36,154 nt of DNA, from the NCBI GenBank assembly GCA_030533105.1, contig JAUNJT010000005.1, positions 1 to 36,154 on the forward strand, in the 5' to 3' direction. Position numbers and translations under genes: made by a program. Shown piece by piece: positions 1 to 36,154 of this stretch (its first letter is position 1; each line of letters opens with the position of its first letter). The DNA comes from Eggerthellaceae bacterium. Its GTDB lineage: Bacteria; Actinomycetota; Coriobacteriia; Coriobacteriales; Eggerthellaceae. The notes under the pieces are model-generated. The model did not search any database, was not told where the DNA came from, and saw only the letters and a program-made list of their open reading frames with translations.

Positions 1-701
1 GTTTTTTCTTTGTCATGCTGGATGACAGAATCCGTATATTCATTCAAGAAATCATGTGAATCAACGTACACGCATGTAAGATGAGGAAGGTTCTCGTTGA
101 TGTAATGTTTGATAGCGCATAATAAATGCGTTTTCCCTAAACCGCTCTTTCCATAAATGAACAGAGGATTTAAATGAGATTTTCCTGGAGTCTCTGCAAC
201 TGCAACCGCTGTTGAATAAGCCATTCTGTTTGAGTCTCCGATAACGAAGTTCTCGAATGTATAACTGGCCATTTGATTACCGGTTAGATCATCGGAATCC
301 GTTTGTACACTCGTTTGGTTTGAAGATTCAGACTTGTTTCCCTGCTGGTTCTCCTTTTTGCTTTGAGAAGGAGCCTTTTTCTCCTGATGCTCTTGCGTAT
401 TAACGCCAGTAGTGAAAGAAGCCTCCTCTTCAGAATCATCAGTTTTCTCAATTTCAATGAGAACAGAGAAGGGAACGCCATATAAGGCTTGAAGTGAGCT
501 CTTGATTATTTCGAGATAATGGCACTCTATCCATGTTTTGATGAAGTCATTATCAGTAGTGAGCATTAAGAAGCCAGGGCTCATTGCCTGAGGGCGCAAG
601 CGCGAGAAAATAGCATTGATTTGTGCAGGGTCGATATTATCTAAGCTTTTTATATGGGCACAAACATCATCCCATTGCTGTTGTAATTCTTTACTGTTCA
701 T
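1..701 (-). CDS. dnaA: Chromosomal replication initiator DnaA (N-terminal part, truncated by window edge)
   Basis: Initiator ATPase that binds DnaA boxes at oriC and opens the duplex. Reading leftward from the ATG at 701 the protein begins MNSKELQQQWDDVCAHI, a typical domain I that would contact the helicase or regulators. A linker of roughly 60 residues rich in Q, K, E and S follows, then domain III with SYTFENFVIGDSNRMA and the Walker A motif YGKSGLGKTH at about residue 180. The reading frame is still open at base 1, so the Walker B, sensor and DNA-binding domain IV lie outside the window. No strong Shine-Dalgarno precedes the ATG. The gene points away from oriC and from rpmH. Identity is near certain from the domain I and AAA+ signatures. 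Confidence 0.96.
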   Translation of the reverse strand, partial: MNSKELQQQWDDVCAHIKSLDNIDPAQINAIFSRLRPQAMSPGFLMLTTDNDFIKTWIECHYLEIIKSSLQALYGVPFSVLIEIEKTDDSEEEASFTTGVNTQEHQEKKAPSQSKKENQQGNKSESSNQTSVQTDSDDLTGNQMASYTFENFVIGDSNRMAYSTAVAVAETPGKSHLNPLFIYGKSGLGKTHLLCAIKHYINENLPHLTCVYVDSHDFLNEYTDSVIQHDKEK

Positions 702-721
702 GTATAAGCCAATCCGTGACG

Positions 722-753
722 ATTCGGTAGTTGAGGGTCCTAGTATACCGAAT
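722..753. promoter_or_regulatory. Inverted repeat in the dnaA leader
   Basis: ATTCGGTA (722-729) and TACCGAAT (746-753) form 8-bp complementary arms around a 16-base spacer, in the 101-base gap between the HATPase-HTH gene and dnaA. On the minus strand TATACT (747-742) overlaps one arm and could be a -10 element for dnaA, though no convincing -35 is present. It may be an operator, an mRNA hairpin, or both; there is no T-run, so it is not a standard terminator. Confidence 0.4.
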
Positions 754-802
754 TTACGGGTTGATTATTATGGTAAAGAGAACAATTTGATGAAAGGGAA
801 AC

Positions 803-1588
803 TTAAGAGAGAGAAGAGGATATTTCCTTCCCATACTGTGTGAGAATCCGCTTCTGACGTGCTGTTTTCTCAACGATTCCCGCTTCTTCTAGCTCAACAA
901 GAGCCTTATGTGTACTTGAAAGAGGAATGTTTAAGAGATTTGTTATCTCTGTGACACCCAGTGCATCTTCTAAAGTCAGAAGATTGATGATCTGCTTTTG
1001 ACGATCGTTGAGGAACGGGATAAGAACATGTGCTTTTCCTTGAGGTTGCCTTAAAGATTGGTTTTGATCAAGGCTGATGGTGATTACCGCCCCAGTAGTA
1101 AGGTTATCCTCGATGGTTATGGTTCCATGTGAACTATTCAAATACTCGCGTACTATAGGAAGGCCAGATCCAACACCACGTATATATTCTTTCATTTGAG
1201 TGGTTGCAGAAGAGAAGCCGGGCAATTGAGCTTTATCCTTCTTCTCTATACCAGGGCCTTGATCGGCGAACCGTATGGTATTTCCCTTATCGAGAATGGA
1301 AACGATTATTTCCTTAAACTGCGCATGAATGAAGTTTTCTGAGACTTCTCGAATAATCGTGTATGGAACTTTCCCTCCCATTTGCTGCGATTGACTGTAA
1401 ACGGCAACGGTGAGATTCTCTATAAACGTATGCGTTGGTGCCGGAGAAACCTCTGTGATCTGTGGTGCAGAAAGAAAATCGTCGTAACGAGCTATTCGGG
1501 CGACAGTGTCGACGAAGCTGTAGTCAAACGAATCTTGCTCCTGGTTAGAGGAGATGGATTTCTGAGGGTTTTCAGTGGTCGTTTCCAT
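803..1588 (-). CDS. HATPase-domain protein with C-terminal winged-helix domain
   Basis: A 261-residue soluble protein. Residues about 50-175 carry a GHKL/HATPase_c ATP-binding fold: N box IREVSENFIHAQ (near 80), G1 box DQGPGI (near 110), and G2 box GVGSGLPIVREYL (near 140). There is no HisKA dimerisation/phosphoacceptor domain, sensor domain or membrane segment, so it is not an ordinary histidine kinase; it resembles anti-sigma or serine-kinase type HATPases. Residues about 190-261 (FLNDRQKQIINLLTLED then LNIPLSSTHKALVELEEAG) look like a winged helix-turn-helix of ArsR/MarR type, so the protein probably binds DNA itself. It lies between dnaA and the origin on the same strand as dnaA, 101 bases upstream. 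A regulator of dnaA or of origin activity is an inference from position only. The ATG at 1588 has no clear Shine-Dalgarno. Confidence 0.8.
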   Translation of the reverse strand: METTTENPQKSISSNQEQDSFDYSFVDTVARIARYDDFLSAPQITEVSPAPTHTFIENLTVAVYSQSQQMGGKVPYTIIREVSENFIHAQFKEIIVSILDKGNTIRFADQGPGIEKKDKAQLPGFSSATTQMKEYIRGVGSGLPIVREYLNSSHGTITIEDNLTTGAVITISLDQNQSLRQPQGKAHVLIPFLNDRQKQIINLLTLEDALGVTEITNLLNIPLSSTHKALVELEEAGIVEKTARQKRILTQYGKEISSSLS

Positions 1589-2472
1589 TTTTCGCTATTC
1601 TGGAAATGCTTTCATTCTTTCAATAATATTCAGGCTATTTTACCTTGATTTTCACGATATTCACTAACATATTGTTGAATAGTTTAATTATTTACTCGCC
1701 TTTTCTTCTCAATCCTGAAGGAGAAGAGGTCAATTAACAGCGGTTTTCAAAGTTTTGAACAATTGTTTTACAAAAAGTGGAAAACCCTGAAAAATATTAT
1801 TCCCCACGACATGCGGTCACCGATTATTTGTTAAAAAGTCTATTGACATTTTCGTTACCTGCGTTTTCCCAGATGAAAAAGAGTACGTGTTGAGCCGCTC
1901 AATTATCCAAGGCTTTTTTACGGTAATTTTTTGTCTAGTTTCTCTCTCTTGAAGGCAAGAAAAGACAAAACACCAGATGAAACGGCATTTTTTGCCATAT
2001 ATTCAAATATTGAATCATCGGACGAAAATGGAATCCAAGCGTTCAGAACAGAAGGGGAATTATCTTTTCCACTATGGTTTTTCGAATGGGAAATGGGATT
2101 TCAACGTTTTCCACAATTTTCCACCTTCCCCTTTATGGTTTTCTGCCGGAACAGCATGCCGAATTCGCGTTGACCATTGCTTTCGTGAAAAATGTTTCGG
2201 TTTTTAACGCATCAAAGAATAGAAATATACATTTTTAAAGGAAGAAGGCGAAACGCAAGGATCTATTAACGAAAGCATCGATCCCGTTCTCATGCAGACG
2301 AGATTTCCTTGGTCTCGTATCCGAGTCTATATATATAGACTAAAGAAGAAGACAGCCCTTTAGGTAACTCTTCGCCCCGGCTCTCGTCAATGATGAGTCC
2401 TTAGTCTATATATATAGAAAGAGAGACGCCGTCCGATCGTCTTAAACCCATCGATAAAGGAAAAGGTTTTTC
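1589..2472. other. Probable replication origin oriC (gene-free)
   Basis: About 880 bases without a credible gene between the HATPase-HTH gene and the rpmH promoter. DnaA-box-like 9-mers with the core TTTTCCAC lie at 2065-2073, 2107-2115 (TTTTCCACA) and 2117-2125 on the plus strand and at 1776-1784 on the minus strand; further TTTTC-rich near-matches occur at 1742-1870. The left part (1610-1700) is very AT-rich and could be the unwinding region. A TTGACA at 1843-1848 has no matching -10. The position between dnaA and rpmH is the standard actinobacterial origin site. Confidence 0.75.
2324..2420. repeat. Pair of TATA palindromes upstream of rpmH
   Basis: The perfect 18-bp palindrome AGTCTATATATATAGACT occupies 2324-2341; its core TCTATATATATAGA recurs at 2405-2418 within AGTCTATATATATAGAAA (2403-2420). 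Both copies follow a CTCG-N(5-8)-GAG element, so a unit of about 30 bp is repeated 79 bp apart. The second copy ends about 50 bp before the rpmH -35. They could be operator sites, strand-opening elements of the origin, or cruciform-forming sequence; the sequence alone does not decide. Confidence 0.6.
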
Positions 2473-2500
2473 TTGACTTTCATATATTCGACTATATAAT
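2473..2500 (+). promoter_or_regulatory. rpmH promoter
   Basis: TTGACT (2473-2478), a 16-base spacer and a perfect TATAAT (2495-2500) form a strong housekeeping promoter 43 bases before the rpmH ATG. It would drive rpmH-rnpA-yidD and probably on to yidC and jag. Confidence 0.8.
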
Positions 2501-2542
2501 TTTGAAGTTGCTCTAAAAACACTTATAAAGGAAGATGGAATT

Positions 2543-2677
2543 ATGAAGCGTACCTACCAGCCAAATAATCGCAAGCGCGCAAAGTGCCACGGTTTTCGTG
2601 CTCGTATGGCAACCAAGGGCGGCCGTGCCGTTCTCTCTGCTCGTCGCGCAAAAGGGCGTAAGCGCCTGTGTGTCTAA
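2543..2677 (+). CDS. rpmH: 50S ribosomal protein L34
   Basis: A 44-residue, strongly basic protein: [20 protein letters not shown]... ending in ...GRKRLCV. The MKRTYQPN start, the central HGFRARM and the RRAKGRKRL end are the L34 signature, and length is typical. L34 sits in the large ribosomal subunit. The ATG at 2543 follows AAAGGAAG with normal spacing. It is the first gene of the rpmH-rnpA-yidD-yidC-jag cluster conserved next to bacterial origins; only 11 bases separate it from rnpA. Confidence 0.98.
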
Positions 2678-2688
2678 AGGGTTTCTAG

Positions 2689-3027
2689 TTGGAAACTATT
2701 AAATCCAGCGAAGAAATCACTCTTCTCTTCAAGCAAGGGAACCGCTTTCACACAGCGCACCTTACGTTCATCGTTTTATCTCAATGCGACCATGGCGAAA
2801 CATCCGATGGTCGCGTTGCTTTTATAGCAGGGAAAAAACTCGGAAACGCGGTTTGGCGCAATCGGGCCAAACGCAGGATGAGGGCAGTTTGCAAAGACAT
2901 CGGAGGTCCTTGGAGGGGACTAGATGTTGTGCTTTTAGCTAAGAATAGTATTAATGAGGCACAATATATTGATTTATTAAAGTCTTGTGCCATTATCGGG
3001 GAGAAGTTAAAGGGACTGCAGGATTGA
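2689..3027 (+). CDS. rnpA: Ribonuclease P protein component
   Basis: Protein subunit of RNase P, which with the RNA subunit matures tRNA 5' ends. The 112 residues contain the hallmark GKKLGNAVWRNRAKRRMR (about 46-63), the conserved RNR basic helix that contacts the P RNA. Translation starts at a TTG (2689), METIKSSEEITLLFKQGNRF, preceded by AAAGGG just after the rpmH stop; the N-terminus aligns with the family's usual start. Its place between rpmH and yidD is conserved in bacteria. Confidence 0.96.
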   Translation: METIKSSEEITLLFKQGNRFHTAHLTFIVLSQCDHGETSDGRVAFIAGKKLGNAVWRNRAKRRMRAVCKDIGGPWRGLDVVLLAKNSINEAQYIDLLKSCAIIGEKLKGLQD

Positions 3028-3039
3028 GACTGTCGTAGC

Positions 3040-3294
3040 ATGGAGAAGACCGGCAATAAAGTTCTCTACGTAATCAAGCGATTGCCTTCGTATATCGCAA
3101 TCGGATTGATTTATGTGTATCGGTTCGCCATCTCACCCCTGTTCCCAAGCTGCTGTCGTTTCGTTCCAACCTGTTCCGAATATGGGCTTATCGCCTTTAA
3201 ACGGTATGGGTTCAAGAAAGGGTTCGTTCTCACGGCGAAGCGGCTTGCAAAATGTCGTCCGGGAGGTCCATACGGATACGATCCAGTTCCGTAA
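3040..3294 (+). CDS. yidD: Membrane protein insertion efficiency factor YidD
   Basis: An 84-residue YidD-family protein that helps YidC-dependent insertion of inner-membrane proteins. The conserved core YRFAISPLFPSCCRFVPTCSEYGLIAFKRYG (about 27-57, with the paired cysteines) and the end CRPGGPYGYDPVP are diagnostic. An amphipathic N-terminal segment should lie on the membrane. It starts 12 bases after rnpA and sits just before yidC, so the three are probably cotranscribed. Confidence 0.96.
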   Translation: MEKTGNKVLYVIKRLPSYIAIGLIYVYRFAISPLFPSCCRFVPTCSEYGLIAFKRYGFKKGFVLTAKRLAKCRPGGPYGYDPVP

Positions 3295-3344
3295 GGTGTT
3301 GTCGGGCCTCTTTGGTATAGAAGAAAGGAAAGGTAACGTAAAAA

Positions 3345-4139
3345 ATGTGGCAGATGTGTAAGGACGCGGTATTTTACTGTATCGAGTTCTTTTACAACTT
3401 CTGTGGCGACTGGGGTTTGGCGATTTTATTGATCACCATAATCTTCCGCCTGCTTATGACGCCTCTGATGCATAAGCAAGCGAAGTCCACGTACATGACG
3501 CAGAAGTTGCAACCAAAGATCAATAAGATCAATGAATTATTCGCAGACGACCCAGCACGTCGAGCGGAAGAAACCCAGAAGGTTTATGCAGAGGCGCATT
3601 TCAATCCTTTGGCTGGATGCGTGCCGTTGCTGATACAGATGCCTATCTTCATCGCGCTGTTCCAGGTTCTTCGCGAGCTCGATGTGTACATGGCAGACCC
3701 ATCGAACTATTGCTTCTACAACATCATCAATGACCTGGTTATGACGCCATCTCAGGCGTTCGATGCGGGGTTCGGCACGTTCGTTCCCTATTTGATTTTG
3801 CTGCTGATCTTCGCGGTGGCAACCTTCTTGCCGATGATCCTCCAGCAATTCAACAGCGACAACTCCCAGCGCACCATGATGCTCGTCATGGGTGTCGTCA
3901 TGACCGTCATGATGCTCTGGATCGGCTGGAGCTCCCCTGCTGGCGTTCTTTTGTTCTGGGGTGCCTCTTCCGTTATCGGTATCGCGCAGAACTACATCTC
4001 TCGCGCTATTTGCAAGAGGAACGACAAGGAAGAAGAGGAGCTCAAATTCGAGGCCGCTGGTAAGCCGGTCGAAGTCGACGTGACTCGCAAGGTCCAGAAG
4101 AAGCGCAATAAGAAGAAGAGCTCGAAGAAGCGCAAGTAG
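3345..4139 (+). CDS. yidC: Membrane protein insertase YidC/Oxa1
   Basis: A 264-residue insertase of the short Gram-positive type, without the large periplasmic domain of proteobacterial YidC. Membrane segments appear at about 18-38 (LAILLITIIFRLLMTPLM), 88-108 (CVPLLIQMPIFIALFQVL), 148-170 and 177-215. The arginine in the first segment (IIFRLLMTP) matches the hydrophilic-groove arginine of the family. The cytoplasmic loop (45-85) is charged, and the C-terminus is a lysine/arginine-rich tail (KKRNKKKSSKKRK) that could touch the ribosome. No lipobox is seen. It is 50 bases downstream of yidD and 54 upstream of jag. Confidence 0.95.
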   Translation: MWQMCKDAVFYCIEFFYNFCGDWGLAILLITIIFRLLMTPLMHKQAKSTYMTQKLQPKINKINELFADDPARRAEETQKVYAEAHFNPLAGCVPLLIQMPIFIALFQVLRELDVYMADPSNYCFYNIINDLVMTPSQAFDAGFGTFVPYLILLLIFAVATFLPMILQQFNSDNSQRTMMLVMGVVMTVMMLWIGWSSPAGVLLFWGASSVIGIAQNYISRAICKRNDKEEEELKFEAAGKPVEVDVTRKVQKKRNKKKSSKKRK

Positions 4140-4193
4140 CAGACAATATCATTTTCCCGTGTCGTTTCGGCACGGCTATATAAGGAGTTATCA

Positions 4194-4760
4194 ATGACCG
4201 AAGAACTCTTAGAAGAGATTATCGCCGAAGAGGACTTGGTTGAGGAAACCGAGGAGCCTCTTGAGAGCGAAGAGGACGAGAAGGCTGCTTTTACGGACGA
4301 AGAGATCGACGCGATCGCCGACACCGCCATCGAAGCGCTTCAAAACATCTTGAAGTATTTTGATGTGGGCGAAGTGACGATTGACGAATATGATGGCGAT
4401 GAGGGCGAGCTGATTCTCGATATCACCGGAGACAACCTTGCCATCCTTATCGGGCGCCATGGCAAAACGCTTGATGCCATTCAATTGATCGTTTCAACGA
4501 TTACAACGCACAAGCTGGGCTTCAGATATCCAATCGTTGTCGATGTCGAGGGTTATAAGAGCCGTCAGCGCCAGAAGCTCGAATCCATTGCCCGCAATGC
4601 AGCGAAGAAGGCTGCCCAGCAGCACAGGAGCGTCAAGCTTCGTCCGATGACACCGTATGAGCGCAGGATCGTCCATGTAGCCCTTCGTGATGACCCACGT
4701 GTGGATACCGCTTCCGAAGGAGAAGGAAGCACGCGGCACGTGGTTGTTATCCCGCAGTAA
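4194..4760 (+). CDS. jag: RNA-binding protein KhpB/Jag (KH and R3H domains)
   Basis: A 188-residue cytoplasmic RNA-binding protein. Residues 1-45 are acidic and low in complexity. The KH domain follows (about 60-110) with the nucleic-acid loop IGRHG (the GxxG motif). The C-terminal R3H domain contains YERRIVH, the R-x3-H signature, and ends EGSTRHVVVIPQ, typical of the family. The usual N-terminal Jag domain is absent or replaced by the acidic stretch. It follows yidC in the conserved origin order and ends in an intrinsic terminator. Confidence 0.93.
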   Translation: MTEELLEEIIAEEDLVEETEEPLESEEDEKAAFTDEEIDAIADTAIEALQNILKYFDVGEVTIDEYDGDEGELILDITGDNLAILIGRHGKTLDAIQLIVSTITTHKLGFRYPIVVDVEGYKSRQRQKLESIARNAAKKAAQQHRSVKLRPMTPYERRIVHVALRDDPRVDTASEGEGSTRHVVVIPQ

Positions 4761-4766
4761 ATAATG

Positions 4767-4793
4767 AGCCCTCTTTTCAGAGGGCTTTTCTTT
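4767..4793 (+). terminator. Intrinsic terminator after jag
   Basis: AGCCCTC (4767-4773) and GAGGGCT (4780-4786) pair across a 6-base loop, followed by TTTTCTTT. It sits between the jag stop and the rsmG start, so rsmG either uses read-through or its own signal. Confidence 0.85.
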
Positions 4794-4802
4794 AGGATAG
4801 AC

Positions 4803-5453
4803 ATGAACCAGGTCTTATTAGAAAAACATCTTCAGCTCGTCATCGAGGCGAATAAGACCACGAACCTTACTCGTATCACCGATGTCGAGACGGCACGCAT
4901 TCTGCATATCGAGGATTCTCTTGCTGCGCTACAGGAGATGAACGCTGCTCCACAGGGAGAATACGCCGATATCGGCTCCGGTGCAGGCTATCCAGGTATT
5001 CCCCTTGCATTGGAAACGCAACGGAAGACTACCCTGGTCGACTCGGTGAAGAAGAAAGCGATACTCCTAGAACAGTTTGTAGAAGAGCTCGGGTTGAGTG
5101 ATACGGTTTCTGTCTATGGTGGTCGCGTCGAAGAGCTGTCCATAGAGCGACCCAAAAGCTTTTCGGTAATTACAGCACGTGCGTTCTCGTCGTTGCCATC
5201 GATTCTTGAATTGGCCAATCCCCTCCTCTGTCGCCACGGACAGGTGATTTGCTATAAGGCACATGTTCCCAAAGAAGAATACGATCATGCAATCGAGCTG
5301 GAAAAGCTGCTGGGTATGAAGCTAATATCTGACAGGGAGATCATATTAAGCGACGATGAAACATATCGCAGGATCCTTGTGTTCGAAAAGGAGCATACCG
5401 CAAAGGTAAAGCTTCCACGCCGAAACGGCTTGGCTCAAAAAAAGCCTTTTTAG
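4803..5453 (+). CDS. rsmG: 16S rRNA (guanine-527-N7)-methyltransferase RsmG
   Basis: SAM-dependent methyltransferase modifying G527 of 16S rRNA. The motif I loop YADIGSGAGYPGIPLA (about 54-69) is diagnostic of RsmG (GidB), as is the N-terminal NKTTNLTRITD and the later SFSVITARAFSSL. The ATG at 4803 (MNQVLLEKHL) is chosen over one at 4764 because the longer version would be translated straight through the jag terminator; AGGAT precedes 4803. At 216 residues the length is typical. The last codons (LAQKKPF, stop at 5451-5453) overlap a small GGCT/AGCC hairpin followed by Ts that may act as a weak terminator. It precedes parAB, as in many Gram-positive origins. Confidence 0.93.
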   Translation: MNQVLLEKHLQLVIEANKTTNLTRITDVETARILHIEDSLAALQEMNAAPQGEYADIGSGAGYPGIPLALETQRKTTLVDSVKKKAILLEQFVEELGLSDTVSVYGGRVEELSIERPKSFSVITARAFSSLPSILELANPLLCRHGQVICYKAHVPKEEYDHAIELEKLLGMKLISDREIILSDDETYRRILVFEKEHTAKVKLPRRNGLAQKKPF

Positions 5454-5480
5454 CTAGCTCACCCATCAAAGCAGACAAAG

Positions 5481-5496
5481 TGTTTCACGTGAAACA
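5481..5496. promoter_or_regulatory. parS site 1
   Basis: Exact 16-bp palindrome TGTTTCACGTGAAACA, the bacterial parS consensus bound by ParB, between rsmG and parA. Confidence 0.95.
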
Positions 5497-5518
5497 CGGT
5501 CATCGACGAATCGCGTTT

Positions 5519-5534
5519 TGTTTCACGTGAAACA
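5519..5534. promoter_or_regulatory. parS site 2
   Basis: Second exact TGTTTCACGTGAAACA, 38 bp from the first site (start to start), in the gap before parA. The cluster should seed ParB spreading near the origin and may also affect parAB transcription. Confidence 0.95.
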
Positions 5535-5704
5535 TCAGGGTGCGTAATCAATCGTAAAATAGCACTCCCCTATCAACACTATGTATAGGTAATGCGCGAA
5601 AAACGTGTTGATTGCTACATGTTCTCTTTTACTCCACAAGAAAAGAACCATGCTTAGTGTAGAATGCTTTACGATGCCAAAGGCTGTTCGAAAGGAGGGT
5701 TCTT

Positions 5705-6757
5705 GTGGGTTTCTTCGATAACTTGAGGCGTGAAAAACGAGAAAAACAAATCGACTTTAACCGCCATCTTGAAAACGCAGAAGAAAAAAGCACTGAAGTA
5801 GAAGAAGACACAGACGAACAAGGGACCGATATACCAGAGACAATCGATGAAAGCGCGGAAGAAGCAGCACTTGAGGGAGAACAAGAGAACAAAAGCGCTT
5901 CTGCCGCAAAAACAACAAGAAGGGCTCAAGTAGAGCCGGTTCACATTCAAATCCGACCCTACTCTGAGAAAAAGCCCGTCACGCACACCATTGGCCAAAC
6001 AAAGGTGTTTGCAATCATCAACCAGAAGGGCGGCGTTGGAAAATCCACAACGGCTATAAATCTTGCCGCCGCTCTCGGCGAGCGGAACAAGCAGGTTCTC
6101 CTGGTTGATCTTGACCCCCAAGGCAACTCAACGAGTGGACTTGGCGTGAATAAGAAAGAGGTTGAGGTCGACGTTTATGACGTGCTTCTCAATGGGGCAA
6201 CCGTTGAAGAAGCAATCATTCCAGATATAACAGAGGGACTCGATTTGCTGCCGGCAACTATTGATCTTGCAGGAGCAGAAGTCGAGCTCGTCTCTCAAAT
6301 CGCCCGCGAGAATCGGCTGAAAGATGCAACGGGCAGCCTTCGGGGCAAGTACGATTATATTTTCGTTGACTGCCCCCCATCTCTTGGTCTGCTCACCATC
6401 AATTCGCTTGTTGCCGCCGATAAGCTCATCATTCCCATCCAGTGTGAGTTCTATGCGCTGGAAGGTGTGACAGAACTACTCGAAACAATGAAACTTGTCA
6501 AATCTCATCTAAATCCTGCACTCGAAATCTACGGAGTGCTACTTACCATGTACGACAGCCGTACGACTCTTTCGCGCCAGGTTGCCGAGGAGATCAGGGC
6601 TTTCTTCGGCGCCAAAGTGTTTGACACGGTGATTCCCCGTACGGTAAGGCTCTCGGAAGCACCTAGCTATGGGCTTCCTGTTATCGCATACGATCCTGAC
6701 GGCAAAGGCGCCCAGGCATACATACAATTAGCAGAGGAAGTGATCAAACGTGGCTAG
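5705..6757 (+). CDS. parA: Chromosome partitioning ATPase ParA (Soj) with N-terminal extension
   Basis: Deviant-Walker ATPase that drives origin segregation with ParB. The ATPase domain starts near residue 100: VFAIINQKGGVGKSTTAINLA (Walker A, KGGVGKST), LLVDLDPQGNSTSG (A'), YIFVDCPPSLG (Walker B), and the C-terminal TVRLSEAPSYGLPVIAYDP is typical. Before it lie about 98 extra residues: MGFFDNLRREKREKQ, a short basic amphipathic-looking start, followed by a very acidic, disordered stretch. The start is firm: GTG at 5705 follows GGAGGG. Ordinary ParA/Soj proteins are about 250-290 residues and lack this extension. parB overlaps its end by 8 bases, so the two are translated together. Confidence 0.95.
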   Translation: MGFFDNLRREKREKQIDFNRHLENAEEKSTEVEEDTDEQGTDIPETIDESAEEAALEGEQENKSASAAKTTRRAQVEPVHIQIRPYSEKKPVTHTIGQTKVFAIINQKGGVGKSTTAINLAAALGERNKQVLLVDLDPQGNSTSGLGVNKKEVEVDVYDVLLNGATVEEAIIPDITEGLDLLPATIDLAGAEVELVSQIARENRLKDATGSLRGKYDYIFVDCPPSLGLLTINSLVAADKLIIPIQCEFYALEGVTELLETMKLVKSHLNPALEIYGVLLTMYDSRTTLSRQVAEEIRAFFGAKVFDTVIPRTVRLSEAPSYGLPVIAYDPDGKGAQAYIQLAEEVIKRG

Positions 6758-7811
6758 AGCTAAGAACGCAGGTCTCGGAAGAGGTCTCAACTCCCTTTTA
6801 AGCGGTACATACGAGGATACAGCGATAGAGAAGCCGAAGAATACGTCGACTCCCCCTGCTCCAGTTCCCGTTCCTGAGGTAAAAGCTCCAGAAGAACCCA
6901 TGAAAGAGGGCTTCGAAGAGGTTAAGGAAGAACACGTGACCATCAAAGGCGTGGTAACACGGGAAGCCGATGCTTCATCGACCGTTAAAGCGAAGCCGAA
7001 ACCCAGCAAAAGCGCACTTCCCCGTGAAACCGACGCGGTGCCGATTAGCATGATCAAACCGAATCCCGATCAGCCGCGCACTAGTTTCAAGCGTGAAGAA
7101 ATTGAAGAGCTTGCAGCGTCAATTGACAGGGCCGGTTTGCTGCAGCCTATCCTTGTTCGTCCTCTCGAAGATGGAACATACCAGATAATCGCAGGTGAGA
7201 GACGCTGGCAGGCGTGCAGGCTTATCGGGATGAAAAGCGTTCCCGTGCGTATTAAGCAAGCGGACGATAACGAAGCACTCGAATTTGCGTTGGTCGAGAA
7301 CATCCAACGTACGGATTTGAATCCCATAGAGGAAGCTTACGGGTACAAGCGCATGATGGAGCGTCAAGGTCTTACCCAGTCAGAATTGGCCCAAAAGATT
7401 TCCAAGGGAAGATCAACCATCGCGAACGCTCTTCGCCTTCTCGACTTACCCGAAGACGCACAACAGCTTCTGTTCGAAGAAAAGATCACTGCCGGACATG
7501 CGCGTGCCATTCTTGCGGTTCCCACTGCAGCTGGACGCCAGAAGCTCACAGAAAAGCTCGTGAACGAAAAGCTTTCCGTACGTGAAACCGAAAATATTGC
7601 GCGCTTGCTAGCGAACAAACCGCCCGTTCCGGGCTTTTCGAAGCGCACGCCGACCCCGAAAACCTTCAAAAAGGTTGCGAAGTCTTTGAAGAATGTCCTT
7701 GCTACGCCCGTTCGCGTAAAAACGGTTCAAGGCAAGAACAAGATCGAGATAGAGTTCAAAGACGAAGCCGATCTCGAGCGCATTTACAAGCTCATGACCG
7801 AGAAGGGCTAA
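6750..7811 (+). CDS. parB: Chromosome partitioning protein ParB (Spo0J)
   Basis: CTP-dependent clamp that loads at parS and spreads. The start GTG at 6750 gives the canonical ARAKNAGLGRGLNSLL. A variable linker (about 25-85) follows, then the ParB N-terminal domain with AGERRWQACRLIG (GERRxxA box) and ALVENIQRTDLNPIEEA (ENxQRxxLxPxEEA box), a helix-turn-helix (LTQSELAQKISKGRSTIANALRLLDLP), and a C-terminal dimerisation segment ending GKNKIEIEFKDEADLERIYKLM. At 353 residues it is slightly long owing to the linker. Translationally coupled to parA; three parS sites lie nearby. Confidence 0.97.
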   Translation: MARAKNAGLGRGLNSLLSGTYEDTAIEKPKNTSTPPAPVPVPEVKAPEEPMKEGFEEVKEEHVTIKGVVTREADASSTVKAKPKPSKSALPRETDAVPISMIKPNPDQPRTSFKREEIEELAASIDRAGLLQPILVRPLEDGTYQIIAGERRWQACRLIGMKSVPVRIKQADDNEALEFALVENIQRTDLNPIEEAYGYKRMMERQGLTQSELAQKISKGRSTIANALRLLDLPEDAQQLLFEEKITAGHARAILAVPTAAGRQKLTEKLVNEKLSVRETENIARLLANKPPVPGFSKRTPTPKTFKKVAKSLKNVLATPVRVKTVQGKNKIEIEFKDEADLERIYKLMTEKG

Positions 7812-7849
7812 TCATATACGCGTAAGCGGCTGTTAGATTGAATAGATTG

Positions 7850-7878
7850 ATGAGGCCCGCATCGACTGCGGGCCTCAT
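7850..7878. terminator. Convergent terminator between parB and rlmN
   Basis: ATGAGGCCCGC (7850-7860) and GCGGGCCTCAT (7868-7878) make an 11-bp stem with a 7-base loop. The following plus-strand bases TTGTTT are only a weak T-run. The hairpin abuts parS site 3 with no gap. Confidence 0.8.
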
Positions 7879-7894
7879 TGTTTCACGTGAAACA
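7879..7894. promoter_or_regulatory. parS site 3, overlapping the rlmN stop codon
   Basis: Exact TGTTTCACGTGAAACA. On the minus strand the same bases encode the last residues of RlmN, Cys-Phe-Thr-stop (TGT TTC ACG TGA), so a parS site is built into a coding end. Confidence 0.93.
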
Positions 7895-8917
7895 TTTTGG
7901 ATTTTTAAGTTGCCCGCAGGCTCCTTGTATGTCAGAACCTCGGGAAGTGCGGAGCGTTGTCGAAATCCCTGCCGTTTCAAGAGCCTCTATCCACTTATTC
8001 ACGATCTTTTGCGGACTTGGCTGATACGGAGACCCTTGCACTGGGTTCATGGGGAGTATGTTCACGTGGCAAAGCAAGCCATTGCAGAAAGCCATGAGGG
8101 CATCAAGGTCCTTCTGGGAATCGTTGATGCCGTCAAGCAGGAGGTATTCGAAAGTTACCCTGCGGTTCGTTTCCTCGATATAGGCGATTATCGCTCTTCG
8201 TAAGTCTCCAAGAGGGTAGCTTGCCACATGCGGCATCAGCTCGTTTCGCACTTCTTGTCGTGCAGAATGCAATGAAATAGCCAACGTGAACTGTTCTGGT
8301 TCCTTGCTGAGTCGTGTGATACCCGAAAGGATTCCGCATGTTGAGATGGTTATCTTCCGGGCGCCGATCGCAATGCCCTTAGGATCGTTGATTATCCTCA
8401 GGGCACCCATGGTGTTCTCGTAGTTCAGGAAAGGTTCGCCCTGGCCCATGACGACGATATTGGAAACTCGCAAGCCCAGGTCCTGCTGAATGACGTTGAC
8501 TTGATCAACCATCTCTCCTAAGAGAAGATTACGGTTAAACCCTTCGGCCCCCGTTGCACAGAAGCGGCATGCCATCGCACAGCCGACCTGGCTCGACAAG
8601 CAGAGCGTGAGGCGATCTCGCGATCCTGACGAGGGGATGGCAACGCATTCGACGACGTTTCCATCGTATAACCTTAGCAAATACTTCGAAGAACCGTCTT
8701 TGGAATCCAGCCTTTCAATGATTTCCGTTTGCGTCAAAGGAGCTATCTCGAAAAGACGGGAGCGAAGCTGCGCCGGAAGATTCGTCATCTCGTCATACGT
8801 CCGAACGGGATGAACGTACAGCCATTCCAACAGCTGTTTTGTCCTGAAAGAAGGCTGTCCCTCCTCTGCGAGAAGCTGGGAGAGCTCAGCGGGACTATAT
8901 GCCTTGATAGGTTTCAT
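7883..8917 (-). CDS. rlmN: Dual-specificity 23S rRNA/tRNA C2-adenine methyltransferase RlmN
   Basis: Radical-SAM enzyme that methylates A2503 of 23S rRNA and A37 of some tRNAs. The 344-residue protein begins MKPIKAYSPAELSQLLAEEG. It holds the radical-SAM cluster motif CAMACRFCATG (C-x3-C-x2-C, about 115-125), the VVMGQGEPFLNYENT motif, ISTCGILSGI, the LAISLHSA segment and the C-terminal reactive-cysteine motif RGSDIQGACGQL. The ATG at 8917 matches the family's N-terminus; the frame stays open 154 codons further upstream but that extension reads through ddl antisense and is not real. Minus strand, divergent from ddl and convergent with parB. The stop codon is part of a parS site. Confidence 0.95.
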   Translation of the reverse strand: MKPIKAYSPAELSQLLAEEGQPSFRTKQLLEWLYVHPVRTYDEMTNLPAQLRSRLFEIAPLTQTEIIERLDSKDGSSKYLLRLYDGNVVECVAIPSSGSRDRLTLCLSSQVGCAMACRFCATGAEGFNRNLLLGEMVDQVNVIQQDLGLRVSNIVVMGQGEPFLNYENTMGALRIINDPKGIAIGARKITISTCGILSGITRLSKEPEQFTLAISLHSARQEVRNELMPHVASYPLGDLRRAIIAYIEETNRRVTFEYLLLDGINDSQKDLDALMAFCNGLLCHVNILPMNPVQGSPYQPSPQKIVNKWIEALETAGISTTLRTSRGSDIQGACGQLKNPKCFT

Positions 8918-8950
8918 GGAGCATATGATACCAAAGAGGGGAGAGCGTCG

Positions 8951-8976
8951 TTGAAGGTGTTTCCATCTGATATAAT
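8951..8976 (+). promoter_or_regulatory. Promoter upstream of ddl
   Basis: Extended -10 element TGATATAAT (8968-8976) with TTGAAG at 8951-8956. The 14-base spacer is short, but the TG extension can compensate. It lies 36 bases before the ddl ATG. Confidence 0.6.
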
Positions 8977-9011
8977 TTCGCCATCGAACAATCGGGGAAA
9001 GATGGGCTGCC

Positions 9012-9962
9012 ATGTCAACCGTAGATCCTTCATCATGCAAAGTTGCGTTGTTAGCAGGCGGACGCAGCGGAGAGCGTGAAATATCTCTTCTGTCCGCCGA
9101 AGGCGCGAAAGCTGCCTTGCAGGAGGCGGGGTTCGAGGTCGTGCAGCTCGATCCAGCTGTACGCGACGACCTAAAAGCCCTGATAGATGGCGATTTTGAC
9201 GTAGCCTTCCTGTGCACGCACGGTCGGTATGGCGAAGATGGCTCTCTGCAAGGTTTCCTTGAATTGATAGATTTGCCGTATACCTGCCCCGGGGTTCTTG
9301 CAAGCGCGATGGCCATGGATAAGGACAAGGCGAAACTCGTATATCGCAATGCAGATATCCCGACCCCCGTGTCAGTCACGCTCGTTGAAGGGGATGGTTA
9401 TGACCTCGACGCGATCATTTCGGTGACGGGGGAGAGAACGATCGTGAAGGCCGCGAACGAGGGCAGTACCATCGGAATATTTAAGGCACATGGGCGTGAA
9501 GAACTTCAAGAAGCGATAGAGAATGCGTTCAGCTTTGATGCGGAGGTTCTCGTTGAACGCTTTATCGAAGGTCGGGAATACACAGTCGCGGTAATCGGCA
9601 ACGACGATGCCCGTCCGCTGCCGGTTATCGAAATCATTCCAGCAAGCGGTTTCTATGATTATGAGGCGAAATACGCCCCAGGCGGCTCAAGGCACGTTTG
9701 TCCTGCGGAAATCAGCGATGAAGCCGCGCAGGAAATTCAACGATTGGCCCTACGTGCCCATAAAGCGCTCGGATGTGTCGGCGTTTCTCGTACCGATTTC
9801 ATAATGGATGAACAAGGCGGATGCTTTGCGTTGGAAACGAACACGATTCCCGGGATGACAAAAACATCGCTTTTGCCCGAGACGGCGCGTGTGAGCGGTA
9901 TGCCGTTTTCCGAATTGTGCACCTATTTGATAGAGTGCGCTTTCAAAGCGAAGAAGCTATAG
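9012..9962 (+). CDS. ddl: D-alanine--D-alanine ligase
   Basis: ATP-grasp enzyme that makes the D-Ala-D-Ala dipeptide for peptidoglycan. The 316-residue protein starts MSTVDPSSCKVALLAGGRSGEREISLLSA, where GGRSGEREISL is the family's first signature (GGxSxEHxVSL type), then THGRYGEDGSLQGFLELIDLPYTCPGVLASAMAMDK (about 75-110). The ATP-grasp core includes VKAANEGSTIGI and RFIEGREYTVAV, and the metal-site region CVGVSRTDFIMDEQGGCFALETNTIPGMTKTSLLP is diagnostic. The ATG at 9012 gives the usual N-terminus. Its 3' end overlaps the convergent gene by 6 bases. Confidence 0.95.
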   Translation: MSTVDPSSCKVALLAGGRSGEREISLLSAEGAKAALQEAGFEVVQLDPAVRDDLKALIDGDFDVAFLCTHGRYGEDGSLQGFLELIDLPYTCPGVLASAMAMDKDKAKLVYRNADIPTPVSVTLVEGDGYDLDAIISVTGERTIVKAANEGSTIGIFKAHGREELQEAIENAFSFDAEVLVERFIEGREYTVAVIGNDDARPLPVIEIIPASGFYDYEAKYAPGGSRHVCPAEISDEAAQEIQRLALRAHKALGCVGVSRTDFIMDEQGGCFALETNTIPGMTKTSLLPETARVSGMPFSELCTYLIECAFKAKKL

Positions 9963-10604
9963 AACTCCGAACAGCTTCAATGCTCCATAAATAATCAGGA
10001 CAACCACGCCGACATTAAAAGCCCAGCTCACGACGTAGCAGCCTATATTCTTCTTACGTCCTTGCTCGACGACCTTCTCCGAAGATGTCATCTGCGTTTT
10101 AAGGATGACCGTGCCTTTGCTGGCCTTGGGGGCCTCGTTTTTCTTCGAGGGCTTCCAAACGCCGTTGGCTTGCAGCATCGCATCGATGGCTTGCGGTCCG
10201 AGATCCACCTCTGGGCGGTTTCCTTCTTTGAGAGCTTGCATGACTGAGTCTGCGAACGTGTTGCATGCGGGATCGAACTCGGGCGCATTGCAGATGACGA
10301 CTGCTTGCCCCCAGTAATGTCCCGGATCGGGGATGTCTGTATAAGCGACCAAAGCCAACGTTGCGCGAAGCGTCCATCCGCGCGCTTTAAGGATGCTCAG
10401 CTGGCGCGAGAGGGGAGGGTCAAAAAAAGCGACATCGGCACCGAATTTGTTAATCAAATGCACCTGGGGTGAACCATCCAAGGTTTCAAAAGAGAGCGTA
10501 TAGGCATCTCCGATGATGTTGTCGGCGCCTTGCAGCTCTGCGCCTTTATCTTTCGATGCGGTTTCAATCCGCGCGTAACAACCGTAATACCGCAAGTCGG
10601 ACAT
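9957..10604 (-). CDS. Unknown protein with C-terminal membrane anchor
   Basis: A 215-residue protein I cannot place in a family. Residues 1-145 look like a soluble alpha/beta domain (MSDLRYYGCYARIETASK..., with a central WTLRATLALVAYTDIPDPGHYWGQAVVICN). A lysine-rich linker follows (about 150-185). The last 25 residues, CYVVSWAFNVGVVVLIIYGALKLFGVL, form one hydrophobic segment, so the protein is probably tail-anchored with its domain in the cytoplasm. It converges on ddl, overlapping by 6 bases, and is divergent from the dinG-like gene. Codon use resembles its neighbours. The coding frame looks real: long, uninterrupted and with sensible composition. Confidence 0.72.
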   Translation of the reverse strand: MSDLRYYGCYARIETASKDKGAELQGADNIIGDAYTLSFETLDGSPQVHLINKFGADVAFFDPPLSRQLSILKARGWTLRATLALVAYTDIPDPGHYWGQAVVICNAPEFDPACNTFADSVMQALKEGNRPEVDLGPQAIDAMLQANGVWKPSKKNEAPKASKGTVILKTQMTSSEKVVEQGRKKNIGCYVVSWAFNVGVVVLIIYGALKLFGVL

Positions 10605-10704
10605 GCAATCAGCTCCAGACGATTCCTGTGGCAGAATAAGGTTTCCCTGCGCACTTTCAGGATTTCTCTAAGTTCCACTGTATTGTAATGATAGGCTGCG
10701 TATC

Positions 10705-13695
10705 ATGAAAGAGCTGAACCAAACGATAAGCACTGCATTGCAGCAAGCGGTAAGCGATGGTACGCCCAAAGACGTCGTCGAGCGATATGCATCGTTACCC
10801 GCTCGCGCGGCCGAAAGCGACTTCGGTCGTTTCGATCGCAATGTGGTTGTCATCGATACGGAGACAACTGGCCTGTCGTTCAATCATGACGAGCTCATGC
10901 AGATCGCAGCGGCCCGTCTTGAGCGGGGGATTGTAACGGAGCGCTTCGTTACGTTTGTCAATCCGGGCAAAGATATTCCAGACGATATAGTTCATTTAAC
11001 TGGCATCACGCTAAATGATGTCGCAGATGCCCCGGGTCCTGAAGAGGCGCTCGCGCAACTCGTGGACTTCGTTGGACCCGACGCAATCATGGTTGCACAC
11101 AATGCAGAGTTCGACAAAACGTTCACGACACGCCATCCAGCCGGTTATCCGCTGCTGGATTTATGCTGGATCGATACGCTCGAGTTGGCGCGAATCGCCC
11201 TTCCGCGCCTTAAAGGCCATCGCCTCATCGATTTGGTGCATGCTTTCGAGACGTCGGTTTCCACGCATCGGGCAGATGCTGATGTGGAAGCAACATGCTC
11301 GATATACCGCATCCTTTTGGCTGCGGTTGACGCCATGCCAGCAGAGCTGGTTCGTTTCATCGGAGAACTTGCTCCTGAAGATGCGTGGAGCACAGGAACG
11401 ATCTTCGCGGAAAGCGCATGTCGTAGACAAGAGACATCGCCTGCGTTTTCTCTCAAGGACATGCGCAAACAACGCAAGAGGACTATCGCTCAATCAAGCA
11501 AACGCGATGCCGAGGAGATAGCAAGCGACCCAGCGAGCGCCATGGTGTTTCCTGATACAGCGCAAATCGCCGAGGCATTCGAGCCCGGTGGCCTGGTAAG
11601 CACGATGTACGGACGATTTGAGAGGCGCACAGAGCAAGAGCAGATGTCGCAAGCGGTTCTCGACGCCTTCAGGCAATCTGAGAATCTTGCTGTCGAAGCG
11701 GGAACGGGTGTCGGCAAGTCGATGGCGTACTTGCTTCCTGCCGCGCTCGTTGCAAAGCTTAACGGCATAACCGTTGGTGTGGCAACGAAGACCAATGCAC
11801 TGCTCGATCAGCTGGTGTATCACGAACTTCCGTTGCTCTCGGAAGCGCTTGGCGGCATCGAAGTGGCTGCCCTCAAGGGTTTCGCGCATTATCCATGTCT
11901 CCGAAAAATCGGGCATCTAGTTTTAGAGGGGGCCCAGACAAAAAACGTCCAAGGCAAAGAGGTTTCGACTGCTCCTGCGCTGGCTGCGCTCCTGTCGTTC
12001 ATCGAGCAAACCGAGTTCGACGACATTGACTCGCTCAAGATCGATTACCGCGCTCTCCCTCGATGGTCGATAACCACGACAAGCTTTGATTGTCTGCGAA
12101 GGAAATGTCCGTATTACGGTTCGATGTGCTTTGTCCATGGAGCGAGACGCTTGGCGGAAGACGCCGACATCGTCGTCACGAACCATAGCCTGATGTTCTG
12201 CGATTTGAAGGCCGACCGAAGCCTTCTTCCCCCGATTCGTCATTGGATCGTCGATGAGGCCCATGGGGCCGAGGCTGAAGCAAGAAAAGCATTCTCGTTC
12301 GAAATCGATACGGATAGCCTCGCTCGCCTACAATCCAGGATTGCTGCAGAGGAAGCATCGAAGAACGCGCTTGTGCGTGCTTCGCGTCTCGCGTCTCTGA
12401 TGGGAGACGGGGGAGGAGCCGAGATGCTGCGTGGTCTTGCTGGTAAGGCGGTCTCACTTGGCAGATCGTTCAAGGAATCATCCGCTGAATTTGCCGAGCA
12501 TATCGATGACCTGCTCTTTTTCGAAGGGAACAGATACAACAAGGACTATGAGACCATCGAGCTTTGGCTAAATGATGATATCCGTGCGAGCTCGGTGTAT
12601 AGAAGCCTTGCAGAACTCAACCGCTTAAGCGTTGATGATGCTGAGAAGCTTATACGCGCATGCCAAGACATCGTTGGGTTCCTCGAGGATTACGATAATG
12701 CAGCGGATTTGCAACGCGAGATCGCATCGATTGCATTGAACCTTAAGGAATACGTTCAGACGTCGGAGATCTTATTCGGCTCACAACAGAAGAAATACGT
12801 TTATTCGGCAACGTTGTGCCGTAAAAGCGAACGTAAGGGAAATCGCAAGGGCAATCGTAAAAGCGATCGCAAGCCCGAAAAGCTCCAAGCGTTGATCTTG
12901 GATGTCGGCGACGAGCTAAACGAGCGTTTGTACGCGAGCACGCATTCCGTGGTGTTCACATCGGCAACGCTTGCCGTTGGCGACTCCTTCGAATCGTTCG
13001 AACAGGCAGTGGGTCTGAATCGTGGAGACGATTCGCGATCGAGATCGTTGCAGCTGGCTTCAAGCTATGCGTTCGACGAAAACATGGTGGTGTATGTTCC
13101 GAGCGATATCCCTGAGCCGAACGATCCGGCTTACCTTCCCGCATTGCAGGACTTGCTTGTCCGTGCGCACCTCGCTCTCAATGGGTCGACTTTGACCCTT
13201 TTCACGAACCGTAAGGAAATGGAATCGTGCTTTGAAGCGGCATATCCCGAGCTCAAGCAGCATGATTTGCGCTTGGTCTGCCAAAAATGGGGTGTGTCGG
13301 TCAAGGGCCTGCGTGACGACTTCCTAAGCGATGAGAGCCTCTCGCTGTTTGCGCTGAAGAGCTTTTGGGAGGGCTTCGATGCTCCAGGCGATACGCTTCG
13401 CTCCGTCATCATCCCGAAATTGCCGTTCGCTAAACCTACCGATCCGCTGTCGTGCGAACGGAGCACGATTGATTCTTCGGCATGGGCGCATTATGTGCTC
13501 CCAGCTGCGGTTATAGAGACCAAGCAAGCGGTCGGACGCCTGATTCGTACCGCGGAGGACAGCGGTGTAGTACTATTATGTGACCACCGTTTGGTTTCTC
13601 GTCATTACGGAAAAGCCTTCCTCAAGTCTCTCCCGAGTCATGACGTGAGGGTTCTGACGAGCAACCAGATTATCAAGGAGCTGGAACGCAGGTAA
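10705..13695 (+). CDS. dinG: DnaQ-type exonuclease fused to DinG-family helicase
   Basis: A 996-residue two-part enzyme. Residues about 45-210 form a DEDDh 3'-5' exonuclease: VVIDTETTGLSFNHDELMQIAA (ExoI), HNAEFDKTF (ExoII) and HRADADVEAT (ExoIII), with all acidic ligands present. Residues about 300-996 form an XPD/DinG superfamily 2 helicase: Walker A EAGTGVGKS (near 332), cysteines at about 397, 462, 467 and 474 (YPCLRK; FDCLRRKCPYYGSMC) suited to a 4Fe-4S cluster, DEAH box VDEAH (near 515), and motif VI QAVGRLIRT (near 942). This resembles the DnaQ-DinG fusion of Firmicutes, but those usually lack the Fe-S cysteines. A basic repetitive insert (RKGNRKGNRKSDRKPEK) sits near residue 710. Likely role: unwinding and trimming of damaged or structured DNA. 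The next gene starts 7 bases after. Confidence 0.88.
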   Translation: MKELNQTISTALQQAVSDGTPKDVVERYASLPARAAESDFGRFDRNVVVIDTETTGLSFNHDELMQIAAARLERGIVTERFVTFVNPGKDIPDDIVHLTGITLNDVADAPGPEEALAQLVDFVGPDAIMVAHNAEFDKTFTTRHPAGYPLLDLCWIDTLELARIALPRLKGHRLIDLVHAFETSVSTHRADADVEATCSIYRILLAAVDAMPAELVRFIGELAPEDAWSTGTIFAESACRRQETSPAFSLKDMRKQRKRTIAQSSKRDAEEIASDPASAMVFPDTAQIAEAFEPGGLVSTMYGRFERRTEQEQMSQAVLDAFRQSENLAVEAGTGVGKSMAYLLPAALVAKLNGITVGVATKTNALLDQLVYHELPLLSEALGGIEVAALKGFAHYPCLRKIGHLVLEGAQTKNVQGKEVSTAPALAALLSFIEQTEFDDIDSLKIDYRALPRWSITTTSFDCLRRKCPYYGSMCFVHGARRLAEDADIVVTNHSLMFCDLKADRSLLPPIRHWIVDEAHGAEAEARKAFSFEIDTDSLARLQSRIAAEEASKNALVRASRLASLMGDGGGAEMLRGLAGKAVSLGRSFKESSAEFAEHIDDLLFFEGNRYNKDYETIELWLNDDIRASSVYRSLAELNRLSVDDAEKLIRACQDIVGFLEDYDNAADLQREIASIALNLKEYVQTSEILFGSQQKKYVYSATLCRKSERKGNRKGNRKSDRKPEKLQALILDVGDELNERLYASTHSVVFTSATLAVGDSFESFEQAVGLNRGDDSRSRSLQLASSYAFDENMVVYVPSDIPEPNDPAYLPALQDLLVRAHLALNGSTLTLFTNRKEMESCFEAAYPELKQHDLRLVCQKWGVSVKGLRDDFLSDESLSLFALKSFWEGFDAPGDTLRSVIIPKLPFAKPTDPLSCERSTIDSSAWAHYVLPAAVIETKQAVGRLIRTAEDSGVVLLCDHRLVSRHYGKAFLKSLPSHDVRVLTSNQIIKELERR

Positions 13696-13702
13696 GAACG
13701 CC

Positions 13703-15052
13703 GTGTTTGGGAAGAAACGAAATAACATCAGCCAAGCTGGCCATATCAAGAGCGATACCGTTGGTACGTCCAACGAGATATCGTTCAGCGTTCTCGATGC
13801 AGCAAAGCTGTCGATGGACGGGAACTCCGATCAACCGTCCGATGCGTTCAAAGGCTTCGGTAAGATCTCGTTGTTCACGCTCCCCGGCAAGAAAAAGACG
13901 ATAACGACGCCAACGAAAGAGCAGGAGATAGCCCTGCCAAGTAGCGATGCTGTCTCCAGCGAAGGAGCGTCCAGTCCCAACTATACGCTCGATTTTTCCC
14001 CCAGCAGCGATGCACACCCATCCTTTTCTGCAGAACAAAACACCGTTATCCCTGGTCAGGTGCATGTAAACCAGCAAACAGACTCGCGGATTTCCGTGGA
14101 GGCGGAGGTTGCGCGGCGCAAGGCGAAACGCAAAACCCGTAAGATCTTAACCATCGTGTCTGTTTGCGTTGCGGTAGTGGTGCTTGTGGTGCTCGCCGGG
14201 TTTTTGTACCAGCAGTTCTCTGCGCAAAAGCAATCGGTAACGCAGCAAATCAATACCGCTCTGAAGAAGATCGAGCAAGCAGATCAATCCCTCGTGAAGA
14301 TGGATACTGTGCTTTCGAATCCCATAACCGAGGCTTCTTTTGAGAATATCGATGCATTATTCGCTGAACTGGACGAGTCCAGCAAGGCTCTCGATGAAGC
14401 AACGCTCATCGTGAACAGGCTTTTGTCAGAGAAGTACATCGCCGCAGACGACGAGACTGCGAATTACGCCTCAGCGGCGATTGCCTCACGAAAAACCATG
14501 CTCGAATCCGGGAGGGCCTTGCTTGAGAAGGCATACGAGACCGAACAGGCTGTGAGTTTAGTATCAAGCGCGTCCGATCAGATCTTTGTGGCGGATTCGC
14601 TTGCCCGCGATGCTGCCCGTCTCGTTTCCGGCGATCTCACGGAAGAGAAGATGCTTGCTTCGTACGAAAAGACGCGTGCGGCGATCGACGAGTTGGCAAG
14701 CGCGCGTCAAAAGCTCGAAACCGCAAGCGAGCTGAGCCCCTCTGCTGGAATCGGGGTGTACATCGAGTACATCGATCTTCGTATAGAAGCTTTCGAGCAC
14801 GGTATGGCATCGACCCAGGCGCTCATTGACGAAGATACGGAATTAGCTGTTCAAGAAAACGATGCCTATACTGAAGCAGACGCCCGTGCTGCTACGTTTG
14901 CATCGCAATTTCCTGAGGATTGGCTCGAGCCTATCCGTACTGCCTTTGACGAGGAATCCAAGCCGTTGATTGCCGAGTATGAATCTGCCCGAACAGATGC
15001 GGGTGTAACCGATTCTTTCTTGCGTAATTACTTGGGTACAGAAGTCAAATAG
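13703..15052 (+). CDS. Unknown single-pass membrane protein with extracytoplasmic coiled coil
   Basis: A 449-residue protein, no family recognised. Residues 1-130 are polar and low in complexity (S, T, D, E, P) and probably disordered in the cytoplasm. A basic stretch (RRKAKRKTRK) precedes one membrane helix, ILTIVSVCVAVVVLVVLAGFLYQQF (about 148-172). Residues 175-440 are rich in A, E, L, K and D with heptad-like patterning (for example QINTALKKIEQADQSLVKMD), suggesting an outside helical bundle or coiled coil. Starts at GTG 13703, 7 bases after the dinG-like stop, so it is probably in the same transcript. A role in cell-envelope or division biology is possible but only a guess. Confidence 0.72.
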   Translation: MFGKKRNNISQAGHIKSDTVGTSNEISFSVLDAAKLSMDGNSDQPSDAFKGFGKISLFTLPGKKKTITTPTKEQEIALPSSDAVSSEGASSPNYTLDFSPSSDAHPSFSAEQNTVIPGQVHVNQQTDSRISVEAEVARRKAKRKTRKILTIVSVCVAVVVLVVLAGFLYQQFSAQKQSVTQQINTALKKIEQADQSLVKMDTVLSNPITEASFENIDALFAELDESSKALDEATLIVNRLLSEKYIAADDETANYASAAIASRKTMLESGRALLEKAYETEQAVSLVSSASDQIFVADSLARDAARLVSGDLTEEKMLASYEKTRAAIDELASARQKLETASELSPSAGIGVYIEYIDLRIEAFEHGMASTQALIDEDTELAVQENDAYTEADARAATFASQFPEDWLEPIRTAFDEESKPLIAEYESARTDAGVTDSFLRNYLGTEVK

Positions 15053-15060
15053 CGTATACT
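15032..15060 (+). promoter_or_regulatory. Possible promoter before the M28-like gene
   Basis: TTGGGT (15032-15037), a 17-base spacer and TATACT (15055-15060), lying across the 3' end of the preceding gene and 44 bases before the ATG at 15104. Confidence 0.45.
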
Positions 15061-15103
15061 AATCACGACTATGCAAACTCGTAGGCACACGAAAGGCGCA
15101 ACC

Positions 15104-18100
15104 ATGCCTGATACATTCGATCACATTGCTTATCTCGCTGAAGAAATCGGTCCGCGACCTGCGGGTTCCGACCGAGAACAGCAGGCGGCGCTCTATATCG
15201 CAGACACCATCCAACAGGAGTCGGGTCTCCATGCTGAAATAGAGGATTTCCATCCGCGCTCAGATGGAGAATTCGTGCAAGCCGTTTGCGGCATTATCGG
15301 GTTGATAGTCGTCATCCTTGCGCTCATTTTCCCCGTGATGGCAATTCCCGCGATTATCATTACGATTTTACTTGCCGTCGTCGCTGTACTCGAGGAAACG
15401 GGCCACAATTTCCTGTCGAACATGCTTCCTGGCAGGGATAGCCAGAATATCGTTGCAAAATACGTTCCCGAAAACGGTACGACCAGAACACGCAAGATCG
15501 TGGTCGTTGCGAATTACGATACCAGCAAGGTCCGCCGTGAGCTCGGCTCGGCGTTTTTGCCGTCCCTTCCATTCATTAACAAGGCGGTCTTGATCGCATC
15601 TATCGCGCTTCCGATTCTTCTTCTTATCCGTGGCCTGTTCTTCCTGAATGCATCGGGTGCTGCGGTCGTTATCGTCAACATCCTCATCGTCTTAGTCGCG
15701 CTTGTGACGCTCTTGCCGTTCGTTGTATACCTGCTTGCTCGTCTTGCGAAATACAACGACGGCGCAAACGGCAATGCGGCGGGCGTTGCGATTTTGATGG
15801 AAGCGGCGCTGCGTGTGGGTGGCGGCGTGGGTCAATACAGCCTCCGTCCTGAGCGTGAGGACGGCGTCCTCTATGGCCAGATGCCGCTCAATTATGACGA
15901 AGAACCGACCATCCACGGTGAAGACGCGGCTCGTGCCGCGGACGTCATTCCAGCTGGTGCCGAAATCAGCTACGAATACGTAGAAACCCGTGAAGACGAA
16001 CCAGTTTTTGACGATGAGGCAGAGAAGGTTGAGCTGAAGGATCTTGGCCTTTCTGCTAAACCTGCTTCAGGTTTCGAAGAGGTCGCGGAGGATGCCGACC
16101 CTGCAGAGCGCTTGCTGGCGGCAAAGCGCGCCATCGCTGCGCTGACGGGTCGACCCACTAGCACGACCATCTCGTGTGATATCGAGCATCTGCGTGAGCT
16201 CGATGCTCAGAGGAAGGCCGAAGAGGAAGCTTCTCGCGAGAAAGAAGAAGCGGCAATCGAGCAGGTTTCCGAAAAAGAGCCGGTGCAAGTTGCGATTTTC
16301 GAGCAAGTTGAGGAGCCGGTTTCCGAGGAAGCCCCAGAGCCAGTCATTGAGGTAGTCGAGGAAGCGGAAACCATTCCCGAGCCAGAGCCAGAGCCCGAAC
16401 CCGAACCCGAACCTGTATATTACGACGACCCGAACCTTCCTGCGTGGTTCAAGCGCGCACAAGCGAAAGCGCGCCGCAATCCTGACGAAGACAACGTGCC
16501 CGTACAGCGCTCGCGCTTTGCGGATGCTCTCAAGATCGCAGAGGCCACGTCAGCTGCGAGGTTCGCGAATACCGCTCCTGCGCCTAGCGAGGTTGAGGTA
16601 TCGACCGAGCTCGGCCGTCAAATCGAAGATATCCGCAACAAGATCAATCAGGCACCGGAATTCCATTATGACCGTACGCTTCTCGAAGAGGTTGACCGCA
16701 CCGAAGCGGCGCGGGAGGCGGCATTGGAGGCTTCTGAGCCTGATACCGAGGAAATCGTCGATGAAGCTGTCGAGACGGTTGTCGATGAGTTGGAACAGGC
16801 AGCTGAGGCAGTCGAGACAGCTGTGGATCAGTTCGATGTGTCTTTCGAGGAGCTTCCCGAAGCAGTCGAGACAGCTGTGGATCAGTTCGATGTGTCTTTC
16901 GAAAAGCTTCCTGAGGCAGCCGAAGCGGTTGCAGACGAGATAGAAGCATTCGTAGAGGATTTGCCTGATGCACAAGAGATCGTCGAGGCTGCGGAAGATA
17001 CCGCAATCGAAGCTGCCGAAGAGGTTGAAACCGCCTACGAGGCGGATCTCGGCGAGACGATTGCGATGCCCGCTCTCGACCCGAAGAACGCGATTCCCAA
17101 ATTGCAAGCGATTCCTCGTGTTGACCTTCCGGTTATCGATGGGTCGGAAAAGAAAGACGGGGGGTCAAGGACTGTTTTGCGCACGACGCTTCCGAGCATT
17201 ACCGGCTCCATAAGCTACGGTGCTGCACCTCTCTTCTCGGAGCAATCGGCTTCCATCCAGGAAGAAGAGGCGAATAAGGCCGATGAACTTACCGTGCCTG
17301 AGCTTTCAGGCAGTCCTGTGATCGATGCAGACATGCTGCCCACGCTGAATATGGTAGACGATTTTGAAAGCACAGAATCCGCATCCGCTCCTGCTGACGA
17401 TTTGGAAGAGGCTGCCTTTGTCGAAGAAACCGAGGACTTCACTTACGATGACCAAGATGGCTATGATGACCAAAACGGCTTCGTGGAGCCCAAGAAAGAA
17501 GGCTTCTTCAGCAAGCTGTTCAAGAAGAACAAGAAGGCTGACGAGTTCGATGTAAGTACAAGCGAATGGCTTGATGTCGATGAAGATTACAACGCACGCA
17601 GCGTCGGTGCAGCGCGTGGAAGCTGGGAAAGCTTCAAGTCCGACGATTACGATGACTTCGACGACGCGGACGATACAGATGGTTTCAAGCGCGTAAGCAC
17701 GGGATCGAGGGATTCTCGCTTCACCGATCCCGCTTCCTCTCGCGTAAAGTCCATAGAGGACAATCTTTTCAACGACGATGACTGGTCTTCCGATGGTTGG
17801 GGCAACAGCGGTTGGGGACGTGGCTGGAATGGCGGCGCGTTCTCAGGCTTGAAGCAAAAGCTTAGTTCGAAAATCCACAAGGGCGACAAGGACGAAGACC
17901 TTATCGAGGAAGGCGAGTTCGTAGAAGAAGACCTTGCCTATGACGACGAATTCGAACCAGAGGGCTATGATACGGTTGTAGAGGAAGAAGTCGAACGTCC
18001 TCGTCCGCGCAAGCGCCGCCAGACATACCAGAGCATCAGCTCGTTGCGCACTCTCGATCTCGACACTGAGGTATGGTTCGTCGCGCTGGGCTCCCAGTAT

Positions 18101-18496
18101 TCGGGCAATGCAGGTATGAAGGCCTTCCTTGCGGCGCACGAACGCGAGCTTCACGGTGCGTTGGTCATCGAACTCGACGGTCTCGGCGCAGGCGATCTGA
18201 GCTACGTGAAGAAGGAAGGCATCGGCCAGCCGGTTGAGGTGTCGAGGCGCGCGTTGCGCTTCCTGAAGAAGGCGCAGAACGTCACCGGTCTGAAACTCGG
18301 TTCAGAAGATATCCAGTGGGCCGAGAGTGCAAGCTCGCTTGCGATTCGCCGCGGCATAAGTGCGCTGCATCTTATCGGGGCGGCCCAGGGAAAGCCTGCG
18401 TATCGCGGTGAAGAGGCTGACACGATTGATGTCATCGACATGGACGTGCTTGCAGAGAACACAGATTTCGTAATGGAGTTGCTAAAAACCATATAA
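15104..18496 (+). CDS. Large membrane protein with degenerate M28 peptidase fold and acidic insert
   Basis: A 1130-residue protein (ATG 15104 preferred over 15071, since GAAAGG lies 7 bases before it). The N-terminus MPDTFDHIAYLAEEIGPRPAGSDREQQAA is typical of M28 metallo-aminopeptidases. Hydrophobic helices occur at about 65-97 and 158-212. The fold's metal motifs are altered: HxD is N137-Y-D (VVANYDTS), the bridging Asp of GADDNASG is Gly223 (GANGNAAG), and the catalytic EE is Gln-Tyr (VALGSQYSG, near 995), so it is probably not an active peptidase. Between the two halves, about residues 250-970, lies an acidic, low-complexity insert with a (PE)n run, a 54-bp DNA repeat and Gly/Trp/Asp-rich sequence. 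The M28 half resumes at LRTLDLDTEVWFVALG and ends LLKTI. Function unknown; a scaffold or binding role fits better than proteolysis. Confidence 0.8.
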   Translation: MPDTFDHIAYLAEEIGPRPAGSDREQQAALYIADTIQQESGLHAEIEDFHPRSDGEFVQAVCGIIGLIVVILALIFPVMAIPAIIITILLAVVAVLEETGHNFLSNMLPGRDSQNIVAKYVPENGTTRTRKIVVVANYDTSKVRRELGSAFLPSLPFINKAVLIASIALPILLLIRGLFFLNASGAAVVIVNILIVLVALVTLLPFVVYLLARLAKYNDGANGNAAGVAILMEAALRVGGGVGQYSLRPEREDGVLYGQMPLNYDEEPTIHGEDAARAADVIPAGAEISYEYVETREDEPVFDDEAEKVELKDLGLSAKPASGFEEVAEDADPAERLLAAKRAIAALTGRPTSTTISCDIEHLRELDAQRKAEEEASREKEEAAIEQVSEKEPVQVAIFEQVEEPVSEEAPEPVIEVVEEAETIPEPEPEPEPEPEPVYYDDPNLPAWFKRAQAKARRNPDEDNVPVQRSRFADALKIAEATSAARFANTAPAPSEVEVSTELGRQIEDIRNKINQAPEFHYDRTLLEEVDRTEAAREAALEASEPDTEEIVDEAVETVVDELEQAAEAVETAVDQFDVSFEELPEAVETAVDQFDVSFEKLPEAAEAVADEIEAFVEDLPDAQEIVEAAEDTAIEAAEEVETAYEADLGETIAMPALDPKNAIPKLQAIPRVDLPVIDGSEKKDGGSRTVLRTTLPSITGSISYGAAPLFSEQSASIQEEEANKADELTVPELSGSPVIDADMLPTLNMVDDFESTESASAPADDLEEAAFVEETEDFTYDDQDGYDDQNGFVEPKKEGFFSKLFKKNKKADEFDVSTSEWLDVDEDYNARSVGAARGSWESFKSDDYDDFDDADDTDGFKRVSTGSRDSRFTDPASSRVKSIEDNLFNDDDWSSDGWGNSGWGRGWNGGAFSGLKQKLSSKIHKGDKDEDLIEEGEFVEEDLAYDDEFEPEGYDTVVEEEVERPRPRKRRQTYQSISSLRTLDLDTEVWFVALGSQYSGNAGMKAFLAAHERELHGALVIELDGLGAGDLSYVKKEGIGQPVEVSRRALRFLKKAQNVTGLKLGSEDIQWAESASSLAIRRGISALHLIGAAQGKPAYRGEEADTIDVIDMDVLAENTDFVMELLKTI
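16808..16902 (+). repeat. 54-bp tandem repeat inside the acidic insert
   Basis: Bases 16808-16848 recur without change at 16862-16902 (41 identical bases, period 54). They encode two copies of AVETAVDQFDVSFE(E/K)LPE. Near-identity at DNA level suggests recent duplication or ongoing length change in this insert. Confidence 0.9.
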
Positions 18497-18650
18497 ATTG
18501 TGCCGTTCACATGCTTTTTTGCAGGTCGGAGGCGAAAAACGATCGATTGATTCGATAATTAACGCAAGCTAATCGCGCTGGGCAGGAGCAACCAACAAAC
18601 CTTCTGCTTAGGTGCATGAAATTGAACAACCAATAGAAAGGACTAGTAAG

Positions 18651-18812
18651 ATGGCAAAGGCAAAGAAGATCGAAGCTTACTGCATGAAGTGCAAGGCCAA
18701 GAAGGTCATGGCTGATCCGACCGAGGGAACCACGAAGAACGGCAAGCCGATCGTTAAGGGTAAGTGCCCGGACTGCGGAACCACCATCTGCCGCATTGGC
18801 GCCGTCAAGTAG
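18651..18812 (+). CDS. Small zinc-ribbon protein, DUF5679-like
   Basis: A 53-residue basic protein: AYCMKCKAKKVM then KGKCPDCGTTICRIG. Two CxxC knuckles (YCMKC at about 11-14, KCPDCG at about 40-43) should bind one zinc ion. It resembles the DUF5679 family, itself like the zinc ribbon of some topoisomerase I tails; molecular role is unknown. The ATG at 18651 follows AAAGGA. It stands alone between a 150-base leader and a good terminator, as expected for a separately and perhaps strongly expressed gene. Confidence 0.85.
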   Translation: MAKAKKIEAYCMKCKAKKVMADPTEGTTKNGKPIVKGKCPDCGTTICRIGAVK

Positions 18813-18833
18813 TTCTGACTGATAATAAATCGA

Positions 18834-18859
18834 GAAGGCTCCACGGGGCCTTCTTTTTT
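18834..18859 (+). terminator. Terminator after the zinc-ribbon gene
   Basis: GAAGGC (18834-18839) pairs with GCCTTC (18848-18853), followed by TTTTTT. The rsmJ stop on the other strand (18858) lies inside the T-run. Confidence 0.85.
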
Positions 18860-19568
18860 ATGCGTTGGGGATGCAGTTTTCGCTTGCAAAGGCGAAGCAG
18901 TCATAGCGGATAGCCTTGCCCTTGAGCGAGTAATGGGGCTTCCGACCTGCGAGGTACGGACCCTTTAAAGTGCGCTTGATGACGATTTTGCGCGGTTTGC
19001 TTGCAAATGCAGCTTCGAGAAGCTCGTCTTCATCGGAGCACGGAAGCTCGATACGATGGAGCAACTGGAATTTCTTTTTGACGGCGGCGCTTTTAGATCG
19101 TTCTGGAAACATCGGATCGAGGTACACCACATCAGGAGAGGATGCGATGTTCTCAAGTTCCTGGATGCTGTCGCCCTCGATGAGATTCATTCGTGAAACC
19201 GCTGAGGCAAGCAGGTTGTCCTGCCCAGCGCGAGTAAGGGCATCTCGCAGAAGGGCGACGATAATCGGATTGTGCTCGAACATGGTGACCGTGAAGCCCG
19301 CAGCAGCAAGCAAAAGAGCATCTTCTCCGAAACCGGCGGTGGCATCGATGACGGAAGGAGCGCGGTCTACGCTCTTGATGCGCGCGGCTTGCACGAGCAG
19401 CTCCCGCTTTAGATTGGCGGGCTTGAGCCGTGGCTTCATCCGCGAGAAATCTGCAATGAGCTCCATCCCGTCACCAACCAATGCGAGGCCACGATCGGTT
19501 TCGGTGATCTCAACGCCGAGCGAATGCAGGTCCATGCTGTCGATGATGTCTGCTGCAGTTTCCACCAC
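18858..19568 (-). CDS. rsmJ: 16S rRNA (guanine-1516-N2)-methyltransferase RsmJ-like
   Basis: A 236-residue class I SAM methyltransferase. RsmJ signatures: VIDATAGFGEDALLLAAAG (motif I, about 74-92), MFEHNPIIVALLRDAL, the catalytic-region VVYLDPMFPERSKSAAVKKK (about 148-167), and the end KIVIKRTLKGPYLAGRKPHYSLKGKAIRYDCF. In E. coli RsmJ methylates G1516 of 16S rRNA; that exact target here is inferred. It is on the minus strand downstream of tRNA-Arg, which is separated from it by a terminator, and converges on the zinc-ribbon gene. Confidence 0.87.
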   Translation of the reverse strand: MVETAADIIDSMDLHSLGVEITETDRGLALVGDGMELIADFSRMKPRLKPANLKRELLVQAARIKSVDRAPSVIDATAGFGEDALLLAAAGFTVTMFEHNPIIVALLRDALTRAGQDNLLASAVSRMNLIEGDSIQELENIASSPDVVYLDPMFPERSKSAAVKKKFQLLHRIELPCSDEDELLEAAFASKPRKIVIKRTLKGPYLAGRKPHYSLKGKAIRYDCFAFASENCIPNA

Positions 19569-19588
19569 ACGCTCTCTCTCGAAATAAA

Positions 19589-19609
19589 AAAGCCAAACCG
19601 TTTTAGGTT
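19589..19609 (-). terminator. Terminator of tRNA-Arg
   Basis: On the minus strand GCCAAACC-TAAAAC-GGTTTGGC is followed by TTTTTTATTTC, a strong hairpin with a T-run directly downstream of the tRNA-Arg gene. The T-run extends to about 19585. Confidence 0.88.
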
Positions 19610-19625
19610 TGGCGATGATTATAAG

Positions 19626-19702
19626 TGGTGCGCCATGAGGGATTCGAACCCCCGACGTACTGATTCGTAGTCAGTCCCTCTATCCAGCTGAGGTAATGGC
19701 GC
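19626..19702 (-). tRNA. tRNA-Arg (anticodon ACG)
   Basis: A 77-base cloverleaf with CCA encoded (19628-19626). Acceptor stem GCGCCAT/ATGGCGC, D arm with AGCTGGATA loop, anticodon arm ACTGA-CTACGAA-TCAGT giving ACG, and T loop GGTTCGAATCC. ACG is normally deaminated to ICG and reads CGU/CGC/CGA codons. Confidence 0.97.
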
Positions 19703-19721
19703 ACAAAAAACAGCAAACGAT

Positions 19722-19749
19722 ATTGTATTGCAATCCAAATGTTTGTCAA
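19722..19749 (-). promoter_or_regulatory. Promoter of tRNA-Arg
   Basis: On the minus strand TTGACA (19749-19744), a 16-base spacer and TACAAT (19727-19722), 20 bases before the tRNA 5' end. Confidence 0.75.
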
Positions 19750-19770
19750 TGCTTTATTTCATCAAAAAGC

Positions 19771-19799
19771 TTGGCAAATGCCAGCTTTCGGGGTACTAT
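19771..19799 (+). promoter_or_regulatory. Promoter of the MgtE-sensor/Nramp operon
   Basis: TTGGCA (19771-19776), a 17-base spacer and TACTAT (19794-19799). It would give a leader of about 175 bases before the ATG at 19983, which contains a 9-bp hairpin (CCTTTGGCT 19921-19929 with AGCCAAAGG 19943-19951). Confidence 0.55.
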
Positions 19800-19982
19800 G
19801 CAGAAGTTAAAGCACCGTCGAATGTGCTTGCACTGTTGTGCGCGCGTTTGGAAACGGTACCAGAAAAAGAGAAAGGACAATACTTGAAGGTTCGAAAACC
19901 GAAACCTCACAGTATGTAATCCTTTGGCTTTCCTGCGCGGACAGCCAAAGGAAAAGCTGTGCGTTACAGAAGAGGAAAGCCC

Positions 19983-21335
19983 ATGCTCTATCTTTCACAA
20001 ATGCTGGGAAAGCCCGTTGTAGATTCAACGGGTGAGAAAATCGGAACGGTATCTGATCTCGCCATCTCCACAGGAGAGGTCTTCCCGCGTATTACCAGTC
20101 TTGCCTTCCAAGGGCCAGGTCGCGTCCCGTTCATGGTCTCATGGCGCAAGTATGTCGACGAATTCGACGATGATGGCATCAAGCTCAAGATGGAAAGCCA
20201 CGATGTGCGCTTCAGCTACCTTCAGCCTGATGAGGTACTCCTTGCGCGTGATTTGATGAACCGCCAGATCGTTGACACGCAGGGCCTTAAAGTCGTCCGT
20301 GTAAACGACCTGAAGCTCTCTCAGTCCGGTACGCAGTTGCGCCTGCTCGGCGCCGAAGTGGGTATCCGCGGTATCCTTCGCGGCCTACATCCCATCGTCG
20401 AGAAAGCGGTCGTTGGCTTGGCGAAGGTGTTCGGCAAGGATATCCCTGAGCAGATCATCGCATGGAACTACATGGACCTGCTCGATCGCGACCTTTCAAA
20501 AGTGCAGCTCAGTGTTACGCACAAGCGCCTCGACGAGCTGCATCCTGCCGACGTCGCGGATATTCTGGAGCAGCTTGAGCCGCAGCAGCGCGCCAACGTA
20601 TTCAAACACCTTGACGAATCGCATGCATTCGAAGCGGTCAGCGAGATGGAAGATGAGTTCCAAGCAGAATTCATCGATGATTTGACCGATGCTCAAGCAT
20701 CCCGACTGCTCGGCAAGATGGATCCCGATGATGCTGTCGAAATCGTCCGCGATCTTCCCTACGAGAAGGCAGAAACGCTTCTCCGCCTGATGGGCTGGGA
20801 GGATGCGAACGAGATTCGTCGCCTCCTTGGTTACAAGGAAGGCACTGCAGGCGGCATGATGACTACGCAGTACGTTGCGGTTCGTCATGACAGTACGGTT
20901 AAGCAGGTCATCGATGCGCTGCGCAACCTTGAAGAAGATCATCCGACGGTCCATTACGTGTACGTGCTTAGCGATTATGGCAAATTCATCGGCGTGCTGT
21001 CGTTGCGCACTCTCGTGCTCACTCCCGAGGACACTGTAGTTAGCGACATCATGTATACGGAGAACCTTATCTCTGTAACTCCCGATGAAGAAGAGGAAGA
21101 AGTCGCGGCAGACATCTTCAAATACGACATGCCCGCAATCCCAGTTTGCGATGAGAGCGGCGTACTGCTTGGCATCGTCACGACCGAGGACGCATGGGAT
21201 GCCATCGAAGATGACGTCTCAGGCGATCGCAAGATTAGACCCGCTGTTTTGGCCGGCATCATCGTTGGTGCCATCGTGATCCTGGCGTTGTACACCTTCG
21301 TCGTCATAAACATCGTGCAAGGCGGAATGGTCTGA
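19983..21335 (+). CDS. PRC-barrel / MgtE N-domain / CBS protein with one C-terminal helix
   Basis: A 450-residue protein that looks like the cytosolic sensor of an MgtE magnesium channel without the channel. Order: PRC-barrel-like start (MLYLSQMLGKPVVDSTGEKIGTVSDL, 1-75); a second barrel-like segment (about 80-120); MgtE_N superhelix (about 170-290, LHPADVADILEQLEPQQRANVF, MDPDDAVEIVRDLP, LLGYKEGTAGGMMTTQYVAV); two CBS domains (about 295-415); then one membrane helix (PAVLAGIIVGAIVILALYTFVVINIV). MgtE itself has five C-terminal helices. Start is the ATG at 19983 after AGAGGAAAG. The Nramp-type gene begins 5 bases after its stop, so this protein probably senses Mg2+ (or nucleotide) and gates or controls that transporter. 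Confidence 0.87.
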   Translation: MLYLSQMLGKPVVDSTGEKIGTVSDLAISTGEVFPRITSLAFQGPGRVPFMVSWRKYVDEFDDDGIKLKMESHDVRFSYLQPDEVLLARDLMNRQIVDTQGLKVVRVNDLKLSQSGTQLRLLGAEVGIRGILRGLHPIVEKAVVGLAKVFGKDIPEQIIAWNYMDLLDRDLSKVQLSVTHKRLDELHPADVADILEQLEPQQRANVFKHLDESHAFEAVSEMEDEFQAEFIDDLTDAQASRLLGKMDPDDAVEIVRDLPYEKAETLLRLMGWEDANEIRRLLGYKEGTAGGMMTTQYVAVRHDSTVKQVIDALRNLEEDHPTVHYVYVLSDYGKFIGVLSLRTLVLTPEDTVVSDIMYTENLISVTPDEEEEEVAADIFKYDMPAIPVCDESGVLLGIVTTEDAWDAIEDDVSGDRKIRPAVLAGIIVGAIVILALYTFVVINIVQGGMV

Positions 21336-21340
21336 TTTCT

Positions 21341-22621
21341 ATGGTCGTCAAGGATCTGCAGACACAGCAAACCCAAGAAACGCTTGCACCCGAAAAGAAG
21401 AAGGGCAAGCTCTGGCTCTTCTTCGCCGCGATGGGGCCAGGCGTCATTACCGCCATGGCAGGAAACGATGCTGGCGGTATCGCGACCTATTCACAAGTAG
21501 GCGCGCTGTTCGGGTATAAGACGCTGTGGGCGCTGCCGATTATGTGCGTGCTTCTCATCGTCGTGCAGATAACCGCAAGTCGCATGGGTGCGGTGTCAGG
21601 CAAGGGTTTCGCGGCGCTCATCCGCGAGCGCTTCGGCATTCGTCTGACCACGCTTGCCATGATCGCCTTGCTCATTGGCAACATCGCAACGATCATCTCG
21701 CAGTTCGCCGGCATCGCCAGCGGTATGGAGATGTTCGGGGTCAGCAAATACATAACGGTACCTGTGGCTGCCGTTGTCGTATGGCTTCTGGTCGTCGGTG
21801 GCAACTACAAGCAGGTAGAGCGTGTATTCCTCATCATCTCGCTCGTATTCATCACGTACGTCGTAGCTGCGATCATGGCGAAACCAAGTTGGGACGAGGC
21901 GCTTATCAGCACGGTCGTCCCGACGTTTCTGAACGACACCAACTACATATCGCTCATGATTGCGATGGTCGGCACCACGATCGCGCCATGGATGATCTTC
22001 AACATGCAAAGCAACGTGGTGGAGAAGGGTATGACCATCGAGGATAACTTCTCCATGAAAGTCGATGCGATTTCCGGCACGATCGTTGCGTGCGCGGTTG
22101 CGTGGTTCATCGTGGTGACGACAGGTTCTGTGCTGTACCCCGAAGGCATCTCCGTTGATTCTGCGGCCGATGCGGCGCACGCGCTTGAACCGTTCGCGGG
22201 CCAGTACGCGCGCATCCTGTTCGCAGTTGGTTTGATAGGAGCGTCGTTTTTGGCTGCATGCGTGTTGCCGCTTACTACGTCATTCGTCATCTGCGAGGCA
22301 TTCGGTTGGGAAGCGGGCGTTTCTTTCACTTGGAAGGAAGCCCCGATTTTCAAGAGCATCCTGACCTTCGTCATAGCATTCTCGGCTGTCGTGGTTCTGA
22401 TTCCTGACATCAACCTGATGCGGGTCATGCTGTTCTCGCAGTTCGTATGCGGCATCATTCTGCCTGTGCTCTTGGTATTCATGGCGATTATCGCGGCCGA
22501 CAAGCGCATAATGGGCATCTATCGTGTCGGACGCGTGTTCCGGGTGCTGATTTGGGCGACCGTCGTGGTGGTCGCAGCGCTAACCATAGCGTTACTCGTC
22601 ATGCAGGTTTTGGGTTTTTAG
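21341..22621 (+). CDS. Nramp/SLC11-related transporter, probably magnesium
   Basis: A 426-residue protein with about 11 membrane helices. Helix 1 reads GPGVITAMAGNDAGGIATYSQ, where classical manganese/iron Nramp proteins have DPGN; here it is DAGG. Helix 6 reads APWMIFNMQSNVV, lacking the usual MPHN. Both binding-site departures fit the Nramp-related magnesium transporter (NRMT) group, whose structurally studied member comes from Eggerthella lenta. The immediately upstream MgtE-type sensor supports Mg2+ as substrate. Starts 5 bases after the sensor's stop, clearly one operon. The alternatives Mn2+ and Al3+ cannot be excluded from sequence. Confidence 0.87.
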   Translation: MVVKDLQTQQTQETLAPEKKKGKLWLFFAAMGPGVITAMAGNDAGGIATYSQVGALFGYKTLWALPIMCVLLIVVQITASRMGAVSGKGFAALIRERFGIRLTTLAMIALLIGNIATIISQFAGIASGMEMFGVSKYITVPVAAVVVWLLVVGGNYKQVERVFLIISLVFITYVVAAIMAKPSWDEALISTVVPTFLNDTNYISLMIAMVGTTIAPWMIFNMQSNVVEKGMTIEDNFSMKVDAISGTIVACAVAWFIVVTTGSVLYPEGISVDSAADAAHALEPFAGQYARILFAVGLIGASFLAACVLPLTTSFVICEAFGWEAGVSFTWKEAPIFKSILTFVIAFSAVVVLIPDINLMRVMLFSQFVCGIILPVLLVFMAIIAADKRIMGIYRVGRVFRVLIWATVVVVAALTIALLVMQVLGF

Positions 22622-22842
22622 CGCCTGCAGTCCGATTCCTTCGGGATCATCTTCAGCCAATGGGCAGAAAGAGCCGAATAGGGAAGTGATTCGGTAAGTC
22701 CCGTTCGGCCTTCAACCACGATGCGATCGTCGTCGACGAGCAAGACGGTCCGATACGTTTTCCCGTCAATGCAGCGGAGGATATCTCCAGGAGCAAGCCC
22801 GTCTTTTTGAGGGACGGTTTTGATGAAATCGCTTTCCTTCAT
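22618..22842 (-). CDS. Small unknown protein, possible SH3-like barrel
   Basis: A 74-residue acidic/basic mixed protein (MKESDFIKTVPQKDGLAPGDILRCIDGKTYRTVLLVDDDRIVVEGRTG...). The alternating beta pattern with APGDILRCIDGKTYRTVLLV suggests a small barrel. It converges on the Nramp-type gene, overlapping its stop by 4 bases. ATG at 22842 is preceded by GTGAAGAAATG-like sequence with weak Shine-Dalgarno. No family recognised; reality moderately likely. Confidence 0.55.
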   Translation of the reverse strand: MKESDFIKTVPQKDGLAPGDILRCIDGKTYRTVLLVDDDRIVVEGRTGLTESLPYSALSAHWLKMIPKESDCRR

Positions 22843-22947
22843 TTCTTCACGCAGTTCGAGTCGTTGACAATATTTTCGGATAAGAGTAATCTAAACACAG
22901 TATAATACACAAACAAGAATATTGCCAACTGGAAATAATAAACTCGA

Positions 22948-24039
22948 ATGATAACATCCTCTAATAAAGAATCTGGCAATGGCTTAATCAAAACACCGCC
23001 CGTTTCCGCGCAGAAGAATCGCGCCAGGGCCGTCCTTATTGCGCTAGGTGTCTTGATGATTGTGGCAGTGGCCGTATCGCTCATGCTCGGCCGCTATCCG
23101 ATTCCCCCAGACGAGGCGATTCGGATGCTGCTGTCCGAAGTCTTTCCTGTAACGGAGACGTGGACGGACCAGATGTACATCCTGTTCTTCAATGTCAGGC
23201 TTCCGCGTATTCTCATGGCCCTGTTCGTAGGATGTTGCCTTGCTGCTGCTGGCGCTGCATACCAAGGCACTTTCCAAAACCCCTTAGTCAGTCCTGATAT
23301 TCTCGGCGCTTCGCAAGGAGCTGCCCTTGGTGCGGCAATCGGCATCTTGATGCATCTTGGCGGTGCGGGCGTTTCTATCATGGCCTTTGCGTTCTCGCTG
23401 CTTTCGGTCGCCTTGGTCTTGCTTATCAGTACCCGTGCAAAGGGAAACCATGTATTGGTTGTCGTCCTAGCTGGCGTTATGGTCAGCTCACTGTTTTCTG
23501 CGGGCGTGTCATACGCGAAGCTTGTTGCCGACCCTACGAACGAGCTCGCGGACATCACCTATTGGCTCATGGGTAGCGTTACCGGGTCGACGCTTGAGCA
23601 ATTATGGGGCGGTGCGCCGAACCAGCCGATAGGTGTTGTGCCCATCATGCTGGTTGGCTTGGTCATGCTGTTCGTCCTTCGATGGAAGATCAATATTCTG
23701 ACAATGGGGGACGAAGAAGCCTCTACGATGGGTGTAGATGCGCGCCGCGTCAGAATCCTCGTGATTTTCGCTGCAACGCTAGTCACCGCAGCAAGTGTTT
23801 CTGTTACAGGCATGATCGGTTGGGTTGGGCTTGTCATCCCCCATTTGTGCCGCATGCTCATCGGCGTCGACTATCGCAAGCTCCTTCCCGCCAGCATGCT
23901 TATGGGCGGCACCTTCCTTTTGGTCGTTGACGACGTCTCGCGCCTAGCAACTGCAGCCGAGATCCCCATCGGGATTCTGACGGCCTTCATCGGCGCGCCC
24001 TTTTTCCTGTATCTCATCACCCGTAAAAAGAAGCTGTAG
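22948..24039 (+). CDS. FecCD-family ABC transporter permease
   Basis: A 363-residue permease with about 9-10 membrane helices, of the BtuC/FhuB/FecCD type that import siderophore, haem or cobalamin complexes. Signatures: YPIPPDEAIRMLL, VRLPRILMALFVGCCLAAAGAAYQGTFQNPLVSPDILGASQGAALGAA (about 85-130), and the C-terminal GWVGLVIPHLCRMLIGVDYRKLLPAS ... GILTAFIGAPFFLYLI. The cytoplasmic helix pair at GxxxxAA region contacts the ATPase. First gene of a three-gene operon; the ATPase begins 2 bases after. The preceding 100 bases contain TATAAT at 22901-22906, but the nearby TTGACA (22864-22869) is 31 bases away, too far to pair with it. Confidence 0.93.
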   Translation: MITSSNKESGNGLIKTPPVSAQKNRARAVLIALGVLMIVAVAVSLMLGRYPIPPDEAIRMLLSEVFPVTETWTDQMYILFFNVRLPRILMALFVGCCLAAAGAAYQGTFQNPLVSPDILGASQGAALGAAIGILMHLGGAGVSIMAFAFSLLSVALVLLISTRAKGNHVLVVVLAGVMVSSLFSAGVSYAKLVADPTNELADITYWLMGSVTGSTLEQLWGGAPNQPIGVVPIMLVGLVMLFVLRWKINILTMGDEEASTMGVDARRVRILVIFAATLVTAASVSVTGMIGWVGLVIPHLCRMLIGVDYRKLLPASMLMGGTFLLVVDDVSRLATAAEIPIGILTAFIGAPFFLYLITRKKKL

Positions 24040-24041
24040 CC

Positions 24042-24827
24042 ATGAGCATCGCGGTCAGCAATCTCTCTTTTTCTTACGGAAAGCATGCGGTTTTGCATGA
24101 CGTTTCCTTCACTGCGGAGGACGGCATGCTGATAAACGTGCTCGGCCCTAATGGCGTTGGGAAGTCAACTTTGTTTCGCTGCATTCTCGGTCTCGAGTCA
24201 CGATACCAGGGAAGCATCATGGTCAACGGGAAAGACATAAGGAGCCTATCGATAAAGCAGCGTGCTCGGGAGATTTCCTACATTCCCCAATCGCATGCTC
24301 CCGTGTACGACTTCGAGGTCATCGACGTGGTTCTCATGAGCACCACGAATGACCTTCCCTCGCTTGGAGTTCCAGGTACCGCCCAGCTCGAGCGCGCCTA
24401 TGCAGCCCTGGAGCGCATCGGTATCGCTCATCTTGCAACCCGAACATATACGCAGATTTCGGGAGGCGAGCAGCAGCTTGTGCTTATCGCTCGCGCCCTG
24501 GCGCAAAATGCGCGCACGATCATCATGGATGAGCCAACGAGCGCGTTGGATTACGGCAACACGGTGCGCGTGCTGAGTTGCGTCAAGAGACTTGCTCGCG
24601 AGGGGATGAGCATCATCCAATCAACCCATCAACCCGATCAGGCCTTTCTGTATTCGGACAAGACCCTTGTCATCAGCAAAGGGCAGATTGCAGCATTCGG
24701 GCCTCCTAAGGAGGTGATTACTGACAAGCTGATTAGCGACCTATACGGCATAGACGTTGAGGTTAATTCGCTCTACGACGACAAGGTGCGCGTCTGCGTA
24801 CCGATCATCGATTTAGAAGAAGCATAG
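24042..24827 (+). CDS. FecE/BtuD-family ABC transporter ATPase
   Basis: A 261-residue ABC ATPase. Walker A GPNGVGKSTLFR (about 36-46), Q-loop YIPQSHAPVYDFEV (about 84), signature ISGGEQQLVLIARAL (about 140), Walker B TIIMDEPTSALD (about 160) and the H-loop STHQPDQAF. Partner of the FecCD permease 2 bases upstream. The APVYDFEVIDVV segment is typical of ATPases for metal-chelate importers. Confidence 0.95.
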   Translation: MSIAVSNLSFSYGKHAVLHDVSFTAEDGMLINVLGPNGVGKSTLFRCILGLESRYQGSIMVNGKDIRSLSIKQRAREISYIPQSHAPVYDFEVIDVVLMSTTNDLPSLGVPGTAQLERAYAALERIGIAHLATRTYTQISGGEQQLVLIARALAQNARTIIMDEPTSALDYGNTVRVLSCVKRLAREGMSIIQSTHQPDQAFLYSDKTLVISKGQIAAFGPPKEVITDKLISDLYGIDVEVNSLYDDKVRVCVPIIDLEEA

Positions 24828-24852
24828 GCTTCAATGAAAGGAAGGGAATCCC

Positions 24853-25959
24853 ATGTCGCAGACAAAAGAAAAATGGAAGAGGGTTGTAGCGATCGTACTG
24901 GCAGCCATGCTGTGCCTTGGTCTTGCATGTGTCGCTTCAGGCTGCTCAAGCAAGAAGAAGGCCGATGCCGATGGCAACGTCACGTTCGTCGACTCGGTGG
25001 GTAGGGAAGTGAAGGTGCCGGCAAACGTCGAGTATGTCATTCCGTCAGGCCATACGGCAACGCAGGTTCTTCTTACGCTGTGCCCCGAAAAGCTCGCATC
25101 GGTTTCAAGTGAACTGTCCGATGACATCTTGAAGTACATAGGTGTCGATTCGCTGAAAGGCCTTCCCGTTACGGGTGCAGCGTTCGGCTCGAAGGGCGAC
25201 CTGAACAAGGAGACAGTTGCTGGCCTGGCAAGCGGCAAGACCAAGGTGCTTGTTGATACTGGCGAAGTGAAGGATGGTATCAAGGAAGACCTCGATCAGC
25301 TACAGGAGCAACTCGGAATCCCGTGTGTGTTTATCGAGACCAAGCTTGAGGATTATGGAAACGCTTACACGAAACTCGGCGAACTGCTCGGATGTGAAGA
25401 CCGTGCCAAGACGCTTTCAAATTATTGCTCTAAGGCGTATCAAACGGTGTCGGATGCTATGAAGAAAGTCGGCGACAGCAAGAAGAACGTTGCCTACATC
25501 GTTGGGACAGATGGCGTGAACGCCATTGCGAAGGGTTCGTATCAGGGTGGCGTTGTCGATATGGTTGCGAATAACGTCGTCGTTGTCGAGAACGCTTCTG
25601 GAAAGGGAACGGGTAATCCAATCGACCTTGAACAGCTTGCGAACTGGAACCCCGAAGTCATCCTATTCCAAGCAGGCGGTCTTTATGATCAGGTTGGAAA
25701 CGCTGCGGGTTGGCAGACTTTGAGCGCAATACAAAACGGTCAGTACTATGAGGTTCCGAATACGCCATATTGCTGGATGAACAATCCTCCGACAGTTAAT
25801 CAGGTCATGGGAATGCAATGGCTTCCGCGTCTGCTGTATCCGGATAAGTTCAGCGATTCGATTGCTGATGTGACCAAGTCCTATTACAAGACTTTCTATA
25901 ATTACAACCTTTCCGATGACGAGGTAAAGGCTCTTATCGAGAAGGCGAACGTTAAGTAA
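24853..25959 (+). CDS. Substrate-binding lipoprotein of the metal-chelate ABC transporter
   Basis: A 368-residue class III (BtuF/FhuD-like) binding protein. It starts with a lipoprotein signal, KRVVAIVLAAMLCLGLACVASGC, lipobox VASGC with the acylated cysteine at about 31. The mature protein has VTFVDSVGREVKVPANVEYVIP near the start and NPPTVNQVMGMQWLPRLLYPD near the end, the form seen in binding proteins for iron complexes and for molybdate/tungstate (MolA). Cofactor identity (iron siderophore, haem, cobalamin or oxyanion) is not resolved. SD AAAGGAAGGG before the ATG. Ends in a strong terminator. Confidence 0.9.
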   Translation: MSQTKEKWKRVVAIVLAAMLCLGLACVASGCSSKKKADADGNVTFVDSVGREVKVPANVEYVIPSGHTATQVLLTLCPEKLASVSSELSDDILKYIGVDSLKGLPVTGAAFGSKGDLNKETVAGLASGKTKVLVDTGEVKDGIKEDLDQLQEQLGIPCVFIETKLEDYGNAYTKLGELLGCEDRAKTLSNYCSKAYQTVSDAMKKVGDSKKNVAYIVGTDGVNAIAKGSYQGGVVDMVANNVVVVENASGKGTGNPIDLEQLANWNPEVILFQAGGLYDQVGNAAGWQTLSAIQNGQYYEVPNTPYCWMNNPPTVNQVMGMQWLPRLLYPDKFSDSIADVTKSYYKTFYNYNLSDDEVKALIEKANVK

Positions 25960-25991
25960 CAAAATACACGCTTTTCGAAAAAAGCATTGCT

Positions 25992-26025
25992 GTGGGTATC
26001 GTCGATTGGCGATACCCACCTTTGT
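25992..26025 (+). terminator. Terminator of the ABC operon
   Basis: GTGGGTATCG (25992-26001) and CGATACCCAC (26010-26019) form a 10-bp stem, loop of 8, followed by CTTTGT. Confidence 0.85.
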
Positions 26026-26290
26026 ACTCTACGGAAAACGTGCTTGCTTCAATATAGGATACAGTCTTAGTTTAAATACAGAAAAACATGCTTGACATTA
26101 TCCTCAAGAAAGCATAATATAGAGAACAACATAATACTAAGTTGAGAATAATTAAGTAAGAAACAATTCAGAAGTCCGGCATAGGGGGTCGGAGCTCAAA
26201 GAAAGGAAACGCTTGGTGTAACTTTTTCCTCCCTTTTCTTCTCTTCTCTCTCGGTGGGCACTGTCAAAAAGGCAGTGCCCACCCGCATGT
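26026..26290 (+). other. Orphan promoter and hairpin without a gene
   Basis: About 270 bases between the ABC operon and the NhaC-type gene hold no credible protein. A strong promoter is visible: TTGACA (26092-26097), 17 bases, TAATAT (26115-26120). Downstream come a ribosome-binding-like AAAGAAAGG before the bare TTG GTG TAA, a pyrimidine-rich run (26222-26252) and a perfect 11-bp hairpin (GGTGGGCACTG 26253-26263 with CAGTGCCCACC 26273-26283) with no T-run. It may encode a small RNA or be the remnant of a lost gene. Confidence 0.45.
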
Positions 26291-26302
26291 AACGGCAAAA
26301 CG

Positions 26303-26330
26303 AAAGGACCCCGGAAAACCAAGGTCCTTT
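26303..26330 (-). terminator. Terminator of the NhaC-type gene
   Basis: On the minus strand AAAGGACC (26330-26323) pairs with GGTCCTTT (26310-26303), followed by CGTTTTG. It lies 32 bases after the stop codon. Confidence 0.8.
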
Positions 26331-26361
26331 GCGTTCGAGTTAGCTGAAGAAAGCGGCAGGA

Positions 26362-27951
26362 CTACTCTTCTGCGGCGGTCCTGTTGTAAGAGCGGATAAC
26401 CTCGCCGCTCTTCTTTCCGATTGTGTTGCGCAGCACAATGACCGTTGCGATGACCAGCACGATGCCGATAGCCAGGCAGATGAACGGATTGCGGACGAAG
26501 CCGGCGATGAGGAAGCATACGAACGAGATTGCTGCAACCGTCAGCGCGTACGGCAGCTGCGTAGAAACATGCTCGACGTGGTTCACGTTCGCACCAGCGG
26601 ATGCCATGATCGTCGTATCGGATATCGGCGAGATGTGGTCGCCGCATACAGCGCCTGCCAGGCAGGCGGAGATGCCGATGATGAGCAACTCGGGTTCGGT
26701 GGCGAAGATTGGCAGCACGATGGGGATGAGGATGCCGAACGTGCCCCAGCTCGTGCCCGTCGAGAATGCCAGGAACAGAGCGACCAAGAAGATGATGGCC
26801 GGTAGCAGCGCATACAGTCCAGCTGCAGCACCTTCCATGAGACCGGCGACGAAGACGTCAGCGCCAAGCGCAGTGGTCATGAGCTTCAGCGTCAGTGCGA
26901 AGGTCAGGATGAGCATAGCCGGAACCATGGCCTTAAAGCCTGTGATGATGCATTCCATAGCCTTCTTGAATGTGATAGTGCGACGGGCGATGAGGTAGAT
27001 GAACGACAGGATGAGAGCGATGATCGAACCCCACGGCAGGCCGACGGATGCGTCAGTGTCGCCAAAAGCTACGGCGAGATTCATGTAGCCATCGGCTTCG
27101 GGATCCCAGAAACCGCCGACGTACATCATTCCGATGCAGCAGCAGATGATGAGCAGGATGACGGGGAGAAGCAGATCCCATAGGGAAGCCTTTTCCTGCT
27201 TGACGGCCTCTTCGTTGCCCAGGGAACCGAGTTCGCCTTCCCTGAGCGCCTTGAGCTCGGCTGCGGCCATCGGACCGTAATCAAACTGCATGACGACGAG
27301 GAAGATGACGAAGACGATGGTGAGCAACGAATAGAAGTTGTACGGGATCGCCTGGATGAACAGCTGGATGCCCGTAACACCCGTGTCGAGGTCGCTTGCG
27401 GTTGCGGAAACAGCAGCCGCCCAAGAGCTGATAGGTGCGATCATGCAGATGGGCGCGGCGGTCGCGTCGATGACGTATGAGAGCTTCGCGCGTGAGATCT
27501 TGTGACGATCGCTCACGGGGCGCATGACAGCACCGACGGTCAGGCAGTTGAAGTAGTCATCGATGAAAATGAGCACGCCGAGCACGAACGTGGCGAGCAT
27601 GGCTCCCACACGGCTCTTGATGTGCGTAGCGGCCCATGTGCCGAACGCGGCGGAACCGCCGGCGGCATTCACGAGCGCGACCATGATGCCGAGTATCACA
27701 AGGAATATGAAGATACCCGCATTCCATGGGTCGCTTATCGCCGTGATGAAGCCGACCGTTGCGCCATCATCGGTTTCACCCAGGATGATGTAGTTCAAGA
27801 TGTTGATCAAATCGCCCGATTGCAGGGCCAGCAGAATAGCGCCGACCAAGATGCCGATGAACAAGGAACTGTACGTTTCCTTGGTGATAAGCGCCAAGAC
27901 AATGGCGACTATCGGGGGCACGAGAGCCCAGAAGGTGTTGACGAACTCCAT
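26362..27951 (-). CDS. NhaC-superfamily transporter, probable lysine transporter (LysW-like)
   Basis: A 529-residue integral membrane protein with about 12 helices, NhaC Na+/H+ antiporter superfamily: WALVPPIVAIVLALITKETYSSLFIGILVGA at the start, then DDYFNCLTVGAVMRPVSDRHKISRAKLSYVIDATAAPICMIAPISSWAA (near 130-180), FSTGTSWGTFGILIPIVLPI (near 410) and CGDHISPISDTTIMASAGANVNHVEHVSTQLPYAL (near 445-480). Its leader holds a lysine riboswitch with an attenuator, so the substrate is most likely lysine (the LysW subgroup of NhaC), rather than sodium. Start ATG at 27951 has AAAGGAGA with good spacing. Single gene, with its own terminator. Confidence 0.9.
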   Translation of the reverse strand: MEFVNTFWALVPPIVAIVLALITKETYSSLFIGILVGAILLALQSGDLINILNYIILGETDDGATVGFITAISDPWNAGIFIFLVILGIMVALVNAAGGSAAFGTWAATHIKSRVGAMLATFVLGVLIFIDDYFNCLTVGAVMRPVSDRHKISRAKLSYVIDATAAPICMIAPISSWAAAVSATASDLDTGVTGIQLFIQAIPYNFYSLLTIVFVIFLVVMQFDYGPMAAAELKALREGELGSLGNEEAVKQEKASLWDLLLPVILLIICCCIGMMYVGGFWDPEADGYMNLAVAFGDTDASVGLPWGSIIALILSFIYLIARRTITFKKAMECIITGFKAMVPAMLILTFALTLKLMTTALGADVFVAGLMEGAAAGLYALLPAIIFLVALFLAFSTGTSWGTFGILIPIVLPIFATEPELLIIGISACLAGAVCGDHISPISDTTIMASAGANVNHVEHVSTQLPYALTVAAISFVCFLIAGFVRNPFICLAIGIVLVIATVIVLRNTIGKKSGEVIRSYNRTAAEE

Positions 27952-28027
27952 GTTGTCTCCTTTTGCCTACGGTGCGGATCTCTTTTCCGCGTTTCAGCCG
28001 AGACGGGTTAGCATTCTCGGCTTTGTT

Positions 28028-28059
28028 CCAAAAAGAAAAGCCATGGTGCTTCATGGCTT
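28028..28059 (-). terminator. Attenuator terminator of the lysine riboswitch
   Basis: On the minus strand AAGCCATG (28059-28052) pairs with CATGGCTT (28045-28038), followed by TTCTTTTTGG. The upstream bases TCATGGC (28093-28087), which lie in the P1 3' strand region of the riboswitch, can instead pair with GCCATGA (28057-28051) of this hairpin, giving a mutually exclusive antiterminator. A further hairpin (AGCCGAGA 27996-28003 / TCTCGGCT 28015-28022) sits between it and the start codon. Confidence 0.8.
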
Positions 28060-28088
28060 CAACAAGGAGTACGTTTTCCGTGTCGTGC

Positions 28089-28267
28089 CATGATAGCTCT
28101 CCGCGAAAGACGCTCATAGCGCCCGTGGCGACAGCCTGAAGGATATTCTCCTTCAGTCCAGGTACCGGGCTTTCGGGAATCAACCGGTCCTTCGGCGGCT
28201 AACCCTTTCGCCTGCACGTTCCCGACGTGGCTTCCAGGCTACTGATGCGAGCCGCACCTCTACCATG
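28089..28267 (-). ncRNA. Lysine riboswitch
   Basis: About 179 bases. P1 is formed by CATGGTAG (28267-28260) and CTATCATG (28096-28089). The conserved strings of the L box are present in order: AGAGGTGCGGCTCGCA, GTAG, CGAAAGGG, AGCCGCCGAAGGACCGG, the CTGG-P3 arm, AGGCTGTCGCC and GCGGAGAGCTATC. This matches the lysC leader type by eye. Lysine binding would stabilise P1, release the terminator and switch off the NhaC-type gene (see attenuator). Confidence 0.93.
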
Positions 28268-28283
28268 TCTAATCAATACGCAC

Positions 28284-28289
28284 ATTATA
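28284..28289 (-). promoter_or_regulatory. -10 element of the lysine-riboswitch transcript
   Basis: TATAAT on the minus strand, about 16 bases before the riboswitch 5' arm. No clear -35 is seen. Confidence 0.5.
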
Positions 28290-28294
28290 TGAAG

Positions 28295-28655
28295 GACTTG
28301 TGAAAAAACGCGAAAACGATGGGAAGAAGCGTTCAAAAGGTGCCGTTTTGGTCCTAGACGAACAGGAATCGTGCGACCAGGGGTCCGAATGCAGTCGAAT
28401 GTTCTAGATGATGATGGAAGTATGCCCCTATTGCTAAACGTTCATCAAAAGGAAGGCTTCCCGCAATATCGTCGTTCTATCGGGCATGGCTTTCTAACAT
28501 ATTGCGCTTATAGGGGCTGTGCGATCATCCGAGTCCGATTCGTTGTTGTAGCGCGAGTCAGCGCATGCGGAACGGCTATGGCCTGTGGGGGCGGGTCGTT
28601 TCCTTCTTAAAAAGAGGTAAGCGGCCCGCCTTAATGTTTTTGTTTATCAACGAGA
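28295..28655. other. Gene-poor stretch with a plus-strand terminator
   Basis: About 360 bases without a supported gene. Near its right end GGCGGGTCG (about 28592) pairs with CGGCCCGCC (about 28622), followed by TTAATGTTTTTG, an intrinsic terminator for plus-strand transcription. A 79-codon open frame ends there but has no start signal and no recognisable product. What is terminated is unknown. Confidence 0.35.
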
Positions 28656-28689
28656 AAGAAAAAGGTCACAGCCAAACAAGACTGCGACC
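28656..28689 (-). terminator. Terminator of tRNA-Gly
   Basis: On the minus strand GGTCGCAG (28689-28682) pairs with CTGTGACC (28671-28664), followed by TTTTTCTTT. Confidence 0.82.
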
Positions 28690-28700
28690 ATCATTTTGAA

Positions 28701-28775
28701 TGGAGCGGGTGACGGGACTCGAACCCGCGAATACGAGCTTGGGAAGCTCGGGCCTTACCACTTGGCGACACCCGC
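28701..28775 (-). tRNA. tRNA-Gly (anticodon CCC)
   Basis: 75 bases including encoded CCA (28703-28701). Acceptor stem GCGGGTG/CACCCGC, discriminator T, D loop CCAAGTGGTAAGG, anticodon arm CGAGC-TTCCCAA-GCTCG giving CCC, T loop GGTTCGAGTCC. It reads GGG codons. A TATAAT on the minus strand at 28800-28795 is its probable -10. Confidence 0.96.
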
Positions 28776-28863
28776 TTGCAAAAACGCATAGGTCATTATA
28801 GCGCAACGCGCTACAATTGCACCTGCAATAGGCGATCAATCGTAAAAGAGCAACGAAGAGCAC

Positions 28864-30051
28864 GTGACGAAAACCGCAAACATCAAGGAACCAACGAGCA
28901 TCTGGAACCGTTCGTTCATTCTCGTGTGCATCGCGGCTGTCTTCATGCATTTCGGGATGCAGATGAGCCAGGGAATCCTTGCTCCTTACACGGCTGCGCT
29001 TGGTGGCTCGGCAAGCGAAGTCGGTATGGTGACCAGCGCGTTTGCCCTCACAGCGCTTTTGCTCAAGGCGATTTCGGCGCCGATACTCGACTCGTTCAAT
29101 CGCAAGAAGGTGTTCTCCATCGCGATGCTCGGCACGGCCGTTGCGTTCGCCGGCTATGCTTTCAGCACATCGGTGTTCATGGTTGGTACGTTCAGTCTCG
29201 TACGTGGTGCCGCAATGGCTTTCACGAGCACGGCGGCGCTTGTCATCGCGACAGATTTCTTGCCTAAGAATCAACTCGGGAAAGGCATCGGCATCTTCAC
29301 ACTCGCGCAGGCGATTTGCCAGGCGCTCGCGCCGATGATCGCACTCAACCTTGCGCTTGTCATCGGCTATGAGGGCGCATATATGGTTGCCGCTGTAGTC
29401 GAGGTCCTCGGTTCGCTTGTCGTGCTGACGATCAAGCGTCCAAGTTGCGGTACTGAGCCATTCCGCATATCGCTTAGCAGCATGCTCGCCAAAGAGGCGG
29501 CAATGCCCGCTATCGTTCTGGCGCTCATGTGCGGTTCGTTTTTCAGTATCTACACGTTTGTGGTGCTCTACGGTCTTGACCAGGGCATCTCGCAAGAGTA
29601 TGTTGGTAGCTTCTTTCTCGTGCTTGCGGGAGCGATGCTGCTCAGCAGGCCTCTTATGGGATCGCTTTCAGATAAAATCGGATTTAAGAAGGCGATGGTC
29701 CCCGCACTTGTCAGTTATGCAGCTGGTTTTGCTCTGCTTAGTCAAGTAGATAGCCTTTTTGGCTTTTGCGTGGTTGCAGTATTGATGGCATTTGGCTATG
29801 GTGTTGCACAGCCCTTGACGCAAGCGCTTGCAATGAAGCTCGTACCACCTGAGCATTTTGGGGCGGCAAGTTGCACGTGTTATGTCGGCAATGATATCGG
29901 CGCGCTTATCGGTCCGAATATCGCGGGGCTTCTAGTTGAGTTACTCGGCTGCTCTTCCATGTGGTTATGTATGTTGGTGCCGGTTGCATTTGCGCTGGTT
30001 GTTGTGGTTGCGTATCCCCTCGAAGGACGGGAAAGCGAAGTGAAGCTGTGA
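28864..30051 (+). CDS. Major facilitator superfamily transporter 1
   Basis: A 395-residue MFS protein with about 12 membrane helices (FILVCIAAVFMHFGMQMSQGILAPYTAALGG at the start). Between helices 2 and 3 is the family loop ISAPILDSFNRKKVF, and between helices 8 and 9 GSLSDKIGFKKA, the form of the motif A (GxLxDRxGRRxx). GTG start at 28864. Substrate unknown. The second MFS gene starts within its stop codon (GTGA overlap), and the two proteins are clearly related, so they may act as a pair or have arisen by tandem duplication. Confidence 0.88.
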   Translation: MTKTANIKEPTSIWNRSFILVCIAAVFMHFGMQMSQGILAPYTAALGGSASEVGMVTSAFALTALLLKAISAPILDSFNRKKVFSIAMLGTAVAFAGYAFSTSVFMVGTFSLVRGAAMAFTSTAALVIATDFLPKNQLGKGIGIFTLAQAICQALAPMIALNLALVIGYEGAYMVAAVVEVLGSLVVLTIKRPSCGTEPFRISLSSMLAKEAAMPAIVLALMCGSFFSIYTFVVLYGLDQGISQEYVGSFFLVLAGAMLLSRPLMGSLSDKIGFKKAMVPALVSYAAGFALLSQVDSLFGFCVVAVLMAFGYGVAQPLTQALAMKLVPPEHFGAASCTCYVGNDIGALIGPNIAGLLVELLGCSSMWLCMLVPVAFALVVVVAYPLEGRESEVKL

Positions 30052-31280
30052 GCGAAGACAAAACGATATCCGGTAAGCCGGCAGAGGACAAGGCGAGCCT
30101 ACCCGCAGCTACACCGAACGAGAACGGTTGGATTCCGACCACTGTTTGGAACCGTCCCTTCATCTGCTGCTGTCTTGCCGGCATCTTCCAATACTTGGGT
30201 CTTCAGATGTCCCATGGCATCTTATCCAAATATACGGAATCGCTTGGCGGTGACGCAGTTGCGATCGGTATCGTCACCGGCCTGTTCGCCATCACTGCCA
30301 TGGGCTTCAAGATCATTTCCGGGCCCGCAATCGATGCGTTCGACCACAAGAAGATCCTCATGATATTCATGGTGGTGCTCGGGTGTGCATTCTTCGGATG
30401 CGCGCTGAGCAACTCCGTCGAAGGTGTTGGCGCGAGCATGCTCTTGCGAGGCCTTGCCCAGGCGTTCTCGGGTACGGTGAACCTTGTCTTGGTGGCAGTG
30501 TATCTACCGAAAGACCAGTTCGGGAAGGGTATCGCCTATTTCGGTGTCGCGCAGGCGGCATGCCAGGCGATCGGCCCTTCGATTTCGCTTAGCCTTTCGG
30601 TGTACATCGGGTACAAGGCAACGTATGTGATCGCCGGGTCTCTCGAGGTCATCGGCGCTTTGCTCGTGCTGCTCATCAACCAACCGAGCCGTGGTACGCA
30701 GAAATTCCGCATCTCGATGAAGAGCGTGATCGCCAAGGAATCCATCGTGCCGATGATCATCCTTGCGCTGACAGGCATTCCGTACGCAACCATTCTGGCG
30801 TTCCTCGTCATCGACGGCATGTCGAAGGGCGTTCCGCAGGAGCAGATAGGATTGTTTTTCACGGTGTTCGCGATTGTGACGATTGTGACCCGACCGTTCT
30901 TCGGAAGCCTGTCGGACAGGGTCGGCGCGAAGAAGACCCTGCTCCCGGTGTTAGTGGTTCTCGCGGTTTCGTACGCCTTGCTTCCTAACGTCGAAACGCT
31001 GTTCGGCTACTGCGTGGTTGCGGTGCTTAACGCAATCGGAACAGGCACGGCTATGCCGGTCGCACAAGCGTTGGCAATGAAGATGGTTCCACAAGAGCGT
31101 TATGCTGCCGCGAGCAATTCGTGCTACATCGGTAACGATTTGGGCTTCATATTCGGCCCTGTCATTTCTGGTTGGCTCGTCAACATGTGGGGCTATAGCG
31201 CGATGTGGTACTGCATGCTCATCCCATGCGCTATCACGATAGCTGTTCTTGTTCTCGTGAAGCTCCCGAAGGGTGCTTAA
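30048..31280 (+). CDS. Major facilitator superfamily transporter 2
   Basis: A 410-residue MFS protein paralogous to the gene upstream: FICCCLAGIFQYLGLQMSHGILSKYTESLGGDAVAIG parallels the first protein's start, and GSLSDRVGAKKTLLP parallels its motif A. The GTG at 30048 overlaps the previous stop by 4 bases (GTGA), pointing to translational coupling. It has about 30 extra polar residues at its N-terminus. Substrate unknown. Confidence 0.87.
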   Translation: MSEDKTISGKPAEDKASLPAATPNENGWIPTTVWNRPFICCCLAGIFQYLGLQMSHGILSKYTESLGGDAVAIGIVTGLFAITAMGFKIISGPAIDAFDHKKILMIFMVVLGCAFFGCALSNSVEGVGASMLLRGLAQAFSGTVNLVLVAVYLPKDQFGKGIAYFGVAQAACQAIGPSISLSLSVYIGYKATYVIAGSLEVIGALLVLLINQPSRGTQKFRISMKSVIAKESIVPMIILALTGIPYATILAFLVIDGMSKGVPQEQIGLFFTVFAIVTIVTRPFFGSLSDRVGAKKTLLPVLVVLAVSYALLPNVETLFGYCVVAVLNAIGTGTAMPVAQALAMKMVPQERYAAASNSCYIGNDLGFIFGPVISGWLVNMWGYSAMWYCMLIPCAITIAVLVLVKLPKGA

Positions 31281-31294
31281 GCCGCCAAAGAAAA

Positions 31295-31315
31295 GGAGCC
31301 GAACACATCGGCTCC
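31295..31315 (-). terminator. Terminator between MFS pair and citrate synthase
   Basis: GGAGCCGA and TCGGCTCC pair across the loop ACACA (plus-strand view). On the minus strand the stem is followed by TTTTCTTTGG (31294-31285), so it serves citrate synthase; on the plus strand only weak Ts follow. Confidence 0.75.
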
Positions 31316-31373
31316 GAGAATACATTTAAAAGTGTGCGTCGCGAGAAGGTCTTTCGCGTTGTTCTGCAATCTC

Positions 31374-32717
31374 TTAGCGTTGTTCGATAGGCACGAAATC
31401 GCGATGTTGGAACGTCGTCTTGTAGGCGGGGCGGATGATGCGCTTGCCTGAAACGATTTCCTCGAAACGATGCGCGCTCCAGCCTGCCATTCTCGCGCAG
31501 GCGAAAAGCGGCGTGTACAGATCGTCCGGGATACCCATCATGCTGTAAACGAAGCCGGAATACATGTCGATATTGGCGCAGAGCGTCTTCTTCGATCCTT
31601 TTTCGCGTACGAATACTTCAGGTGAAAGCCGCTCTATGGATTCGAGCAACTTGAACTCCGCTTCGAATTCGGTGCCCTTTGCGAGACGCTCCGCGAAGCG
31701 CTTGCAGATGGTTGCACGCGGGTCGCTCTTCGTGTAGACAGCATGCCCCATGCCGTAAATGAGGCCCGATTTGTCGAACGCCTGCTTGTTGACGATCTTG
31801 GTGAGGTACGCGGCGACCTCGTCTTCGTTATCCCAATCCGCGACATTGTTCTTAATCTCGTTTTGCATGGCGACGACCTTGTGGTTCGCTCCGCCATGGC
31901 GATAGCCTTTTAGCGAACCGATTGCTGCTGCATACGTGGAATACGGGTCGGTGTCCGCGCTCGAAAGCACGCGTGCGGTAAATGTGGAGTTGTTGCCGCC
32001 ACCATGCTCGGCGTGCAAGCAGAACATGATATCGAGCATACGGGCTTCCTCAGGCGTGTATACGCGGTCAGGGCGCAACATGCTCAAGAAGGTCTCCGCG
32101 GTCGATTCGCCGGGGATAAAGCGATGCATGATCATCGAACCGTTGTTGAAGCGTGCCTGTTGCGCGTACCAGCTCAATACCGCGATGCGCGGAAGACGCG
32201 AGATCAGCGAGATGGCTGTAGCAATCTCATGTTCAGGTGAACGGTCTTCAGCTTGAGGGTCGGTAGCGTAGAGGATGAGGATGCTACGTGCCAGAATGTT
32301 CATGATATCGGTCGGCGTGTCCTTCATGATCATCGAGGCGGTGAAGCCGTCAGGTAACGGACGCTGCTCATCGATAGCTGCAACGAAGGTTTCGAGCTGG
32401 CTTTGCGTCGGCAATTCGCCCATAAGCAGTAGGTACGCGACCTCTTCGTAATTGAAGCGATGAGCGTTGCTTTCATCGCCCAAAAGGTCGTAGATGTCAT
32501 AGCCGCGATAGCTCAGGCGCCCTTCATCGGGGATTTTCTCTCCATCGCTGATGAGGTAGCCGTGCACGTTCGAGATGTTGGTGATGCCCGCAACGACTCC
32601 CGTTCCGTCAGCGTTGCGCAATCCGCGTTTCACATCGAAATGCTCGTAAAGGGCCGGATCGATTGCGTTGATGCGGCCAAAATCGTTATAAAGTCCGATG
32701 CGCGATGTTTCTTCCAT
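31374..32717 (-). CDS. gltA: Citrate synthase
   Basis: A 447-residue Si-type citrate synthase joining oxaloacetate and acetyl-CoA. Signatures: RNADGTGVVAGITNISNVHGYL, CLHAEHGGGNNSTFTARVLSS (catalytic His region, about 230), AAIGSLKGYRHGGANHKV, MGHAVYTKSDPRA (second His) and IDMYSGFVYSMMGIPDDLYTPLFACARMAGW (catalytic Asp, about 370). The ATG at 32717 follows AAAGGACG; the frame upstream is not needed. In a Coriobacteriia anaerobe it probably feeds an incomplete citric-acid pathway and glutamate synthesis. 2-methylcitrate synthase activity cannot be excluded. Confidence 0.94.
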   Translation of the reverse strand: MEETSRIGLYNDFGRINAIDPALYEHFDVKRGLRNADGTGVVAGITNISNVHGYLISDGEKIPDEGRLSYRGYDIYDLLGDESNAHRFNYEEVAYLLLMGELPTQSQLETFVAAIDEQRPLPDGFTASMIMKDTPTDIMNILARSILILYATDPQAEDRSPEHEIATAISLISRLPRIAVLSWYAQQARFNNGSMIMHRFIPGESTAETFLSMLRPDRVYTPEEARMLDIMFCLHAEHGGGNNSTFTARVLSSADTDPYSTYAAAIGSLKGYRHGGANHKVVAMQNEIKNNVADWDNEDEVAAYLTKIVNKQAFDKSGLIYGMGHAVYTKSDPRATICKRFAERLAKGTEFEAEFKLLESIERLSPEVFVREKGSKKTLCANIDMYSGFVYSMMGIPDDLYTPLFACARMAGWSAHRFEEIVSGKRIIRPAYKTTFQHRDFVPIEQR

Positions 32718-32896
32718 GATGCGTCCTTTAATTGATAATCGCATGCTCATTAGGCTGTTTGAACTACTTATGGTAGCAAATCAGGGCATGATGGTGCTTA
32801 AAACGATGGGTCACGGTAACGCATAGCACCCTGTGTGGTTGCATCTGGTGCGTAAAACCCCACGGATTCCGTATCGTGTCTCGTTCGGGCGCGCTA

Positions 32897-33412
32897 TTAG
32901 GCTCGTGTCCATTCGAACGCACGACGTGGCGTGCCGTCTTCGATGTAGATGATGCCGCAATACTCGAAATCCCACTGCTCGATACAGCGTTGCATGGGTA
33001 GATTGTCTTTGTGTGTGTCTATGCGAAGATGGTCGTATTGCGAACGAGCATGCTGTATAGCAGTTGCGAAAATGCCCGAGTGCGTGCCATCGCTGGCAAC
33101 GCGATGCACGGTGGCGTAAGGGGAAGGGTTCTTCCACGCGCCTTCGAAAATCTCATCATATGTTGGATCATCCCCGGCGACCAATGCGAACATTCCGCAA
33201 ATGTGCTCCGGATCGCTTTCATCGTAGATGCAATAAAGGGCGTCTCGGGAGATATCGTCTCTAAGGATTTCCTCGCTTGGGTACCAATCGGCCCATTGGG
33301 TGCCGTTGCCGCGTGACCGCATGAACTCACGTGCGCTTGCGAATATCTTCAGTGCACGAGGTAGGTCGGTTTCTGCTGCAGGGCGAACGGCTAATGCGGG
33401 CTTGAGGGTCAT
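32897..33412 (-). CDS. GNAT-family N-acetyltransferase
   Basis: A 171-residue acetyltransferase-like protein: VRPAAETDLPRALKIFASAREFMRSRGNGTQW at the start, a middle MFALVAGDDPTYDEIFEG, and the acceptor region HSGIFATAIQHARSQYDHLRIDTHKDNLPMQRCIEQWDFEYCGIIYIEDG, whose RIDTH...N...E pattern is usual for GNAT. The classic QxxGxG/A pyrophosphate loop is not clear. The second ATG (33412) is chosen because GGAG lies 5 bases before it. Acts on a small molecule or peptide not known. Confidence 0.8.
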   Translation of the reverse strand: MTLKPALAVRPAAETDLPRALKIFASAREFMRSRGNGTQWADWYPSEEILRDDISRDALYCIYDESDPEHICGMFALVAGDDPTYDEIFEGAWKNPSPYATVHRVASDGTHSGIFATAIQHARSQYDHLRIDTHKDNLPMQRCIEQWDFEYCGIIYIEDGTPRRAFEWTRA

Positions 33413-33481
33413 AGCAGCTCCATTCATTGTCGGAGGGACGGTGCGGCGGTGCTGTAATGCACGCGCTGCGCAGTCGTGATG

Positions 33482-33796
33482 CTATAGAGTGTCATACCTG
33501 GGGTCGTTCCAACGTTCAGGGTCTTTGATGCGTCCATTATCCGCTGTGCTACCCAGAAAAGCTAATTCATAGTTCGCTAACTCCCATGCGTTGCCCGTGA
33601 AGATGCTGTCGGATAGCTTTTTGAGAAATTCGCAGTCGGGAGAGGCCATATCGTAATACTCTTTGGGAACCTTGTAGAAGACCTCCCATTTGTAATTGCC
33701 TGCAACGATGGGGACCACCATGACGTATTCATCGTAGAGAGGATCGTATCCGATGGAGCTCCAGTATGCTTCTCTGATGTTCGTAAGCTTGATCAT
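33482..33796 (-). CDS. Small unknown protein
   Basis: A 104-residue protein of unknown family: MIKLTNIREAYWSSIGYDPLYDEYVMVVPIVAGNYKWEVFYKVPKEYYD... ending ERWNDPRYDTL. Rich in Tyr and Trp with a mixed alpha/beta pattern; no signal peptide. The start ATG at 33796 follows AAGGAG; a frame opening at 33874 is longer but has no ribosome-binding site. A TATAAT on the minus strand (33865-33860) is a plausible -10. It lies 69 bases upstream of the GNAT gene on the same strand, and its upstream side carries the operator palindromes at 33941-34022. Confidence 0.68.
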   Translation of the reverse strand: MIKLTNIREAYWSSIGYDPLYDEYVMVVPIVAGNYKWEVFYKVPKEYYDMASPDCEFLKKLSDSIFTGNAWELANYELAFLGSTADNGRIKDPERWNDPRYDTL

Positions 33797-33940
33797 GGTT
33801 CGTCTCCTTGTTTGGAGTTTTTGCAAGACAGGACGCATGCGAAAAATGCTGCGGAGCAGATTATACCGTGACATGAGGAAATGGGAGGGCGCCTTTCAGG
33901 AATCGCTTCGCTTAGTCCGATGACGATATTTGAACAATCG

Positions 33941-33958
33941 TAATACCGTTTAGTATTA
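33941..33958. promoter_or_regulatory. Operator-like palindrome 1
   Basis: TAATACCGTTTAGTATTA: a TAATAC half-site, 6-base spacer and its exact reverse complement GTATTA. First of three like sites in this gap, about 75 bases upstream of the -10 of the minus-strand small-protein gene. Confidence 0.7.
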
Positions 33959-34004
33959 AATGAATTGGGCGACAAACAGAAAAGGGAAGCCACATTAATC
34001 AAAA

Positions 34005-34022
34005 TAATACTAAATAGTATTA
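34005..34022. promoter_or_regulatory. Operator-like palindrome 2
   Basis: TAATACTAAATAGTATTA, same half-sites as copy 1. The symmetry is even longer (34003-34024 forms 10-bp arms around AA). Confidence 0.75.
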
Positions 34023-34130
34023 TTAAGAGCGGTATTTTACTACAGAAGGTTTTTGTTCTGTCCTACTCAAAATAAATGTTAATTAAGAGTAAATTCGCTA
34101 CCATGAGAGGAAAAAAGCTAGAAATACTTC

Positions 34131-34159
34131 TTGACAGTAATACCATTCAGTCTTATTTT
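34131..34159 (+). promoter_or_regulatory. Promoter with embedded operator (copy 3)
   Basis: TTGACA (34131-34136), a 17-base spacer and TATTTT (34154-34159). The spacer and -10 hold TAATACCATTCAGTCTTA (34138-34155), which matches the TAATAC-N6-GTATTA motif in 11 of 12 half-site bases. A repressor bound there would block RNA polymerase. Confidence 0.65.
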
Positions 34160-34165
34160 AATCGC

Positions 34166-34345
34166 GTAGATGTTGCCGCTGAGAATACTCCTTTTCAGTA
34201 GCATCTTCTTCAAAAGCCGAATCTTCCCCGGCTTGTTGCTTGCGGAATTCCAAGATGGCGTTTCAGGCGCTCCGTAGACGGCATCTTGGAACTGCGAGAA
34301 GGCCTTCCCATGAATTCCCCTTTCATGAGAAGGCCTTGGTTTTTC
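34166..34345 (+). ncRNA. Candidate structured non-coding RNA
   Basis: From the predicted start about 7 bases after the -10 at 34159 the plus strand shows four consecutive hairpins and no credible gene: GATG...CATC around a CTGA/TCAG helix (about 34170-34206); AAGCCG/CGGCTT (34214-34234); TTCCAAGATG/CATCTTGGAA (34248-34257/34282-34291, 10 bp); and AAGGCCTT + CATGAA / TTCATG + AAGGCCTT (34299-34337), which is followed by GGTTTTT, an intrinsic terminator on this strand only. The promoter carries an operator. Not like any RNA family I know. Confidence 0.5.
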
Positions 34346-34386
34346 ATGCGTGCCGAGAGTTGACGCGCGCTTGCTCTGTCGCAGAC

Positions 34387-35418
34387 CTACTCAGGATCGC
34401 CTACCCAATGCTCGCGTTCGCCGCACGGTCTCGGGTCGATTCCCATCCAATAGCAATCCGCCGCATCGCGGCATAGCTTGCACGTACGCAGCTTATCCGC
34501 GGGCACGCCTGCAAGCACATCGTGTGCCCAGTCGGGATTTACGCACATGCTCCGCCCTACGGCAACCATGTCGCATAAATCGTTCTCGACCAGATATCGG
34601 GCGAACTCGCCGGTGTTGATGCACGACACGCACATGACGGGGATGTTGACTGCTTTGTGAATCAGCGTGCCTCCGTAGCATACGAAATCCCCTGGGAAAT
34701 CAGCGGGGGGCAGTGTGGAGTAGGGGCTTGGTCCGAACGAGACATGCAGCATGTCGTAGCCGGCTTCTTCGAGTGCGCGCGCGACTTTTGCGGCGCCTTC
34801 GGCATCAGGCGTGCTTCCCGCGATGCGAATATCCACGATGAAATCGGGTCCGCATGATGCTGCGATGGCTTTGCGGATGTTCCGGAAGAAGCGCATGCGG
34901 CCATCGAAATCAACGCCGTACTCATCCGTTCTCGTATTGAATGCCGGGTCTAAGAACAGCGACAGGAACCAACCATGTCCAGCATGGATCTCCACGCCAT
35001 CGCAGCCTGCGCGCCAAGCGCGTATCGCGGCATCGAGAAAGTATTGTTCGAGCGCATGCATTTCCTCGGTGCTGAAGCGTCCGATTTCACCCTCGGTGCT
35101 GAGCTGCGCGAGGACCACAACGCCGTTTTCGTGGCAGTGAGTTGCGATTTCTCTTAAAGCATCCGCCTGCTCGTCTTTCCATAAGCCTGCCATACGGTTG
35201 AAGAAAACGCCTTCTTCGTCTGGGGTGACGATATTGGTGCCGAGGATGATCATACCCATACCTCCTTCGGCAAGGCGCTTGTAGAAAGCGATTTGCTCAG
35301 GACGCATGAGGCAGTTTTCATCGAGCGTGTGGTCTATGCGAGATAGCGGCGCGCAGACGATGCGGTTCCTCAAGGTCTTGCTGCCTACTGTGATCGGGTC
35401 GTCAAGGCGCGGACACAC
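34387..35418 (-). CDS. NADH:flavin oxidoreductase, old yellow enzyme family
   Basis: A 343-residue FMN oxidoreductase. It begins at GTG 35418 (VCPRLDDPITVGSKTLRNRIVCAPLSR), 6 bases after AAAGGGG; the upstream frame is open but unsupported. The TIM-barrel motifs are VEIHAGHGWFLSLFLDPAFNTRTDEYG (about 170-196) and DIRIAGSTPDAEGAAKVARALEEAGYDMLHVSFG. The end, TCKLCRDAADCYWMGIDPRPC, has four cysteines in C-x2-C-x5-C-x9-C. 2-Enoate and dienoyl-CoA reductases carry a 4Fe-4S site at the equivalent place with somewhat different spacing; unlike them, this protein stops there, with no FAD/NAD domain. Divergent from a molybdoenzyme gene, which suggests both act in reduction of an organic electron acceptor. 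Confidence 0.88.
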   Translation of the reverse strand: MCPRLDDPITVGSKTLRNRIVCAPLSRIDHTLDENCLMRPEQIAFYKRLAEGGMGMIILGTNIVTPDEEGVFFNRMAGLWKDEQADALREIATHCHENGVVVLAQLSTEGEIGRFSTEEMHALEQYFLDAAIRAWRAGCDGVEIHAGHGWFLSLFLDPAFNTRTDEYGVDFDGRMRFFRNIRKAIAASCGPDFIVDIRIAGSTPDAEGAAKVARALEEAGYDMLHVSFGPSPYSTLPPADFPGDFVCYGGTLIHKAVNIPVMCVSCINTGEFARYLVENDLCDMVAVGRSMCVNPDWAHDVLAGVPADKLRTCKLCRDAADCYWMGIDPRPCGEREHWVGDPE

Positions 35419-35786
35419 AGGAACCCCTTTCAGGAGAGAAGAAACCACCGCTGTCGTTATAAAGCAGACGCTAAAAAGCATCGTAACACAATGCGATTCG
35501 CAACACGGACGGCCGCAGTTCATTTTAGTTGAAGGACAACTGCTTTTCATTCGTGGCGACAAGCGAATTAAACCTTTAAGTATTAGATATGGGCGATGTT
35601 TCCGACGCATAGTCTCATGCAACAAAATCATAGATTTTGCTAGAATGAATCCGAACCTAGTATTAGGTGTGGTTTTTCGCACTGGTTCGCTGGTGTTGTC
35701 TGACCGTTTCGGTTAGATACCGACGAGCATCTCGCGCGCCATGTGCTAAGGCCGAGAAAAGAAGAGAAAGGAAAGGAGCGCAAAAC
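35419..35786. promoter_or_regulatory. Divergent promoter region between OYE and molybdoenzyme
   Basis: 368 bases without a gene. Plus-strand TGCTAGAAT (35638-35646) is an extended -10 candidate. TTAAACCTTTAAGTATTA (35568-35585) matches the TAATAC-N6-GTATTA motif in 10 of 12 half-site bases, and ACCTAGTATTAGGT (about 35656-35669) is another palindrome. A regulator shared with the 33941-34155 sites is possible. Confidence 0.4.
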
Positions 35787-36154
35787 ATGGTTGATTATCA
35801 AGCATTCCTTGACAGCATCAACAGGGAGGCGTACCACGCTGGCGAGCTCACTTGGGAAGAGGACGGGTACACGTGCACCCGTACATACCATTACTCTCCT
35901 CCGGGTTGCCATACCTCTTGCGGCTTGATCTATTATGTCAAGGACGGCAAGGTGTGCAAGATTGAGGGCGACCCGCTGGATCCCTGCGCAAACGGCAGGC
36001 TCTGCATGCGCTGTCTCGAGAACGACGAGGCTATCAACCATCCTGATCGCGTGAAGTATCCTATGCGTCGCGTCGGTGAGCGCGGCGAGAACAAGTGGGA
36101 GCGCATCACGTGGGATGAGGCCTACGACGAGATCGAGAAGAACGTCCGCGAGAT
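35787..36154 (+). CDS. Molybdopterin-containing oxidoreductase, DMSO reductase family (N-terminal part)
   Basis: The first 122 residues of a large molybdenum enzyme, cut by the window edge. ATG at 35787 after AAAGGAG. The sequence MVDYQAFLDSINREAYHAGELTWEEDGYTC precedes the cluster-binding region CHTSCGLIYYVKDGKVCKIEGDPLDPCANGRLCMRCLENDEAINHPDRVKYPMRRVGERGENKWERITWDEAYDEI, whose GKVCKIEGDP...GRLCMR and ITWDEAYDEI are family hallmarks (4Fe-4S site then MGD-binding domain). No Tat signal is visible at the N-terminus, so it is probably cytoplasmic, as are catechol-dehydroxylase and acetylene-hydratase-type members. Substrate cannot be told from this part. Confidence 0.93.
   Translation, partial: MVDYQAFLDSINREAYHAGELTWEEDGYTCTRTYHYSPPGCHTSCGLIYYVKDGKVCKIEGDPLDPCANGRLCMRCLENDEAINHPDRVKYPMRRVGERGENKWERITWDEAYDEIEKNVRE

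Follow-up and report, generated by a model that had tools for sequence, protein, structure and literature searches.

According to our analysis, three copies of a palindrome in an Eggerthellaceae contig are, to judge from the sequence, very probably the binding sites of a soluble LuxR/GerE-type protein of 139–152 aa, which is encoded in the sister genome G001 and in ten other Eggerthellaceae genomes. It appears likely, if well short of certain, that this regulator has as its operator the pattern TAATACY-N4-RGTATTA, whose two central bases are A or T, and that the operator controls an RNA in the genus of the window (the whole analyzed stretch of 36,154 nucleotides). The folded stretch behind the third copy makes a strong sRNA gene candidate. 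The operator–regulator pair would add a further form to LuxR-type control; the RNA has no annotation and is known in this genus only.

The genus is represented by three genomes: G000, the assembly of the window itself (1.67 Mb, 212 contigs, 89% complete), G001, and the sister species G002. A protein search of named genomes yielded two close relatives, both Eggerthellaceae MAGs, one of which originates from goat jejunum. The AT-rich block holding the palindromes is 99% identical to the window in G001 and 95% identical in G002, and it was not found elsewhere in Eggerthellaceae. The three copies reported by the first-pass annotation were recovered with exactly the same positions and sequences (Table 1). 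The half-site pairs of copies 1–3 are unchanged in G002, and the substitution rate over the site block is 2.2% (G000 vs. G002). Copy 2 has the same half-sites in all three genomes and one changed central spacer base in G002, and copy 4 also has one spacer change there. Conserved inverted half-sites and a variable spacer were found together with recurrence both at the gene of the regulator and at promoters under control, as is typical of the operator of a dimeric regulator.

Table 1. Features of the palindrome-bearing end of the window (positions in the window; mismatches relative to TAATAC-N6-GTATTA).
Feature	Position	Strand	Details
Operator copy 1 (predicted)	33941–33958	.	TAATACCGTTTAGTATTA; 0 mismatches; matrix score 27.3; same in G001 and G002
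Operator copy 2 (predicted)	34005–34022	.	TAATACTAAATAGTATTA; 0 mismatches; matrix score 29.8, the strongest
Operator copy 3 (predicted)	34138–34155	.	TAATACCATTCAGTCTTA; 1 mismatch; matrix score 23.1; same in the three genomes
Weak operator copy 4 (plausible)	35568–35585	.	TTAAACCTTTAAGTATTA; between the divergent OYE and molybdoenzyme genes; matrix score 16.2
Sigma-70-like promoter around copy 3	34131–34159	+	TTGACA-17-TATTTT; 10/12 consensus positions
Probable structured non-coding RNA gene	34165–34346	+	Four hairpins; start inferred from the promoter
RNA hairpins	about 34168–34210, 34214–34234, 34239–34298, 34299–34337	+	
Intrinsic terminator	34299–34344	+	Inverted repeat with 16-nt arms, then GGTTTTT
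Orphan CDS, 104 aa	33482–33796	-	Genus-specific; start about 145 bp from copy 1, which lies upstream
OYE-type FMN oxidoreductase CDS	34387–35418	-	Pfam PF00724, E 3e-44
Bis-MGD molybdoenzyme CDS, N-terminal part	35787–36154	+	Cut by the contig end

The path to the regulator led through a motif search of the relatives, which revealed one more copy without mismatch in G001 as well as repeated occurrences in other genera, beside a small luxR gene; a family-wide search delineated a regulator group in 11 genomes, plus four more distant paralogs. The proteins carry a C-terminal GerE/LuxR helix-turn-helix (HTH; Pfam PF00196, E 1.8e-12, residues 79–129), and over the C-terminal ~60 residues the PDB matches are the NarL, GerE and LiaR folds. 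The N-terminal ~75 residues form a helical region without a recognized family, for which Foldseek found no relative (no match at E <= 0.001). The model of the regulator has two long and two shorter helices ahead of the HTH region and no room for 10–12 transmembrane helices. Pfam shows GerE only, with neither the autoinducer-binding domain of quorum-sensing LuxR nor a receiver domain with a phospho-acceptor Asp. The regulator is similar to the NarL/FixJ/GerE-type LuxR proteins (NarL, GerE, VraR, LiaR, DosR) in its HTH domain, but differs from them in having no receiver domain.

The sites are closely linked to the regulator gene across genera. Each of the ten non-sister loci has a palindrome (0–2 mismatches) in the roughly 40 bp that precede the start of the regulator gene, and in most of them TA precedes the palindrome, so that a TATAAT, TATACT or TATAGT, the -10 box of the regulator gene, overlaps the left half-site. 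Upstream of the G001 regulator there is one palindrome with 2 mismatches at a distance of 54 bp and a perfect one at 321 bp. None of the four distant paralogs has such a palindrome upstream. The recognition helix TAKAHKYS is common to the site-bearing regulators and is different in the four paralogs without the site. A site with an A/T center and at most one mismatch was present in 11/11 genomes with the regulator vs. 26/125 without it (Fisher p = 2e-7, uncorrected for relatedness).

The first-pass annotation had placed copy 3 inside a promoter spacer, and it does lie between TTGACA and TATTTT, where it spans the spacer and reaches the -10 box. This promoter is equaled by only 4% of flank shuffles. 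The block had also been called gene-free; it contains no protein gene, but a probable structured RNA gene follows directly behind copy 3. The 182 nt after the promoter fold on the plus strand with an MFE of -77.4 kcal/mol vs. -49.9 for shuffles (z -6.7). At the level of sequence features, the stretch shows what marks a bacterial sRNA gene: a promoter of its own, an intrinsic terminator and a stable conserved structure, with no conserved frame. Rfam contains no family matching the RNA, and the search by DNA, covariance model, and against phages and plasmids revealed nothing convincing outside the genus; a G042 match (E 0.06) and a 22-nt G020 match were disregarded, as was a sub-threshold Rfam PGK match on the opposite strand (31.1 vs. 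50.8 bits).

Alternatively, the LuxR-type operators may be real and the downstream block may be a terminator region or a decayed small protein gene instead of an RNA gene, a reading that we consider unlikely. It would account for a minus-strand frame that is open in G002 and partly preserved in G000, and for a 3-base indel that is in frame; in addition, the folded block is known from no more than three close genomes. However, the open frames are disrupted by a 1-base indel that separates G000/G001 from G002, no reading frame is intact across all three genomes, and the protein-coding reading was rejected on account of these breaks between the species. The fold is stronger on the plus strand than on the opposite strand (z -4.4), and the indels sit in unpaired linkers. 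Both substitutions in the folded stretch fall at the foot of the third hairpin and preserve the plus-strand pairing (G-C to G-U and U-G to U-A), this covariation amounting to two base changes in three close genomes. Between G000 and G002, the substitution rate of the folded stretch is 1.6% vs. 6% in the OYE gene and the intergenic DNA nearby. Conservation collapses past the terminator, where 13 of 40 bases differ (32%).

The candidate sRNA presents three hairpin loops, UACUCC, AAUCUUCCC and UUCCCCU, which are C-rich and carry UCCC/CUCC; as far as the sequence goes, they could pair with Shine-Dalgarno sequences. The UCCC/CUCC motif is described as a hallmark of those Gram-positive sRNAs which pair with Shine-Dalgarno sequences (PMC3861533, a review). 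In being structured, terminator-ended and provided with C-rich loops, the candidate resembles trans-acting sRNAs with UCCC loops, such as RNAIII and the Rsa RNAs. When 124 ORF starts, the molybdoenzyme not among them, were roughly screened for duplexes with the RNA, no convincing target emerged.

The palindromes had been interpreted at first pass as the operator of a dimeric repressor. The operator part stands, with the dimer presumed, and the repressor part is well founded only at copy 3 and at the regulator's own promoter, because copies 1, 2, and 4 overlap no recognizable promoter. Over all 26 sites, promoter overlap was no better than in flank shuffles (201 vs. 194), so repression is proposed for these two promoters and not as a general rule. 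The position over the regulator's own -10 box is a standard one for autorepression and would serve it here. The DadR, HcdR, and CadR proteins of Eggerthella lenta are 10–12-transmembrane LuxR-type activators of catechol dehydroxylases (PMC9734109), and the regulator might likewise be an activator, with copies 1 and 2 as activator sites for the RNA or the orphan gene. These best-studied LuxR-type molybdoenzyme regulators of Eggerthellaceae do activate, and the location of copies 1 and 2 outside recognizable promoters would fit; we nevertheless regard activation as improbable, since copy 3 and the luxR-upstream sites occupy positions that normally block RNA polymerase; at other sites the protein may nonetheless activate. 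The regulator described here shares with DadR, HcdR, and CadR the LuxR/GerE DNA-binding domain, a neighborhood with an acetylene-hydratase-related molybdoenzyme and the bacterial family (PMC9734109). It differs from them in its small size without a membrane domain, and its own promoter is covered by the site, an arrangement that points to autorepression instead of activation. The text of PMC9734109 gives no operator palindrome for the three activators.

The window was observed at first pass to hold no regulator gene, and no copy of the LuxR-type regulator was found in the whole assembly G000 or in G002 (66% complete); the probable regulator (151 aa) was located in G001. The gap in the window's assembly is possibly due to incompleteness, because all three assemblies break inside the molybdoenzyme gene adjoining the block. 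Together with a second, more distant G001 paralog (C7), whose locus bears no palindrome, the missing gene leaves some room for a different dimeric regulator (a LuxR paralog, TetR or XRE type) with the same palindrome preference, the link to the small LuxR protein not carrying over to this genus. There is little probability in this, since G001, with its nearly identical block, encodes the regulator with sites upstream, and the recognition helix of the G001 protein agrees with that of the site-bearing group.

The genome scan for TAATAC-N6-GTATTA proposed in the earlier annotation was run, and at up to one mismatch the motif does not occur at random frequency: copies 1–3, inside 215 bp, are the only such matches in the full 1.67-Mb assembly, and the reversed-pattern control gave one. 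At up to two mismatches the window contains five matches vs. 0.35 expected (five were reached by 0/100 shuffles). Two-mismatch matches are background genome-wide (18 vs. 31 for the reversed control), and copy 4 is therefore not outstanding by mismatch count alone. Chance AT-rich palindromes without function, which the base composition of the block and the commonness of two-mismatch matches might suggest, have a negligible probability in view of this clustering, the conserved half-sites and the linkage of the sites to the regulator gene in other genera.

A weight matrix built from 20 sites, all of other genera, ranks the four copies of the window first to fourth (29.8, 27.3, 23.1, 16.2), with the next position at 8.1; only 0.03 positions scoring >=12 are expected per 36 kb. 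The training sites were picked by the half-site pattern, and agreement in the half-sites is thus partly built in; the independent part of the matrix is the center, where all training sites and all four copies have A or T at bases 9 and 10. A stricter matrix from the luxR-upstream sites only gave the same order, with a narrow margin for copy 4 (14.6 vs. 12.4). Copies 1–3 are solid as predicted sites and copy 4 is a plausible one. Mismatch counting alone would have dismissed copy 4 and was rejected as a criterion; the matrix restores it, weakly. The small regulon proposed at first pass is supported and includes molybdoenzyme promoters; the fourth copy proposed with it gains some support but remains weak.

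In other genera, the regulator adjoins an operon of a molybdoenzyme and a 4Fe-4S protein. In the complete loci, two further palindromes, 167–233 bp apart, lie between the molybdoenzyme operon and a second divergent operon, and both operons flanking the paired sites start with short peptides that have an MCFRPA start and zinc-ribbon cysteines. Divergent pairs of such ~70–85-aa peptides with a Pro/Ala-rich tail were seen to head molybdoenzyme operons (L056, L058, L059, L115–L118, L120, L099). The second molybdoenzyme is of the bis-MGD type by Pfam, with acetylene hydratase 2e7z as the best PDB match (E 2e-75); this likeness was assessed on the other-genus homologues only, the molybdoenzyme of the window being truncated. 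Acetylene hydratase is a relative of catechol dehydroxylases (PMC7028382). Judged by DNA match and by eye, the window's molybdoenzyme is similar at its start to those linked to the sites in other loci. Gordonibacter-type clusters of cytoplasmic catechol dehydroxylases comprise a 4Fe-4S partner, an MFS transporter and a LuxR gene (PMC12771579). The other-genus loci resemble them in the molybdoenzyme, the ~111–117-aa 4Fe-4S protein and the LuxR gene, but differ in the presence of MmgE/PrpD and MCFRPA zinc-ribbon peptide genes, and here the dehydroxylase role is putative. The same molybdoenzyme gene breaks all three assemblies (window 35787–36154, end of G001:C25, start of G002:C25), probably because there are several similar paralogs. 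The orphan 104-aa protein, which has no Pfam match and turned up in no genome outside the three of this genus, is a possible divergent target of copy 1.

The mechanism proposed here starts from the observed site statistics, the site–regulator linkage, the promoter overlap of copy 3 and the folding and conservation pattern of the RNA; the binding, the sign of regulation, the inducer, and the expression and function of the RNA are inferred throughout. The regulator would bind as a dimer and block RNA polymerase at its own promoter. In other genera it would also occupy the two copies between the divergent operons that encode zinc-ribbon peptides and molybdoenzymes of the acetylene-hydratase/catechol-dehydroxylase-like kind. 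The genus of the window would in addition have employed the same operator to control the roughly 180-nt structured RNA: from copy 3, the regulator would keep RNA polymerase off the RNA promoter, and copies 1 and 2, which lie upstream, may contribute through cooperativity or looping, or may act on the divergent orphan gene. The adjoining OYE/molybdoenzyme promoter may belong to this circuit by way of copy 4. More tentatively, in this gut lineage of Eggerthellaceae a LuxR-type autorepressor might control a trans-acting sRNA with anti-Shine-Dalgarno loops and so link the transcriptional sensing of a molybdoenzyme substrate to post-transcriptional metabolic control.

The Eggerthellaceae have dozens of uncharacterized molybdoenzymes that modify dietary and drug compounds, and the regulators that have been described for them to date are LuxR activators residing in the membrane. 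A defined operator with a probable soluble LuxR-type regulator and target promoters offers a directly testable second regulatory route. If true, the regulator-plus-sRNA circuit has no described equivalent for this bacterial class in the literature found, and the RNA is a concrete sRNA candidate in a group for which the literature search gave no sRNA circuit.

Several minor observations were made. Two palindromes 20 bp apart with good site scores lie upstream of murB in G001 (C12:84090) and G002 (C48:50515), with murB-upstream loci at L053:8071–8108, L054:7516–7553 and L055:7144–7161. Because the second copy is lost in the genome of the window, the pair is kept merely as a possible additional target. 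Paralogous small LuxR genes (L098:8744–9190, L100, L101), whose products are 42–45% identical to the G001 regulator, have no palindrome nearby and may have operators of their own. The helical phasing of site pairs (6.1, 22.2, 22.1, 18.0, 15.9 and 1.9 turns, with 12.7 and 18.8 for the pairs with copy 3) is suggestive only. Finally, positions 1–3000 of the window have a G+C content of 40–43% vs. 46–58% in its remaining part and are possibly acquired DNA.
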